Positions 1-64,000 of a stretch of DNA of 64,000 nucleotides are shown here, in pieces. This stretch comes from Alistipes sp. (GTDB taxonomy: Bacteria > Bacteroidota > Bacteroidia > Bacteroidales > Rikenellaceae), in NCBI GenBank assembly GCA_017474235.1, contig JAFVIB010000007.1, positions 1-64,000 on the forward strand. The letters run 5' to 3'. The translations under genes were made by a program, and so were the position numbers. The notes under the pieces are model-generated. The model saw only the letters and a program-made list of their open reading frames with translations, ran no database searches and had not been told where the DNA came from. The stretch's first letter is position 1, and each line of letters opens with the position of its first letter.

Positions 1-272
1 CGTTCTTTTAGGTTGTTTACGACTCTTTTTTCGTCTGATTCTCGTTACATAGGAGCCCCTATGCGCCTCAAATCAAACGAAAAAAATAGCCACAAAACAA
101 CCCTAAAATAATTTCGTAAACAAATTTAAACAGCTTCTTAATCCTTACAACATAAATAGCGCGACAATTTCTAACTTTATATAAATATAGGTATATCAGG
201 CAGTTGTTAAGAAAAATGAAAAAATTATTGAAATTTTTTAATAAAACTCTTGCACAGTTCAAAAAAAGCCCT

Positions 273-280
273 TATCTTTG
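273..280 (+). promoter_or_regulatory. -7 promoter element upstream of a putative small RNA
   Basis: TATCTTTG matches the Bacteroidota -7 consensus TAnnTTTG. A clear TTTG at -33 is not seen (CTTG lies near 249-252). No convincing coding start follows, and the next recognisable object is the folded RNA ending near 425, so this is read as its promoter. Confidence 0.5.
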
Positions 281-286
281 CAGTGA

Positions 287-425
287 AGTTTTAAGGTTCA
301 TTTTAGGTTAGTAGTTTTAGGTTGGTTGAGGAAATCGGCGGTTGCGAAGACAAAGGGTCTTGCTAAGATTCTCGGAAGGTGCTCTTTCGATGAATCGAAC
401 ACCACCGAAGACCTCATTTTTTTTT
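287..425 (+). ncRNA. putative structured small RNA, family not recognised
   Basis: About 140 nt between a Bacteroidota -7 element and a run of nine T (417-425). The 3' half folds as an extended hairpin: GGTCTT (356-361) pairs with AAGACC (408-413), TCGG (372-375) with CCGA (405-408, partly competing), GGTG (378-381) with CACC, and TTCGA with TCGAA around a TGAA loop. A stem followed by a T-run is what an intrinsic terminator looks like. The only reading frame over it (326-535) has no family features. I compared it with SRP RNA, 6S RNA and tmRNA from memory and could not make a match. It could also be only a terminator plus leader of something upstream of the window. Confidence 0.4.
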
Positions 426-521
426 GCTATATACATCCTCGGCATATATCCTCGACTTCAGCGGCACCTCGGACAATTATTAGGCAGGGTTTTGCTGCGC
501 AAAATACGAACTTGAGAATAT

Positions 522-1919
522 CTATCTCCCAATAAATTTCACTTTACGGATATGGCTGCCCGACTGGTGCTCTACAATTCCCGTAACAACATCGGCTGCG
601 TCGTGCCAGCGATTGGAACTAAACAGGCGGCGATATGTCGTCAGATGGTTATACAGCTCACTCCATTGCAAATTCCACCCCTGCGGCATACGGATAGAGT
701 GCAGCACCGTGGCAGAGTTTGACAGAATACGCGCCTCCTTATTATCCGACTGATGAAACCACTCTATTCTTACCGTCGGGCACAACTGCTGAAGCACGCG
801 CGCAAAACCACGACCTCCATTATTACTTTCGACCGTCGCAACACGGGTTTTAGAGTTGTTAATCATCTGACTGACAAGCTTTTCTGTAACCTCCATAGGC
901 TCACGAGAATAGACTGCATCGGTAATATAAATCACCCCGTCACTATCTACAGCATAGCACAGTGAGCAGAGATAGTCATCGCCCATATCTGCCGTATCGG
1001 TATAATTCCCATACCGCACAATCTCCTTCGGCAGCTGTTGGTAGGTCATAAAGCCATTGCCATACAACAACCCCTCCGGCGTGGATGGATTACCTTGATA
1101 GAGACACTCAAACTTCTGCGGGTCAAGGCGGCGCTTCGATGCAAGCAGCGATGCACTATGCTGCGACTCCCAAAGCGACTGTCCGACACTTCGCGGGTCT
1201 ATCTCCGTAGCCTTGCCCACCTTAAGAGCCTCAAAGTTCAGTGCCACCCAAGTATCTGCCGGCACATTATCGAGTTGTTGCCACTCCTCAAGGTCTATAA
1301 CCTTCTCAAGGCTACGGATAGTACCTATCAAATCGTGCTCGTGCCAGCGCGTAAAGACCATAATCTCCTGCGAGGCGTTGTGCATACGCGTTCTGACAAC
1401 AGATGTGTACCACTCACGACAATTTTCGCGCACAATGGGAGAGTTTGCCTCCATAGCATCCTTGTAGAGGTCATCCAGTATAAAACAATCTACACGATTA
1501 CCCGTCAAACTACCCTCACGACCAACCGATATAAGCGAGCCGTGATGTCCGATAATCTCAACCTCATCCGCCGTGCGGATATAAGAAGAGCCCTTATTAC
1601 CACGCTTGATTGTCGTATCAGGAAATATCTCACCGTACTCATCACTCTCAATTATACGCTGCACTCGGCGGTTAAACTTCGAGGCAAGCGATGCAGAGTA
1701 AGAGGCAATGGCAACCCTCAAATCGGGATTAAGCCCAAGCATATAGGCTGGCAACAGCGTACTCGCACCAACACTCTTGCCGTGCTGTGGCGGCATCGTA
1801 ATAATCAGTCGCTTAACACGCCCCTGCGCAAAAGAGTCCAATAATTTGTAGTAACTCTTATGAAACTGCTCTAACTCCAAAAACGGATATACCGTTGTCG
1901 CAAAATTTTCAAAATCCAT
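522..1919 (-). CDS. phage-type terminase large subunit (orphan)
   Basis: Large-terminase ATPase/nuclease of 465 aa; in phages this motor cuts and pumps DNA into proheads. The N-terminal ATPase has a Walker A PPQHGKS at residues 43-49, a Walker B CFILDD at 145-150 and a coupling-motif-like FTRWHEHDL at 189-197. The C-terminal RNase H-like nuclease shows acidic candidates D308/D311, E364 and D440/D443 (WHDAADVV). Length is normal and no frameshift is visible. It lies 2 nt behind a 99-aa gene and both read away from an S24 repressor. No portal, capsid, tail or lysis gene is in the window on this side up to position 1; the phage may continue to the left, or this is a remnant or satellite module. 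Family call is firm; biological role is open. Confidence 0.85.
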   Translation of the reverse strand: MDFENFATTVYPFLELEQFHKSYYKLLDSFAQGRVKRLIITMPPQHGKSVGASTLLPAYMLGLNPDLRVAIASYSASLASKFNRRVQRIIESDEYGEIFPDTTIKRGNKGSSYIRTADEVEIIGHHGSLISVGREGSLTGNRVDCFILDDLYKDAMEANSPIVRENCREWYTSVVRTRMHNASQEIMVFTRWHEHDLIGTIRSLEKVIDLEEWQQLDNVPADTWVALNFEALKVGKATEIDPRSVGQSLWESQHSASLLASKRRLDPQKFECLYQGNPSTPEGLLYGNGFMTYQQLPKEIVRYGNYTDTADMGDDYLCSLCYAVDSDGVIYITDAVYSREPMEVTEKLVSQMINNSKTRVATVESNNGGRGFARVLQQLCPTVRIEWFHQSDNKEARILSNSATVLHSIRMPQGWNLQWSELYNHLTTYRRLFSSNRWHDAADVVTGIVEHQSGSHIRKVKFIGR

Positions 1920-1921
1920 AC

Positions 1922-2221
1922 CTACCTAACAATCAACTCTTTATACAACTTCGCAAAATCAAAATCATTAATCTTCAGCACCATCTCGCCATCTTCTCCC
2001 TGTTCAATAGTATAACTATCCCACCAAACATCCGAAACATCGACAATCTCACCACTGCCCGCCTCACGATAGATAATCAGAGTCAGCTCTAATCTATGCA
2101 CAACACCCCCAATCGAATGGCTAAATACCCCCGAAATGTAGTGTCCACGACCCAATCGCGACACTATCTGCTCCGCAAAATTACGGTAGCTACCTTTAGT
2201 AATAGTATAAATATCCTTCAT
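1922..2221 (-). CDS. hypothetical protein paired with the terminase
   Basis: 99 aa, not recognised. Predicted soluble, mixed alpha/beta, with no signal peptide or membrane segment; two Trp and several acidic residues in the second half. It starts at ATG 2221 and ends 2 nt before the terminase start, so the two are co-transcribed. By position it could be a small-terminase or regulatory partner, but no helix-turn-helix typical of small terminases is evident; the sequence gives no functional motif. Leftward transcription probably starts in the palindrome at 2270-2288, giving a leader of roughly 50 nt. Confidence 0.6.
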   Translation of the reverse strand: MKDIYTITKGSYRNFAEQIVSRLGRGHYISGVFSHSIGGVVHRLELTLIIYREAGSGEIVDVSDVWWDSYTIEQGEDGEMVLKINDFDFAKLYKELIVR

Positions 2222-2269
2222 AAGTTGAAATAAATTAATAAATTACTTGATTTTCCGAGATAAATATTT

Positions 2270-2288
2270 TATCTTTGTTGCAAAGATA
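2270..2288. promoter_or_regulatory. palindromic divergent promoter / candidate operator
   Basis: TATCTTTG TTG CAAAGATA is a perfect 8-bp inverted repeat with a 3-nt centre. Each arm is a Bacteroidota -7 element (TAnnTTTG), one per strand, so the site can drive the repressor gene to the right and the terminase pair to the left. For the rightward promoter a TTGA near 2246 is at about the right distance for a -33 element; none is obvious for the leftward one. A dimeric repressor bound here would block both. Inferred from sequence only. Confidence 0.5.
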
Positions 2289-2354
2289 TAACCAAATTTC
2301 GAAAATTGTACTCTGATTATTCAAATATTGTATAATAATTTTTCATACTATTTT

Positions 2355-3029
2355 ATGGGACAGCGACTAAAACTTATACGCAAAACATTAGGCTTTACGC
2401 AAGACCAATTGGCTCAGAAGCTTGGTGTAGGCAAGACTGCTCTTTCGATGATTGAGACAGGCAAGGCGCGATTGTCAAACAGAAACAAGAATATCCTTGT
2501 TCAAGAATTTAATGTTTCGCCGGAGTGGTTGGAGACAGGCGAGGGCGAAATGTTCAATGCCGATCCGGCTGTTGTAAAGTCATTCAGTCTAAAAACTGAC
2601 GGCTCACTACCGATGCAGAGTGTACCGCTCTACTCTATCGAGGGCACTGCGGGTCTTGTACCGCTCTTTGCAGACCGTATGAGTGTCGAGCCTGTGAACT
2701 TTATCCACATACCGAACCTCCCGAAGTGCGACGGTGCGATATATGTTGTCGGCGACTCGATGTATCCGCTACTCAAGAGTGGCGACATTGTACTCTACAA
2801 GCAGTTGCAGAGTATTGAGGATGTATTTTGGGGCGATATGTATCTACTCTCGATAGATATCAATGGCGAGGAGTATATTACTGTGAAGTACCTTCAGAAG
2901 TCGGACCGTGAGGGTTATGTACGCCTCGTGAGCCAAAATCAGCACCACGCCGACAAGGATATTCCGACAGATAAGATTCGCGCCATAGCACTTGTCAAGG
3001 CATCGATTCGTATGAACTCTATGCGATAG
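2355..3029 (+). CDS. XRE/S24 LexA-CI-like autocleavable repressor
   Basis: Helix-turn-helix repressor with a peptidase S24 domain, 224 aa from ATG 2355; an upstream in-frame TTG at 2328 is less likely because it would lie close to the promoter. Residues about 1-55 form an XRE DNA-binding domain; about 85-215 form the LexA-like autoprotease. The catalytic Ser is S135 (VGDSMYPLL) and the Lys is K178 (EYITVKYL). An Ala-Gly pair, A99-G100, sits 36 residues before the Ser, the spacing of the LexA/CI self-cleavage bond. This fits a RecA-triggered switch. It faces the terminase pair across the palindrome at 2270-2288, its likely operator. The next gene starts 3 nt downstream, so it may be co-transcribed. 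Confidence 0.85.
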   Translation: MGQRLKLIRKTLGFTQDQLAQKLGVGKTALSMIETGKARLSNRNKNILVQEFNVSPEWLETGEGEMFNADPAVVKSFSLKTDGSLPMQSVPLYSIEGTAGLVPLFADRMSVEPVNFIHIPNLPKCDGAIYVVGDSMYPLLKSGDIVLYKQLQSIEDVFWGDMYLLSIDINGEEYITVKYLQKSDREGYVRLVSQNQHHADKDIPTDKIRAIALVKASIRMNSMR

Positions 3030-3032
3030 TCT

Positions 3033-3467
3033 ATGGAGTTTCTTGCTCAATATGGGCTTATAGGGCTCTTTATCGGCTCTTTCCTCGCAGCTACCGTCGT
3101 GCCGTTCAGTGCCGATGTGTTGCTTATAGGTATGCTTGCTGCCGGTGCGAACCCTACAGCTACAATTATTGTGGCGACGACGGGTAATTGGCTCGGCGGA
3201 ATTACAAGCTACGGCATAGGTCGTGCAGGAAAGTGGGAGTGGATTGAAAAACTGAGAGTGAGCCGCGAAAGCCTTGAGAAACAGCAAAAACGCATTGAAC
3301 GCTTTGGTGCGCCAATAGCTCTGCTTACCTGGGTCCCATTTATCGGCGATGTCTTTGCAGTGGCACTCGGCTTCTACCGCGTCAAGTTTGTGCCGGCAAT
3401 GCTGTGGATGCTCGTCGGCAAAGCTGCCCGATTTATCTGTTGGTATCTTATTTGGTACGCTATATAA
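3033..3467 (+). CDS. DedA/YqaA-family small membrane protein
   Basis: 144-aa inner-membrane protein of the SNARE-associated/DedA superfamily, YqaA type. It shows hydrophobic segments at about residues 6-28, 36-56, 95-115 and 120-142. A conserved-looking glycine/proline-rich stretch (GNWLGGITSYGIGR) lies after the second segment and a WVPFIGD motif lies in the third. DedA relatives act in lipid scrambling or transport and proton-motive-force maintenance; the role of YqaA types is less defined. It follows the S24 repressor by 3 nt and ends before a strong terminator at 3488. Confidence 0.8.
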   Translation: MEFLAQYGLIGLFIGSFLAATVVPFSADVLLIGMLAAGANPTATIIVATTGNWLGGITSYGIGRAGKWEWIEKLRVSRESLEKQQKRIERFGAPIALLTWVPFIGDVFAVALGFYRVKFVPAMLWMLVGKAARFICWYLIWYAI

Positions 3468-3487
3468 TATATAGGTATAGAAAGTTA

Positions 3488-3520
3488 GAGGTGGTTAGTG
3501 CTAACCACCTCTATTTACTA
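3488..3520 (+). terminator. intrinsic terminator after the YqaA-like gene
   Basis: AGAGGTGGTTAG and CTAACCACCTCT form a perfect 12-bp inverted repeat (3488-3513) followed by ATTTACT. It could work in both directions, but the next gene to the right has its own hairpin. Confidence 0.7.
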
Positions 3521-3588
3521 AAAGTATTTCTCATTGACAAGAATGAAGTAGCGGCAGTAGATAGCTGCGTTATCTCAACAAAATAAAC

Positions 3589-3612
3589 GGGGATGCTAAA
3601 ATTAGCATCCCC
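3589..3612 (-). terminator. terminator of the leftward lipoprotein gene
   Basis: GGGGATGCTAA and TTAGCATCCCC pair across AA. Read on the minus strand the hairpin follows the lipoprotein stop at 3658 by about 45 nt and is followed by a T-rich stretch. The span 3514-3588 holds nothing else I can identify. Confidence 0.65.
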
Positions 3613-3657
3613 GCCCCAAAAATAATAATGAAAAGAGTTACTTAGTAACTGTATCAT

Positions 3658-5472
3658 TTATTTAGTTACGATGAGAATATCGTCAATAACGAAACGCTTC
3701 TCGCGGCAACGGATTGCAATATTATCACCTGGCTTAAGTACGATCTCAGCAGAATAAGTAGTCCACTTACCATCGTAAACATAGTTGTTACCGTCAATGT
3801 ACTCTGAGCAAGCGCGTGGAAGATCAAACTTCACAAACTCCTCATAAACACCTGCACGACCGTGCTCGATAGTAACCTTAGGCATATCTGTAACAACAGC
3901 ACAAGCCTTGAATGATACGATACATGGAGTACCAGCAGCTGAAAGCAGTGGGCTATCAAGAGCAGGAGTAGAGATATAGTTGTAAGTCTCAGAACCTGCA
4001 CCCATCTTTACATAACCCTGGTGAGGGCTAACTGAGTCTGACATATGCCAGCCTGCAAGTGAACCAGCCTTCTCAGTACCGATGTAGTTATCAATCTCCT
4101 CAGTGTGCTTTGTCTGACCATCAATAAACTTACCCTTTGCAGCGTAACCCCAAGTACCGAGGAGGTGGCTGTTAGTAGAGTTGTAGAGGTTCCAGTGTGC
4201 AGCATCTGAATAAGGCCATGGGTTAGTAACAGACTTCTTGTCAGTTACATTAGGTGTAGTACCTGCAGCGTAGTTGATAAAGTCGCTCTGGAGAGTGATA
4301 TCATCAAAGCCCTGGAAGATAACCTCGTTAGCAGCTGGCTTGTGAACATCCTCAGTAGTAAGCTCAACAACTGGAGACCAGAGTGAGTTACCCATTGGGT
4401 TAGCAAGTGCAACGCCGTCAGAGTTCTTCTCAGTAGTCTTTACACGGAAGTAGTACTTAGTGTTAGCCTTAAGCTGACCAAATGTAGCAGCTGTAGGGAT
4501 ATTAATATTAGTACCATCCTTCTTACCATACCAAGATGAAGAGTTGAATGCACCGCAGTTATCAGTCATTGCATCACGGAAGTCAATGTCATAAACAAGG
4601 TTCTTCATCTCCTTATCTGTAGCAAGCTGACCTGAGTAAGCACGCTTGAGGTTACCATTAACTGCAGGAACCTCAGTCCAACCTACTGAAACATGGGTAG
4701 GACCAACATTCTCCTTAAGCTGATTAATAGTACCGCAAGTACCGGTGATATTTGTTACCTCACGAGCAGAACCGTCTGTGCTGTCAACAACCTTAAGAGT
4801 AAGGTTAAATGCCTTACCAAGCTCAAGACCTGTAGCGCAGATATAATCCTCAGTGTCAGTTGACTTAGTTACCTCAGACTCAAGCTTAGTTGAGCCGTTG
4901 TAAACCTCGTAAGTACAATCTACCTGCTTGTCGATAAGAATCCAAGCCCAACCAATACCTGCAGTTACATTAGCTGTAAGAGGTGCGTTAGGATTATAGA
5001 TACCCTCACCTACCTTAATACGAGCAGGTGCATCATTGTCAAGAAGGTAAACCCACTCAGTAAATACAGAGTTAGGATAGTTTGCACGGATACGAACCCA
5101 GTGGCTCTTACCCTTTGTAAGACCAGAGAACTTGTACTGGTCACATGCAGTATTGTCACCCTCCTCTACGAATGGAGAACCCACATAGTTAGAGTTAACA
5201 AGAACAGTCTTGTTTACGCTATATGGATCCGGATTTTCGTCAGCCTTATTAAGAAGCTGAAGAGTAAATGAGGTAGCGCCAGCAGCGACAGCCTCTTTTG
5301 CATCCCAATATACGGCGATGGCATCAGCACCTGAGCCTGTCTCGTCGTATGTTACTGCGCTTGGACCAGCAAGAGTAGCATCCAAACCTGTATTGAGCTC
5401 AGGCTCCTGACAAGCAGTGAATGCAACCGATACCATAGCAAGTGCAGCTATAAGTTTGCGATTGATTTTCAT
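3658..5472 (-). CDS. surface lipoprotein with fibronectin type III-like modules
   Basis: 604 aa. A lipoprotein signal peptide ends at C21 (AFTACQEPE); the acidic residue soon after the Cys fits the Bacteroidota surface-export signal. The body looks like a series of beta-sandwich modules: fibronectin III-like repeats at roughly 35-150, 155-250 and 250-375, with the typical closing pattern (LKANTKYYFRVKTTE). The C-terminal 200 residues look like a carbohydrate-binding or jellyroll-like domain. No catalytic motif is seen. It is a single gene with its own terminator and a probable promoter near 5639, divergent from the recombinase. Function is likely surface binding or adhesion; this is inference. 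Confidence 0.65.
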   Translation of the reverse strand: MKINRKLIAALAMVSVAFTACQEPELNTGLDATLAGPSAVTYDETGSGADAIAVYWDAKEAVAAGATSFTLQLLNKADENPDPYSVNKTVLVNSNYVGSPFVEEGDNTACDQYKFSGLTKGKSHWVRIRANYPNSVFTEWVYLLDNDAPARIKVGEGIYNPNAPLTANVTAGIGWAWILIDKQVDCTYEVYNGSTKLESEVTKSTDTEDYICATGLELGKAFNLTLKVVDSTDGSAREVTNITGTCGTINQLKENVGPTHVSVGWTEVPAVNGNLKRAYSGQLATDKEMKNLVYDIDFRDAMTDNCGAFNSSSWYGKKDGTNINIPTAATFGQLKANTKYYFRVKTTEKNSDGVALANPMGNSLWSPVVELTTEDVHKPAANEVIFQGFDDITLQSDFINYAAGTTPNVTDKKSVTNPWPYSDAAHWNLYNSTNSHLLGTWGYAAKGKFIDGQTKHTEEIDNYIGTEKAGSLAGWHMSDSVSPHQGYVKMGAGSETYNYISTPALDSPLLSAAGTPCIVSFKACAVVTDMPKVTIEHGRAGVYEEFVKFDLPRACSEYIDGNNYVYDGKWTTYSAEIVLKPGDNIAIRCREKRFVIDDILIVTK

Positions 5473-5638
5473 AAAAAAAGTTTTTTACTGGTTGATACAA
5501 ATAAAATACAACAAAAATCAAGGTAAAGTCTTGCGACCTCTCCTTAATTCTCGTTATCCCGATTCCAAACTCCACAAACGAGTCAAAGCAGTTTAACTTG
5601 ACATCAGTTTATGAAGGCGTGTATTTCAGACTGCACCG

Positions 5639-5646
5639 CAAAGATA
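5639..5646 (-). promoter_or_regulatory. -7 element for the lipoprotein gene, long leader
   Basis: CAAAGATA, read on the minus strand as TATCTTTG, is a good -7 element about 165 nt upstream of the lipoprotein ATG. No -33 TTTG is seen at normal spacing. The leader (5473-5632) has no clear open frame. The rest of the gap to the recombinase start at 5871 is AT-rich, and I see no repeat or firm recombinase promoter in it. Confidence 0.45.
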
Positions 5647-5870
5647 GAATTAATTTTTCAAATAAAAAAATTTTCCTGAACAAAATCTACTATTGTACAT
5701 AGATTTATCTTATTTTTTAATGGCAAATTCAACATATATAATTGATAATTAGACGAATACATCCTTTTAATCTCTTGTTGCACTATTTTATTTTTCACTC
5801 GCTCAACATAGACTTCTCGGCTAATTTTTGTAACTTTATCAATTTGTAAAAATTTTAATAAATAAGATTT

Positions 5871-6776
5871 ATGAAACCGAAAAAAGAGATTTCCCTGCGT
5901 CAATATACATCAAAGCTCGTTCAGACACTCATTTCAAGTCAGCGCGAGCGCACCGCCGAGACATACATTTCTGCCACAAACAGCCTCATCAAGTCTTTTG
6001 ACCGAGACGATATTACACTGAACGAAATCGACATTTCTGTCGTGTCCACCTACGAATATTCTCTACAGCGCAAAGGGTTAGCGAGAAACACTATATCATT
6101 CTATATCAGAAACTTACGCGCCATATACAATCGTGCCGTAGATGAAGAATTAATAGCCGACAAACGCCCATTTCGCAGAGCCTACACCGGCACAAGCAGC
6201 ACCCACAAGCGAGCCGTAGAGCCGAAGATTATCCGCAGCATAGCGCAGCTCGATTTAAGCCATAGCAGGTCTATACAGATGGATGCCGACATATTTTTAT
6301 TTAGTTTTTACACTCGCGGAATGGCTTTCGTGGATATTGCATCGCTCAAGTGGGAGCAAGTCAAGAACGGCTATCTGATATACCGCCGACGCAAAACAGG
6401 GCAGCAGATTGTAATACTTTGGGAGCCATGTATGCAGCAGATTGCAGAGAGATATTCAGACAACATATCAAACAGATACATTTTTTCGATAATAAAGGGC
6501 AAAAATCCGCGTCAGGAGTATCTGAGCGCGGCTCACAACATCAACAGGAACCTCCGAAAACTCGGCAAAAATCTCCAATTAAACGCACCATTAACCCTCT
6601 ATGTAGCGCGCCACAGCTGGGCAAGCATCGCCTACTCAGAGCAGATACCGATACAGACAATCAGCAGGGCTTTGGGACACAACAGCGAGTCCACCACCAG
6701 AATATACCTTGCGTCAATAGATAATTCGGCAGTGGACCTCGCCAACAAACAGGTTTTGCAGACAATCTCTTTTTAA
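5871..6776 (+). CDS. tyrosine recombinase, predicted invertase of the adjacent promoter
   Basis: Phage-integrase-family recombinase of 301 aa. An N-terminal SAM-like core-binding domain (about 8-95) precedes the catalytic domain (about 115-295). Catalytic residues are R149 (FYTRGMAF), K175 (RRRKTGQ), R247, H270 (ALGHNSESTT) and the nucleophile Y279. The box-II histidine is replaced by Tyr (YVARHSW, Y244), as I recall from many Bacteroidota integrases. There is no excisionase, relaxase or mobile-element cargo nearby. The last codons and stop (TCTTTTTAA) lie inside the left inverted repeat of a short segment carrying the susC promoter. This arrangement matches Bacteroidota master or local invertases of surface-protein promoters. 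Classic integrase function cannot be excluded. Confidence 0.85.
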   Translation: MKPKKEISLRQYTSKLVQTLISSQRERTAETYISATNSLIKSFDRDDITLNEIDISVVSTYEYSLQRKGLARNTISFYIRNLRAIYNRAVDEELIADKRPFRRAYTGTSSTHKRAVEPKIIRSIAQLDLSHSRSIQMDADIFLFSFYTRGMAFVDIASLKWEQVKNGYLIYRRRKTGQQIVILWEPCMQQIAERYSDNISNRYIFSIIKGKNPRQEYLSAAHNINRNLRKLGKNLQLNAPLTLYVARHSWASIAYSEQIPIQTISRALGHNSESTTRIYLASIDNSAVDLANKQVLQTISF

Positions 6777-6780
6777 GAGA
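6766..6780 (+). repeat. left inverted repeat (recombination site) of invertible promoter
   Basis: TCTCTTTTTAAGAGA: 6-bp palindromic arms TCTCTT/AAGAGA around a TTT centre. It is the exact reverse complement of 6917-6931. It overlaps the final codons and TAA stop of the recombinase gene; exchange inside the shared 15 bp would leave the coding sequence unchanged. Confidence 0.8.
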
Positions 6781-6873
6781 GAGACAGACATAGCATATCA
6801 ACCATTTACCGATGTTTCAGAATTAGAAATTTTAATCTCAACCCACCGATTTATTAAAAAAAACGCAAAAAAG

Positions 6874-6904
6874 TTTGCTAGAAAGAAAAAAATTACTACT
6901 TTTG
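6874..6904 (+). promoter_or_regulatory. susC operon promoter inside the invertible segment
   Basis: TTTG at 6874-6877, a 19-nt spacer and TACTTTTG at 6897-6904 give a textbook Bacteroidota -33/-7 promoter. Transcription would start near 6911, just before the right inverted repeat, so the repeat is at the 5' end of the transcript. Confidence 0.8.
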
Positions 6905-6916
6905 TATTCGTGTACA

Positions 6917-6931
6917 TCTCTTAAAAAGAGA
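6917..6931 (-). repeat. right inverted repeat (recombination site) of invertible promoter
   Basis: TCTCTTAAAAAGAGA, the exact reverse complement of 6766-6780. Arms can be extended imperfectly outward (GTACA and GGGAC flanks are near-complementary), as expected for a pair of recombinase binding arms around a short centre. Only the AAA/TTT centre gives the site polarity. Confidence 0.8.
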
Positions 6932-7102
6932 GGGACACACAAAAAAGCAAACAAAAAACTTTAAAAATTAACAAAAAAACTAAACAAAAACAACCTTAAA
7001 AACCGTTATTCAGATTTTCAGTGTATTACAGGCTGCGCACTCGTCCAAAGCCGTTTTTGCGGTGGCGGAGAGATTAAAAACTTAATTTACAAACTGAAAA
7101 TT
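6932..7102 (+). other. 5' leader of the phase-variable susC operon
   Basis: 171-nt untranslated leader. The first 80 nt are A-rich and unstructured; a GC-richer part near 7030-7075 (GGCTGCGC, CGGTGGCGG) could fold. No riboswitch or ORF recognised, and no strong Shine-Dalgarno sequence precedes the ATG at 7103, as is usual in Bacteroidota. Confidence 0.4.
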
Positions 7103-10100
7103 ATGAAACACGTCTTACTATCGATTTCCGGAAGATTCGGAAAGATTCTGACTGGCGTACTGTGTGCGGTGGCTCTCCTCGCATCTGGTAATGTTGTTGC
7201 TCAGAACCGAACAGTTTCCGGTAAAGTTATCGACGCTGCAACAAAGGCTCCAATGCCAGGTGCAGCAGTTGTTGTTAAGGGTACATCGACCGGTACTGCA
7301 ACAGACGCAAACGGTCAGTACACTATCAGTGCTTCAGCTAACGATGTTCTGGAGTGCTCATTCTTCGGTTATACAGCAGTTGAGGTAGCTGTTGGCAACC
7401 GTTCAGTTATCGATTTTACACTTACAGAGTCTAGCCAGGCTGTAGATGAGGTAGTCGTAGTAGGTTACGGTACCCTGAAGAAGGCTCAGCTGGTAGGTGC
7501 CGTTGAGAACCTCGGTGGTGAGGAGCTCGAGGGTCGTTCAACTGCCAATGTATCTCGTTCACTCCAGGGTATGGTTCCAGGTTTGAACGTTATGCCTCGT
7601 GACGGTAAGCCTACACAGGGTGGTGAGATCTACATCCGTGGTAACTCACAGTCTGTATCAATGCGTGAGTCTACTTCATCAGGTACAGGTAAGACCATCA
7701 AGCTCGGTCAGGGTGGTTCTGCTCTCGTACTCATCGACGGTGTTGAGGGTGACCTTAACTCTGTTAACCCTGAGGATGTTGAGAATATCGCAGTTCTGAA
7801 GGACGCTGCATCTGCTTCAGTGTATGGTGCTCGTGGTGCTTACGGTGTAATCCTCGTAACTACTAAGACCCCAGCTAAGGACAAGGTTACCATTAATTAT
7901 AATGGCTCAGTATCTCTCAACACTCGTACTATCAAGTGGGAGGATCACCTCGTTACTGACGGTCTTCTTTGGTTGGATAACTTCGCTAACTACTTCCAGA
8001 ACGACTCTCGTACCCCAACTTCTACAGGTAAGCTTGCTTCTGCGGTAAACAACCGTTCAAACACTTACTCTCAGGCATACCACGAGGAGTTCCGCAAGCG
8101 TTCAACTGATCCTACATACGAGAACTATGGTAAGATCTATGGTAAGTTCGGTAACACTAACAACTACGCTTACTATGCATCTACTAACTGGATCGATATG
8201 TGGTATCGCGACATGAATGCTAGCCATGTACACAACCTCTCTGTAGCAGGTTCTTCTGAGAAGGTTAAGTACTCTATCTCAGGTCGTTACTACAATCAGG
8301 ATGGTATCTACGAGTTCGATAACGAGAAGTATAACGCTTACAACCTCCGTGCTAAGGGTGAGGTTAAGGTATTTAAGTGGCTCACATTGGGTAACAATAC
8401 CTCTATCTTCCACCAGAAGTATCACCAGCCAATGGTAACCGGTGGTTCACAGCCTATCCTTCGTCAGTTCGAGCACCGTGGTCAGCCTATCTACCCTGCT
8501 TACAATGAGGACGGCACTCTGACATTCTACGGTGCTGCTGTAATGTACGGCGCATTCTCAGGTGACACCTCTTATCAGGAGAATGTTAAGATGTACGCAT
8601 CTTCAACTACCTCTTTGGTAGCAGAGCCTATTAAGGATGTTCTCAAGATTTCTGCTGACTTCACTTACAAGGCAGACCGCAACACTCAGGTTCGTGTATC
8701 TCCAATTCAGACTGGTTACTCTGCTCCAGGTGGTGCTGAGAACTACAACAACTCTTCTTACAAGTCTGACTGGCGTTACAACACTGATTACCTCGCTGCT
8801 AATGCAGTCCTCACTTGGACTCCAAAACTCGGCAAGGGTCACGATCTGAACGTAATGGCAGGTTGGAACATCGAGTCTAAGAAGTATCGTCGTCTCTATC
8901 TCCAGCGTCTTGGTCTGATGGACCCAACTCGTCCTTCTTTCGAGTTGATGGACTCTCAGGAGTACTCTGTTGAGGATGACGGTTACGATCACAACCTCGT
9001 TGGTGTATTTGCCCGTGTAAACTACGCATTGTTTGGTCGTTACATCTTCGAGTTCGCAGGTCGTTATGACGGTGAGTCTCGCTTCCCTAGTCAGCAGCGT
9101 TGGGGATTCTTCCCTTCAGGCTCAATTGGTTGGCGTCTTGCTGACGAGCCTTGGATGGATTGGTCTGACGAGTGGCTCGACAACTTCAAGATTCGTGCAA
9201 ATGTTGGTTCACTTGGTAACTCAATGATCGACGACTATGCATTTATGGATCTTTGGGCAGTAGATAAGACATCTGAGATTATCAATGGTTCTAAGGTTCC
9301 TTATGTAACAACTAACGGTATGGTATCTAGCTCACTTACTTGGGAGACTATTACTACTTACGATGTTGGTTTGGATATGGACTTCCTCGGTAACCGTCTC
9401 TCATTCTCTGGTGACATTTACTGGAAATATACAACCGATATGCTTACAACAGGTCCTGACTATCCTGCAGTTCTCGGTGAGTCTTCTCCAATGATTAACT
9501 ACGGTCGTCTTAAGACTAAGGGTTGGGAGGCTGCTTTGACATGGCGTGATAGCTTCAAGGCTGGCGGTAAGGACTTCAACTACTCAGTACGCTTCTCTAT
9601 CTGGGATAGCCGCATGTGGATTGACAAGTTCTCTAACGAGTCTGGTAATATCTACAACTTCTATGAGGGTATGGAGCTTGGTGATGTATGGGGCTTCAAG
9701 ACCGACGGTTACTTCTTGACAAACGAGGAGGCTAACAACTGGGCTACAGACTCATTCCACAAGAACGGTTCTAACTTCCGTGCATTTGCCGGTGACCTTA
9801 AGTTCATCGATATCAACGGTGACGGTAAGATCGACACAGGTAAGGGTACTTTGGAGGATCACGGTGACCTCGCTATCATCGGTAACGAGCGTGCACGCTA
9901 CCACTTCGGTGTAAACCTCTCTGGTAACTGGAACGGTATTGGTCTGAGCATCTTCCTCCAGGGCGTTATGAAGCGTGACTGGTATCCTGATCAGGAGTCT
10001 GGTTTCTTCTGGGGTATGTACAACCGTCCTTACGGCTACCTGCCTAAGGTTCATGTTGAGGATCGCGTAGAGGTAGATTACAGCACTGAGAACTGGGTAG

Positions 10101-10480
10101 TAACTAACCCTGGTGCATACTACACTCGTGCCGTTGCATACGCATCTAACCGTAATGTTGGTCCTCTCGCATACGAGAACGACTACTATCTCCAGGATGT
10201 ATCTTATCTTCGTGTAAAGAACATTACACTCGACTATACATTCCCTACAAAGCTTACTCAGAAGGCTCATATCCAGAAGCTGAAGGTATTCTTCACAGCT
10301 GAGAATCCATTCACTTTCTCTAAGCTCTATAAGCATACTAAGATGTTTGACCCAGAGGTTATCGGCGCAGGTGATACCGACTTTAACGCAGGCGGTGCTA
10401 CAGGTTTGTCTGGTGCAGGTCAGGGTTACTCATATCCATTGCTTAAGACCTTCACATTCGGTTTGAACATCACTTTCTAA
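7103..10480 (+). CDS. SusC/RagA-family TonB-dependent outer-membrane transporter (no STN)
   Basis: 1125 aa. Signal peptide to about residue 33 (VVAQ), a carboxypeptidase-regulatory-like beta domain at about 36-112, the SusC signature DEVVVVGYG near 115, a plug domain to about 235, and a 22-strand-type barrel ending in aromatic F (GLNITF). Imports a bound ligand together with its SusD lid. It lacks the N-terminal STN signalling domain that the second SusC of this window carries, consistent with control by promoter inversion rather than by an ECF/anti-sigma pair. First gene of susC-susD-metallophosphoesterase. The ligand is unknown; the phosphoesterase suggests a phosphorylated compound. Confidence 0.93.
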   Translation: MKHVLLSISGRFGKILTGVLCAVALLASGNVVAQNRTVSGKVIDAATKAPMPGAAVVVKGTSTGTATDANGQYTISASANDVLECSFFGYTAVEVAVGNRSVIDFTLTESSQAVDEVVVVGYGTLKKAQLVGAVENLGGEELEGRSTANVSRSLQGMVPGLNVMPRDGKPTQGGEIYIRGNSQSVSMRESTSSGTGKTIKLGQGGSALVLIDGVEGDLNSVNPEDVENIAVLKDAASASVYGARGAYGVILVTTKTPAKDKVTINYNGSVSLNTRTIKWEDHLVTDGLLWLDNFANYFQNDSRTPTSTGKLASAVNNRSNTYSQAYHEEFRKRSTDPTYENYGKIYGKFGNTNNYAYYASTNWIDMWYRDMNASHVHNLSVAGSSEKVKYSISGRYYNQDGIYEFDNEKYNAYNLRAKGEVKVFKWLTLGNNTSIFHQKYHQPMVTGGSQPILRQFEHRGQPIYPAYNEDGTLTFYGAAVMYGAFSGDTSYQENVKMYASSTTSLVAEPIKDVLKISADFTYKADRNTQVRVSPIQTGYSAPGGAENYNNSSYKSDWRYNTDYLAANAVLTWTPKLGKGHDLNVMAGWNIESKKYRRLYLQRLGLMDPTRPSFELMDSQEYSVEDDGYDHNLVGVFARVNYALFGRYIFEFAGRYDGESRFPSQQRWGFFPSGSIGWRLADEPWMDWSDEWLDNFKIRANVGSLGNSMIDDYAFMDLWAVDKTSEIINGSKVPYVTTNGMVSSSLTWETITTYDVGLDMDFLGNRLSFSGDIYWKYTTDMLTTGPDYPAVLGESSPMINYGRLKTKGWEAALTWRDSFKAGGKDFNYSVRFSIWDSRMWIDKFSNESGNIYNFYEGMELGDVWGFKTDGYFLTNEEANNWATDSFHKNGSNFRAFAGDLKFIDINGDGKIDTGKGTLEDHGDLAIIGNERARYHFGVNLSGNWNGIGLSIFLQGVMKRDWYPDQESGFFWGMYNRPYGYLPKVHVEDRVEVDYSTENWVVTNPGAYYTRAVAYASNRNVGPLAYENDYYLQDVSYLRVKNITLDYTFPTKLTQKAHIQKLKVFFTAENPFTFSKLYKHTKMFDPEVIGAGDTDFNAGGATGLSGAGQGYSYPLLKTFTFGLNITF

Positions 10481-10492
10481 TGAATAATAGGT

Positions 10493-12379
10493 ATGAAAAA
10501 GAGAATATTTAATTTATTAGCTGTAGCAGCGATTGCCCTTTCGGGTGTATCTTGCGAGAAGTTCCTCACAGTGGAGCCTATCGACAAGATGTCAGCTGAT
10601 ACATATTTCCAGAATGAGCTTGAGCTCGAGCTCTTCGCAAATGGTATGATTAATTCATACCTGCCAACCGCAGATGGTCTTGGTTACAGCGATAAGTACA
10701 GTGATCTTACTTGTACAAAGACCTCTACTGATTACAACCGTCCAGGTATTTGGAATGCACAGAAGCAGGGTAGCTGGGATGTAGGTAACTGGCGTAACAT
10801 CCGCCGTGCAAACATCTTCCTCGCAGGTATCGACCGCGCTGAGGGTAATGTTTCTGAGGCTATTCTTAACCACTACAGAGGTGTTGCTCGTCTGTGGCGT
10901 GCATACTTCTACTTCGCAAAGGTTCAGACATTCGGTGATGTGCCTTGGTTTGACCACGCACTCGATGTTGAGGACGAGGCTCTCTACGCAGGTCGTGACG
11001 ACCGTGAGTTCGTAATGAGCAAGGTTCTCGAGGATCTTAACTTTGCTTGCCAGTACCTCTCTACTGATAGCAAGTTCAGCGCAGTTGTTAATAAGTGGGT
11101 TGCTCTTGCATTCAAGTCTCGCGTATGTCTCTATGAGGGTACATTCCGTAAGTATCACGCTGTAAACCCATCTACTCAGGTAGCTTGGAACAACCAGTAT
11201 GGTACTGCTAACGACTTCCTCACTGAGTGCGTTAACGCATCTGAGGAGCTTATTAAGAATGGTGGTTTCTCTCTTGATACAGACTACTATCACCTCTTCC
11301 ACGACACTAACCTCGCAGGCAACTCTGAGGCTATTTGGTGGTCAGACTATGACAGTGGTGAGATGAACCGTATGCACGAGCTTACATGGGTTGTAAACTC
11401 TGGTACTTATGACCAGCAGTCATCTCCAACCAAGATTCTGATGAACCACTACCTTCAGGCTGACGGTACTCCTGTAACACACGGTGGTAAGGTTGGTTAC
11501 CTCAAGGAGTTTGAGAACCGTGACAAGCGTCTCTATGCAACTGTTCACCACGATGGTTATACTTATACAACCACTGCAGGTCAGAGCGTTCTTAAGCAGA
11601 TTAAGACTGGTAACGCATACAACGGTTATCACTACACTAAGTTCTCAATCGAGAACGAGGAGAACTTCTCTAAGGGTAAGAACGATAACGACTATCCAAT
11701 CCTCCGACTCGGTGAGGTTCTGTTGAACCTTGCAGAGGCTAAGGCTGAGCTCAACAATGGCTCACTCTCTGAGGCTGATTGGAATGCAACTATCGGTGCT
11801 CTCCGTGAGCGTGCAGGCGTTAAGAATATCTACCCAGGTTCTGCTGGCTACAAGTCAGACTGGACTAAGGCTTACTATGGTAACCTTTCTGATGTTCTTA
11901 CTGAGATTCGTCGTGAGCGTGCTGTAGAGCTCGTAGTTGAGGGTCTCCGTGTAAACGACCTCTATCGTTGGAAGCTCGGTCACCTCATCGTTGACCGTGG
12001 TACTAACAACCAGGGTTGGTTGGGTATCTATGTAAACAAGGCTCAGGCTGCAGTTGACAAGGCTGGTGCTGAGGCTCACGCTAAGGCTTACGCTGCAGCT
12101 GAGGATAAGGCAGCTTATGTAGCAGCTAACGGTGAGAAGGTATTCACAATCAACGGTTACTTCTATTCATTCAAGGGCGCTCCAGGTGCTGACCTTGGTT
12201 ACGATGTTACAGGTAAGACTTCTAACCAGAACCACTCTTTCTCTGAGGGTGATCACGGTTTCCTTACTTACAACTACAAACTTGAGTGGAACGATAGAAT
12301 GTATGTTCGCCCAATTCCACAGGCTGCTCTCAATGTAAACCCAGAGTTGAAGCAGAATGTTCTTTGGGAGGGTATCTAA
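10493..12379 (+). CDS. SusD/RagB-family surface lipoprotein
   Basis: 628 aa, 12 nt after susC. Lipobox at C21 (SGVSCEKFL) followed by the SusD N-terminal pattern (TVEPIDKMSADTYFQNELE), TPR-like helices (LWRAYFYFAKVQTFGDVPW) and the conserved C-terminal block (EIRRERAVELVVEGLRVNDLYRW). It forms the ligand-binding lid on the SusC transporter at the cell surface. An Ala-rich helical insert (about 518-560, QAAVDKAGAEAHAKAYAAAE) is unusual for the family. Same operon and switch as susC. Confidence 0.93.
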   Translation: MKKRIFNLLAVAAIALSGVSCEKFLTVEPIDKMSADTYFQNELELELFANGMINSYLPTADGLGYSDKYSDLTCTKTSTDYNRPGIWNAQKQGSWDVGNWRNIRRANIFLAGIDRAEGNVSEAILNHYRGVARLWRAYFYFAKVQTFGDVPWFDHALDVEDEALYAGRDDREFVMSKVLEDLNFACQYLSTDSKFSAVVNKWVALAFKSRVCLYEGTFRKYHAVNPSTQVAWNNQYGTANDFLTECVNASEELIKNGGFSLDTDYYHLFHDTNLAGNSEAIWWSDYDSGEMNRMHELTWVVNSGTYDQQSSPTKILMNHYLQADGTPVTHGGKVGYLKEFENRDKRLYATVHHDGYTYTTTAGQSVLKQIKTGNAYNGYHYTKFSIENEENFSKGKNDNDYPILRLGEVLLNLAEAKAELNNGSLSEADWNATIGALRERAGVKNIYPGSAGYKSDWTKAYYGNLSDVLTEIRRERAVELVVEGLRVNDLYRWKLGHLIVDRGTNNQGWLGIYVNKAQAAVDKAGAEAHAKAYAAAEDKAAYVAANGEKVFTINGYFYSFKGAPGADLGYDVTGKTSNQNHSFSEGDHGFLTYNYKLEWNDRMYVRPIPQAALNVNPELKQNVLWEGI

Positions 12380-12397
12380 TAACCAAAACCTACAACG

Positions 12398-14143
12398 ATG
12401 TTAGGTAAACTAAAATTCTTTCTTTTAACAGCAACCCTGCTCTGCGGGGTTGCTTGTTCTCCGAAGAGTCCTGAGAATGGTGAAAACGGCGGAGGTCAGC
12501 AGCCTGATCCTCCAACCGTTACCGAAATTAACGGTACAACCATTAAAGAGGGTAATAATATCTTTGGTCTGATTACAGATTCATCTACAGGCAAAGGTAT
12601 TGCCGGAGTACCGGTTACAGATGGTGCTACATTTGTTGTAACCGATGCAAATGGTGTATATCAGATGGCTGCTACCCGTTGGGCAAAGCGCGTTTGGTTT
12701 ACTATTCCTGCCGAGTATGAGGTGCCGGTTGATCCAAACAATGGTCGCCCACTCTTCTACGCTACGGAGGACATTGTTCGTTCTTCACAGAACCGCAATG
12801 ACTGGGTGCTTACTCCCCTTGCAAAGGCTGAGGATGAGTTTACCATCATAGCCATTGGCGACCCTCAGTGTGAGGTAGCTGCAGAGGCAGAGCGTTTCAG
12901 ATCTGAGACACTCGTAGATATTAGTACTACTGTTGGTCAGGCTCAGTCTTCTGAGAACCGTTACCACAATGCCTATGCACTCACCTTGGGTGATATCACT
13001 TTTGATAACACTCCACTGTGGCCAACTATGGCAAAGCTCTGCTCAAGCATTACTCTGTCAAACGGCAATAAGGTTCCGGTATTTAACTGTATTGGTAACC
13101 ACGACCATGATGCATCTCGTCAGGATGATGCTACTGCGACTGAACTCTATATAGAGAATGTTGGTCCAACCGACTACTCATTCAACCGCGGTAAGGTACA
13201 CTTTGTTGTTATGGACAACATCGTTTGTACAACATCTTCCGGCAGCACTTGGAGCTACAACGCAGGTTTCTCATCACAGCAGTACAAGTGGCTCAAGCAG
13301 GATTTGGACCTTGTACAGAATAAGGAGGAGAAGATGGTTATCCTCTCTTGCCATATTCCATTCCGCGGTGGTAGCACAAGTGGTGGCTCGCAGGTTAATA
13401 AGGACAAGTATTATGCAGAGGTACTTCAGCTTCTGACTCAGTTTAAGGAGGCTCACATCTTTATCGGTCATACACACTATCCACAGAACTATGTACACAA
13501 TTCGTACAAGGCAAAGGGTGGTGCTGGTATCTATGAGCATATCCACGGCGCAGCTTGTGGCGGCTGGTGGACCTCAAATATCGGTGTAGATGGCTCTCCT
13601 AACGGCTTTAGTATCTATGAGGTTAAGGGCGCGACACTGCATAACTGGGTTGCAAAGGGTACTAATATGAATATGAGTACTCAGATGCGTGTCTATAATG
13701 GCAACGACAGCTATAGCGGTACTAAGGGCTATGTTTATACTTGGCCCGAGGGAGGTACAGGCGGTTCAAAGAATATTGTTACAGCAGGTCGCAGCTACTT
13801 GAAGGACTGCGTAATTGCTACAATATGGAACGACGACCTCTATGGTAACTGGGCTGTTGATTTGGTTGTTGATGGCAAGAGCTATCCAATGAAGCGTATC
13901 ACAGACAATGTTGCAGATATGTGTGCATGTGCATTCTTCTTCAATGAGAAGGGTAAGAACACAACATCTTGGAACAAGGCTCTGATGCACTATTGGTATG
14001 TATCTGTTCCTTCACTCTTCCCTGGAAAGACCCCATCAGATCTTTCAGGTTGGGAGGTTCGTGCGACACATACAATCAAGACAAGTGGAGAGAAAAATGT
14101 CTATTCTGAGACATCATTCACTTCAAGCCACGCAGGTTTCTAA
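12398..14143 (+). CDS. three-domain calcineurin-like phosphoesterase lipoprotein
   Basis: 581 aa, third gene of the phase-variable operon. Lipobox C20 (CGVACSPKS), then a Gly/Pro-rich linker. A beta-sandwich MetallophosN-type domain spans about 48-140. The catalytic metallophosphoesterase domain follows with GDPQ (154-157; the usual GDxH has Gln here), GDITFD (198-203), GNHDHD (233-238), CHIPF (H319) and GHTH (357-360). A MetallophosC-like domain runs from about 400 to the end. Dinuclear-metal enzymes of this type cleave phosphomono- or diesters; substrate is not predictable. Expected on the outer membrane, processing the ligand of the adjacent SusCD. Confidence 0.88.
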   Translation: MLGKLKFFLLTATLLCGVACSPKSPENGENGGGQQPDPPTVTEINGTTIKEGNNIFGLITDSSTGKGIAGVPVTDGATFVVTDANGVYQMAATRWAKRVWFTIPAEYEVPVDPNNGRPLFYATEDIVRSSQNRNDWVLTPLAKAEDEFTIIAIGDPQCEVAAEAERFRSETLVDISTTVGQAQSSENRYHNAYALTLGDITFDNTPLWPTMAKLCSSITLSNGNKVPVFNCIGNHDHDASRQDDATATELYIENVGPTDYSFNRGKVHFVVMDNIVCTTSSGSTWSYNAGFSSQQYKWLKQDLDLVQNKEEKMVILSCHIPFRGGSTSGGSQVNKDKYYAEVLQLLTQFKEAHIFIGHTHYPQNYVHNSYKAKGGAGIYEHIHGAACGGWWTSNIGVDGSPNGFSIYEVKGATLHNWVAKGTNMNMSTQMRVYNGNDSYSGTKGYVYTWPEGGTGGSKNIVTAGRSYLKDCVIATIWNDDLYGNWAVDLVVDGKSYPMKRITDNVADMCACAFFFNEKGKNTTSWNKALMHYWYVSVPSLFPGKTPSDLSGWEVRATHTIKTSGEKNVYSETSFTSSHAGF

Positions 14144-14164
14144 CAGAACCTAAATATCAGACAG

Positions 14165-14206
14165 AGAGGCTGTCCAACAATTTTGTTGCGACAGCCTCTT
14201 CTTTTA
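14165..14206 (+). terminator. terminator of the SusCD-phosphoesterase operon
   Basis: AGAGGCTGTC (14165-14174) pairs with GACAGCCTCT (14190-14199), extended inside by CAACA/TGTTG, followed by TTCTTTT. It follows the stop codon by about 20 nt. Confidence 0.75.
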
Positions 14207-14274
14207 GATGTTGTATAACAAGTGGGATTTTGTTGCGACAGCCTCTCCTTTTAGAAGTTGTATAACAAGAGGGA
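14181..14274. repeat. exact-boundary 47-bp tandem duplication
   Basis: 14181-14227 and 14228-14274 are adjacent direct copies of 47 bp with four differences. Each contains the right half of the operon terminator and the arm GTTGTATAACAAG-GGGATTT of the folded repeat that follows. Looks like a recent local duplication. Confidence 0.75.
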
Positions 14275-14370
14275 TTTCAAGGCTTGCGAAGCCCGAAAAA
14301 GCGGAGTTTACTCGGCGTAAATGAGCATTTTGAGGGCGAGTATAACGCGGAAATCACCTTGTTAGACAAC
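14257..14370 (+). repeat. folded intergenic repeat, family R3, copy 1
   Basis: About 114 nt closed by a 20-bp imperfect stem: arm 14257-14278 pairs with 14350-14370. The core begins CAAGGCTTGCGA and ends AGTATAACGCGG, with AAAGCGGAGTTTACT between; TACTCG pairs with CGAGTA. The same core marks occur at 25103-25217 with a different stem. The right arm contains the stop codon of the minus-strand gene at 14362. Family name is mine; not recognised. Confidence 0.6.
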
Positions 14371-14880
14371 TTCTTTTTTTATGCTCTCTATAACCTCCTC
14401 TACACTCCTACCACGCATAAATTGGCGGATAATATCTATCGACAGCTTCAACTCGCGCCTAAGATGTGGTGCGCGGGCGACTTTTTGCTTCGCCTTGCAC
14501 TTCTCGAGTACAAAATCATACAAATCCTTATCATAGTAGCCATTTGCACGGGAGTACTCTAAGTGCCAATTCATCAATCGTTTGGCTAAACGGTCAAGAG
14601 TGAGATTTTGTCCCTCGACAGCAATGGCGAAGGCTCTGAGCTTCTCGCCCTGCTCCCTTCGTCGTGCAACGATGCTCTCCTCCCGCAACTTCGCGCTATC
14701 TACAACCTCAACGCTACCTGTTTGCGGTTTGTCCTCCTGTTTTCTGAGCCGCATAACTGCATAGAGAGCAAGTAGCACAACAATATAGAGAGCCACGGCA
14801 ATCCACCCCAACCCAAAATAGATAAATAGTGCCACTGTAAGCAGCAGTACAAAGATTTGCAAGTTCTGTTGTCGTTTCAT
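14362..14880 (-). CDS. hypothetical membrane-anchored protein
   Basis: 172 aa, not recognised. Two adjacent hydrophobic segments (about 8-23 and 25-43) form an N-terminal hairpin anchor, followed by a basic, charged helical cytoplasmic part. This contains a conserved-looking block (NWHLEYSRANGYYDKDLYDFVLEKC). It is a lone gene, convergent with the phosphoesterase operon and divergent from the sulfate permease. Its last codons and stop lie in the arm of the R3 repeat. No function can be assigned. Confidence 0.65.
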   Translation of the reverse strand: MKRQQNLQIFVLLLTVALFIYFGLGWIAVALYIVVLLALYAVMRLRKQEDKPQTGSVEVVDSAKLREESIVARRREQGEKLRAFAIAVEGQNLTLDRLAKRLMNWHLEYSRANGYYDKDLYDFVLEKCKAKQKVARAPHLRRELKLSIDIIRQFMRGRSVEEVIESIKKEVV

Positions 14881-14884
14881 ATAA

Positions 14885-14892
14885 CAAAGATA
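14885..14892 (-). promoter_or_regulatory. -7 element immediately upstream of the 14880 start
   Basis: CAAAGATA (minus strand TATCTTTG) ends 4 nt before the ATG at 14880, so transcription would start at or inside the first codons. Either the mRNA is leaderless or the match is fortuitous; no other in-frame ATG lies before the membrane segments end. Confidence 0.3.
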
Positions 14893-15049
14893 ATACTTTT
14901 TTCCTATTCTAAAACTCGCATCGATTTTTTGTAGAATATTTCAAAAGATTGTAATGATAGTTCAAAGGGCTCTTAATGGCTATTTCGGCGCATATTTCGC
15001 ACACTACTTTCGTTAATTTGCAAAGGTTAGTGTGTTTGATTTGTGGCAA

Positions 15050-16579
15050 ATGAGTAGCAGTATTATTATTGTAATCGTGACACTTGTGCTGATGGTCTTT
15101 ATGCTTGTAAAGGACCTTTTTCGTCCGGGAGTTATACTATTCTCGGTCGTAGTACTCTTTTTGGCAACAGGCATACTTACAGCCGAGCAGGCATTAGCAG
15201 GCTTCTCTAACCGCGGAATGATTACCGTAGCACTGCTATTTCTTGTCAGCGAGGGTATTCGTCGCAGTGAGTGTCTGACGCCGATAATGAGACGGCTCTT
15301 CCCGAAGAAGGGTTGCTCAATTCAAAAGGGTTATAGCACAATCCTTACTACTGTTGCCTCTATATCGGCATTTCTGAACAACACGCCTATTGTTGTAATC
15401 TTTATCCCCCATATCAAGGCGTGGTGCAGACGCGTAGGGCTACCAATAAAGAAGTTTCTTATTCCGCTCTCTTATGCTGCGATACTTGGCGGTATGTGTA
15501 CCCTTATAGGCACATCTACAAACCTTGTTGTCCACGGACTGATGATAGATGCCGGACTTTCAGGCTTTTCGATGTTCGAGTTAGGCAAGGTTGGAGTGAT
15601 TATTACAGTGGTAGGGCTGTTATACATCATATTTTTTGGTGCAAAGCGACTCCCTGACGATAATGCAGTAGGGCGACAGAACGACCGAAAGCATATTGTC
15701 GAGGTGGTCTTAGCGGCACGCTTCCCGGGAACGGGTTGCACGATGGAGCAGTTTGACTTCTACAAGCACTATGGAGCCAATATTGTTGCTATTCGTCGTG
15801 ATGGCGAAGAACTTGATAGTTTTGATGAATATCGTTACAAAGAGAACGACACTCTTATACTCTCGACAGAGAGCAACTTTGTAGATACTTGGGGCGACTC
15901 GCGCGTATTCCTCATTATCACAAACGGCACAGAACACTCTCACCCGTCTCCACGCTGGAAGCAGATTGTATCGCTATTGCTACTACTTATTATGGTTGTC
16001 GGCTCAACAGTCTGCGACACACCTGCCGTAAAGAGTCTCTTCGGAGATATAGAGCCCGATATGCTCTTTTGGGCAGCCATCGTAACGACGATTATGGCAC
16101 TATGTAACATCTTCCCGGCAAAGAGCTATACAAAATTCATCTCTTGGGATATACTTATCACCATAGCCTCTGCCCTTGCCATAAGTCGCGCGATGACACT
16201 CTCCGGAGTTGCCGATTGGATAGCTTCAGGACTGCTATCTGTCTGCTCACAAACTTCGCCACTTGTGGTCTTGGCAGCACTCTACATAACTACAAATATT
16301 ATCACAGAGCTAATTACAAATAATGCCGCCGCAGCCTTCGCCTTTCCTATTGCCCTCTCACTATCCTCGCAGTTAGGTATAAGCCCGATGCCATTCTGTG
16401 TTGCGATATGTATAGCCGCCTCGGCGAGCTTCTGCTCCCCTATCGGCTATCAGACCAATATGATTGTGCAGGGTCTTGGCGGCTATCGTTTCAGTGACTT
16501 TATCCGCATAGGACTACCTCTGAGCATTATAACATTTATAGTTTCAATGATTTTTATACCTATTTTTTGGAGTTTCTGA
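15050..16579 (+). CDS. SLC13/DASS-type permease with TrkA-C domain, probable sulfate importer
   Basis: 509 aa from ATG 15050 (an in-frame GTG at 15032 is less likely). About 11-12 membrane segments in two halves. Family marks are the LNNTPIVV and GTSTNLVVHG motifs in the first half and TNNAAAAFAFP and GYQTNMIVQG in the second. A cytoplasmic TrkA-C/RCK-C-like domain sits between the halves (about 225-290). SLC13/DASS proteins carry dicarboxylates or sulfate, and the TrkA-C form is typical of the sulfate-type. It is the first gene of a tight operon with cysC, cysD and cysN, which supports sulfate as substrate. A near-match to a -7 element lies upstream (TTAATTTG near 15014) but is not convincing. 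Confidence 0.85.
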   Translation: MSSSIIIVIVTLVLMVFMLVKDLFRPGVILFSVVVLFLATGILTAEQALAGFSNRGMITVALLFLVSEGIRRSECLTPIMRRLFPKKGCSIQKGYSTILTTVASISAFLNNTPIVVIFIPHIKAWCRRVGLPIKKFLIPLSYAAILGGMCTLIGTSTNLVVHGLMIDAGLSGFSMFELGKVGVIITVVGLLYIIFFGAKRLPDDNAVGRQNDRKHIVEVVLAARFPGTGCTMEQFDFYKHYGANIVAIRRDGEELDSFDEYRYKENDTLILSTESNFVDTWGDSRVFLIITNGTEHSHPSPRWKQIVSLLLLLIMVVGSTVCDTPAVKSLFGDIEPDMLFWAAIVTTIMALCNIFPAKSYTKFISWDILITIASALAISRAMTLSGVADWIASGLLSVCSQTSPLVVLAALYITTNIITELITNNAAAAFAFPIALSLSSQLGISPMPFCVAICIAASASFCSPIGYQTNMIVQGLGGYRFSDFIRIGLPLSIITFIVSMIFIPIFWSF

Positions 16580-16581
16580 CT

Positions 16582-17181
16582 ATGAAGAACATCTACCCTA
16601 CTTTTCACACAATCCAAAGCCGTAGCGATAAGGAGCAACAGCTGCGACAACGAGGAGTAACACTTTGGTTTACAGGGCTCTCCGGTTCGGGAAAGAGTAC
16701 CATTGCGGCGGCTGTTGAGCGTCATCTTGCAGATAGCGGATACTACTGTTGCATAGTCGATGGCGACAATCTCCGCCACGGCATAAACTCCGACCTCGGT
16801 TTCTCTGCTGCCGAGCGGGAGGAGAATATCCGCCGCACTGCCGAGATATGCCGACTGATGACACAGAACGGCATTATAGCTATCGCCTCTCTTGTCTCGC
16901 CAACAGAGCAGATGCGAGAACTTGCACGAACTATTATCGGCAGCAGCGATTTTATCGAGATATACATCTCTACGCCACTTGCAGAGTGCGAGGCTCGAGA
17001 TGTCAAAGGTCTCTATGCTGCCGCACGACGGGGCGAGATAACTGACTTTACAGGCATATCTGCACCATTTGAACCACCTATGCACCCCGATATTACAATA
17101 GATACCACCGGCACAACAGCAGTTAGCTGTGCCGAGCAGATTATTCAGACCATAAAATCGAGAATTGAGTATGAACTATAG
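16582..17181 (+). CDS. cysC: adenylylsulfate kinase
   Basis: Phosphorylates APS to PAPS with ATP. 199 aa from ATG 16582, 2 nt after the permease stop; an upstream in-frame TTG at 16567 overlaps the permease and is not chosen. P-loop GLSGSGKST at 32-40, followed by the APS-kinase pattern [16 protein letters not shown] and the lid region [17 protein letters not shown]. Full-length, stand-alone enzyme, not fused to CysN. Overlaps cysD by 11 nt, so translation is coupled. Confidence 0.95.
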
Positions 17182-18076
17182 TTTAAGCCATCTAAAGAGC
17201 CTTGAAGCGGAGTCGATACACATCATCCGCGAAGTGGCTGCAGAGTTTTCAAACCCTGTAATGCTCTACTCTATCGGCAAAGACTCCTCTGTAATGGCAC
17301 ATCTTGCCGAAAAGGCTTTCTACCCGGGTAAAGTACCATTTCCGCTGATGCACATAGACTCAAAGTGGAAATTCCGCGATATGATAACCTTTCGTGACAA
17401 CTATGCCAAAGAGCATAATTGGCAACTTATCGTCGAGTACAACCGCGAGGCTTATCAGAGCGGTGTAGGACCGTTTACCCACGGCAGCAAGGTACATACA
17501 GACCTAATGAAGACACAGGCACTGCTCGACGCGCTAAAAAAGTATGGATTTGATGCCGCCTTCGGAGGTGCGCGACGCGATGAGGAGAAGAGTCGAGCCA
17601 AGGAGCGTATATTCTCCTTCCGCAACGCCTTTCAGCAGTGGGACCCGAAGAATCAACGACCCGAGTTATGGGATATATACAACACCCGCATTGCCAAGGG
17701 CGAGAGCATCCGTGTCTTTCCGCTGAGCAATTGGACAGAGATAGATATTTGGCAGTATATCCGCCACGAGAATATACCTATTGTTCCGCTCTACTTTGCT
17801 GCCGAGCGACCTGTGGTCGATATTGACGGCAATCTGATTCTCGTAGATGACAACCGTATGCCTAAGAGTTTGCGCGACAAAGCCGTTATGCGCCGTGTAC
17901 GCTTCCGCACACTTGGTTGTTACCCTCTCACGGGGGCAATAGAGAGTAGTGCCGATACGATTGACAGGATTGTCGAGGAGATGATGATAACGACAAAATC
18001 TGAACGCACTACACGCGTAATAGACTTTGACCAGCAAGGCAGTATGGAGCAGAAGAAACGAGAAGGATACTTTTAA
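17171..18076 (+). CDS. cysD: sulfate adenylyltransferase subunit 2
   Basis: Catalytic ATP-sulfurylase subunit: sulfate plus ATP gives APS, driven by CysN GTP hydrolysis. 301 aa from ATG 17171, which overlaps the end of cysC; a TTG at 17165 is an alternative. The PP-loop motif SIGKDSSVM is at 34-42, and [15 protein letters not shown] with [15 protein letters not shown] are family-typical. Normal length. Lies 28 nt before cysN. Confidence 0.95.
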
Positions 18077-18104
18077 GGTAGGTTTTATAAATTAATCTTA
18101 AGCT

Positions 18105-19529
18105 ATGACAGTAGATGATTTTTTGGCGCAAGATGAGCGCAAAGATATGTTACGACTACTTACAGCCGGTAGCGTAGATGACGGCAAGAGTACCCTTATC
18201 GGTCGTCTGCTCTTTGACAGCAAGCGAGTATATGACGACCAACTGCAAGCCCTTGAGCGCGACTCCCGACAGGTCGGCAATGCTGGTAGTGAGATAGATT
18301 ACGCGCTGCTTTGTGATGGTCTTAAGGCGGAGCGCGAACAGGGCATAACAATAGATGTAGCGTACCGCTATTTTGCCACCTCGCGTCGCAAGTTTATCAT
18401 TGCCGACACCCCCGGGCATGAGCAATATACCCGCAATATGATTACGGGAGGCTCGACGGCAAACCTCGCCATAATACTTGTAGATGCAAGGCACGGTGTT
18501 GTAAATCAAACCCGTCGCCACAGCTATATAGTCTCCCTGCTGGGTATAAAACATATCGTACTTGCCGTAAACAAGATGGATATTGTCGGCTACTCCGAAG
18601 AGGTCTTTGATTCGGTTGTAAACAGCTATATAGAGTGGCTTATAAATCAGGAGTTTGAGTTTCCCGACCTGCGGTGCATACCCATCTCTGCACTCTGCGG
18701 AGATAATATAGTCAATCGCTCGCAAAGTATGGAGTGGTACACAGGCGATACGCTACTTCAGACGCTCGAAAGTGTACCGATAGACAGTGACTACTCTTTT
18801 GACGCTTTCCGTTTTCCTGTGCAGTATGTTATTCGCCCCAATCTCGACTTTCGAGGCTTTGCCGGCAAAATTGCCTCGGGAGTGGTACATATCGGCGACA
18901 GCGTTACAGCTCTGCCATCAGGTAAAAAGAGCAGAATAAAGCAGATTATCACATACGACAGCAGCCCCGAGTATGCCTTTGCTCCACAATCTGTAACCTT
19001 GACCCTTACAGATGAGATAGACCTCTCGCGTGGGCAGATGCTCGTACTGTCTGACAGCAAGCAGCCGACCGTGGCGCACCATATTACTGCGATGGTTGTA
19101 TGGATGGATGAGGTGCCGCTTGACCGTAACAAGTCTTTCTACATCAAGCATACAACATCTACTGTAAGGGCGCAATTTAAAAATATAGAGTACCGAGTAG
19201 ATATAAACACCTCCGACCATATCAAGGTTCACACTCTGTCACTCAATCAGATAGCGCGAGTAGATATAGTCTGTTTCACACCCCTTATCTGCGACCCATA
19301 CGCCGACAACCGACAGACCGGCTCCTTTATAGTTATCGACCCTGTAACAAACTTTACATCGGCAGTAGGAATGATTGTTGAGGCGACAGCTGACGGCACG
19401 AAAGAGCAAGATATGTGTACAATTTCTCTCTCCAAGTGTGGCATAGCCGTAGAGCACCACAAGGCAATTGACCGCTTCTGCGAGGAGATTAAATCAAAAA
19501 TAGGTATTACAATAAACTGCACTGACTAA
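18105..19529 (+). CDS. cysN: sulfate adenylyltransferase subunit 1 (GTPase)
   Basis: GTP-binding regulatory subunit of ATP sulfurylase, 474 aa. EF-Tu-like G domain: G1 GSVDDGKST (22-30), G3 [12 protein letters not shown] (101-112), G4 NKMD (156-159), followed by two beta-barrel domains. It lacks the C-terminal APS-kinase fusion seen in some CysN/NodQ proteins, in line with the separate cysC upstream. Its stop overlaps the sulfotransferase start (TAATG), implying translational coupling. Confidence 0.95.
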
Positions 19530-20626
19530 TGGGATTTTCATTTAACTCTCTGCCAATCAACACCCTTGTAGGGGCTGACAGCAGGACATTTAATCGCGTC
19601 ACAGCGAGCGTAGATATAACAAACCGCCGTAAGTATCACATCACAAAGGCTTGCGAGCGTATCCTTTCGCCCATATACAGCATTAATAATCAGGAATTTA
19701 GAAGTACCGTTATGCCTAAAATATCATCCCCTGTATTTATTATCGGGCATTGGCGTAGTGGCACAACTCTGCTGCACAATCTCCTTAGTTGCGACCCTCA
19801 ATTTGGTTACTGCACCACCTATCAGACCGTCTTCCCGCATCTGATGCTCTATGGCGAGAGTCTTTTCAAGCGTCTTGCCAGGTGGTGTATGCCTGCCACA
19901 CGACCTACGGACAACTTAGAGTTGAGTGTCGAGCAACCGCAAGAGGAGGAGTTTGCAATAGCCAATATGACCCCATCCTCGTTCTACCACTTTTGGATTT
20001 TCCCGCAGAATATGGCTCTCTACCGCGATAAATTCCTACTCTTTGACAGCGCAACAGAGAGTGAGGTCAGCGAGTTTTGTAATGCGACCTACAAGATGAT
20101 GCAGATAGCTCTCCACTGCCAAAACAGACCCCGTTTTTTGTCAAAAAATCCGCCACACACCGCCCGCATTGCGCTACTGCTGAAGATGTTTCCTGATGCA
20201 AAATTTATCTACATAGTCCGCAATCCATACAAGGTTTTTCATTCGACGCGCAACTTCTTTCGCACAACCCTTGACTCTATTGCATTGCAGAGCATATCAA
20301 ACACCGAACTTGATTATCAGATACTTAGCACTTACAAGGCGATGATTGAGCGGTATGAGAAACAGAGAAATCTCATTGCTCCAAACCGTCTGTTTGAGAT
20401 TCGCTTTGAGGATTTGCAGGCAGATATGGCAGGCAGTGTAGCCAAGATATACGAACATCTCGATTTAGGCGACTTTACGACCGTGCAAAATAGCGTTACA
20501 GATTACGCCGCCTCGAAGAGTGGTTTTAGGCAGAACAGATACAAATCCGACAGAGCAACCAACAATCGGATAGAGCATTTTTGTAGCTCCACAATAGAGC
20601 GTTGGGGATATAGATTAACTGATTAA
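19529..20626 (+). CDS. PAPS-dependent sulfotransferase
   Basis: 365 aa, Sulfotransfer_3-like. The 5'-phosphosulfate loop is GHWRSGTT (73-80). A SKNPPHTARI block (about 205-214) carries a candidate catalytic or PAPS-contacting Lys. The 3'-phosphate-binding motif is VRNPYKVFHS (230-239). No signal peptide is visible, so it acts in the cytoplasm where PAPS is made. It is translationally coupled to cysN and ends the PAPS operon, so its job is to transfer sulfate to an acceptor. As I recall, Bacteroides thetaiotaomicron encodes a steroid/cholesterol sulfotransferase (BT_0416) beside the same set of sulfate-activation genes. This protein is a candidate relative, but orthology was not tested and the acceptor is unknown. 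Confidence 0.85.
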   Translation: MGFSFNSLPINTLVGADSRTFNRVTASVDITNRRKYHITKACERILSPIYSINNQEFRSTVMPKISSPVFIIGHWRSGTTLLHNLLSCDPQFGYCTTYQTVFPHLMLYGESLFKRLARWCMPATRPTDNLELSVEQPQEEEFAIANMTPSSFYHFWIFPQNMALYRDKFLLFDSATESEVSEFCNATYKMMQIALHCQNRPRFLSKNPPHTARIALLLKMFPDAKFIYIVRNPYKVFHSTRNFFRTTLDSIALQSISNTELDYQILSTYKAMIERYEKQRNLIAPNRLFEIRFEDLQADMAGSVAKIYEHLDLGDFTTVQNSVTDYAASKSGFRQNRYKSDRATNNRIEHFCSSTIERWGYRLTD

Positions 20627-20652
20627 GAGTTTTCAGATTCCGAAAAAAATAT

Positions 20653-20660
20653 TACATTTG
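20653..20660 (+). promoter_or_regulatory. -7 element of the M28 peptidase gene
   Basis: TACATTTG fits TAnnTTTG. A T-rich TTTT about 19 nt upstream (20630-20633) is a weak -33. Transcript start near 20667, leader about 47 nt. Confidence 0.5.
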
Positions 20661-20713
20661 TGCGATATTGTAAAAAGTTGTTTGAACAACTTCTAATATA
20701 AAACTGAAACTCT

Positions 20714-22456
20714 ATGTCCAAATTCAGACCTCTAATTCTGTTGGCAGTAGCCACCCTTAGTGCAGTTATCGCCTACGGTTTATGGAGCCGTCCAAGCGTT
20801 GAAAAGGCAGACTCTGACAACTTCTCAGCCGAGAGAGTTGTTCGTGATATTGAAGTTATCTCAAAGAAGCACCACTCTGTAGCTCACCCTGCGGAGCGAG
20901 CCGAGGTGAGGGATTATTTAGTGAGCAGACTTGAAAATCTCGGTGCCGACACTGTAGAGTTGTTTGAGTATAAAAATCTTGTCGGTCCGCAGAACAAGCA
21001 TGTCGTATATACATTTGATGCGACAAATATCCTTGCACATTTCAGCGCCCCACAGAGTGAAAGCAACCCTGCACTGTTACTTGTTGCGCACTACGACTCC
21101 CGTTACAGTCAGCCTATGCCTCACCGCGATACCGTTTGGTCGTACGGTGCAGCCGATGACGGTTACGGTGTCGGCGTAATCCTTGAGACTGTAAGAGAGC
21201 TTCTTGAGCGTCGTAGCGAGTGGAAGCAGAGCGTGAAAGTCCTCTTTACCGATGCCGAAGAGGTCGGAATGATGGGTATGAAGGCGATGTGGGAGAACAA
21301 TCGTGAGCAGTTTGACAATGTCGGCTTTATGATTAACATCGAGGCGCGCGGTCCTTGGGGTCCTGCACTGCTCTTTGAGACCTCCCCGGGCAATGAGCGA
21401 GTGATGGAACTCTATTCTGCTGTGGCAGAGTATCCGTTTACATACTCTCTGACAACGGTTGTATATAGCTTTATGCCGAACTTTACAGATTTTACAATCG
21501 TTAAGGATTATATCCCGGGCATGAACTTCTCGACTATTGCCGATATAAACCACTACCACACCGACCTTGACAACTTCTCTAACATAGAGCCAAAATCTAT
21601 CCAACATTATGGCTCTCAGGTCGTTCCGGTGGCTATGGAGTATGTTACAAATGCAAAGTACTCCGATATTGACGCTCTCCGCGCCACTGAGGATACCACA
21701 AACTTTACCGTGCCCGCTTTGGGTCTAATCAACCTCTCGGCACAAAACTATATGTGGCTCAACATTGCAATATTTGCACTCTTTATAATACTCTTCGCAG
21801 TCGAGATATTACGAGGCAGAGTAGATGCAAAGGCAGTTATTATCACAGCCGTAAAGATACTTATATCTGCCCTTATAGCCCTCATTGCAGGCGAACTTGT
21901 AGCCTTTGTCTGCGGAGCGTGTGCCGATGTTCGATTTAAGCCATTCGGTATTATGCAGGGCATTAAGTATGACAATGCAATGATGATTATCTCGGTTGTC
22001 ATTATGGTACTTATAGTGACAACTATCTACATTATCAATCGCAAAAGGGCAGCCCGCGCAGCATCAGGATTGATACGCGCCAGCGCACACAACGCCGCAG
22101 TGGCAAAGTATAGCGCAAACTACCTCTACGGAGCGTTGCTGCTGCTGTTTGTACTCAGTGCCATACTGCTCTTTGCGCTGGGCGAGAACCTTATGTTCCT
22201 CATCCCGCTTACTGCCGCCACAGCCGCGATGATACTGCTCCGCATAACGCACCTAAAAGTATGGATAATCGCAGGCGTGGCACTTGTGCTGCTCCACGCC
22301 TTCTCGTTCCTCTACGCCCTGTCAATGGCACTTACAATTGGAGCTCTGGGGGCAATACTTATGCTCGCACTGTGCGACTTCGCAGTACTACTGCCACTCT
22401 CAGACATCTACCTGACTACCACTAAAAAACATAGTAGCAGCCACCTGTCTGTATAA
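20714..22456 (+). CDS. M28-family zinc aminopeptidase with multi-span C-terminal membrane domain
   Basis: 580 aa. An N-terminal signal anchor (about 5-23) precedes an M28 catalytic domain facing the periplasm. Metal and catalytic residues are HYDS (H126, D128), ADDG (D148/D149), DAEEVG (E182/E183), NIEARG (E about 211) and HTD near 283. The C-terminal half has about eight membrane spans. This architecture is like the ER metallopeptidase 1 / YfbL type. Substrate peptides are unknown. It has its own promoter and is followed directly by the R1 repeat. Confidence 0.85.
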   Translation: MSKFRPLILLAVATLSAVIAYGLWSRPSVEKADSDNFSAERVVRDIEVISKKHHSVAHPAERAEVRDYLVSRLENLGADTVELFEYKNLVGPQNKHVVYTFDATNILAHFSAPQSESNPALLLVAHYDSRYSQPMPHRDTVWSYGAADDGYGVGVILETVRELLERRSEWKQSVKVLFTDAEEVGMMGMKAMWENNREQFDNVGFMINIEARGPWGPALLFETSPGNERVMELYSAVAEYPFTYSLTTVVYSFMPNFTDFTIVKDYIPGMNFSTIADINHYHTDLDNFSNIEPKSIQHYGSQVVPVAMEYVTNAKYSDIDALRATEDTTNFTVPALGLINLSAQNYMWLNIAIFALFIILFAVEILRGRVDAKAVIITAVKILISALIALIAGELVAFVCGACADVRFKPFGIMQGIKYDNAMMIISVVIMVLIVTTIYIINRKRAARAASGLIRASAHNAAVAKYSANYLYGALLLLFVLSAILLFALGENLMFLIPLTAATAAMILLRITHLKVWIIAGVALVLLHAFSFLYALSMALTIGALGAILMLALCDFAVLLPLSDIYLTTTKKHSSSHLSV

Positions 22457-22614
22457 GCTACGCAGAAAGCGTGAACTGCCGCTTTTTTCAAAAAGCGGCA
22501 ATCGTAGCGGTTTTCAGACAGCACTGCTGTTGATAAAAAATAGTGCTTGACTTTGCAAATAAACTTGCAGTCAGCACTATTTTTTATCATCTCCTACGGA
22601 GATTCTGAAAACCG
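22457..22614 (+). repeat. folded intergenic repeat, family R1, copy A
   Basis: Starts at the base after the M28 stop codon. Stems seen: CTACG with CGTAG enclosing GCCGCTTTTT-loop-AAAAAGCGGC; then CGGTTTTCAGA (22508-22518) with TCTGAAAACCG (22604-22614) enclosing a long hairpin (22532-22552 with 22569-22588) and a small CTCC-TAC-GGAG. A second copy lies at 34588-34749 and differs at paired positions in compensating ways. No reading frame with features. It could act as RNA at the 3' end of the upstream transcript; family unknown to me. Confidence 0.65.
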
Positions 22615-22902
22615 AAAACAGAGATTCGCTGATAATACATAATAATAAAATATTTACATTCCCTCCATACCTCCCTTTAATCCACCTATGGTGGCTTTTC
22701 CTCCTTCGCGCCTCGGCAAAGTTCAAGTACACTTGACTCTGCTCTCGGCTTGGCGTCGGTTGACAAAGGGGGACTTGGTCGCAGAAAAAGGTTAGAGAAA
22801 TCAAACCTTTTCTGCTCCGAGGTGCAAATTAGCAGGTCTGTTGCTATCAATTTTTTCGCTATCTACCACTAATTCTGCCAAACTCCGATTATAGCTTGCT
22901 CC
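22615..22902 (+). repeat. linker of the composite R1-R2 repeat unit, copy A
   Basis: AT-rich stretch shared in order and partly in sequence with 34750-34952: AAATATTTACATTCCCTCC, CCTCCCTTT, then GTCGCA, a variable hairpin, and TGCTCCGAGGTGCA. In this copy the hairpin is GCAGAAAAAGGTT (22781-22793) with AACCTTTTCTGC (22804-22815). In the other copy the arms are different but again complementary. No gene seen. Confidence 0.5.
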
Positions 22903-23031
22903 TATTTTATCGTCAGAGTGGGGTATATACAACGCTCGATGAAAAATGCCGACGATGGATAGTACTAAGTACAGCCATTGTCGGCACTTTTTTATTAGCG
23001 GAAGTAGATACCCCGCTATCACGATAAAATA
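22903..23031 (+). repeat. folded intergenic repeat, family R2, copy A
   Basis: 129 nt. Outer stem TATTTTATCGT (22903-22913) with ACGATAAAATA (23021-23031), continued by GGGGTAT/ATACCCC. Conserved core from AACGCTCG (22931) to TTAGCGG (23001) with an inner stem CGATGG-AGTAC / GTAC-CCATTG and a copy-specific stem (TGCCGAC/GTCGGCA). Lies just upstream of the glyS promoter. Confidence 0.65.
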
Positions 23032-23057
23032 AATTTTAGATTTTGCTTTTTTATTCG

Positions 23058-23065
23058 TACCTTTG
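23058..23065 (+). promoter_or_regulatory. -7 element of glyS
   Basis: TACCTTTG fits TAnnTTTG, with only a T-rich run at the -33 position. Start site near 23072, about 31 nt before the glyS ATG. Confidence 0.5.
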
Positions 23066-23102
23066 TCGGTTAGACAATAATTAAACAAAAGATATAACAA
23101 CT

Positions 23103-24647
23103 ATGACACAGGAAGAACTCTTTAAGAAATTGATTGCTCACTGCAAAGAGTATGGTTTTATATTCCCATCGAGCGAGATTTATGACGGTCTTGGTGCTGT
23201 ATATGATTACGGTCAGAATGGCGTTGAGCTGAAGAACAACATCAAGCGTTATTGGTGGGACTCTATGGTTAAGCTCCACGAGAATATTGTAGGTATTGAT
23301 GCGGCTATATTTATGCACCCAAAGACTTGGGAGGCATCTGGTCATGTGGCTGCGTTTAACGACCCGTTGATTGACAATAAGGATTCGAAGAAGCGTTACC
23401 GTGCCGATGTCCTTATCGAGGAGTGGATGGCAAAGCAGGATGACAAGATTCAGAAGGAGGTCGATAAGGCTAAAAAGCGTTTTGGCGAGGCTTTCAATGA
23501 GGAGCAGTATCGTGCTACATCTCCACGAGTAGCCGATATAGCTGCAAAGCGCGATGCGGTTCATGCTCGCTTTGTTGAGGCGTTGGATAAGAACGACTTG
23601 GAGGGGCTGAAGCAGATTATTATCGACTGTGAGATTGTCTGCCCTATCTCAGGTACTCGCAACTGGACAGATGTACGCCAATTCAACCTTATGTTCTCGA
23701 CACAGATGGGCTCTACTGCCGAGGGTGCAAGCACAATATATCTGCGTCCGGAGACTGCACAGGGTATCTTTGTAAACTTCCTCAATGTACAGAAGACAGG
23801 TCGTATGAAGCTCCCATTCGGTATTGCGCAGATTGGTAAGGCATTCCGCAATGAGATTGTAGCTCGTCAGTTTATCTTCCGCATGCGAGAGTTTGAGCAG
23901 ATGGAGATGCAGTTCTTTGTACAGCCAGGAACAGAGATGCAGTGGTGGAACGAGTGGAAGAATACCCGTATGGCTTGGCACCGTGCGCTCGGCTTTGGTG
24001 ACGATATGTACCGTTTCCACGACCACGACAAGCTTGCTCACTATGCAAATGCAGCAACCGATATCGAGTTTAACTTCCCATTCGGCTTTAAGGAGGTTGA
24101 GGGTATCCACTCTCGTACCGACTTTGACCTTGGTCGCCATCAGGAGTACTCCGGCAAGAAGATTCAGTATTTCGACCCTGAGCGTGGCGAGAGCTATGTT
24201 CCTTATGTTGTCGAGACCTCTATCGGCGTAGATCGTATGTTCTTGCAGATTATGTCTGCAGCTTACTGCGAGGAGAAGATGGAGAGTGGCGAGGAGCGCG
24301 TAGTACTTCGCATACCTGCATGTCTTGCACCTACAAAGGTTGCTGTTATGCCGCTTGTTAAGAAGGATGGTCTTCCGGAGCTTGCTCGTCAGATTATCGA
24401 CGACCTTAAGTTCGACTTTGCCGTATCATACGACGAGAAGGACTCTATCGGTAAGCGTTATCGCCGTCAGGATGCTGTTGGTACTCCATTCTGTATTACG
24501 GTCGATCACGACAGCCTTGAGAGTGGCACAGTTACAATTCGCCACCGCGACTCTATGGAGCAGCAGCGAGTAGCTATTGCCGACCTGCACACAATTATCG
24601 GTGAGGCAGTATCTTTCCGTCCACTCTATAAGAAGATTAAGGCATAA
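23103..24647 (+). CDS. glyS: glycyl-tRNA synthetase, homodimeric (alpha2) type
   Basis: Charges tRNA-Gly. 514 aa, single-chain class II enzyme of the archaeal/eukaryotic-like alpha2 type, not the alpha2-beta2 bacterial form. Class II marks: RPETAQGIFVNF and FRNEI in motif 2, SIGVDRMF in motif 3, plus a C-terminal anticodon-binding domain (PTKVAVMPLVKKDG). An internal charged helical insert lies at about 105-175 (EEWMAKQDDKIQKEVDKAKK). Its stop overlaps the ruvX start (TAATG). Confidence 0.95.
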   Translation: MTQEELFKKLIAHCKEYGFIFPSSEIYDGLGAVYDYGQNGVELKNNIKRYWWDSMVKLHENIVGIDAAIFMHPKTWEASGHVAAFNDPLIDNKDSKKRYRADVLIEEWMAKQDDKIQKEVDKAKKRFGEAFNEEQYRATSPRVADIAAKRDAVHARFVEALDKNDLEGLKQIIIDCEIVCPISGTRNWTDVRQFNLMFSTQMGSTAEGASTIYLRPETAQGIFVNFLNVQKTGRMKLPFGIAQIGKAFRNEIVARQFIFRMREFEQMEMQFFVQPGTEMQWWNEWKNTRMAWHRALGFGDDMYRFHDHDKLAHYANAATDIEFNFPFGFKEVEGIHSRTDFDLGRHQEYSGKKIQYFDPERGESYVPYVVETSIGVDRMFLQIMSAAYCEEKMESGEERVVLRIPACLAPTKVAVMPLVKKDGLPELARQIIDDLKFDFAVSYDEKDSIGKRYRRQDAVGTPFCITVDHDSLESGTVTIRHRDSMEQQRVAIADLHTIIGEAVSFRPLYKKIKA

Positions 24648-25063
24648 TGTCGCGTATTCTAGCAATAGACTACGGAGTTAAGCGCACAGGGTTGGCTGTA
24701 TCTGACCCTCTGCGCATTATTGCCGGAGCACTTGAGACTGTTGCTACCAAAGAGTTAGAGCGATTTATTGCACAATATTGTGAGCAGAATGCCGTTTCAA
24801 CAATAGTTGTCGGCAAGCCATCGCAGATGAACGGTCAGCCCTCGGAGACGATGAAATATATCGAGCCGCTGGTTGCCCGCCTGCGCAGAGCCTACCCCGA
24901 CAAGGAGGTTGTACTCTACGATGAGCGATTTACATCGGTTATGGCGCAGCGCACAATCCTTGAGAGCGGTATTGGCAAGATGGCTCGACGCGATAAGGCA
25001 ATTGTCGATCGCGTGGCTGCAACAATAATTTTACAGTCCTATATGGACAGTATTAGCCAATAG
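24647..25063 (+). CDS. ruvX: RuvX/YqgF-family Holliday-junction-resolvase-like nuclease
   Basis: 138-aa RNase H-fold protein implicated in pre-16S rRNA processing and/or junction resolution. Motifs: LAIDYGVKRTGLAVSD at the N terminus (first catalytic Asp), VVGKPSQMNGQPSE, DERFTS and a terminal DRVAATIIL. Normal length. Translationally coupled to glyS. Confidence 0.93.
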   Translation: MSRILAIDYGVKRTGLAVSDPLRIIAGALETVATKELERFIAQYCEQNAVSTIVVGKPSQMNGQPSETMKYIEPLVARLRRAYPDKEVVLYDERFTSVMAQRTILESGIGKMARRDKAIVDRVAATIILQSYMDSISQ

Positions 25064-25102
25064 CAAGAAACAAACGAGGCAAAGCCTCATACACTAAAAT
25101 AA

Positions 25103-25217
25103 TGTAAAATTACTTTTAGGAGTGATTTTGCAAGGCTTTCGATAGATGTAAAAGCGCAGCATACTATAATTTTACAGCAGAGTATAACGAGGCAAAAGCC
25201 TCATAAAATAATTTTAC
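25103..25217 (+). repeat. folded intergenic repeat, family R3, copy 2
   Basis: 115 nt. The left arm (25103-25130) pairs with the right arm (25191-25217) over about 24 positions with a few mismatches. Core: CAAGGCTTTCGA, AAAAGCGCAGCATACT, AGTATAACGAGG, matching copy 1 at 14257. The right arm ends at the base before the def start codon. A partial direct copy of the right arm (ACGAGGCAAAGCCTCAT) lies upstream at 25074-25090. Confidence 0.55.
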
Positions 25218-25218
25218 G

Positions 25219-25764
25219 ATGATATATCCAATCGTTATATATGGTTCTCCTGTGTTGAGAAATCAGTCAGTAGATATTACACCGGACTACCCCGACTTCA
25301 AGAAGTTGGTAGATGATATGTTTTTGACTCTTGACGAGGCGAGTGGTGTGGGTCTTGCCGCACCGCAGATTGGCAAGAATATCCGTATGTTTATTGTCGA
25401 TTGCACACCTTGGGCAGAGGAGGATCCGGAGTTGGAGAACTTCCGCCGCGTGTTTGTCAATCCTCAGATTTACGAGCGTAGTGAGCAGACCGACCTCTTT
25501 GAGGAGGGATGTCTTTCACTGCCAGGAATACATGAGAATGTATCACGACCTGTAAGGATTAAGATGCGCTATCTTGACGAGAATTTTGTCGAGCATGATG
25601 ACGAGTTTGACGGTTACCCTGCGCGCGTAATTCAGCACGAGTACGACCATATTGAGGGCAAGGTCTTTACAGACCACCTCTCTCCGCTGCGTCGTAATCT
25701 GCTCAAGAGCAAGATTTTAAACCTTGCAAAGGGCAAGTATCGTTGTTCATACAAGACAAAGTAA
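25219..25764 (+). CDS. def: peptide deformylase
   Basis: Removes the formyl group from the N-terminal Met of new proteins. 181 aa with all three motifs: GVGLAAPQIG (about 38-47), EEGCLSLPG (metal Cys) and QHEYDHIEG (HExxH-type metal site with catalytic Glu). Normal length. First of def-lnt-folC-radC, closely spaced. Confidence 0.96.
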   Translation: MIYPIVIYGSPVLRNQSVDITPDYPDFKKLVDDMFLTLDEASGVGLAAPQIGKNIRMFIVDCTPWAEEDPELENFRRVFVNPQIYERSEQTDLFEEGCLSLPGIHENVSRPVRIKMRYLDENFVEHDDEFDGYPARVIQHEYDHIEGKVFTDHLSPLRRNLLKSKILNLAKGKYRCSYKTK

Positions 25765-25766
25765 TT

Positions 25767-27347
25767 ATGGAGAGACTTTCGGGTAAAAAGTTGCTATTGC
25801 TCTCACTGCTCTCAGCACTGCTGTTGAGTTTGGGATGGGTGTGTGTTAGCGGATTTTCGCTACTCTTTGCTATTGTGCCGTTGCTTATCATAAGCCACAA
25901 CTATTCAGGCTCGGCACGCGATACGGTAAAGGTGGCACTATGGGCAACTCTTACCTTTATACTCTGGCACTTGGCTACCACTTGGTGGGTATGGAACGCC
26001 GCTGCGATAGGCACTATTGCCGCAACAATTATCGGCTCGTGGTGGTGCCTGCTGCCATTTACGCTCTTCCATATCGTCTCTAAGCGAATGCCTAAGGGTG
26101 TTGCGTACACGCTGCTTGTGACTGCATGGATTGCCTGCGAGTATATCTACATGAAGGCTCCGGCAATGTCGTTTCCGTGGCTGACCCTCGGTAATGGATT
26201 TGCCTTTGATACTTGGGCGGTGCAGTGGTATGAATATACAGGCGTTATGGGCGGCTCGTTATGGGTGCTTGTTGTAAATATCCTTATCTTTGAGGCTATA
26301 CAGGCAAAGCGTTGGGTAAAGCCTATATTGGCTACGGCTCTACCACTGATATTTTCGCTTGTACTCTACGGCATAAACTCGCCATCATCAGAGAGATACA
26401 CCTCAAGAGAGAGTGTCTCTGTTGCTGCTATCCAGCCGAATGTCGATTGTTACAAAAAGTTTGACATAAGCAGTGCCACACAACAGAAACAACTTATACA
26501 GATGCTTGAGGAGGTACCTAATAGTACTGACTTTATACTTATGCCCGAGACAGCTCTTGCCGCAACTGTAAACGAGCAATTTATTGCAGCTACACGCATC
26601 GTTCAGGGCATTGCCACAAAGCTCACCACAAGTCACAGCAACACTATGGTAGTTGCCGGCACAGAGAGCATTATGCCATACGGCACTCGCCGCAAGAGCG
26701 ATACAAACCGAAAGACAGCAGGTGGTATCTATTACGACATCTTTAATTCGTCTATCGGCATTAGTAGTAATATTCAGAATATTCCGATACACAACAAGGT
26801 AAAGCTTGTTATTGGTGTCGAGACCCTTCCTGCGTGGTTCCGTGCAGGTGGTCTGTTTGGCGTTGATTTAGGGGGCACTGCCGGTCAGTTGGGCATCGGC
26901 AAAACTGCAAAACCATTCAAGCACAATGATATGAAAATCGCCCCTGCAATATGCTATGAGGGTCTTTATGGTGACTTTATGGGCGAGTATGTGCGTAATG
27001 GTTCGCAAATTTTTGGCGTTGTATCTAACGACGGATGGTGGGGCGATACCCCGGGCTATAAGTACCTGTTTGCATACTGCCGTCTGCGAGCGATAGAGCA
27101 TCGTAGAGATGTAGTACGCAGTGCCAACACCGGAATTTCGGGCTTTATAAACTCCCGAGGCGACAAGTTGCAGACCCTCGGTTGGAACGAGCAGGGGAGT
27201 ATCAGCGCAACTCTCCGCCTGAACAACGAGACTACTTTCTACACCCGTTATGGCGACTATATCGGCAGGCTGTCACTCTATGTGGCTCTGCTCTGCCTGC
27301 TATATACCGTAGCTGTTGTTGCTAAAAAGAGATTTTATCTAAACTAA
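25767..27347 (+). CDS. lnt: apolipoprotein N-acyltransferase
   Basis: Adds the third acyl chain to lipoproteins at the inner membrane, useful in this lipoprotein-rich genome. 526 aa from ATG 25767 (2 nt after def; the longer TTG start at 25743 overlaps def). About six N-terminal membrane helices, then a nitrilase-type periplasmic domain with Glu (LMPETALAA), Lys (NKVKLVIGVE) and Cys (PAICYEGL) as the catalytic triad and SNDGWWGDTPG, then a final helix. Confidence 0.93.
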   Translation: MERLSGKKLLLLSLLSALLLSLGWVCVSGFSLLFAIVPLLIISHNYSGSARDTVKVALWATLTFILWHLATTWWVWNAAAIGTIAATIIGSWWCLLPFTLFHIVSKRMPKGVAYTLLVTAWIACEYIYMKAPAMSFPWLTLGNGFAFDTWAVQWYEYTGVMGGSLWVLVVNILIFEAIQAKRWVKPILATALPLIFSLVLYGINSPSSERYTSRESVSVAAIQPNVDCYKKFDISSATQQKQLIQMLEEVPNSTDFILMPETALAATVNEQFIAATRIVQGIATKLTTSHSNTMVVAGTESIMPYGTRRKSDTNRKTAGGIYYDIFNSSIGISSNIQNIPIHNKVKLVIGVETLPAWFRAGGLFGVDLGGTAGQLGIGKTAKPFKHNDMKIAPAICYEGLYGDFMGEYVRNGSQIFGVVSNDGWWGDTPGYKYLFAYCRLRAIEHRRDVVRSANTGISGFINSRGDKLQTLGWNEQGSISATLRLNNETTFYTRYGDYIGRLSLYVALLCLLYTVAVVAKKRFYLN

Positions 27348-27361
27348 ACATACCTGAAGCT

Positions 27362-28654
27362 ATGAACTATACCGAAACCCTTGACTACCTATACACCTCC
27401 CTGCCCTCTTTTCAGCAGGTCGGTGCGTCGGCTTATAAGCCCGGACTTGAGCGCGTGAGCGAATTCTGCCGAAAGATAGGTAATCCGCAGCGTAGCTATT
27501 TTGTAATCCATATAGCCGGCACAAACGGCAAGGGCTCTGTATCAAATATGCTCGCGTCGGTACTTCAACAGGCGGGCTATCAGGTGGGTCTATATACATC
27601 ACCACACCTTATAGACTTCCGTGAGCGTATCCGCATAAATGGTGAGATGATATCAAAGCAGAAGGTTGTAAACTTTGTCAGCAAGTATCGCAAGGAGATG
27701 GAGGTGCTTGACCTCTCCTTCTTCGAGATGACCACAGCCCTTGCTTTTGACTACTTTGCACAGAACGATGTCGAGGTTGCAGTTATCGAGACTGGTCTTG
27801 GCGGTCGTTTAGATGCAACAAATATCGTTATTCCGGCAGTGAGCGTAATTACAAATGTAGGTCTTGAGCATACAGACCTGCTTGGTGACTCACTCCCAAA
27901 AATTGCTCGCGAGAAGGGCGGAATTATCAAGAAGTCTATACCTGTTATTATGGGCGAGAAGAGTAGTGCCTATAATCTTGTTATTGAGGATATCGCATCG
28001 GATGTTCGCTCAACGGTAATCTATGCCGAAGAGGCTTTTGAGTGTACCAGACAGAGCAGCGAGGGCGAATACCAACTCTTCGATATGATTCGTACCCGCG
28101 ACAACCAGCAATATACCCTTCGTTTGCCACTATTGGGCGAGTACCAGCGTCAGAATGTGGCAACAGTTTGTACTATTGCCGACTATCTGCACGAGAATAC
28201 ACCACTCTCTATAAGCCGCCGTGCCTTTGTTGAGGGACTTAAAGAGTGTGTTGCATCGACAGGTTTCAGGGGTCGTTGGGAGAGGTTGTCAAGCAATCCG
28301 ACCGTAATTTGTGATACTGCACACAATGCGCACGGTATGCAGCAAGTAGCAGAGCAACTCTCGAAGATGGAGTACAACAGACTCTTCTGCGTTTTGGGTT
28401 TCTGCGAGGATAAGGATATAGCCCAAATCCTGAAACTGATGCCAAAAGATGCACACTACATCTTTACTCGCGCCGCATCTCGCCGTGCAGCATCGTTAGA
28501 GCAGTTAGCAGAGGTGGCAACAGAGTGCGGTCTTGATTTTGAGTGTGCAGAGAGTGTGCAGAGAGCTGTCGAGATGGCTAAATCGCAGATAAATAGCGAT
28601 GATATGCTCTATATTGGTGGTAGTACATTTGTTGTGGCAGAGGCGTTGGAGTAA
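27362..28654 (+). CDS. folC: bifunctional dihydrofolate synthase / folylpolyglutamate synthase
   Basis: Adds glutamate to dihydropteroate and folates. 430 aa Mur-ligase-fold enzyme with the P-loop GTNGKGSVSNML near 50, the GLGGRLDATN motif near 143, and the C-terminal CDTAHNAHGM block. Starts 14 nt after lnt; its stop overlaps radC (TAATG). Confidence 0.94.
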   Translation: MNYTETLDYLYTSLPSFQQVGASAYKPGLERVSEFCRKIGNPQRSYFVIHIAGTNGKGSVSNMLASVLQQAGYQVGLYTSPHLIDFRERIRINGEMISKQKVVNFVSKYRKEMEVLDLSFFEMTTALAFDYFAQNDVEVAVIETGLGGRLDATNIVIPAVSVITNVGLEHTDLLGDSLPKIAREKGGIIKKSIPVIMGEKSSAYNLVIEDIASDVRSTVIYAEEAFECTRQSSEGEYQLFDMIRTRDNQQYTLRLPLLGEYQRQNVATVCTIADYLHENTPLSISRRAFVEGLKECVASTGFRGRWERLSSNPTVICDTAHNAHGMQQVAEQLSKMEYNRLFCVLGFCEDKDIAQILKLMPKDAHYIFTRAASRRAASLEQLAEVATECGLDFECAESVQRAVEMAKSQINSDDMLYIGGSTFVVAEALE

Positions 28655-29295
28655 TGAAGAGCCTGCACGATAAAATATCACTTTACGGCGCATCTGCTCT
28701 TAGTGACGAGGAGATTATCGGGATAATTATCGACGATAAATCTCTCGCCGAGCGTCTTGTTGCCAAACACGAACTGAAAGATATAATTGGTGGCGACATT
28801 GCACGACTGAGGATGTTTGAGGGGCTGGGTCTTGCCCGCTCGGCAAAGATTGCAGCCGCAGTGGAGCTATCTCGCCGTGCAGCAAAGAGTAATTCACAGA
28901 GCGTAACCCATATAACAAGCAGTGCCGACGCTGTAAAGGCTCTGCGACCTATCTTTGACGGGCTGCAACACGAGGAGTGCTGGGTGCTTTTCCTAACCTC
29001 ATCTGCCCGCATAGTCGATAAAATCAGGGTAAGCCAAGGTGGTCTGCAAGCGACAGTGGTAGATAACCGTCTGATATTCAAAAGGGCTCTCGAACTACTT
29101 GCAACACAGATACTTATCGCACACAACCACCCTTCGGGCAAAGCCGAGCCGAGTCAGGCAGATATTACTCTTACAAATCGTATAAAGTCGGCAGCTGCGC
29201 TGTTTGACATCACCCTGCTTGACCATATCATCATCACCTCAACAGAGAGCTACTCCTTCAAGGGTCACAATCTGTTGCAAAACTCTCCAAGATGA
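28654..29295 (+). CDS. radC: RadC-family JAB1/MPN domain protein
   Basis: 213 aa. An N-terminal helix-hairpin-helix-like part precedes a JAMM metalloprotease-fold domain with the complete metal motif AHNHPSGKAEPSQAD (H-x-H-x10-D). The family name suggests DNA repair, but that role is disputed and the biochemical role is unclear. Translationally coupled to folC; a terminator follows. Confidence 0.9.
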   Translation: MKSLHDKISLYGASALSDEEIIGIIIDDKSLAERLVAKHELKDIIGGDIARLRMFEGLGLARSAKIAAAVELSRRAAKSNSQSVTHITSSADAVKALRPIFDGLQHEECWVLFLTSSARIVDKIRVSQGGLQATVVDNRLIFKRALELLATQILIAHNHPSGKAEPSQADITLTNRIKSAAALFDITLLDHIIITSTESYSFKGHNLLQNSPR

Positions 29296-29303
29296 TTAGA
29301 TTT

Positions 29304-29335
29304 CGGTCTAAAGATAAGTTTTGACCGTTTTTTTT
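29304..29335 (+). terminator. terminator after radC
   Basis: CGGTC (29304-29308) with GACCG (29323-29327), extended by AAA/TTT across one mismatch, then eight T. The T-run overlaps the -33 of the next promoter. Confidence 0.7.
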
Positions 29336-29364
29336 GTTTTTTTAAGCAAAAAAAGATAACTTTG
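29333..29364 (+). promoter_or_regulatory. mtlD promoter
   Basis: TTTG (29333-29336), 20-nt spacer, TAACTTTG (29357-29364): a good Bacteroidota promoter; start site near 29371. Confidence 0.7.
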
Positions 29365-29406
29365 TAGATTAGTAACGCATATTCATATTAAAAAATAATA
29401 CAGACT

Positions 29407-30564
29407 ATGAAAAAAGCTATTCAATTCGGTGCCGGTAATATCGGTCGTGGTTTTATTGGTGCAGTGTTGGAGCAAGCGGGTTATCATGTGGTTTTTGCCG
29501 ATGTAAATGCCGCTGTTATCGACAAAATCAACGAGGATCACTGCTACACTGTTCATGTAATGGATGTAGAGTGTGTTGAACAGAAAATTACAAACATCTC
29601 AGGTGTAAACTCTACTACCGATGCTGTTATCGAGCAGATTGTAGGTGCGCAGATTATTACAACCGCCGTAGGTGTTGTTATCCTTCCACGCATCGCTCCG
29701 GCTATTGCAAAGGGTATTGCAGCTCGCCGTGCAGCAGGTGTTGAGGAGCCACTCAATATTATCGCTTGCGAGAATGCAGTTCGTGCATCTTCACAGCTTA
29801 AGGAGCATGTGCTTGCACTGCTCGAGGGCGAGGATAAGGCTTACTGCGAGAAGTGGGTTGGTTTCCCTGACTGCTCTGTAGATAGAATCGTTCCTCCTGT
29901 ACGCAGCGAAAACCCTATCGATGTTGTTGTTGAGGCATTCTACGAGTGGAATGTCGAGCAGGCATCGTTTGTAGGCGAGGTTCCTCAGATTGCAGGTATG
30001 AACTTGGCAGACAACCTTATTGCATATATCGAGCGCAAGCTCTTTACCCTCAATACAGGTCACGCCATTACAGCGTACACAGGTTGTATGAAGGGTCTTC
30101 AGACTATCGACCAGAGTATTGCCGACCCTCAGATTTATGAGATTGTAAAGTCTGCAATGCAGCAGAGTGGTCTTGGTCTTGTTGCAAAGCACGGCTTTGA
30201 TAAGGAGGCTCACTTCAAGTATATTGACAAGATTATCGGTCGTTTCAAGAACCCATATCTTAAGGACGATGTTACCCGCGTAGGTCGTGAGCCATTGCGT
30301 AAGCTCTCAGCATCAGACCGCCTTATCAACCCTACCCTTACAGCTCAGCGTGCAGGCGTAGAGACTCCTGATTTGCTGCTCGGTATCGGTGCTGCTCTGC
30401 ACTATAACAATGCAGAGGACCCACAGAGTGTAACAATGCAGGCTCGCATTGCCGAGGTAGGTCTGAAGACTGCTGTTGCAGAGTTCGCATCTCTTGAGGC
30501 AGATGCACCTATTCTCGATCAGATTGTTGCTGCATACGCAGAGGTAGAGAAGCGACTCAACTAA
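29407..30564 (+). CDS. mtlD: mannitol-1-phosphate 5-dehydrogenase
   Basis: NAD-dependent interconversion of mannitol 1-phosphate and fructose 6-phosphate. 385 aa long-chain polyol dehydrogenase: dinucleotide-binding GAGNIGRGFIG at 8-18, and the Lys-Asn-His catalytic block RKLFTLNTGHA near 210-220. No mannitol PTS gene is nearby, and Bacteroidota generally lack it. The following gene, 37 nt on, is an organophosphate-type transporter, so the pair may handle an imported sugar phosphate. Confidence 0.9.
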   Translation: MKKAIQFGAGNIGRGFIGAVLEQAGYHVVFADVNAAVIDKINEDHCYTVHVMDVECVEQKITNISGVNSTTDAVIEQIVGAQIITTAVGVVILPRIAPAIAKGIAARRAAGVEEPLNIIACENAVRASSQLKEHVLALLEGEDKAYCEKWVGFPDCSVDRIVPPVRSENPIDVVVEAFYEWNVEQASFVGEVPQIAGMNLADNLIAYIERKLFTLNTGHAITAYTGCMKGLQTIDQSIADPQIYEIVKSAMQQSGLGLVAKHGFDKEAHFKYIDKIIGRFKNPYLKDDVTRVGREPLRKLSASDRLINPTLTAQRAGVETPDLLLGIGAALHYNNAEDPQSVTMQARIAEVGLKTAVAEFASLEADAPILDQIVAAYAEVEKRLN

Positions 30565-30601
30565 CCCCTAAATCTAAAACTAACTAAAAACTAACAATAA
30601 A

Positions 30602-32059
30602 ATGACTGCAGAACAGCAAAAAAAGTTTAAGTATTGGCAGTGGCGTACTATTGCCGGTACTATGATTGGCTACATCTTTTTCTATCTGATCCGCAAGAAC
30701 TTCTCGTTCCTCATGCCGGGTCTTACAGCAGAGTTTGGTATCAGCAAGACCAGCCTTGGTGCGGTTATTACCGCTGCAGGTTTCCTCTATGGACTCTCAA
30801 AGCTCCTCAATGGTATGCTCGCTGACCGTATTAACGGTCGTTGGCATATGGTTACAGGTCTTGCCGTAAGTACAGTAACTGCAATCCTTATCGGTTTTGG
30901 CGCAGAGATTATCACTGCACTTACAGGCGTTCCGGCAGGTTCTACACCTGAGTTTGTCGGCAAGTTTACAATCCTGCTCTCAGCACTGTGGATTGTAAAT
31001 AACATCTTCCAGGGTTGTGGTTTCCCTCCATGCTCTCGTCTGATTCCTCGTTGGGTCCCTTCTAACGAGCTCTCGACAAAGATGTCAATTTGGAACACTT
31101 CACACTCTATCGGTGCAGGTCTTGCAGGTCTGCTTTGCGGTACATTCATTATGTCTTATATGGGTGTTGATATGTCAGGCGACCCTGAGATGGTGGCAAC
31201 TATCGCAACAAACCTCGGCAAGGATATTACCGACCCAGCAGTTATCTCTGCAGCAGAGCATGTAGGCGCGTGGAAGTGGGCATTTATCATTCCGGGTCTC
31301 ATTGCCGCTGCCGGTGTATTTATCACAGCAGCTATCCTGCGCGATACTCCTAAGAGCGTAGGTCTCCCTGAGCTTTCTGAGGAGAGCAACAGCAATAGCA
31401 ACAGCAATGAGCCTGTAAAGGAGGAGAGTCAGGCAGAGATCTCTGCATTTATCCGCGAGCATGTATGGAAGAACCCTGTTATTTGGGCACTCGCTCTTGC
31501 AGATTTCTTTGTATATATCATCCGTTTTGCTGTTCTTGATTGGGGTCCAACATTCCTCCGCGAGCACTGTAGCATGTCGCCTGAGTGGGCTGCTATGACA
31601 GTTATTATCTTCGAGCTCTTCGGTGTTGTTGGTATGCTTGCAGCAGGTTGGATTTCTGATAAGGTATTCAATGGTCGCGCAGCTCGTACCTGCTTCTTCT
31701 GTATGGTTGGTGCGCTGCTCGCTATCATCGGCTTTATCACACTCCAGACTTCAGGCGCAAGTCCTGTACTCCTTCTCTTCGTTCTTGCCCTTGCCGGTAT
31801 GTTTATCTACGGTCCACAGGCACTTATCGGAGTTATTGCATCTAACCACGCAACCCGTAAGGCATCTGCAACTGCAAACGGTCTTATCGGCTTTGTAAGC
31901 TATATCAGCCCTATCGTATCAGGTTTGGGATTCGGTATTATTGCTGACTCAAAGTTCGGTTGGCACGGAGTATTTGTAGCGATGGTTGTAATGGCAATTA
32001 TCGGTGCGTTAATCTTCGTTCCTATGTGGAAGATGAAGCGTGATGCTTACGAGGAGTAA
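30602..32059 (+). CDS. MFS organophosphate:phosphate antiporter (GlpT/UhpT-like)
   Basis: 485 aa, about 12 membrane helices. The family signature for sugar-phosphate/phosphate antiporters is visible in GYIFFYLIRKNFSFLMPG and the stretch NIFQGCGFPPCSRLIPRWVP. A polar Ser/Asn run (SNSNSNSNEP) lies in the central cytoplasmic loop. It sits downstream of mtlD under the same promoter and ends at a strong terminator. Glycerol 3-phosphate, hexose phosphate or mannitol 1-phosphate are all possible substrates; sequence alone does not decide. Confidence 0.87.
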   Translation: MTAEQQKKFKYWQWRTIAGTMIGYIFFYLIRKNFSFLMPGLTAEFGISKTSLGAVITAAGFLYGLSKLLNGMLADRINGRWHMVTGLAVSTVTAILIGFGAEIITALTGVPAGSTPEFVGKFTILLSALWIVNNIFQGCGFPPCSRLIPRWVPSNELSTKMSIWNTSHSIGAGLAGLLCGTFIMSYMGVDMSGDPEMVATIATNLGKDITDPAVISAAEHVGAWKWAFIIPGLIAAAGVFITAAILRDTPKSVGLPELSEESNSNSNSNEPVKEESQAEISAFIREHVWKNPVIWALALADFFVYIIRFAVLDWGPTFLREHCSMSPEWAAMTVIIFELFGVVGMLAAGWISDKVFNGRAARTCFFCMVGALLAIIGFITLQTSGASPVLLLFVLALAGMFIYGPQALIGVIASNHATRKASATANGLIGFVSYISPIVSGLGFGIIADSKFGWHGVFVAMVVMAIIGALIFVPMWKMKRDAYEE

Positions 32060-32078
32060 CAGATTGACTATATAGCAG

Positions 32079-32115
32079 AAAAGTTTGCAGGATAATTCTT
32101 GCAAACTTTTTTGTT
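32079..32115 (+). terminator. terminator of mtlD-transporter operon
   Basis: AAAAGTTTGCA (32079-32089) and TGCAAACTTTT (32100-32110), perfect 11-bp stem with a 10-nt loop, continuing into TTTG. Confidence 0.8.
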
Positions 32116-32146
32116 ATCTATACAATATTACCATTAATATTTGCGT

Positions 32147-32154
32147 TACTTTTG
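32147..32154 (+). promoter_or_regulatory. -7 element of htrA
   Basis: TACTTTTG fits TAnnTTTG. It places the start near 32161, which rules out the in-frame TTG at 32141 and supports the ATG at 32177. Confidence 0.55.
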
Positions 32155-32176
32155 CGAAAAAAAGAACACGACTATT

Positions 32177-33643
32177 ATGAAAAGAACACTATCAATTATC
32201 GGACTTGCGCTTCTGTCAGCCATTGTTGGCGCAGTAGCAGCAGTATATGTAGTCGGCAATAAAGGTACAGAGGATGTACAGATTGTCGAGACTATTGTTG
32301 AGCGTACACCATCTTTAGGTGCTCACTTTACATCATACGAGCAGGGTAACTACCCCGACCTTACCTACGCGGCAGAGAATGCCGTTAAGGCGGTTGTAAA
32401 TATCGAAGTTATATCAGAGGTGGCTGTACCAAATGGCTACAACCCATTCTTCGAGTTCTTCGGTATTCCTCAGCAGCCGGGTGGCACAAGAAAACATCAG
32501 CAGCGTTCAGGTGGCTCAGGCGTGATTATCTCGACCGACGGATATATTGTTACCAACAACCATGTTGTCGAGAACTCTACAAAGTTGCGCGTCAAACTCA
32601 ATGACGGCAGAACATTCGATGCCCGCAGAATCGGTACAGACCCTGCAACAGATGTGGCTCTGATTAAAATCGAGGGTGAGAATCTGCCAACCCTCGCCTT
32701 TGGTAGCTCTGACGCCCTGCGCTTGGGCGAGTGGGTGCTGGCTATCGGCTCTCCATTTGACCTGCAATCAACAATTACAGCAGGTATTGTGAGTGCAAAG
32801 GCTCGTCAGCTCGATGTTATACCTGACGACTTCCGCATCGAGTCGTTTATTCAGACAGATGCAGCGGTAAACCCGGGTAACTCAGGCGGTGCGCTTGTCA
32901 ATGTACGCGGCGAGTTGGTAGGTATCAATACCGTTATCAAGTCATCTACAGGCAGCTATATCGGTTACTCGTTTGCAGTACCTGAGACTATCGTCAGAAA
33001 GGTTGTCGATGACCTTAAAGAGTATGGTGTTGTGCAGCGCGCACTGCTTGGTGTAAGCTATCAGTATATCGACCAAGACTTTATCGACCGTATGGGCGAG
33101 CAGACAGGCATCAAGAGCGTCGGTGGAGCTTATGTGGCTTCAGTAGTCGAGGGTGGTGCTGCATCAGAGGCTGGTCTGCGCAAGGGAGATGTGATTATCA
33201 GCATCGACGGAGTAGCCATCGACGCCCCTTCAAAGTTGGGAGAGCAGATTGGCAAACACCGTCCAAATGACAAAGTTAAAATTTCTGTAAAAAGAGGCGA
33301 AAATGTGAAACATTTTGAGGCTACTTTGCGTAATAAAGCGGGAAAAGCAGAGTTGCTTGCTGCGGATGCAGTTGATGTAGCCAAAGTTTTGGGTGGTCGC
33401 TTTGTCGAGGCTGACTCAAAATTGTGCAAAAAGCTTGATATCCGCTCAGGTATAGAGGTTGTTCAGGTTAATGCAGATGGTCTGCTCGCAAGAGCAAGAG
33501 TAAGAGCAGGTTTTGTAATCACTCATATCAACGATAAAGCCATAAGCACCATTGCCGACCTAAATGCCATTACAGACAAGGTGCGCAGCATTGACGGAGT
33601 ATATCCGGACGGCAGAGCTGCAAGCTATATGGTTGTGGAGTAA
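32177..33643 (+). CDS. htrA: DegP/HtrA-family periplasmic serine protease
   Basis: 488 aa from ATG 32177. Signal peptide/anchor to about residue 27. Trypsin-like domain with triad H129 (TNNHVV), D159 (TDVALIKI) and S236 (GNSGGAL), then two PDZ domains (about 295-385 and 395-488). Acts in envelope protein quality control. Own promoter and terminator. Confidence 0.95.
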   Translation: MKRTLSIIGLALLSAIVGAVAAVYVVGNKGTEDVQIVETIVERTPSLGAHFTSYEQGNYPDLTYAAENAVKAVVNIEVISEVAVPNGYNPFFEFFGIPQQPGGTRKHQQRSGGSGVIISTDGYIVTNNHVVENSTKLRVKLNDGRTFDARRIGTDPATDVALIKIEGENLPTLAFGSSDALRLGEWVLAIGSPFDLQSTITAGIVSAKARQLDVIPDDFRIESFIQTDAAVNPGNSGGALVNVRGELVGINTVIKSSTGSYIGYSFAVPETIVRKVVDDLKEYGVVQRALLGVSYQYIDQDFIDRMGEQTGIKSVGGAYVASVVEGGAASEAGLRKGDVIISIDGVAIDAPSKLGEQIGKHRPNDKVKISVKRGENVKHFEATLRNKAGKAELLAADAVDVAKVLGGRFVEADSKLCKKLDIRSGIEVVQVNADGLLARARVRAGFVITHINDKAISTIADLNAITDKVRSIDGVYPDGRAASYMVVE

Positions 33644-33660
33644 CAATCTGCAATTGAGCC

Positions 33661-33695
33661 AAATAGCCCTTGTCATAAGCAAGGGCTATTTTTTG
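33661..33695 (+). terminator. terminator after htrA
   Basis: AAATAGCCCTTG (33661-33672) and CAAGGGCTATTT (33680-33691), perfect 12-bp stem with a 7-nt loop and T-run. Confidence 0.85.
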
Positions 33696-33721
33696 AAAGA
33701 GATAACAAATAGATTTATAAA

Positions 33722-34582
33722 ATGCGTCAATTAAAGATTACAAAATCTATTACCAATCGTGAGAGTGCTTCACTGGATAAGTACTTGCAGGAGATTGGTA
33801 AGGAGGACCTTATCACAGTCGAGGAGGAGGTAGAACTCGCCCAAAGAATCCGCAAAGGAGATCAAGAGGCTCTCGAGAAGCTCACAAAGGCAAACCTACG
33901 ATTTGTAGTGTCAGTAGCCAAGCAATATCAAAATCAGGGACTCAGCCTGCCCGATCTTATCAATGAGGGTAACCTCGGTCTTATCAAGGCTGCCGAGAAG
34001 TTTGACGAAACCCGAGGCTTTAAGTTTATCTCTTATGCCGTGTGGTGGATTCGCCAGTCAATTCTTCAAGCCCTCGCAGAGCAGAGCCGTATTGTTCGCC
34101 TGCCACTCAATCAGGTTGGCTCACTCAATAAGATTAATAAGGCATTTGCACGCTTTGAGCAGGAGCATGAGCGCGTACCATCACCGGAGGAGCTTGCTCA
34201 GGAGCTCGAACTGCCTCGTGAGAAGGTTACCGATACCCTGCGCGTAGCCGGTCGCCATATCTCTGTAGATGCACCATTCGCTGACGGCGAGGATAACTCC
34301 CTGCTCGATGTACTCGTAAACCCCGACTCGCCAAATGCCGACCGCGGACTGATTAACGAGTCGCTGGCAACCGAGGTCGATAGAGCCCTCGAAACACTTA
34401 CCGAGCGCGAGCGAGATATTATCCGCTACTTCTTCGGCATCGGCTGCTCAGAGATGACCCTCGAGGAGATTGGCGAGAAGTTCGACCTTACCCGCGAGCG
34501 CGTGCGACAGATTAAGGAGAAGGCAATCCGCCGCCTCCGCCACTCTTCTCGTAGCAAACTGCTCAAATCGTACTTGGGATAG
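33722..34582 (+). CDS. rpoD: primary sigma factor RpoD, short Bacteroidota form
   Basis: 286 aa, lacking the long N-terminal region 1.1 and spacer of E. coli sigma70, as is normal in Bacteroidota. Region 1.2 at about 14-45, region 2 with [30 protein letters not shown] (split by family between 2.2 and 2.4) at about 80-125, region 3, and region 4 with the helix-turn-helix ([28 protein letters not shown]) near 240-270. It recognises the TTTG/TAnnTTTG promoters seen throughout. The R1 repeat starts 5 nt after the stop. Confidence 0.96.
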
Positions 34583-34587
34583 TTATA

Positions 34588-34749
34588 GCTACGCAGAAAG
34601 CGTGTACTGCCCGCTTTTTCGAGAAAAAGCAGGCAATCGTAGCGGTTTTCAGACAGCACTGCTGTTGATAAAAATAGTGCTTGACTTTGCAAATAAATTT
34701 GTAGTCAGCACTATTTTTTTATCATCTCCTACGGAGATTCTGAAAACCG
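34588..34749 (+). repeat. folded intergenic repeat, family R1, copy B
   Basis: Starts 5 nt after the rpoD stop. Same layout as copy A: CTACG/CGTAG around a hairpin whose arms here are GCCCGCTTTTTC/GAAAAAGCAGGC, then CGGTTTTCAGA/TCTGAAAACCG (34739-34749) enclosing the AAAATAGTGCTTGACT hairpin. Differences from copy A preserve pairing. Confidence 0.65.
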
Positions 34750-34952
34750 AAAAAAAACAATTCGCCGATAGTATATTATAAAATATTTACATTCCCTCCA
34801 AACCTCCCTTTGAAAAAGGGAGGCTTTGTCGCATAGGCGGGCAGAGAAATCTGACCTCCTATGCTCCGAGGTGCATATCAGCAGCTATGTTGCTATTAAT
34901 ATTTTCGCTATCTACCACTAATTACCTCTAAACTACGCTTATAGTTCGCACC
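34750..34952 (+). repeat. linker of the composite R1-R2 repeat unit, copy B
   Basis: Shorter version of 22615-22902. Hairpin CCTCCCTTT-GAAA-AAGGGAGG (34803-34823), then GTC, hairpin GCATAGGCGG (34831-34840) with CCTCCTATGC (34855-34864), then the conserved TCCGAGGTGCA and GCTATCTACCACTAATT. No gene seen. Confidence 0.5.
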
Positions 34953-35141
34953 TATTTTATCGTCAGAGTTTGCACTCTGATACTTTCTTGCACCTATTTT
35001 GTTGTCAAAAGTGCGTAGTTACAACGCTCGGCGCGATTGGAGGCGATGGGCTGTACTAAGCGTACTGCCCATTGCTGACATATCGCGTTAGCGGAAGTAA
35101 ATGCGTACTTTTCACAACAAAATCATTATCACGATAAAATA
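34953..35141 (+). repeat. folded intergenic repeat, family R2, copy B (nested stems)
   Basis: Outer stem TATTTTATCGT (34953-34963) with ACGATAAAATA (35131-35141) as in copy A, plus a second inner pair of arms, 34996-35017 with 35102-35123, not present in A. Core from AACGCTCGG (35023) to TTAGCGG (35094), with CGCGAT/ATCGCG as its copy-specific stem. Looks like one element placed inside the stem of another. 35142-35259 holds nothing further that I can identify. Confidence 0.65.
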
Positions 35142-35259
35142 AAGGAGAGGGCAGAACAAATATCCCCCTCCCCGGAAACACGCCAAAGTTCTGTATCAAC
35201 CAGAAGGTCAGTTGTTCCCTTGATTTTTGTTGCATATATAAGGTATGGTTACCTTTCAA

Positions 35260-36216
35260 TTAGTTTTTCATCTTGCTCAACAGCTTCTTCGGATAGTTGG
35301 TGCAGATGCACTTGAGTTTGTGAGATTGACTGACATAGTAGTCCATCTGCTGATCGGTATCGGTATTGAATACGCTGAACTCGATACCGAGATTGACAAA
35401 CTCGTCGATAGTACGCTTACCGCCACTAAAACCGTCGTTCATATACTCAAGCGAGAGATTTGCCCAACGGTATGCATACTGACAGCCTTTACCGAGTCGA
35501 TCATACTCTGTAGCTGCCTTATTTGCCATCCATCCGATAGGGATTTTAGCTGATTCGCAGAGTGGTGCGCAACCAGCCATAACGGTTGCATTACCGGTGC
35601 AGATGAACTCCATCCACTCCTCGGCACCCATCTCCTGAGCGATTTCAATAGAACGCCTACAAGCGTTAATACAATACTGAGCACGGGTTGTAGCATCGAT
35701 AGATGTAGGGGATGTGATATTCTTGATATCGAGGACAAGTTTGGTACACTTACCCTCAGTAACAGCCACCTCGAGATACTCTTTAAGTGTTGGAAGCACC
35801 TCGCCGTTTGAGAGTACACCGCCACGACGCAACTCTGCCACGGTATTTTCCCACGGATACATACGGTTGATTTGGCAGTTACCGTCAGCGTGTGCAACAA
35901 TCACATCATTATCCTTTGTCCAATAGATATCAAGCTCTGAGCCATAGCAACCCAAGCTAATTGCATTACGCAACGACGCGATAGAGTTATCGGGAGTTCC
36001 GCCAAACTCTTTTACTGCGCCACGGTGAGCAACAACAATATTGTCAGCCTTCTCAATAGGCTTTACGACCACCTCGGGTTTCTGCTCATTACCGCCATTA
36101 TTTCCACCTCCATTGTTAGGACCCCATGGAGAGTCCGGTCCATCCTCAGTATCGCAGCCCACAAAAAACATAGCTGCTGCAGCAAGCGATAAAATTGAAA
36201 ATCTTCTAAGCATCAT
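35260..36216 (-). CDS. glycerophosphodiester phosphodiesterase lipoprotein
   Basis: 318 aa. Lipobox C21 (FFVGCDTEDG), Gly/Asn-rich tether, then a GDPD TIM-barrel: catalytic H64-R65 (AHRG), metal ligands E94 and D96 (SELDIYWTKD), second His H109 (VAHADG; the usual HD is HA here). It would release alcohols from glycerophosphodiesters (deacylated phospholipids, teichoic-like polymers) outside the outer membrane or in the periplasm. Last gene of the fecR-susC-susD-BACON-GDPD operon, which suggests the SusCD ligand is a phosphodiester. Confidence 0.85.
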   Translation of the reverse strand: MMLRRFSILSLAAAAMFFVGCDTEDGPDSPWGPNNGGGNNGGNEQKPEVVVKPIEKADNIVVAHRGAVKEFGGTPDNSIASLRNAISLGCYGSELDIYWTKDNDVIVAHADGNCQINRMYPWENTVAELRRGGVLSNGEVLPTLKEYLEVAVTEGKCTKLVLDIKNITSPTSIDATTRAQYCINACRRSIEIAQEMGAEEWMEFICTGNATVMAGCAPLCESAKIPIGWMANKAATEYDRLGKGCQYAYRWANLSLEYMNDGFSGGKRTIDEFVNLGIEFSVFNTDTDQQMDYYVSQSHKLKCICTNYPKKLLSKMKN

Positions 36217-36271
36217 TGGTTTTTGTTAAAAAGGGGTGGCAGTGGCTACCGCCACCCCAATTATAGAATTT

Positions 36272-38287
36272 TTATTTATAGTTCTTTACGCAACGGAATG
36301 GGCAAATTGCCTGACCAATATCAAGGTTAGCAAGAGCAGTAGTCATAGTAGAATTGTTCTTGATAGTAACATTGATACGACCACCACCTGCGCTTGGATA
36401 ATCTGCAGGCTTAGAGCCAGCCATTGGCAGTGGAACCCACATTTGACAACGCATGCTCCAGCACTGGAAGCCCTGAGTCATATAACGGAAGCCAAGTGGA
36501 TAGTAATTGAAGCCGAACTCGTCTGCGCCCTCGTCAATGTACTTATCACCCCAATACTTAGTGTTACGCAACCAACCGTTGATGTTAGGCACACCACCGT
36601 TAACCATCTGCTTGTAAGTACACTTTGCCTCATCTACCGGATAAGTGTGAGTACCGGTCTTAGAAGCCTGTGCCATTGCATAGAAGAGATCTCTCCAGTC
36701 CTGAGCATTAGCAACATGCCAGCCATAAGGACAGATACCCTGAGCCTGAACGCGGAGCATTGGGTACTTCTCCTCGTCCTTTGCATCGTCGCCTGTGTAC
36801 TGATCAATCTGAGCCTTAATTGGAGCCTCTGCAATTGTATAGGTAATACCACGAGCATCGGTGTATTTCTCACCGATTACCCAAGGACCCTGCTCATAAC
36901 GAGCATAACCGATACCGAAGCGAGCCTCATAGCCAAGCATCTCATGATATGCATATACGCGACCGTCATCAGAGTAGGTCTCAAGAGTACCAAGACCGCT
37001 CTCCTTGGTCTCCCAAGCTGAGTTAAGAGTTGAAGCATTCCAAGTTGCAGGGAAGTCAGCAGCAGCATAACCACCAGAACCACTTGCACCAGCAGCCTCA
37101 TGCTTAACCATACCAGAACCAAGTTTAGGATTGATGTTACCACCGTCCCAAGCCATGTGCTTAACCATCCAAACCTTCTTAGAGCCATCGCGAGCAATAA
37201 ACTCCTTAGTTGGGTAGTCCTTAATCAGCTCGTCAGGCATTGCGTACTGGTTAGTAACGCGCTCCCAAGACCAAGTAAGGGCATTGAAGTCGATAGTAAG
37301 GGTACGAACACCGTTAGCCTCAATAGCAGGACCTGTCCACTTAGCGTCCTTATTCTCAAGCTTTACAACCTTACCCTCTGCAGCAAGTGCGAAGCAAGGA
37401 TAAGTCAGCTCACGAGAATCCTTATTGATAACAACTGCATTGTTTGCGCTCTCGTTGAAGAAGGTCTTGAGGATAAATACACCATCCTTCTCGGTCTTAT
37501 CCATCTGAAGTGCCTTCTCGATAGCGATATCGGCAACAGATGCACCATATACGAAGTAGTGATCCTCAGCAGCAAGCTGTGTAACAGGAACATCAACAGA
37601 TGCAAGTGAAGTAGCTGCGCTACCAACTGTGATAGTCATAGTAGCTGAACGAGGAGCCTCCTTATTCTCATACTTCTCTGCAGTAACCTTTACCTTACCT
37701 GCCTCAACAGTCTCAGCCTTAAGCCAAGTAGCAGCAGAGCCGTCGCCATTCTTGAAAGAGTAAGCAACAACATCACCCATATTAGATGAGTAAGATACAA
37801 CCTCAGAGCCACCATTTGCAAGGAACTCAACCTTCTTTACAGAGGTAGTAACCTTAGCATCTGCCTTTTCGCCCTTCTGAGTGAAGGTAAATGGAACTGC
37901 AGTGCCATCAGCAGTAGTTACGGTAATCTCGAAAGTACGCTTATACTCTGTATTTGCAGCGATAGAGACAGAGATACCCTCTACATTAGAGGTATAAACG
38001 GTCTCAGTATCGTAAGTACCTGTATAAGACTGCTCAACAGATGTCTTTGAAAGGGTAACCCAAGGAGTTGAAGAGGTAACCTCTGCATTCCAAGAGGTTT
38101 CAAGAAGCTGACTACCGCTATTTACCTGTACAGCAGCAACATAAGTAGTTGCCTTTGCATCAAAAGTTGTAGTAAGCGGCGACAGTGTAACACGGGTTGC
38201 TTGGTCACGCTCTGAGATATCAACCTCCTGACACGCAGCAAAACCGAGAAGAGCTACACTGAATACTAAATACTTAAATATTTTCAT
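36272..38287 (-). CDS. BACON-domain lipoprotein of the SusCD operon
   Basis: 671 aa. Lipobox C19 (FAACQEVD). Two BACON-like Ig modules: about 30-140 (TSSTPWVTLSK) and 145-240 (AATWLKAETVEAGKV). A middle module at about 245-330 resembles a SusE/F-like fold (ALQMDKTEKDGVFILKTFF). The C-terminal part (about 490-671) resembles fibrobacter-type FISUMP domains: CPYGWHVANAQDWRDLFYAM, then a run to FRCVKNYK. Such proteins bind ligand or host glycans at the surface. 26 nt after susD and 55 nt before the GDPD gene. Confidence 0.7.
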   Translation of the reverse strand: MKIFKYLVFSVALLGFAACQEVDISERDQATRVTLSPLTTTFDAKATTYVAAVQVNSGSQLLETSWNAEVTSSTPWVTLSKTSVEQSYTGTYDTETVYTSNVEGISVSIAANTEYKRTFEITVTTADGTAVPFTFTQKGEKADAKVTTSVKKVEFLANGGSEVVSYSSNMGDVVAYSFKNGDGSAATWLKAETVEAGKVKVTAEKYENKEAPRSATMTITVGSAATSLASVDVPVTQLAAEDHYFVYGASVADIAIEKALQMDKTEKDGVFILKTFFNESANNAVVINKDSRELTYPCFALAAEGKVVKLENKDAKWTGPAIEANGVRTLTIDFNALTWSWERVTNQYAMPDELIKDYPTKEFIARDGSKKVWMVKHMAWDGGNINPKLGSGMVKHEAAGASGSGGYAAADFPATWNASTLNSAWETKESGLGTLETYSDDGRVYAYHEMLGYEARFGIGYARYEQGPWVIGEKYTDARGITYTIAEAPIKAQIDQYTGDDAKDEEKYPMLRVQAQGICPYGWHVANAQDWRDLFYAMAQASKTGTHTYPVDEAKCTYKQMVNGGVPNINGWLRNTKYWGDKYIDEGADEFGFNYYPLGFRYMTQGFQCWSMRCQMWVPLPMAGSKPADYPSAGGGRINVTIKNNSTMTTALANLDIGQAICPFRCVKNYK

Positions 38288-38313
38288 AGCTTGTTTTGTT
38301 TTTGTCTGTTAAA

Positions 38314-39810
38314 CTAGTTCCAACCCTCAGTCTGAACCAACTTGTAGTTCTTGTTACGAGCAGAGTTAGAGATTGGCCACAACAGGATGTTAGGATTTGT
38401 TGCGCGCTGCTGCTTAAGATAATCGTTGTAATCCCAAATAGTGTCGAGACGAATCAGTGCCCACCAAATAACACCCTCTGCAGGGAACTCGAGGAAGTAC
38501 TCATTCTCAAGTGCCTTAAGAACACCGCTCTGAGTAGCATCTTTGTAGTAGTTATCCTTACCGTATGCACGCTTTGCAATAACATTCAGGTAACCAAGAG
38601 CCTTTGTGTACTCCTTCTTGTAGTATGCCAACTCTGCTGCCATCATAACACCGAGAGCTGTACGGTAGTAAGGGATATCGCAGTCCTCAATAGCGATTGC
38701 ACCGCTCTGATCGCCGATATACTTATTACACCAAGTAAGGTTCTCACCACTTGCACCGTAGTCGCCATCGCCGAGGTTAGTTGCAACACGCTTGTCACCC
38801 TCAATATCACGGCTGTCACGAAGACGCTTCATGAATGGAGGCTGATAACCCCACCACTGAGTTGACTTCATCGGAACAGGCTTGTTCTGATATGCAGGAG
38901 CAACTGTAGAGTTACCGAAGTAGAAGTATGGGTAGAAACCACCTGTCAGCTTCTCATCCTGGCTGTTGTGAAGTGCAAATGCAATCTCCTTATTCTTCTT
39001 GTTTGCATTGATAAATACCTTGCCATAATCGTCAAGCAGAGCACCGCTTGTAAGATCAAGTGCATCGAGAGCATCCTGAGCAAGTGTCAGGTAGCTGTCG
39101 CCACCCTTCTGATTAGTGTACATCCAAAGTGCATACTCAGCCTTGAGCAGGTTTACAGCGGTCTTTGTTGCAAAGTAGCAATCAGTACCGAGGTAAGCAC
39201 CATTCTCGAGAGCAGTCTCGATATCCTTACCAATCTGTGCATAAACCTCCGCCTTAGGAGCACGCTCCGGATAGCACTCAGGCTGTGATACAGACTCGAT
39301 TGGAACCAGGTTCAAAGGTACATCACCCCAAAGACGAGCAGCCCAGAAGTAGCAGTATGCACGAGCAAATGAAGCCTGACCGATAGCATAACCACGCTCC
39401 TTCTCATTCATCTCAACAAGTGGAGCATACTTAAGTACAGCATTTGCCTGATCGATAGTAGTATAGAGTGCAGACCAGTTTGTAGAAGCGTTTGCACCAT
39501 TCATAGTACTTGACTCAACACCGATCATATCGTTATCGTGTGCCAAGTTTACGATAGAAGAACCCCACATATAGGTTCCCACACGAACCTCACCCCAGTA
39601 GAAAACATTACAAGTAGTGTTCACAAAGCAAGAACGCATACGCTCGTAGATACCGTAGGTGGACTGTGTCACATCAGTTGCATCCTGCCACATGTTGGAT
39701 GCAGAGAGTCGGTTGTCCTGCATAATATCCAAATCGCCGTGGCAAGATGTAGCCATCATAGCACCAGCAACTAAAGGCAGGACCAATCTCATTATATTCT
39801 TAAGTTTCAT
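38314..39810 (-). CDS. SusD/RagB-family surface lipoprotein
   Basis: 498 aa. Lipobox C23 (MATSCHGDLD), SusD-like start (NRLSASNMWQDATDVTQSTYGIY), helical block with FARAYCYFWAARLWGDVPLNLVPIES, and a C-terminal block with ENEYFLEFPAEGVIWWALIR in place of the usual RERxxEL signature. Lid partner of the SusC encoded 34 nt upstream. Confidence 0.9.
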   Translation of the reverse strand: MKLKNIMRLVLPLVAGAMMATSCHGDLDIMQDNRLSASNMWQDATDVTQSTYGIYERMRSCFVNTTCNVFYWGEVRVGTYMWGSSIVNLAHDNDMIGVESSTMNGANASTNWSALYTTIDQANAVLKYAPLVEMNEKERGYAIGQASFARAYCYFWAARLWGDVPLNLVPIESVSQPECYPERAPKAEVYAQIGKDIETALENGAYLGTDCYFATKTAVNLLKAEYALWMYTNQKGGDSYLTLAQDALDALDLTSGALLDDYGKVFINANKKNKEIAFALHNSQDEKLTGGFYPYFYFGNSTVAPAYQNKPVPMKSTQWWGYQPPFMKRLRDSRDIEGDKRVATNLGDGDYGASGENLTWCNKYIGDQSGAIAIEDCDIPYYRTALGVMMAAELAYYKKEYTKALGYLNVIAKRAYGKDNYYKDATQSGVLKALENEYFLEFPAEGVIWWALIRLDTIWDYNDYLKQQRATNPNILLWPISNSARNKNYKLVQTEGWN

Positions 39811-39844
39811 AGTCTTTTAATTTTTTATTGATTACAGCACCCAA

Positions 39845-42800
39845 TTAGAAGGTAAGTTTTACATTGAACAAGAACTTACGAGCTGGTGGGTTAAATGTAC
39901 CGCCTGATGCATCAGCATTGTTTGAAGAAGAGTACATATTTGAACCACTTGCACGGCTGATACCGGTCTCAGGGTTAGCACCACCGCTTACACCTGTCCA
40001 GTAGCAGAGTGTGTTACCTGTAAATCCAACAGTTACCTTCTTAATGCCTACCTTCTTTGTCCACTTGCTTGGGAGGTCATAGTAGAGTGACACATCACGA
40101 AGACAGAGATAATCAGCACGCTCAACATTAAAGTCTGATGCACGAGAGAAGTTACGGTTACCGAAGTCAGCATCGTTCGGGAAGAAACGAGCGTACTTGT
40201 AGTCGCAACCTGGGTGTGTCCAACAGTCATAAACCATCTTATCAACATTTGAGTTACTGTTACCCAGAGTATTCTGGAAGAAACGAGTCTTCATATAGTT
40301 GTAGATAGAGTGACCGATTGCGTAGTCAACATAAACTGAGAGTGTGAGGTTCTTGTACTTGAATGTATTGTTCAAACCACCTGTAGAGTGAGGAACAACA
40401 TTACCGAGGTGGTACATATCCTCAGCATCAATCTGCTCAGAGCCATCAGGACGACGAGCAGAACCGTAGCGGTTCATCCACTCATAGTCACCAATATCCT
40501 TACGACCCTTGTACTTAGCATCGTCCTTATCAGAGAGCTTATCTGAACGACGGTGACCGTGTGCCTGTGAGTCATAGTAAGCAGCATCTGCCTGAGCCTG
40601 ATTCTCAATAATATGAGAGATCTTGTAACCATAGATACGACCCAGCTCCTCGCCTACTGCAGTACCACCAAAGCGGTAGCCTGTCTCAGACATTGTGTAA
40701 CCACCGATACGATATGCCTTCTTACCTGTCTCATTACCATACATATCGAGCTCGTCGTATGCATACTCCTCAGGAAGGCTGAGAACCTTATTCTTAGAGA
40801 ATGAGTAAGTGAAGTCGGTTGTCCAAGTGAAGTTTGGCTTCTGAATATTTACAGAGCTAATCTCAACCTCGAAACCGTAGAAACGTGCGCTACCTACATT
40901 TGCCTTAACAGAGCTGAATGAACCTGTATCAGGGAGGGTAATTGAGAAGAGCATATTGTCAGTACGCTTGTTGTAGTAGTCAATTACAAAGCGGAGACGA
41001 TCCTTAAAGAAGCCCATATCAAGACCCAAGTCGAGCTGAGTAGTGGTCTCCCACTTCATGCCGCTATTAACCATCGCGCTTGGGAGCATTGTACTCTGAC
41101 CTGCATAGAGACCTGATGCAAATGCACCATAAGTATCATACAGACCAATACCGTTGTTACCTGTCTGACCGTAAGATGCACGGAACTTGAAGGTATTCAT
41201 CTTGCTCTTATCTGAATCCCAGAATGGCTCCTCAGAGATAATCCAAGCTACTGAACCTGCAGGGAAGTAACCCCACTGATTACCCTTAGCAAACTTAGAT
41301 GAACCATCGGCACGGAATGTAAATGATGCAACATAACGGTTAGCATAGTCATAGTTTACACGACCGAAGTAAGAGATCAGAGCCTGGCTCTCGTCCTCGT
41401 TAGAAGCAGTGAAGTTTACACCTGAGTCGAGGATAGGCACCTTATCAGATACTGAACCGGTTGCGTTTGCAGTCAGATACCAATAACGCTGGTGCATATA
41501 GTCATAACCTGCAGTAGCGTTGATAGTGTGAAGATCATTGAAGGTCTTATTATAGTTCAAATAAGCCTGGAATGTGTTACGCAGGGTCTGAGTACGAGTC
41601 TCTGTAGTCGAGCGGTCTGCATAAACGAAGTTCTTGTGACCCTCGAACTCGCCACGGTTGTAGTAGCTACCACGATACTGGTTGTCGAAGATAGCATACT
41701 GTGCAGTAGCAGTAAGTCCGTCGCAGATGTTCCACTTGAGGTTGAAGTTACCTGTCATACGGGTAGTTGCAGCCTCACGGTCAAAGAAGTTCTCATAGAA
41801 CCAAGCAATCTGCTGGAACTTGTTAGTACCACCGGTGATGTAGTTACCCTCATCATCGAAGTTACGAGTTGTAGGACCCATCATCAAACCACGACCGATA
41901 GATGTAAAGTAGTCGCTGAATGGAACCTGACGAACTGAACGAGAGAGGTCAAATGTAGTAGATGCCTCCAAACGCTTCGAAATCTTGAAGGTTGTATTAC
42001 CGTGCATTGTAAACACATTGTAACCTGTACCTGCGATATAACCGTCATCAGCAAGGTAGCTAACAGATGCTGCATAGCGAATCTTGTCGTTACCGCCGTT
42101 AACACCTACATACTCCTTGTGCCAAAGAGCTGGAGAGTACCACTGGCTCTGATAATCTGTATCACGGAATGTCAGATACTTAGTTGGGTCAATAGGATCG
42201 ACCATCCAATCCCAACCCGGAGCAACCTCCTCACCATCAGTAAGATAACGGGTGGTAAACATGCTTGTACCTAAAGTATTACCTGTACCAGCAGCGTTTG
42301 CACCTGTGAGGAATGTCTCACCTGAACGGGTATCCTTAAGAGCCGGACGAACCCAAGCAAGGAACTCCTTAGCGTTCATCAGATCCCACTTACGAGAAGC
42401 CTCTGACCAACCTACCTGAGCATCAAATACAATCTGAGGACCCTGACCGATAGCACCCTTCTTTGTAGTGATGAGTACTACACCGTTAGATGCACGAGCA
42501 CCATAGATACCTGCAGAAGCAGCATCCTTCAGAATTTCGATAGACTCAATATCGTTAGGGTTGATATCATCCATTGTACGGAGAACACCATCAACGATAA
42601 CGATAGGGTCATTTGACATGTTGATAGAAGAACCACCACGAACCAAGAAACGAGGAGCAGCACCTGAAGCAACATCGGCAGTCTGAACACGCAGACCGGC
42701 AACCTTACCCTTCAGAGCATCACCCACATTTGATACAGGAGCATCGAAGAGCTCTGCACCATCAATCTTAGATACAGCAGTAGTCAAAGTACGACGAGAC

Positions 42801-43414
42801 TGGGTACCATAACCTACAACGACAACCTCGTCCATAGATGTTGCAGCCTCCTTGAGGACAACATTGATAACTGAACGGCTACCCACAGCCTCCATTATAT
42901 CGGTATAACCGATGTAAGAGAAGCCCAGAGTCTGATTGTTCTTTGCGGTAATTGAGTAGTTACCAGCCATATCGGTTGTAGTACCTGTTGTAGTACCCTC
43001 AACCCAAACGGTAACACCGATGAGCGGATTACCCGCAGCATCCTTTACCTGACCTGTTACTGTAGTGGTGCGAGCCGGAGTTGAAGCGGCAGCAGCTACA
43101 CGCTTAGTAACAATAATACTTTTGCCATCAACGGTAGTCTCAACATTCTGACCGGCAAAGATTTTGCCCAGAACTGCTGAAAGCTCTTCGTCTTTGGCAT
43201 CAATTGACACAGCGGCGTTCATATTGACATCGCTGAGCTTAACAGAAATTGAATAGCCCTGCTTCTGAAGCGACTGAATCGCCTGCTGAACAGTTGCATC
43301 CTTCAACTTCAAGCTGACCTTCTGCGCCTCTGCTGAGAGCGGGAGGGTCAACATCACACACATCGCAAGCAGAATGGTCCACAAACGACGATGAGAGGAA
43401 ACTTTTGTTCTCAT
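39845..43414 (-). CDS. SusC-family TonB-dependent transporter with STN signalling domain
   Basis: 1189 aa. Signal peptide to about residue 30, then an STN domain (about 32-105, KVSLKLKDATVQQAIQSLQ) that contacts FecR in the periplasm. A carboxypeptidase-regulatory-like domain (about 115-195), DEVVVVGYG, plug (to about 315) and barrel ending in F (LFNVKLTF) follow. The STN plus the adjacent fecR and ECF genes mean that ligand binding signals to transcription. Operon fecR-susC-susD-BACON-GDPD. Confidence 0.94.
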   Translation of the reverse strand: MRTKVSSHRRLWTILLAMCVMLTLPLSAEAQKVSLKLKDATVQQAIQSLQKQGYSISVKLSDVNMNAAVSIDAKDEELSAVLGKIFAGQNVETTVDGKSIIVTKRVAAAASTPARTTTVTGQVKDAAGNPLIGVTVWVEGTTTGTTTDMAGNYSITAKNNQTLGFSYIGYTDIMEAVGSRSVINVVLKEAATSMDEVVVVGYGTQSRRTLTTAVSKIDGAELFDAPVSNVGDALKGKVAGLRVQTADVASGAAPRFLVRGGSSINMSNDPIVIVDGVLRTMDDINPNDIESIEILKDAASAGIYGARASNGVVLITTKKGAIGQGPQIVFDAQVGWSEASRKWDLMNAKEFLAWVRPALKDTRSGETFLTGANAAGTGNTLGTSMFTTRYLTDGEEVAPGWDWMVDPIDPTKYLTFRDTDYQSQWYSPALWHKEYVGVNGGNDKIRYAASVSYLADDGYIAGTGYNVFTMHGNTTFKISKRLEASTTFDLSRSVRQVPFSDYFTSIGRGLMMGPTTRNFDDEGNYITGGTNKFQQIAWFYENFFDREAATTRMTGNFNLKWNICDGLTATAQYAIFDNQYRGSYYNRGEFEGHKNFVYADRSTTETRTQTLRNTFQAYLNYNKTFNDLHTINATAGYDYMHQRYWYLTANATGSVSDKVPILDSGVNFTASNEDESQALISYFGRVNYDYANRYVASFTFRADGSSKFAKGNQWGYFPAGSVAWIISEEPFWDSDKSKMNTFKFRASYGQTGNNGIGLYDTYGAFASGLYAGQSTMLPSAMVNSGMKWETTTQLDLGLDMGFFKDRLRFVIDYYNKRTDNMLFSITLPDTGSFSSVKANVGSARFYGFEVEISSVNIQKPNFTWTTDFTYSFSKNKVLSLPEEYAYDELDMYGNETGKKAYRIGGYTMSETGYRFGGTAVGEELGRIYGYKISHIIENQAQADAAYYDSQAHGHRRSDKLSDKDDAKYKGRKDIGDYEWMNRYGSARRPDGSEQIDAEDMYHLGNVVPHSTGGLNNTFKYKNLTLSVYVDYAIGHSIYNYMKTRFFQNTLGNSNSNVDKMVYDCWTHPGCDYKYARFFPNDADFGNRNFSRASDFNVERADYLCLRDVSLYYDLPSKWTKKVGIKKVTVGFTGNTLCYWTGVSGGANPETGISRASGSNMYSSSNNADASGGTFNPPARKFLFNVKLTF

Positions 43415-43471
43415 AGTGTTAAGTTTTGATTAGAAAAATAGGTTAACTATAAATAGTGGTAATACTATTTC

Positions 43472-44464
43472 TTATTTATTATAACATAGGTGTATCGTTC
43501 CGCTCTTCCAATAGTAGCTCATTCTACCATTCTGCTCAAGTGTCGAGAGAATACGGTCAAGCGACTCGTTGTTCACAAACGCCGAGTAGTAACGCTCCTC
43601 TGCAAGCTCCGCCTGATCAATAATGATGCGCACATTGAAAAGACGCTCAAGTTGCATCGATATATCACCGAGGCGGGAGTTGATAAATGTAAGTTTCTGC
43701 GTGAGCGGGGTCTGGCTGAACATATCCTTCGGAACGCTCTCGTAAATTACACGACCGGAACGCTTATCGAGCTTCAAGAAGTCTCCCGGGCGCATACTTA
43801 TCACACGATTCTGACTCAAACTCTTGGTCTGCATATCCACTGCACCTTCGAGGAGCATCAGCTCGACCTCACTATTCGACTCATACGAGCGAACATTAAA
43901 CTTTGTACCGTGTACAACCACATCAACCTGCTCTGTAGAGACGATAAAACGGCGGTGTTCATCCTTTGCAATATCTGCATAAGCCTCTCCGGAGAGATAT
44001 ACACGACGAACATCACCATCAAACTCGGTCGGGTAGATAAGCCTTGAACCTGCCGCCAAACGGAGTACAGAGCCATCATTGAGAGTTACCTCCCTGCTCT
44101 GACCGTTAGCAACATAGACCTCTTCCCACTCTACTCGACGCTCTGACTCTACAAAGAGTTTTACAGAGGTTATCAGCGCAAAAGCCATAACCACAGCTGC
44201 TGCTACGCGCAACACTGAGCGCATAACTGCTGTACGACGAACACGAGCTTCGCTCTTCTGAATCTTTTCAAGCACGGTCTTATAACTACAACGAGTCTTA
44301 AAACCATTTAGAGAAGGCTCAAGCTTCTCCCACTGCTCTCTCATCGCACCATCCTTCGCTTCGGTGTCATACGGAGCTGCAAACCACTCCGCAAACTCAC
44401 TCTGCACCTGCTCAGGGTATTGGTGCAACAAATAACTGTTTACTATTCTGTGTTTTCTTTCCAT
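43472..44464 (-). CDS. FecR-family anti-sigma factor
   Basis: 330 aa. Cytoplasmic N-terminal sigma-binding part, one membrane helix at about 84-106, periplasmic FecR domain (about 115-210) and a C-terminal DUF4974-like STN-type domain (about 255-325). Holds the ECF sigma factor until the liganded SusC signals through its STN domain. Transcribed divergently from the sigma gene, 57 nt ahead of susC. Confidence 0.92.
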   Translation of the reverse strand: MERKHRIVNSYLLHQYPEQVQSEFAEWFAAPYDTEAKDGAMREQWEKLEPSLNGFKTRCSYKTVLEKIQKSEARVRRTAVMRSVLRVAAAVVMAFALITSVKLFVESERRVEWEEVYVANGQSREVTLNDGSVLRLAAGSRLIYPTEFDGDVRRVYLSGEAYADIAKDEHRRFIVSTEQVDVVVHGTKFNVRSYESNSEVELMLLEGAVDMQTKSLSQNRVISMRPGDFLKLDKRSGRVIYESVPKDMFSQTPLTQKLTFINSRLGDISMQLERLFNVRIIIDQAELAEERYYSAFVNNESLDRILSTLEQNGRMSYYWKSGTIHLCYNK

Positions 44465-44562
44465 AATTCGCGCATTAGTATATGTAAGACACTCAGAGAG
44501 CCTTCTACACCCAATCGTAAAAAATTTTTTATCGTTTAGGAGTAAATATTAAATAAATTGTC

Positions 44563-44570
44563 TATATTTG
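44563..44570 (+). promoter_or_regulatory. -7 element of the ECF sigma gene
   Basis: TATATTTG fits TAnnTTTG; a -33 TTTG at correct spacing is not evident. Start near 44577. No equivalent house-keeping element is seen for fecR on the other strand, which would fit an ECF-dependent fecR promoter in 44465-44560. Confidence 0.45.
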
Positions 44571-44589
44571 TAATGAAGTGTAAGCAAGT

Positions 44590-45159
44590 ATGGCATTTGA
44601 CATTGATCCGAAAGTGATAAAAAGGCTCTCTGAAGGCGATCAGAGCGCATTTCGTGTCGTGTTTGAGCACTACTACCCTCGCGTATATGAGTTTATCCGC
44701 CGCATTGTCAAGTCAGACACCATCTCTGAGGATATTGCGCAGGATATATTCGTCAAGATTTGGGAGCGTCGCGAGATGTTTGGTGTAGAGGTTCAATCAT
44801 TCGGCAAGTATATCTATGTCATGTCTCGAAATGCCGCTATCAATGCCATCCGCCGCACGGGTCGCATTACTCCGTTGGTAGAGGATACTGTAAATCGTTC
44901 CGAGAACTTCTCTATCGAGGATGACTACTATGCTCGTGAGAAGGAGCTTATCATTCGCCTTACCGTCTGTCAGATGCCCGAGCAGCGTCGTCGTATCTTT
45001 GAGATGAGCCGTTATATGGGTATGGATAATCAGACTATCGCCACTACACTCAACCTCTCAAAGAAGACTGTCGAGAATCATCTTACGCTGGCACTCAAGA
45101 CTTTACGCTCTGTTTTGGCTTGCTGGATTGCTATATTTTTCGGGGGGGGGAATTTGTAA
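44590..45159 (+). CDS. ECF sigma-70 factor, partner of FecR
   Basis: 189 aa. Region 2 (about 15-85: FEHYYPRVYEFIRRIV, EDIAQDIFVKIWERRE) and region 4 (about 125-180: helix-turn-helix NQTIATTLNLSKKTVENHLTLALKTLR). The gene is divergent from fecR rather than upstream in the same operon, the more common order. Its last codons run through nine G (45142-45150), ending FFGGGNL; see the tract entry. Confidence 0.92.
   Translation: MAFDIDPKVIKRLSEGDQSAFRVVFEHYYPRVYEFIRRIVKSDTISEDIAQDIFVKIWERREMFGVEVQSFGKYIYVMSRNAAINAIRRTGRITPLVEDTVNRSENFSIEDDYYAREKELIIRLTVCQMPEQRRRIFEMSRYMGMDNQTIATTLNLSKKTVENHLTLALKTLRSVLACWIAIFFGGGNL
45142..45150 (+). repeat. G9 homopolymer at the 3' end of the ECF sigma gene
   Basis: Nine consecutive G encode Gly-Gly-Gly three codons before the stop. 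Slippage by one would replace the ending and extend the frame past the present TAA. Homopolymer tracts of this length are rare in this window and can be hypermutable. Confidence 0.7.
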
Positions 45160-45239
45160 CTAACCATTTCTATCTTCCATTCAAATCGTCTTATCGCCTG
45201 TCAATTTAATCGTTTATGTAACGATTTTGAATTTCGAAT

Positions 45240-45270
45240 TTTGAATTCTGAAATGTCTTGACTAACTTTG
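45240..45270 (+). promoter_or_regulatory. promoter of the DUF2723 gene
   Basis: TTTG (45240-45243), 19-nt spacer, TAACTTTG (45263-45270): a full-consensus Bacteroidota promoter, start near 45277, about 16 nt before the ATG at 45293. Confidence 0.8.
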
Positions 45271-45292
45271 CACGATAATTTGACTGAAAATT

Positions 45293-48200
45293 ATGGATTT
45301 AAAATATTTTAACCGACTCAACAGATGGATTGGCTGGGCAGTATTTGCCATAGCAGCCGTTGTCTATCTGGTTACATTAGAGCCATCCTCAAGTCTTTGG
45401 GATTGCTCCGAGTTTGTTGCCACCTCATACAAGTTAGAGGTTGGTCACCCTCCTGGAGCCCCACTCTTTATGCTGCAGGCTCGTATCGCTACCCTATTTG
45501 CACCATCTACACACTATGTACCGCATATGGTCAATGGAATGAATGCATTAGCAAGTGCCTTCTGTATTCTGTTCCTCTTTTGGACCATCACTCATATCGC
45601 CCGCCGTCTATTTACCCGCACAGGCGAGGCTCTTACTGCGGGTAAGGGTTACGCAGTGCTTGGTGCAGGCGTTATAGGCGCATTGGCTTATACATTTACC
45701 GATACCTTTTGGTTTTCGGCAGTTGAGGGTGAGGTCTATGCCCTCTCGTCAATGTTCACAGCCCTTGTTGTGTGGCTTATGCTCCGTTGGGAGGAGGAGG
45801 CTGACGATACCCACGCTATGCGTTGGATAATCCTTATTGCCTACCTTATGGGTCTGAGTATCGGTGTGCATATCCTCAACCTGCTCACAATTCCCGCTTT
45901 GGTATTTATCTACTACTTCCGCAAGAGTAGTAAGGTGACTTGGAAAGGTCTCTGCATAGCTACCCTTGCCGCAGGTGCTATACTGCTTGTTATCAACGGC
46001 ATAATCATCCCTTATACTGTATATTTGGGTATGTTGGTCGATATATGGTTTGTAAACTCACTCGGACTGCCTGTAAATAGTGGCATTGTATGCTTTGTGC
46101 TGCTGATGTTTGCCGGTTTGGGTTATGCAATATACTATACACACAAGCGCGGTGCGAGGATTTGGAATCTTATTGCGGTCTGCGTAACGATGATTATGCT
46201 AGGCTTCTCGTCGTATGCTTCGGTTACCATTCGTGCAATGGTCAATCCGCCGATGAACTCAAACAATCCGAATAATCCGGCAGCCCTGCTCTCGGTACTC
46301 AACCGCGACCAATATGGCAATCGCCCACTTATCTACGGAGCATCATACGCAGCACCTATTGAGAGCTATACCGAGAAGGAGTTGTATAACTACAACCCTG
46401 CCACAGAGAGCTACGACAAGATGACCACTGTCGATAGTTATATCTATCCAGACAAGTTTATGCACCTCTTCCCTCGTATGTGGAACTACCTGAAGAAGGA
46501 GCACGACTACAAGCCGTGGGCAGCCTATCGCACAAAGGAGGAGATTGCCCGCAATGAGAATGGCGAGATTATCCGCGACGAGACGGGTCGTCCTGTGCGT
46601 CAGACAGTTATGGACTACGGCAAGGCTGTGCGCTACTACGACGGTTATGAGACAAAGACTATCGTTGAGCCGACATTTATGGAGAATCTTCACTACTTCT
46701 TCTCCTATCAGCTCAACTATATGTATTGGCGATATTTCCTTTGGAACTTTGTAGGTCGTCAAGATGACATACAGGCAGAGGGAATAACCCTCACACACGG
46801 CAATTGGCTCTCGGGCATCGACTTTATTGACGAGCTCTACCTCGGTCCGCAGGATAATCTGCCGGCGGAGATGGAGAACAACCGCGCCCGAAATACCTAC
46901 TATTTCCTGCCGTTTATCCTCGGTCTTATCGGTCTTATTTACCAGCTCAACCGAGATAAGCGCGGCTTTACGGTCGTTATGTGGCTCTTTATAATGATGG
47001 GTATCGCCCTTGTGGTCTATTTCAACTCCTCCCCGGGAGAGGTGCGTGAGCGTGACTATGTATATGCAGGCTCATTCTACGCCTTCTCGATATGGATAGG
47101 TCTCGGAGTGCTTGCCCTCTACGATGGTCTGTGCAGATTGTTGAAAAGCAGAGAGCGCAGTGCAGCTATTGCAGCCACAGTTATTGCAGCTGTTGTTCCA
47201 GGCATACTCTGCGCAGAGAATTGGGACGACCACGACCGCTCTAATCGCACTTGGGCGCGTGACTCGGGACACAACTACCTCAACAGCATTGTCGAGGTCG
47301 ATGGCGTAAGCCCGATAATTGTCAATTACGGAGATAACGACACCTTCCCTGTATGGTTTGCTCAGGAGGTGGATGGCGTGCGTACCGATGTTCGCATTAT
47401 GAACAGCTCTTACCTTGATGGCGAGTGGTATGTAGATGAGATGAAGTGCAAGGCAAATGATGCTGACGGTATTCCATTCTCTCTGCCTCGCGAGAAATAT
47501 ACATTCCGTAACGATTGGATTCCTGTTATCGACCAGCTCGAGCGTCCTGTTGATGCAAAGGAGGTTATGGAGTTTATCCGCAGCAACGACAAGCGTACGA
47601 TGTACGATATTGGTATGGAGGAGCCTGTAGATTACATCCCTACAAAGCGTATTGCCCTGCCGGTAGATAAGGATGCGGCTATAGCATCAGGAATTGTCAA
47701 GGAGTCTGACCGTGACCTTATGGTAGATACGGTATATATCGAGCTTAAGAAGAGTTCACTTTCACGCTCGGAGTTGATGCTGCTCGATATGTTTGCCAAT
47801 TTTGATTGGAAGCGACCTATCTACTTCACACAGGCATATATGCTCAACAACTTCTCACTTGTTGATTATCTGCAATTTGACGGCTACGCATACCGTTTTG
47901 TGCCAATTCTGACACCACTCAAGGATAGTTGGGAGGTAGGTCGCGTAGATGCAGATTATGCCTACGATGTGTTGATGAATAAGACAAAGCACGGCGGAGT
48001 ATCAAACCCTGATGTCTATGTCGATTCGTTTATGCACCACAATATTATGGTTGCCCGCACCCGTGAGGCTTTTGCAAGAGTTGCAAAGCAGTATATTATG
48101 CAGGAGGAGTATGCCCGCGCAGAGGAGCTGCTCGACAGAGGCTTGGAGGTGCTTCCTGTAAATCAGATTCGATTTACTATGGAGAATACCTATCCATTCT

Positions 48201-48496
48201 TGGAGGGTTACTACTCTATCGGTGCTGATGAAAAGGGCGATAATCTGCTTATGGCATACGCAGATACGCTGATAAGCTATATCGAGTACTACTTACAATT
48301 TGAAGGCTTCTACGGCGACCTTGTGACCGATATTATCGACGAGAAGCTCGGCGAACTTTCGGAGCTCTACTACCTTGCCGGCATTGCCGACCGTAAGGAG
48401 GTTGTCCGCAGTTTCAACGAGTACTACAAAGATTCATTCGGGCTTACAGATGAGGAGCTTATGAACCCTGATGCAGATAATAATAACACTAAATAG
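45293..48496 (+). CDS. DUF2723 (TMEM260-like) polytopic membrane protein
   Basis: 1067 aa, a large envelope protein near-universal in Bacteroidota. The N-terminal two thirds has about 11-12 membrane helices with the family signature [27 protein letters not shown] (given in two parts by position 31-57). The C-terminal third (from about 640) is soluble with a short helical TPR-like part ([16 protein letters not shown]). Its fold and animal homologue TMEM260, an O-mannosyltransferase, suggest a lipid-linked-sugar glycosyltransferase, but the bacterial function is not settled. Transcribed with cysS. Confidence 0.85.
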
Positions 48497-48498
48497 AT

Positions 48499-49971
48499 AT
48501 GAAACCAACACTTACACTCTACAACACCCTTACCCGTCGTAAGGAGGAGTTTGAGACAATACATCCTAATCGCGTAGGTATGTATGTCTGCGGTCCGACA
48601 GTATATGGCGATCCGCACTTGGGTCATACCCGTCCGGCAATTACATTCGATTTGCTCTTCCGCTACCTTCAAGCAGAGGGCTATAAGGTGCGCTATGTAC
48701 GCAATATTACCGATGTGGGTCACCTTGAGCACGACGCTGACGAGGGCGAGGATAAGATTGCAAAGAAGGCTCGCCTTGAGCAGCTTGAGCCTATGGAGGT
48801 TGCCCACTACTACACAGAGCGTTACCACAAGTATATGGAGATGATGGGTGTACTCTCGCCATCTATCGAGCCACACGCATCGGGTCATATTATGGAGCAG
48901 ATTGACTTTGTTCAGAAGATTCTTGATGCTGGTTTTGCCTATGTATCAAACGGCTCGGTATATTTCGATGTAGAGAAGTACAACGCTGCCCACCACTATG
49001 GCTGCCTGTCGGGTCGAAATCTTGATGATATTGTTACCGACACCCGAACATTAGACGGTCAGTCGGATAAGCAGCACTCATTTGACTTTGCACTTTGGAA
49101 GAAGGCGTCGCCTGAGCATATTATGCGCTGGAAGTCCCCTTGGAGCGACGGTTTCCCTGGTTGGCATATGGAGTGTTCGGCTATGAGTACAAAGTACCTC
49201 GGCGAGAAGTTTGATATCCACGGTGGCGGTATGGACCTTATGTTCCCACACCACGAGTGCGAGATTGCACAATCGACAGCAGCCCTCGGTCACGACTCGG
49301 CTCGCTATTGGGTACACAACAATATGATTACAATCAACGGCAAGAAGATGGGTAAGAGTTACAACAACTTTATTACCCTCGAGCAGATGTTCAACGGTCA
49401 GCACGATGCCCTTGAGCAGGCTTATAGCCCGATGACAGTTCGCTTCTTCATCCTTCAGGCACACTACCGCTCAACTCTCGACTTCTCAAATGAGGCTCTC
49501 AAGGCTGCCGAGAAGGGTCTTGACCGACTGATGAAGGGTATTGAGGCACTTGGTAAGGCAAAGCCGTCAGCTACCACATCTTTCAACGCAGCAGAGCTTG
49601 CAGAGCGTTGCGAGGCAGCTATGGCAGACGATCTAAACTCTCCAATGGTAATCTCTGCGCTGTTTGACTATGTAAAGATATTCAACTCTCTTGCCGACGG
49701 CAGCCACACTGCAACTGCCGAGGATTTGCAGAGCCTTAAGGCAACTGTAAACCGCTGGGTATTCGACATTCTCGGTCTGAAAGACGAGAAGGCTGCAACA
49801 TCAGGTGGCAAGGATATGGTCACTCCACTTGTAGAGATGTTGCTCAATATGCGTCTTGAGGCTAAGGCTGCAAAGAATTGGGCTCTGTCAGACCAGATTC
49901 GCGATAACCTTACCGCTATCGGCATCCGAGTTAAAGACCGCAAAGACGGCTTCGATTGGGAGATAGAGTAA
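48499..49971 (+). CDS. cysS: cysteinyl-tRNA synthetase
   Basis: 490 aa class I synthetase. HIGH-type motif HLGH in [14 protein letters not shown] (about 33-46), KMSKS-type motif KKMGKS near 277, zinc-site residues including MECSAMS and HHECEIAQS. Normal length. 2 nt after the DUF2723 stop; terminator follows. Confidence 0.96.
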
Positions 49972-49995
49972 CAAAAAATAGCAACTATTCTTCAC

Positions 49996-50032
49996 AACCG
50001 ACTTTGGCTTTCAAACCACAGTCGGTTTTTTC
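49996..50032 (+). terminator. terminator after cysS
   Basis: AACCGACT (49996-50003) with AGTCGGTT (50020-50027), then TTTTTTCG. Confidence 0.8.
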
Positions 50033-50076
50033 GTTATAATCTATAATAAAAACTATGTTTTTAACAGAAAAAGTCG

Positions 50077-50084
50077 TATCTTTG
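50077..50084 (+). promoter_or_regulatory. -7 element of the TonB receptor gene
   Basis: TATCTTTG fits TAnnTTTG; only a T-run lies at -33. Start near 50091, before the chosen ATG at 50123. Confidence 0.55.
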
Positions 50085-50122
50085 CGCTGTAAAGACAATT
50101 TCTAATTTTTAAACAATTGCTT

Positions 50123-52822
50123 ATGAAGAAACTTTTACTTCTGATGTGCGGTCTTTTCATTGGTTTTGTTGCCAATGCTCAGACCATCGTATCGGGTACA
50201 GTTGTCGATGAGGCAGGTGCTCCAGTTATCGGTGCATCCGTATTTGTTCCCGAAACAACTATGGGTACAAGCACCGATGTAGATGGAACATTCTCATTCT
50301 CGGTACGCGGTACTGCGAAGCAGGTTCAGATTACCTGCATCAACTACAGAACAGAGACTATCGAGGCAAACATCACCGGTGCTAAGTACGACTTGGGTAC
50401 TATCACACTGGTTGCCGAGGCTCTGACTTTGGAGGATATCGTGATTACACAGTCTGTAGCTGTGTCACGCAAGACTCCGGTTGCTGTATCAACAATCTCA
50501 CTCGACGAAATCGAGTTCAAGATTGGCGGTATGGAGTTCCCTGAGGTACTCAAATCTACTCCGGGTGTTTACGCTACTAAGGATGGTGGTGGCTTTGGAG
50601 ACTCTAAGATCAACATGCGTGGTTTTAAGAGTGCCAATGTTGCTGTTATGATCAACGGTGTGCCTGTAAACGATATGGAGTGGGGTGGCGTCTATTGGTC
50701 AAACTGGGCAGGTCTCTCTGATGTAACCCGCTCAATGCAGACTCAGCGCGGTATGGGTGCTTCTAAGGTATCTTCTCCAACTGTCGGTGGTACAATCAAC
50801 ATCGTTACAAACTCTATCGATGCTAAGCAGGGCGGAACAGCCTCTTATGGTATTGGTAATGACGGTGCAAACACAATGTCATTCAGCCTCTCTACAGGTC
50901 TTTCAAAGAGTGGTTGGGCTATGAGCGTATTGTTTGCAAAGCGTTGGGGTGACGGCTATATCCAGGGTACAGGCTATGAGGCTTACAACTGGTTTGCAAA
51001 CATCTCAAAGCGTATCAACTCAAAGCATCAGCTCTCACTCACCGCATTCGGTGCTCCACAGACTCACAACCAGCGTAAGCCACTCTATGCAGGTCTTTCA
51101 ATTCAGGAGTGGGATAAGGTTGCAAAGTGGATGGGCGAGGAGAACAAGTATCGCTACAACGCTATCTATGGTTTTGACAACAATGGCAAGGAGCGTTCTT
51201 CTATGGTAAACCACTACCACAAGCCACAGATTTCGCTCAACCACCAGTGGCAGATTGACCACAAGTCATCACTCTCAACAGCACTCTATGTATCTATCGG
51301 TCGTGGTTATGGTTACTCTGGTCAGGGTCGTACTTCTGCTTGGCGTGCTAAGTGGAACGGCTCTTCAAACGGTACTCTGCTTACAGACTATCGTAAGGCT
51401 GACGGAACTTTTGACTACGGTAAGATTCAGGACGAGAATGCTGCAAGTGCAACAGGTTCAAATATGGTAATGTCGAAGTCTGTAAACGACCATATGTGGT
51501 ACGGTCTGCTCTCAACATATACCAACGAGTTGCTCCCAGGTTTGGAGCTCTCTGCCGGTGTTGATGCTCGTTACTATGTAGGTACACACACCAACGAGAT
51601 TATCGACCTCTATGGTGGTCAGTACTTTATCGACGACGCCGACCGTAAGAATGTAAAGGTTGAGAACAATGCAGCTGCGGCTGATCCAAGCTGGGTAAAC
51701 GAGAAGCTCACTGTTGGTGATATTGTATATCGTGACTATGACGGTCATGTTCACCAGGAGGGTGTATTTGCACAGTTGGAGTACACAAAGAACCGTCTGA
51801 ATGCATTTGTTTCAGGTTCATTCTCAAATACAGGTTACTGGCGTGTTGACCGCTTCTACTATGATGCTGCACACCAGCGTTCAGAGACTATCAACTTCCT
51901 CGGTTTCACTGCAAAGGGTGGTGTAAACTACAATGTTTCAAAGATCTCTAACTTCTTCCTCAACTTGGGTTATATCTCTCGTGCTCCATTCTTCTCTGGT
52001 GGTGCATTCTTGCAGTCAACAACCAGCCATATGACTAACCCTGACGCAGTAAACGAGAAGGTTGCATCAGTTGAGCTCGGTTACGGTCTTCGTTCACAGA
52101 AGCTCGCTATCAATGTGAATGCATACTACACACTGTGGATGGATAAGTCTGATGTTCGTTCAAAGTTGATGTCAAATGGCGACTATGCTCGTGTAAATAT
52201 GACAGGTGTAGATGCTCGTCACGCAGGTATCGAGGTTGACTTGCGTTACAAGCCGGCTCCATGGGTAAATATTACCGGTATGATCTCTTGGGGTGACTGG
52301 GTATGGTCAAGCGACACTCGTGGTTATATCTACGACTCACAGGGTCAGCCTATGACTTCGAAGCTCGACGGTACTGTTGCTTCAGGTATCATGGCTGATG
52401 ACCACGCTTGGATTGAGCTTAAGCAGAAGGGTATCCATGTAGCAGGTTCTGCACAGACTACTGCTGCTGTAGGTGTTGATTTCTTCCCATTGAAGGGTCT
52501 TCGCGTAAGTGCAGATTGGAACCTCTATGGTCGTAACTTCGCTGACTTCTACCTCGGTTCAAACCTTGTAACAAACACTGCTGTAACTGTAAACGACCCT
52601 TGGCAGATTCCAGTAGGTCACCAGCTTGACCTCTCTGCAAGCTACTCATTCAAGATGGGTAAGGTTCGTGCAACTCTCTATGGTAATGTAAATAACTTGT
52701 ATGACTACAACTACATTATGGATGCTCAGTGCGCAACTGACGCTAAGGGCTGGCAGGACTGCTACGCTGTAATGTACTCATTCGGTCGTACATACACACT
52801 CCGTCTTAAAATTAATTTCTAA
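50123..52822 (+). CDS. TonB-dependent receptor with carboxypeptidase-like N-domain, no SusD partner
   Basis: 899 aa from ATG 50123 (a TTG two codons earlier is not preferred). Signal peptide to about residue 19 (VANAQ), regulatory beta-sandwich domain (about 22-95), plug (about 110-225) and barrel ending in F (LRLKINF). It lacks the DEVVVVGYG SusC mark and is followed, 12 nt on, by a lipoprotein instead of susD, so it is a CirA/FecA-style receptor with a specific lipoprotein partner. Ligand not predictable. Confidence 0.88.
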   Translation: MKKLLLLMCGLFIGFVANAQTIVSGTVVDEAGAPVIGASVFVPETTMGTSTDVDGTFSFSVRGTAKQVQITCINYRTETIEANITGAKYDLGTITLVAEALTLEDIVITQSVAVSRKTPVAVSTISLDEIEFKIGGMEFPEVLKSTPGVYATKDGGGFGDSKINMRGFKSANVAVMINGVPVNDMEWGGVYWSNWAGLSDVTRSMQTQRGMGASKVSSPTVGGTINIVTNSIDAKQGGTASYGIGNDGANTMSFSLSTGLSKSGWAMSVLFAKRWGDGYIQGTGYEAYNWFANISKRINSKHQLSLTAFGAPQTHNQRKPLYAGLSIQEWDKVAKWMGEENKYRYNAIYGFDNNGKERSSMVNHYHKPQISLNHQWQIDHKSSLSTALYVSIGRGYGYSGQGRTSAWRAKWNGSSNGTLLTDYRKADGTFDYGKIQDENAASATGSNMVMSKSVNDHMWYGLLSTYTNELLPGLELSAGVDARYYVGTHTNEIIDLYGGQYFIDDADRKNVKVENNAAAADPSWVNEKLTVGDIVYRDYDGHVHQEGVFAQLEYTKNRLNAFVSGSFSNTGYWRVDRFYYDAAHQRSETINFLGFTAKGGVNYNVSKISNFFLNLGYISRAPFFSGGAFLQSTTSHMTNPDAVNEKVASVELGYGLRSQKLAINVNAYYTLWMDKSDVRSKLMSNGDYARVNMTGVDARHAGIEVDLRYKPAPWVNITGMISWGDWVWSSDTRGYIYDSQGQPMTSKLDGTVASGIMADDHAWIELKQKGIHVAGSAQTTAAVGVDFFPLKGLRVSADWNLYGRNFADFYLGSNLVTNTAVTVNDPWQIPVGHQLDLSASYSFKMGKVRATLYGNVNNLYDYNYIMDAQCATDAKGWQDCYAVMYSFGRTYTLRLKINF

Positions 52823-52834
52823 AGAACTACAGCT

Positions 52835-55312
52835 ATGAATAAGAATATTATCAAAAGTATTTTGTCTGCCACTGCCGTAGCTCTTATGTGCTGGGGTTGT
52901 GAGACCAACTATTACAACGAGAACTATCTTGATGACTACGAGAACAATGGCGAGATTGTCGATGTTCACACCGTAGATCTCACTTTGGATAAGGATCACT
53001 ACTCGGCTATCTCAAAGAATAGCACCAACAAATCTATCGCAGAGGCTGCCGGTGAGGATGCTGTAGCAGCTCTGTCAGCTGTTGCTAAGAATCAGTATTT
53101 TGCCTCTGCAGATGATGCAGCGACATATATCCCTGCATACTTATCGCAACTCTACCCTACATTCGACAATGGTTCTGTGGCTATGGTAACATATACCGCA
53201 GCTGTAAATGTACCTGAGAATGTACAGAAGCTCAACGCAGCTACAACTTTCGACTTTAAGGATAAGAACTATCAGGCAGTTTGGGGCAATGAGAAGCGTT
53301 ATGCCGCTGCATTTACCCCTGCAACTGTAGGTAGCCTTACACAGTTTATCCCAACCGAGGGTCTTGAGGCTGGCGACTATGTATTTGTAACTTACGACTA
53401 CTCTGAGGCAGAGCCTGATTTCGAGGCTGAGGAGGAGGCTGTAAAGGAGGCAAACAAGCCTGTTATCACCTTCCCGGGCGCAGGTAAGTATCTCTTCGTA
53501 GCAAATGTAGGTGGTGTTGATTACGCCGCTACTCCACTTGGTGCAGATAAGAGCTACGGTTACCTTGGTCGTACAGAGGTTACTATCGCTGCTGATCAGA
53601 TTGCTGCAAACGACACTACCAACGCTCTTGCTTGGACAGTTGCCGCTATGGACGGAGGTTACTCTATCTGCGGTGCTGATGGTCGCTTTATCTATATGAA
53701 GGGTACTTACAACTCTTTCAACCTCTCAAAGGAGGTTGGCGCAGAGGGTTATGCTTATACCTTCACACCTAATGAGGATGGTACTTTCGCTATCGTAAAT
53801 GCGACAATGAACAAGTCATTGCAGCTCGATACTCAGTACAACACTTGGGGTGCTTACCCTGATATCCGTGGTGCTGTGCCTGCTGTATATGTACTCAACG
53901 ATGCCGGTACTGCTTATGTAAATGTAGCGACACTCTCTGCCGGCAATGAGCCTGCTTATGTTAAGGTATCTAAGTTCGAGGGCGCAGGTAAGTATATCAT
54001 CGCAGCTTCTGACGAGAACGGTTTCTACCCTGCTCTACCTGTTGCTGCTGATAAGACATACGGCTACCTCAACCCAGGTACAGTAACTGTTAAGGGTGGC
54101 GTAATCGTTGATGATGAGGATGCAGCAGCTGTTGTTTGGACAGTTGAGGCTACTGCAAATGCTAACGAGTATACACTCAAGGGTGCAGATGGCAGATACC
54201 ACTATATGAAGGGTACTTACAACTCTTTCAATGTATCTGCTGACCTCGGCACAGAGGGCTATGGCTATACTTTCGCAGTAAATGCAGACGGCACATTCAC
54301 TATTACTAATGCTACAACAAACAAGTGGTTGCAGTATGACACTCAGTACAACTCTTATGGTGCTTATAACACTCAGAAGGGTCTTCTCCCATCACTCTAC
54401 AAGCACAATGGCGTTGTTACCGAGGAGCCTACTATCAAGCCAAAAGTTGATAGCAAGAAGGTTTATGTACTCTATAAGTGGAACGGCAGCTCATTTGAGA
54501 AGGATAACAATGTTCTTACACTCCAGCCTGCAGACTACGCAGAGATGGGTCAGGGTAAGTACAACAACTTCACAAGCCCTGCACAGGATAACTACCTGCC
54601 ACTCTTCCTTGCTCAGAAGTACCCTTATGCACTTGAGGGTGACGAGGTTTATGTAGGCTTCCGTTGCTATGCAGGTGGTGCTACCAACTTCGCTGTTGAC
54701 CACTATACATTTGGTACAGAGTGGAGCAAGGTTAGCTACTTCGAGACTAAGACCGACCAATTCCGTAAGGCTGAGGGCGTATGGAATATCGACCGTACAC
54801 TCGAGCTCAACTTCCCTAACGGCGACGCAGGTGCAAAGGCATTCTACCAGTACTGCGTAAACTGGGTATATGATAACAAGGATGTTGCTCTGGGCGCACC
54901 TGCTCGTGATAATGCAGGCGTAATCGTAGCTACCGACATCGTTACAATCTCAGGTGCAAAGCCAACAGGCGACTATTGGGTATCTAACTACGGTAACAAC
55001 GAGTTCTATACAGGTGCATCTGCATACTATGGCAATATGGACTGGCGTGTATCTGCCGTTAAGGGTGGCTTTACCGCAGCAGGTATGGGCGACCTTACAG
55101 ACGACCAAATTACTGCAAAGCTCAAGGAGCACACTGCAGAGGTATTCGCAGCCGTTTTGGGCTATGCATATCCTACAATGACTCCGGAGGAGTATAAGAA
55201 GGTTGTTATCAACTTCTACGCATACGGTCCTAACGCTACCTACACTTGCGCATTCGCAGTAACAGGTACAGGTACATTCGAGTATGTAGCAGACTCTATG
55301 GCAGAGCTTTAG
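52835..55312 (+). CDS. large lipoprotein with internal duplication, receptor partner
   Basis: 825 aa. Lipobox C22 (CWGCETNYY). Two homologous modules of about 130 residues, 214-345 and 383-515, share GAGKY, YGYL, GADGR, the identical stretch MKGTYNSFN, EGY-YTF, DGTF-I-NAT-NK and DTQYN. They look like all-beta binding modules. Flanking parts (about 45-190 and 535-640) resemble each other in pattern (AKNQYFASADDAATYIPAYL versus PAQDNYLPLFLAQKYPYAL), suggesting a larger repeat. No catalytic motif. Probably surface-exposed and works with the TonB receptor; function unknown. Confidence 0.75.
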   Translation: MNKNIIKSILSATAVALMCWGCETNYYNENYLDDYENNGEIVDVHTVDLTLDKDHYSAISKNSTNKSIAEAAGEDAVAALSAVAKNQYFASADDAATYIPAYLSQLYPTFDNGSVAMVTYTAAVNVPENVQKLNAATTFDFKDKNYQAVWGNEKRYAAAFTPATVGSLTQFIPTEGLEAGDYVFVTYDYSEAEPDFEAEEEAVKEANKPVITFPGAGKYLFVANVGGVDYAATPLGADKSYGYLGRTEVTIAADQIAANDTTNALAWTVAAMDGGYSICGADGRFIYMKGTYNSFNLSKEVGAEGYAYTFTPNEDGTFAIVNATMNKSLQLDTQYNTWGAYPDIRGAVPAVYVLNDAGTAYVNVATLSAGNEPAYVKVSKFEGAGKYIIAASDENGFYPALPVAADKTYGYLNPGTVTVKGGVIVDDEDAAAVVWTVEATANANEYTLKGADGRYHYMKGTYNSFNVSADLGTEGYGYTFAVNADGTFTITNATTNKWLQYDTQYNSYGAYNTQKGLLPSLYKHNGVVTEEPTIKPKVDSKKVYVLYKWNGSSFEKDNNVLTLQPADYAEMGQGKYNNFTSPAQDNYLPLFLAQKYPYALEGDEVYVGFRCYAGGATNFAVDHYTFGTEWSKVSYFETKTDQFRKAEGVWNIDRTLELNFPNGDAGAKAFYQYCVNWVYDNKDVALGAPARDNAGVIVATDIVTISGAKPTGDYWVSNYGNNEFYTGASAYYGNMDWRVSAVKGGFTAAGMGDLTDDQITAKLKEHTAEVFAAVLGYAYPTMTPEEYKKVVINFYAYGPNATYTCAFAVTGTGTFEYVADSMAEL

Positions 55313-55327
55313 TAGTCTTGTATCCGC

Positions 55328-55374
55328 AAAAAGCAAGGGTGACTTTTATCTAAAGTCGCTCTTGCTTTTTTGTT
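55328..55374 (+). terminator. terminator after the receptor-lipoprotein operon
   Basis: AAAAAGCAAG (55328-55337) with CTTGCTTTTT (55361-55370), inner GACTTT/AAAGTC, then TTGTTA. Confidence 0.85.
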
Positions 55375-55412
55375 AGGATTACACCAACAGCACTACGCTC
55401 ATTCCTTGCAAC

Positions 55413-55542
55413 AATTTGTCGTTAGAAGGGCGTAGATGCAACGCTCGGCAAAAAAATGCTGACGATGGATAGTACTAAAGCGTACAGCCATTGTCAGCAT
55501 TTTTTGTTAGCGGAAACAGGTATGCCCTTATAACGACAAATT
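55413..55542 (+). repeat. folded intergenic repeat, family R2, copy C
   Basis: Outer stem AATTTGTCGTTA (55413-55424) with TAACGACAAATT (55531-55542), perfect 12 bp, continued by AAGGGCGTA/TATGCCCTT. Core ACGCTCGG (55441) to TTAGCGG (55513), copy-specific stem AAAAAATGCTGAC/GTCAGCATTTTTT. The right arm contains the stop and last five codons of the minus-strand lytic transglycosylase gene. Confidence 0.65.
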
Positions 55543-56226
55543 ACAGTAGTTTGTATATCTATTTAATACCTTATTCGTATACGCCACAGTAATATGAGGC
55601 TCCTTAAATCGACCATATAGAACGGCTTCGTGGTTATAGAACTCCTCCTCGGAGAGGAGCAGCATATACTCACGGACGGCGGTCCAATCGTCTTTAGGTT
55701 CATCGTAATACTCTGCGAGGTTTCGCGCATCTGTAACTCTTGATGCTCCGCAATTGTAGCTTGCAATAGTAAAGGCTGCACGGTCGTAATCAGAGATGGT
55801 TTTGGGGAGGCGTAGTTGCTTTTGCATCGACTTATAGAGTCGGCAGGCGACATCTATATTTATTGCAGGGTCGAGCAACTCCTCTTCCATAACATCCCAA
55901 TGCTTTGCGATGTGTGGCATAACCTGCATAAGCCCCACAGCACCACGCGGAGAGCGAGCCTGAGCATTAAATCGGGACTCGCAATAGGCTATGGCAGACA
56001 TCAGTCGCCAATCTATATGGTGACGACGGCATACACGACGAAAAATATCATCATAGGGCGAAATCTGATACTCTCCCTCTGCCAACAGAGCCTCAGGCTC
56101 CATATCGACAACATTAAAGCCCCGCCTTGTCAGAGGAACGACAGCGAGTATAAGTAGCACAACCGCCATCGCCACAAGGTGGTGATACTTTTTTAGAAAA
56201 CTCTTTATTTTTTGGATATCTATCAT
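55528..56226 (-). CDS. membrane-anchored lytic transglycosylase (SLT domain)
   Basis: 232 aa. N-terminal membrane anchor (about 15-33), then a goose-lysozyme/SLT-type domain with catalytic Glu in AYCESRFN, SPRGAVGLMQVMP and ASYNCG. Resembles the catalytic domain of MltF without the solute-binding domain. Cleaves peptidoglycan glycan strands to 1,6-anhydro ends. The C-terminal codons (CNLSL) are encoded within the stem arm of R2 copy C. Confidence 0.9.
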   Translation of the reverse strand: MIDIQKIKSFLKKYHHLVAMAVVLLILAVVPLTRRGFNVVDMEPEALLAEGEYQISPYDDIFRRVCRRHHIDWRLMSAIAYCESRFNAQARSPRGAVGLMQVMPHIAKHWDVMEEELLDPAINIDVACRLYKSMQKQLRLPKTISDYDRAAFTIASYNCGASRVTDARNLAEYYDEPKDDWTAVREYMLLLSEEEFYNHEAVLYGRFKEPHITVAYTNKVLNRYTNYCNLSL

Positions 56227-56274
56227 TATTACTCTTTAAGGTTTTAGTCTCTACCTCCTACATTTTGAATTTTA

Positions 56275-56372
56275 GGAGTGTTTTTACCTCGCTCGGCGTT
56301 TTTCGAGGCGATGAGCTGTACTTGCGGTACTGCCCATTGGCGAGAAAAAGGTTAGCGGCAGCAAAAACCTCA
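56275..56372 (+). repeat. folded intergenic repeat, family R2, copy D
   Basis: Core CGCTCGG (56290) to TTAGCGG (56358). Outer stem GAG-GTTTTT (56276-56285) with AAAAACCTC (56363-56371). Inner copy-specific stem TTTTTCG with CGAGAAAAA. Preceded at 56262-56274 by ATTTTGAATTTTA, which is repeated before copy E. Tandem with E in the same orientation. Confidence 0.6.
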
Positions 56373-56382
56373 CTTCTCCACA

Positions 56383-56507
56383 ATTTTGAATTTTAGGTGT
56401 GTTTTTACCACGCTCGGCTCGATTGGAGCCGATGGGCTGTACTACTTGTACTGCCCATTGGTGACATATCGAGTTAGCGGCAGTAAAAACCTCATAAAAT
56501 TCAAAAT
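56383..56507 (+). repeat. folded intergenic repeat, family R2, copy E
   Basis: Outer stem ATTTTGAATTTTA (56383-56395) with TAAAATTCAAAAT (56495-56507), perfect 13 bp, plus GTTTTTAC/GTAAAAAC. Core CGCTCGG (56411) to TTAGCGG (56480), copy-specific stem CTCGAT/ATCGAG. The right arm ends at the stop codon of the porin gene. Confidence 0.65.
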
Positions 56508-58672
56508 TAATCGTAGAATGCCCACGAAATACCAAACTTAAACATTCCCGGATTGAGCGGATAACGGGCGATTTGGAAAGCTTCGCCATTACCGAACAGA
56601 CCCTTGTTAAGGTGCTGGTATTTGAGCAAGATTCTCATTCGCTTCCACTTTGCAGAGACGAAGGCATCTATATATGGGTAGTTGCCTATCTCGACCTCAT
56701 TTTGGTTATAGAAGACTGAGAGTGCGGGGTTATAGCCCGGTGCATAGTAGCTGGTATTAAATCGACCATCAAGACCTATCTGCACGCGCAGCACATCACG
56801 CTTGACCCAAAATTCGTAGTAGTATGAGAGGAAGGCAGAGACCAACGGCACAGGCACGACAGTTCTATCGGAGGTCAGCTGCACAAGGACTCTGTGGTCG
56901 AGGTGCAGACCCTTGATATTAAAGTTTTTCTGTGCATAGATACTTGTCAGGCTGACAGTGCCATCGTGCTGTGCGGGACGACAATCTGCGCCGTAGTATA
57001 TCTTATTGGTAACAACGCTCTGCCAAAAGCCCAACTCGATACCGTGGTCGGGTACGGTAAATGACACATTAAAACGGGTCTCATTCTCCTTACCGAAGTC
57101 GTTACTCCACATATAGTGGTTTGAGAGCCAATTATTCATCCAATAGCCCGGAGAGATAGCACTCTGCGAGAACTCGCCCGAGAGTGTAAACGGTTTACCC
57201 TTAATGAAGGCTGTAAATGCTGCGTGGGCTCGCAAATCGAAGTCTCCGCCACGATAGCCCGACGGGTAGAGCTTAAACGATGCGCCCCAATCGACATATC
57301 GGCGGATTTTTCCATCTATGCCTGCATAAGCAAACCACGAACTCTTCTTGACGCGCTCGAGCTTACCTGTAAGGTAGTCTTTAAGTGCAAACTGCGAGTA
57401 GGTGTGTAGGTCTAAACCCACACCACCGTCGATTGTTCCGACAACGCCATCTCGATTCCACGGCTGCGCCTGAACAAAGAGGCGGTTGGTGATAATACGC
57501 TCGCAGATAGAGTCACGGCTCTCATTAGGGTTGAGGAACCAATCTTTGTAGTAGGTATCGGTATGAGGCTTAAATGTTCCATCCTCATTACGCTCATAAC
57601 GCTCGTCGGTATATGTCGAGAACTTATCTGTGTAGCGTTTGTTCCACGAGTTATACTCAAACAGGTGTCCGATATATACAGCCGACAGCTCTGCCATCGA
57701 GAAGTCGCGCTCGGTCATTCGCTGGAGCGGGATACCGATAGACTGCTTGATAAAGAATGAGGAGTTGCGATAGAGGTTATTCGCCTCTGCACCCGCCAGA
57801 CGCATAGGCACACCCGACGGCATCTCAAAGACGGTATCGGCAATAGCCCACTCGCCTACAACACCACCACTCTCCTGCTGGTCAATATGGTTATGCAGAA
57901 ACGCAGCATGCACAGAGTATCGGCGACCTGTATGGGCAAAAGTACCTGCAAAGTTCTGATTTTTAATCCTTGAGCGGTCATACTTACCCCTTGAGCCTCG
58001 CGCCTTATAGTTGAGCGATACAGATGTCGAAGGGTTTATATTCTGAGATGTGGTAATCTCAAAGTGCTCCTCACGATAACGCTTCTGACCCGACTCCAAA
58101 TATGTCATCCAAATATATGGATGCTTCATATTGTAGAACGGAGCATTCTCAAGGCTGTAAGCGTAGGTGTCATAAGGCTGTGCAAAGGTAAAATCGCGCG
58201 AAGTGGTACGCTCAAAGTAGTTTACCTCCTGCGAAGCCTGACCAAGACCACCGGTAGAGTTATTACCAAGACGCTTATGGTAGTGCGGATAGTCAAGACG
58301 CCACAGAGCGAGTGTGGTATCTATCGGCTCGACATTTACACGGTTTGTATTACGGTCAATATGCCACTGGAAGTTTCTCAAAGCGCGAATAGAGTCAGAG
58401 AAGAAGTATGACTCCAGAGGTTTGCGAGGTCGTTTCTTCTTTTTTGTAGAGTCTGCCGGCTCTCCCTGCTGACCCTCCTCGCCCTCGCCCGTATCATAAG
58501 GGTTTGTGCCGTAGCCATTTTGCTGCTGCATACCGCCACCCAATGGATTTCCACGCGAAGCATTCTGCTGACCACGCATCAACGCACTTGCATCAAGCTG
58601 TGCCGAGGCGTGACTACTCAGTAACGAGAAGGCAAACAGTAGCAGTATGAGTATATAGTTTTTTCTATGCAT
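56507..58672 (-). CDS. Bacteroidota putative porin (Porin_10-like outer-membrane barrel)
   Basis: 721 aa. Signal peptide to about residue 24 (SSHASAQ), a low-complexity Gly/Gln/Asn and basic region (about 30-85, ending KKKKRPRK), then a beta-barrel rich in aromatic strands ending in FGISWAFYD. Matches the Bacteroidota putative-porin family by overall pattern (SIRALRNFQWHIDRNTNRV; PFYNMKHPYIWMTYL). Starts at the last base of pssA, so the two are coupled. Confidence 0.8.
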   Translation of the reverse strand: MHRKNYILILLLFAFSLLSSHASAQLDASALMRGQQNASRGNPLGGGMQQQNGYGTNPYDTGEGEEGQQGEPADSTKKKKRPRKPLESYFFSDSIRALRNFQWHIDRNTNRVNVEPIDTTLALWRLDYPHYHKRLGNNSTGGLGQASQEVNYFERTTSRDFTFAQPYDTYAYSLENAPFYNMKHPYIWMTYLESGQKRYREEHFEITTSQNINPSTSVSLNYKARGSRGKYDRSRIKNQNFAGTFAHTGRRYSVHAAFLHNHIDQQESGGVVGEWAIADTVFEMPSGVPMRLAGAEANNLYRNSSFFIKQSIGIPLQRMTERDFSMAELSAVYIGHLFEYNSWNKRYTDKFSTYTDERYERNEDGTFKPHTDTYYKDWFLNPNESRDSICERIITNRLFVQAQPWNRDGVVGTIDGGVGLDLHTYSQFALKDYLTGKLERVKKSSWFAYAGIDGKIRRYVDWGASFKLYPSGYRGGDFDLRAHAAFTAFIKGKPFTLSGEFSQSAISPGYWMNNWLSNHYMWSNDFGKENETRFNVSFTVPDHGIELGFWQSVVTNKIYYGADCRPAQHDGTVSLTSIYAQKNFNIKGLHLDHRVLVQLTSDRTVVPVPLVSAFLSYYYEFWVKRDVLRVQIGLDGRFNTSYYAPGYNPALSVFYNQNEVEIGNYPYIDAFVSAKWKRMRILLKYQHLNKGLFGNGEAFQIARYPLNPGMFKFGISWAFYD

Positions 58673-59385
58673 TATCTCTTACAGAAGAGCCAACCTATGG
58701 TTGATATTACAACATATATAACGATAATTGTCGGTACAGAGTATATTCCGAGCGTCAAAAGTGCAACAAGCGCAAGTGCAAGGAATATATATTGGCTCTT
58801 ATTTGCTGACCAAGAGAGGCTCTTGAGCTTGAACGAGAACATTCGGATAGGGCTGACAAGCAGTGCCGCCATAATGACCGAGATAAGTGCAATCCACTCA
58901 ACCTCAACAACTTTACCCTCTGTAGCCACTGCCCAAACAAACGAAAGGCAGAAGATAGCATTTGCCGGAGTTGGCAGACCCGAGAAACTCTCGTGCTGAG
59001 TATCGTCAATATTAAACTTTGCAAGGCGCAGAGCCGAGAAGGCTGCCATAATAAATGGCACAAATACAAGTGTTGTAACTACCCACGACGGCAGAGTGAA
59101 GAGCGTTGCGCCACTCTGAGCCGCAAAGGCATACATCGCCGCAGAGGGTGCAACTCCGAAAGAGACCATATCTGCAAGGGAGTCGAGCTGAACGCCTATA
59201 TCGGAATACTGCTTGAGCAGTCGAGCCGTAAAGCCATCGAAAAAATCGCATACAGCCGATGCTACAACAAATGCAAATGCAAGTTTGAAATCCCCCAATA
59301 CGAGTGAACTCAAAATAGAGCCACAACCACAGAGCAAGTTTGCCAATGTGATAAAGTTGGGTATTGTAAATAACTTTATTTTCAT
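58672..59385 (-). CDS. pssA: CDP-diacylglycerol-serine O-phosphatidyltransferase
   Basis: 237 aa inner-membrane enzyme making phosphatidylserine, the precursor of phosphatidylethanolamine. Complete CDP-alcohol phosphotransferase motif D-G-x2-A-R-x8-G-x3-D-x3-D in DFFDGFTARLL and DIGVQLDSLADMVSFG. About seven or eight membrane helices. It is followed directly by the porin gene. Confidence 0.94.
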   Translation of the reverse strand: MKIKLFTIPNFITLANLLCGCGSILSSLVLGDFKLAFAFVVASAVCDFFDGFTARLLKQYSDIGVQLDSLADMVSFGVAPSAAMYAFAAQSGATLFTLPSWVVTTLVFVPFIMAAFSALRLAKFNIDDTQHESFSGLPTPANAIFCLSFVWAVATEGKVVEVEWIALISVIMAALLVSPIRMFSFKLKSLSWSANKSQYIFLALALVALLTLGIYSVPTIIVIYVVISTIGWLFCKR

Positions 59386-59406
59386 TTTTAAGTGCTTTTA
59401 ACCCGA

Positions 59407-59433
59407 CAAAGTTACAAAATATTTTTATCTTTG
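59407..59433. promoter_or_regulatory. divergent promoters for pssA and manC
   Basis: CAAAGTTA at 59407-59414 reads TAACTTTG on the minus strand, a -7 for pssA (start near 59400). TATCTTTG at 59426-59433 on the plus strand serves manC (start near 59440). Neither has a clear TTTG at -33. Confidence 0.6.
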
Positions 59434-59461
59434 TACAATGAAGTTCAAAAACGATAAATTT

Positions 59462-60541
59462 ATGTCTGCAAAAAGAGAGATTTTTTGTGTAATTATGGCA
59501 GGTGGAGTGGGTACTCGCTTCTGGCCCAAGAGCCGTAAAAGTATGCCAAAACAGTTTTTGGATATACTCGGCACGGGCAAGTCGTTTATCCGAATGACTT
59601 TCGAGCGTTTTGCCACCCGAATACCGGCACAAAATTTTATTGTCGTTACAAACCAAAGCTACAAATCTCTTGTGCTTGAGCATCTGCCTGAGCTTGATGA
59701 GAGTCAGATTCTCTGCGAGCCGATAGGTCGCAATACTGCTCCGTGTATCAGTTATGCCGCACATTTTCTCAACAGCAAATCTTCTGACTCGCTTATGGTT
59801 GTAACGCCGTCTGACCACTATGTAGCTGACCAAGAGCGATTTATCGAGACTTTAGACAACTGCACCGCTTTTGCCGATGCAAACGATGTATTGATGACTA
59901 TAGGTATTAATCCTACACGCCCTGAGACCGGCTACGGATATATTCAGCGCAGCTCTGCCGCGGCACTCTCGCCTGTAAAGTGTTTTACAGAGAAGCCTAA
60001 CCTTGAGGTTGCGCAGGCATTTATCCGCAGCGGCGAGTTTCTGTGGAACTCAGGCATATTTATATGGAAAACCAGCTCGATACTCGCTGCCATAGAGCGT
60101 TATCTGCCTGATATGCACTCACTCTTTGTCTCGGCAGCCGACAAGTTTGGCACAGCAGCAGAGGCTGAGGCTATTGCAGATATATTCTCGCAGTGTCGCG
60201 CAATATCTATCGACTACGGAGTGATGGAGCGTGCCGATAATGTCTATGTACACAGTGGCGACTTCGGTTGGAGCGACATCGGCACTTGGGGCTCTCTATA
60301 CCAGCACTCGCGCAAAGACAAGTATGCCAATGTCAAGCCGGCGGAGGGTTGTTATACATACGATACCCGCAACACAATCATCTCACTACCAAAAGATAAA
60401 GTGGCGATAATCAGCGGATTAAGAGATTATATTGTAGTCGATACAGACGATGTACTGATGATATGTCCTCGCTCGGAGGAGCAAAATCTCAAGAAGTATA
60501 TCGACGATATAAAGTTTAATCAGGGGGATAAGTTTTCGTAA
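59462..60541 (+). CDS. manC: mannose-1-phosphate guanylyltransferase
   Basis: Makes GDP-mannose for glycans. 359 aa from ATG 59462; the upstream in-frame ATG 59438 lies at or before the predicted transcription start and only adds MKFKNDKF. Nucleotidyltransferase motif MAGGVGTRFWPKSR near 12-25, FTEKP, and the WNSGIFIWK block. Lacks the C-terminal isomerase domain of bifunctional forms. Its stop overlaps murF (TAATG). Confidence 0.92.
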   Translation: MSAKREIFCVIMAGGVGTRFWPKSRKSMPKQFLDILGTGKSFIRMTFERFATRIPAQNFIVVTNQSYKSLVLEHLPELDESQILCEPIGRNTAPCISYAAHFLNSKSSDSLMVVTPSDHYVADQERFIETLDNCTAFADANDVLMTIGINPTRPETGYGYIQRSSAAALSPVKCFTEKPNLEVAQAFIRSGEFLWNSGIFIWKTSSILAAIERYLPDMHSLFVSAADKFGTAAEAEAIADIFSQCRAISIDYGVMERADNVYVHSGDFGWSDIGTWGSLYQHSRKDKYANVKPAEGCYTYDTRNTIISLPKDKVAIISGLRDYIVVDTDDVLMICPRSEEQNLKKYIDDIKFNQGDKFS

Positions 60542-61791
60542 TGAATACCAATCAATTATACGACCTTTTCTGCAAGTCCAAAGGTGTTACTACAGACTCT
60601 CGCAAAGTTAGCGAGGGGCAGATTTTCTTTGCACTGCACGGAGAGAATTTTGACGGCAATTTATTTGCTGTTCAGGCTCTTAAGGATGGTGCAGAGTATG
60701 CTGTGGTAGATTGTGAGGCTGTTGTAAAGGAGAATAGCGAGTTTTCAGAGCGTCTGATTCTTGTCGATGATACACTCTCGGCATTACAACGCCTTGCTGC
60801 CCATCATCGTGAGCAGTTGGCAATCCCTATTTTAGGTATTGTGGGCAGTAACGGCAAGACAACGACAAAAGAGCTTGTAAGCCGTGTATTGGCAAAAAAA
60901 TATGCAGTCTATGCAACCCGCGGTAATCTGAACAACCATATCGGAGTACCTCTGACGCTGCTTGCAATGGATAGCAGTACCGAGTTTGGAGTTGTCGAGA
61001 TGGGCGCAAGTTCTCAGAGAGAGATTGAGCTACTCTGCTCTATCAGCAAACCCAACTACGGCATTATAACCAACATCGGCAATGCCCATCTTGAGGGTTT
61101 TGGTGGCAAGGAGGGTATCCGCAAAGGCAAGGGCGAGTTGTTCGACTTTTTGGCTGCTAACGGAGGTCGTGCCATTGTGCCGACAGAGGATAGAGTGCTT
61201 GTAGAGATGGCAAAAGAGCGAACAGGTATGGCAGTCGAGTACTATTCTCGCGCCATTGCCGAGGGCTATAAGAGCCAACTTTCGGGCGATTATAACCGAT
61301 TCAATATCGCAGCCGCCGTTGCTGTTGCAACACTATTCGGCATCTCTTCAGAACAGGCTGCCGAGGCGATAGAGGGCTATACACCCGATAATAACCGCTC
61401 GCAGGAGGTTGTAACTCCGCACAACAACACTCTGATTATAGATTGCTACAACGCCAACCCGTCAAGTATGGAGGTGGCTATCGAGAATATCGCCTCAAGA
61501 GTCGGGAAAAACAAGCTCCTCATTCTCGGAGATATGCTTGAGCTTGGTCAGTGGAGCTTTGACGAACATTGTCGCATACTGCACCTTGCAGCGCATGTTG
61601 AGAATGCAGAGTTACTGCTCGTCGGCGCGGAGTTTTTAAGGGCTGCCCACGCATTAGGCATAGATGCTACTTGTTGCACTGACAGCGCCGAGGCGGCAAA
61701 TTGGGTAGCACAGAGCAAGATTAGCGATACCGTTATTCTGCTCAAGGGTTCGCGAGGTATTAAATTAGAGAGACTTATCGGTGTACTATGA
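60541..61791 (+). CDS. murF: UDP-N-acetylmuramoyl-tripeptide-D-alanyl-D-alanine ligase
   Basis: Adds D-Ala-D-Ala to the peptidoglycan precursor. 416 aa, three-domain Mur ligase: N-terminal UDP-binding part (TTDSRKVSEGQIFFALHG), P-loop GSNGKTTTKEL near 101-111, NHIGVPLTLL, and C-terminal CYNANPSSMEVAIEN. Coupled to manC; overlaps the GH13 gene by 4 nt. Here it is outside a mur/fts cluster. Confidence 0.94.
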   Translation: MNTNQLYDLFCKSKGVTTDSRKVSEGQIFFALHGENFDGNLFAVQALKDGAEYAVVDCEAVVKENSEFSERLILVDDTLSALQRLAAHHREQLAIPILGIVGSNGKTTTKELVSRVLAKKYAVYATRGNLNNHIGVPLTLLAMDSSTEFGVVEMGASSQREIELLCSISKPNYGIITNIGNAHLEGFGGKEGIRKGKGELFDFLAANGGRAIVPTEDRVLVEMAKERTGMAVEYYSRAIAEGYKSQLSGDYNRFNIAAAVAVATLFGISSEQAAEAIEGYTPDNNRSQEVVTPHNNTLIIDCYNANPSSMEVAIENIASRVGKNKLLILGDMLELGQWSFDEHCRILHLAAHVENAELLLVGAEFLRAAHALGIDATCCTDSAEAANWVAQSKISDTVILLKGSRGIKLERLIGVL

Positions 61792-63464
61792 AACGACTAT
61801 TAACCATATTCTATCTGCTCTTTGCCCTTACCGCGTCAGCAAAGAGTCAGCCTGATTGGCTCAAAAATGCAGTTATATACCACATCTATCCATCGACCTA
61901 CATGGACTCCGATGGTAACGGCATTGGCGACCTAAAGGGTATAACCTCGCGCCTGGACTATATCCGAGAGTGCGGATTTAACTGTATATGGATGTCCCCT
62001 TGCTTCGCAAGTGCTTGGGAGGATGGCGGTTACGACATTATAGACTACTACAAAGTAGATCCCCGTTTCGGTACAAATGACGACCTGAAGACCCTTATAG
62101 ATACAGCACACAGCAAAGGTATTAAGGTGCTGCTTGACCTTGTTGCAGGTCATACATCAAACAAGCACCCGTGGTTTAAAGAGTCGAGTAAGGCGGAGAG
62201 AAATCAATACTCCGACTACTACATCTGGACCGTAGGCAAGAACTATAAGAAGCCAGGTCCAAAGTTTGTCAATAACAACTACCCACGAGACGGCTACTAT
62301 ATCAAAAACTTCTTCGAGTGTCAGCCAGCGCTGAACTACGGATACTACAACCCCAAGCCAAACCACCACTGGGAGCAGGGCTACGACGCCCCAGGTCCTA
62401 CGGCTGTGCGCGCGGAGCTGAAGAATATTATCGCCTATTGGTGCGATATGGGAGCTGATGGTTTCCGTGTAGATATGGCGCAGTCACTTGTCAAGAGCGA
62501 CAATAAAAACCGCGATGGCGTGCGTCGCCTGTGGAACGAGATTTTTGAGTGGTACAACAGCGCATATCCAAACAATATCATGCTCTCGGAGTGGTCTGAC
62601 CCTGAGCAGTCACTCTCGGCAGGCTTTAATATCGACCTGCTGATACACAACGGCATAGGTGGTAAGGTCTATCGTCCGCTCGTCTGTGAGACTACAGACA
62701 AGATGGTACCGACAGTCTGCTACTTCAACCGCAAGGGCGAGGGTCAGGTGCGAGCAGCTATGGAGCAGTACACAGAAATTTATAACACCTACCGCCGCAT
62801 AGGTGGCTACGCCTCTATGCCGACAAACAGCCACGATATTTGGCGTCTGTCGCGCATGAACCGCACAACTGCCGAGGAGCAGAAGGTGGCTATAACCCTC
62901 TTCCTTACCCTACCTACACCGCCAATTGTATATTATGGCGAGGAGATTGGTATGCGCAACCTTGAGTACGCGCCAGCCAAGGAGGGTAGCGTCTCTTCAC
63001 GCAACCGCTCGGTCTGTCGTACCCCTATGCAGTGGAGCACTAATAAAAATGCGGGCTTCTCTACTGCCGACCCAGCAAAGCTGTACCTGCCAGTGGATAA
63101 TGCTCCAACATTCCCTAATGTCGCAGAGCAACTTACCGACTCCAATTCTGTGCTGAACTATGTCAAAGCGCTTCTTGCCCTGCGTAAAGCCACCCCAGCT
63201 CTTGGAGTAGAGGGCGAGTGGAAATATGTTGGCGATATGGACAACCCCTACCCTATGATTTACGCCCGCACCCTTGGAGATGAGAAGTATGTGGTTGTCT
63301 TCAACCCTGCCGACCGCACCGTCACAGGCTCAATCCCTGCTATGGGCAAACGAGCGGAGTGGGTATTCGGCAATAACCGTTCACTTGCAAAGTGCAAGAG
63401 CAGCAAGGAGTTACACTCCTTTACAATGAAACCTATTAGTGTGGCAATATATAAAATCAAATAG
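61788..63464 (+). CDS. secreted GH13 alpha-amylase-family enzyme
   Basis: 558 aa with a signal peptide (to about residue 19) and no lipobox. (Beta/alpha)8 barrel with region I DLVAGHTS (117-124; Gly replaces the usual Asn before His), region II GFRVDM (nucleophile D229), region III SEWSD (acid/base E268) and region IV NSHD (347-350; usually NHD). A C-terminal beta domain follows (from about 475). Resembles alpha-glucosidase/oligo-1,6-glucosidase types acting on maltooligosaccharides in the periplasm; exact specificity not assignable. Overlaps murF, though functionally unrelated. Confidence 0.88.
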   Translation: MKRLLTIFYLLFALTASAKSQPDWLKNAVIYHIYPSTYMDSDGNGIGDLKGITSRLDYIRECGFNCIWMSPCFASAWEDGGYDIIDYYKVDPRFGTNDDLKTLIDTAHSKGIKVLLDLVAGHTSNKHPWFKESSKAERNQYSDYYIWTVGKNYKKPGPKFVNNNYPRDGYYIKNFFECQPALNYGYYNPKPNHHWEQGYDAPGPTAVRAELKNIIAYWCDMGADGFRVDMAQSLVKSDNKNRDGVRRLWNEIFEWYNSAYPNNIMLSEWSDPEQSLSAGFNIDLLIHNGIGGKVYRPLVCETTDKMVPTVCYFNRKGEGQVRAAMEQYTEIYNTYRRIGGYASMPTNSHDIWRLSRMNRTTAEEQKVAITLFLTLPTPPIVYYGEEIGMRNLEYAPAKEGSVSSRNRSVCRTPMQWSTNKNAGFSTADPAKLYLPVDNAPTFPNVAEQLTDSNSVLNYVKALLALRKATPALGVEGEWKYVGDMDNPYPMIYARTLGDEKYVVVFNPADRTVTGSIPAMGKRAEWVFGNNRSLAKCKSSKELHSFTMKPISVAIYKIK

Positions 63465-63466
63465 TT

Positions 63467-64000
63467 ATGAGCAAAACATCACTTCCTGAAAACGCCTACC
63501 GCGAATTGCGCGAGGGCGAAGAGTACAAGCCGATAATGTCGGCAGATACAGTTCCAGCCGAGGCTACGCCATACTCGGTTACTGTAGGTATTGTTATGGC
63601 GATTATTTTCTCTGCTGCAGCGGCATTCCTTGGACTTAAGGTCGGACAGGTCTTTGAGGCAGCAATCCCTATCGCAATTATTGCCGTAGGACTTGGCGGA
63701 CTACACAAGGGCAAGAGTATGCTGGGTCAGAATGTCATTATTCAGAGTATCGGTGCCACTTCGGGCGTAATTGTTGCCGGTGCGATATTTACCCTGCCGG
63801 CTCTCTACATCTTGGGTCTTGAAGCACACTTCTATCAGGTATTTTTATCGTCACTGCTTGGTGGTATTCTCGGCATTGTGCTGCTTATTCCGTTCCGCAA
63901 GTACTTTGTAAAGCAGATGCACGGCAAGTATCCGTTCCCTGAGGCTACTGCGACAACCGAGGTGCTTGTTTCGGGCGAGAAGGGCGGTAAGCAGACTATT
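63467..64000 (+). CDS. OPT-family oligopeptide transporter, partial (runs off the window)
   Basis: Open from ATG 63467 to the window edge, 178 codons with no stop. Starts MSKTSLPENAYRELREGEEY, then Pro-rich and hydrophobic segments. The OPT marks AAAAFLGLKVGQVFEAAIP, an IIQSIGATSGVIVAGA segment and a KYPFPEATATTEVL block are visible. A proton-coupled oligopeptide transporter of the inner membrane; 2 nt after the GH13 stop. Confidence 0.85.
   Translation, partial: MSKTSLPENAYRELREGEEYKPIMSADTVPAEATPYSVTVGIVMAIIFSAAAAFLGLKVGQVFEAAIPIAIIAVGLGGLHKGKSMLGQNVIIQSIGATSGVIVAGAIFTLPALYILGLEAHFYQVFLSSLLGGILGIVLLIPFRKYFVKQMHGKYPFPEATATTEVLVSGEKGGKQTI

Follow-up and report, generated by a model that had tools for sequence, protein, structure and literature searches.

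Is the SusCD-phosphoesterase operon in this stretch of DNA from a gut-dwelling Alistipes (the window, 64,000 nucleotides in all) turned on and off by inversion of its own promoter? Comparison with related genomes leads us to regard it as highly probable, on sequence grounds, that the locus is a local phase-variation switch in which an adjacent recombinase flips the promoter serving the operon. This kind of switch is already known from the Tsr-type inversions of Bacteroides fragilis; what sets the present case apart is how unusually well it is supported by comparison with related species. Weinacht reportedly described, in 2004, tyrosine recombinases of B. fragilis and inversions affecting outer surface proteins.

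Taken together, PMC4747536, PMC3090145, PMC5903667, PMC8748976, PMC10939037 and PMC12632263 show that tyrosine recombinases invert promoters at B. fragilis surface loci, that Tsr0667 varies SusC/SusD, and that Bacteroidales have been surveyed with PhaseFinder; PMC8327913 cites the subject in passing. Among the titles and abstract openings listed on Alistipes together with promoter inversion, phase variation or SusC, none describes this locus, most subscription papers being outside reach.

Recombinase gene, repeat arms and putative promoter in the window

The features of the locus are collected in Table 1. A first-pass annotation had described exact 15-nt inverted repeats, each made of 6-nt palindromic half-arms around an AAA/TTT centre; both the positions and the design proved correct, with 136 nt between the arms. 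When the 560 nt at the recombinase 3′ end were resampled 5000 times with a first-order Markov model, an inverted repeat that reached 15 nt arose in 2 of the resamples. The arm motif TCTCTTN3AAGAGA, for which 0.01 matches are expected in the window, occurs in it twice. The annotation had also proposed a genome-wide search for further pairs. Carried out for exact and one-mismatch sites over the 1.97-Mb assembly (G000), it returned 2 exact sites, both at the switch, and 9 further one-mismatch sites among which there is no second close inverted pair; the window's contig (C14) has no third recombination site with at most one mismatch. Two of the 9 belong to a duplication on contig C8 (positions 377 and 8503), where the roughly 130 nt compared (L010, L011) are identical in both copies, about 8 kb apart on the one contig.

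Table 1. Features of the probable switch locus, in window coordinates
Feature	Position	Strand	Remarks
Divergent gene, 604 aa	3658..5472	-	weak fn3 match only; far edge of syntenic block, outside the switch
Tyrosine recombinase, 301 aa, probable invertase	5871..6776	+	Pfam Phage_int_SAM_5 2.1e-15, Phage_integrase 6.6e-14
Left inverted repeat arm, TCTCTTTTTAAGAGA	6766..6780		exact 15-nt repeat
Segment proposed to invert, 136 nt	6781..6916		between the arms
Putative Bacteroidota-type promoter, TTTG-N19-TACTTTTG	6874..6904	+	consensus match; faces susC (ON)
Right inverted repeat arm, TCTCTTAAAAAGAGA	6917..6931		exact reverse complement of left arm
Conserved leader RNA, predicted structured	7002..7114	+	predicted outer helix covers susC start codon
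susC/ragA TonB-linked outer membrane protein	7103..10480	+	TIGR04056 2.4e-238
susD/ragB outer membrane lipoprotein	10493..12379	+	Pfam SusD_RagB 4.6e-43
Calcineurin-like phosphoesterase	12398..14143	+	MetallophosN and MetallophosC domains; last plus-strand gene before an opposite-strand gene

The gene directly before the repeats is indeed that of a tyrosine recombinase, with both Pfam domains recognized and its last codons and TAA stop (6774-6776) lying within the left arm. Its Phage_integrase match, which is above cut-off, supplies the adjacent tyrosine-recombinase catalytic domain expected of a Tsr-type switch; a serine recombinase of the Mpi or Hin type was not found, Phage_int_SAM_5 and Phage_integrase being the only Pfam families at E ≤ 0.001. 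By sequence the protein is related to XerC-like and XerA structures, its C-terminal part aligning with the XerC-like 4a8e. In a pattern-based scan for viral relatives, 5 stretches matched and none encoded a relative.

Eight close relatives likewise have the stop codon within the left arm, and flipping the segment in silico left the recombinase protein unchanged at all three loci treated in this way (window, G006 and G062). In genome G080 the recombinase follows a different frame, extending 10 residues into the segment as assembled, and the in silico flip brings a stop right after the arm; judged from these translations, the tail of the G080 recombinase would change with segment orientation. 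The G000 genome contains five Phage_integrase matches at E ≤ 0.001. Repeats of at least 12 nt near the other four integrases (2.2-3.6 kb each) amount to one 12-nt pair at one of them and none at three. Another tyrosine recombinase lies near a contig end (L090, G000 contig C33, 218-745); the stretch examined around that gene has no inverted repeat of at least 12 nt.

The consensus Bacteroidota promoter said to lie between the repeats and to be directed at susC is present on the plus strand, where TTTG (6874-6877) and TACTTTTG (6897-6904) are separated by a 19-nt spacer and the match ends 12 nt before the right arm. The consensus match and its spacing from the arm thus place within the segment a predicted promoter aimed at the target operon, as in Tsr-type systems, and its direction agrees with the earlier reading of this sequence as ON. 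We infer that the segment has promoter activity.

Orientation of the segment in related genomes

Searched with the recombinase, 84 of 180 genomes from the genus gave a match at E ≤ 1e-25. Ten loci that carry TCTCTTN3AAGAGA at the recombinase 3′ end were taken as orthologous: the window (G000), G003, G152, G086, G062, G063, G186, G108, G006 and G080, with G062 and G063 identical at the locus. Matches of similar rank without such a pair occur in G100, G067:C22 and G067:C13; the flank available at G067:C13 is just 175 nt long. Both arms are present with perfectly complementary 15-nt cores in nine of the ten, and this complementarity is held although the centre varies (TTT, ATT, AAT); in G086, the remaining locus, a separate contig carries the matching right arm. 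All six genomes compared over 11-13 kb each have homologues of the divergent gene, recombinase, susC, susD and phosphoesterase arranged as in the window, with identities of 84-89% for susC and 53-61% for the recombinase. The divergent gene gave a full-length, single-piece match in G080; in each of the remaining five only part of it matches, in one piece or two.

With a strict promoter pattern (TTTG-N17-21-TANNTTTG), the promoter faces susC and is contiguous with it at seven loci (G000, G003, G152, G062, G063, G186 and G006). The reversed segment that the first-pass annotation had suggested seeking in related genomes is seen in G080, where the promoter is on the opposite strand, toward the recombinase, and the same susC start lies downstream; among the ten orthologues this is the sole contiguously reversed locus. 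Its segment aligned better when flipped than as is in seven of eight orthologue comparisons, the comparison with the window being a tie. Measured against 200 shuffles, it strictly beat all of them in two of the eight comparisons when flipped and in none of the eight as is.

Two further assemblies are broken or folded back at the repeats. The first 35 nt of the G108 contig repeat the recombinase 3′ end in inverted form, extending 19 nt past the 15-nt core, so that both segment ends join recombinase flank in one assembly. Such a fold-back would be expected if the reads held both orientations; alternatively, it may be a chimaeric artefact. A close susC was not found in the G108 assembly, where the best match has 30% identity. 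In G086 the left arm is the end of one contig, and just inside it starts a second, which carries the segment in the ON direction together with susC. Contig ends within 300 nt are in weakly significant excess at the recombinase 3′ end (8/83, against 1/67 at the 5′ end; p = 0.036, and p = 0.06 at 200 nt). Both orientations of a Tsr-type segment are thus represented at the orthologous locus in relatives, contiguously reversed in G080 and as indicated by the assemblies of G108 and G086.

The module across the genus and the operon without it

From 150 recombinase matches we examined the loci of the 70 best scoring, of which 10 were dropped for a short 3′ flank and 60 kept. In 37 of the 60 the 3′ flank contains an exact inverted repeat that is 14 nt long or longer, compared with none of 60 in an equal upstream stretch and 4 of 3000 resampled flanks; the other 23 loci have no repeat pair. 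When G108 is added to the 37, 32 of the resulting 38 loci have a CT-N5-AG core in the arm. The -7 element TANNTTTG ends 8-20 nt inside one arm at 31 of these 38 loci, about 0.8 being expected from letter-shuffled segments, a comparison in which the 8-20 nt window was chosen after inspection of the closest loci and the 38 are not independent (G062 equals G063). The element faces away from the recombinase at 15 loci, eight of which belong to the ten close loci, and toward it at 16, never in both directions; 7 of the 38 have none at 8-20 nt from an arm. By the strict two-part pattern, 8 promoters face away, 7 face toward and 23 loci have none. Such equal spacing, at one end or the other but never at both, would be expected of a flipping module but not of a fixed promoter.

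Many recombinases of the genus (L029-L086) have a 3′ repeat pair and a promoter beside different downstream genes, other susC-like genes included; by eye, some of the other products are presumably NusG/UpxY-type regulators and small outer membrane proteins. At L037, L051, L071 and L082 the arm occurs in three or more copies near one recombinase, as if several nested inversions were possible.

Two genomes carry the operon without the switch. In G166 (L137) and G177 (L138) the same SusCD operon, with a tandem second phosphoesterase, stands beside a homologue of the divergent gene; the gap between them gave no match to a recombinase, even a decayed one, at E ≤ 10, and TCTCTTN3AAGAGA is absent from both loci. 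A promoter, TTTG-N18-TATCTTTG, faces susC in both genomes, and its matching place and direction support the segment promoter as the promoter of susC. Since the same operon exists with and without it, either one lineage acquired the switch or the other lost it, and related species thereby offer a natural comparison for the use of SusCD phase variation. G177 also has an A-rich exact 15-nt inverted repeat on the divergent-gene side (L138, 2500-2514 and 2777-2791), between whose arms lies a predicted promoter of the divergent gene, not that of susC, and which may be due to chance.

The proposal that the operon is phase-variable is thus supported by the conserved set of repeat, promoter and recombinase, by the reversal in G080 and by the symmetric placement of promoters across the genus. 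Each arm is also nearly palindromic and so operator-like, and the palindromes might be regulator operator sites or mRNA hairpins that happen to adjoin an unrelated recombinase gene, no inversion taking place; the single orientation of most orthologues would suit such an arrangement. We have rejected it and give it hardly any credence, because a relative shows the reversed orientation and the repeats go with the recombinase: the G080 promoter is turned round, G108 folds back and the G086 contig is broken, while repeat pairs accompany the recombinase family throughout the genus with other genes downstream. Nor does it square with promoters found at either end and never at both, or with an operon that lacks the recombinase and lacks TCTCTTN3AAGAGA too.

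With G080 the one contiguously reversed locus and seven contiguously ON, it is conceivable that the segment is locked ON in some species. For the present species this would mean a former switch held by an inactive recombinase or by counter-selection against inversion, which is in keeping with the ON orientation of this assembly and of 6 other contiguous orthologues; however, a full-length recombinase whose catalytic domain looks intact speaks against it, as does the exact complementarity of the arms, and we consider such a lock very improbable. Action of the recombinase elsewhere in the genome, as a master invertase or in a shufflon, would be compatible with the local switch and would add to it. 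Precedents are B. fragilis Tsr19, with a local and a distant site, and Tsr0667, with its SusC/SusD shufflons (both in the accessible part of PMC4747536). Against this stand the two exact sites of G000 and its 9 one-mismatch sites without a second close inverted pair; more than two sites at the locus, as in a SusC/SusD shufflon, were not found, the genome having two exact ones. On these site counts, exact and one-mismatch, we disfavour a shufflon or master invertase for this genome and hold wider action by the recombinase to be improbable.

Proposed working of the switch, known counterparts and the susC leader

If the locus is a local promoter switch, as we favour, the recombinase would bind both palindromic arms and exchange strands between them, and the 136-nt segment would thereby be inverted. 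In the ON state transcription from the promoter would cross the right arm and proceed to the leader, susC, susD and the phosphoesterase gene; in the OFF state the promoter would point at the recombinase 3′ end, and the operon would be deprived of it. The segment presumably inverts in this strain too, with this recombinase as the probable catalyst. The benefit would lie in switching a surface nutrient receptor that may be a target of phage or of immunity.

The nearest counterpart, according to the available text of PMC4747536 and PMC3090145, is B. fragilis Tsr19 (BF2766) with IVp-I, where an invertible promoter likewise lies directly downstream of the recombinase gene and exerts ON/OFF control over an adjacent surface operon. 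Tsr19 differs in acting at a distant promoter as well and in having an extracellular polysaccharide operon under its control (same sources); at the Alistipes locus there is a single local pair of sites, and the operon is of the SusCD-phosphoesterase kind. Tsr0667, as presented in the part of PMC4747536 available, is similar in being a tyrosine recombinase that varies SusC/SusD outer membrane proteins, but does so by shufflon-type multiple inversions involving three SusC/SusD clusters and nine other regions, in place of the single promoter segment and two sites seen here. Mpi and the capsule promoters of B. fragilis share with our locus the principle of invertible promoters at surface loci; in the accessible portions of PMC4747536 and PMC5903667, Mpi is a serine-type master invertase acting at 13 regions, unlike the tyrosine recombinase of Alistipes. 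The present locus extends B. fragilis-type promoter inversion to Alistipes, in which the module of recombinase, site and promoter recurs beside different genes.

The susC leader is conserved in the 8 loci compared, the window included, and each of the 8 folds better than the mean of its own shuffles (z -2.2 to -3.4). In the window, the AUG falls within the predicted outer helix. As 13 of the 16 pairs of this helix are invariant, covariation speaks neither for nor against it. Six pairs of the two inner helices show changes on both sides, in 11 cells altogether; among 500 shuffles none reached 11 cells or the covariation score and 2 reached six pairs, the structure having been derived from the same sequences that were used in this test. 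The number of further pair types was not unusual (194/500 shuffles). A covariance model of the leader matched 9 of the 180 genus genomes, once each and at the susC locus only; these nine are the model's own sequences and the identical G063, so that under the stricter filters nothing further was found. Between 5500 and 7400, Rfam gave one match at E ≤ 1, to the snoRNA snR67 (E = 0.31; 20.2 bits against a gathering score of 55). G166 and G177 have a similar complementary pair, CATTTTCAGA and TCTGAAAAT, about 40 nt upstream of the ATG, and cover of the start codon is therefore not universal.

One might go further and suppose that the switch is coupled to itself, with the leader RNA as a second control of susC, so that the receptor would need both the ON orientation and a permissive cell. 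Since the recombinase gene ends in its own crossover site, the OFF promoter would fire antisense into that gene and lower the recombinase level, and OFF would be held longer than ON. We regard this elaboration as unlikely.

Near the switch, the window also contains a phage terminase large subunit gene (522-1919, minus strand; TIGR01630 above cut-off) and, at 2328-3029 on the plus strand, a gene with helix-turn-helix matches that are all below cut-off; together these genes are possibly a prophage remnant.
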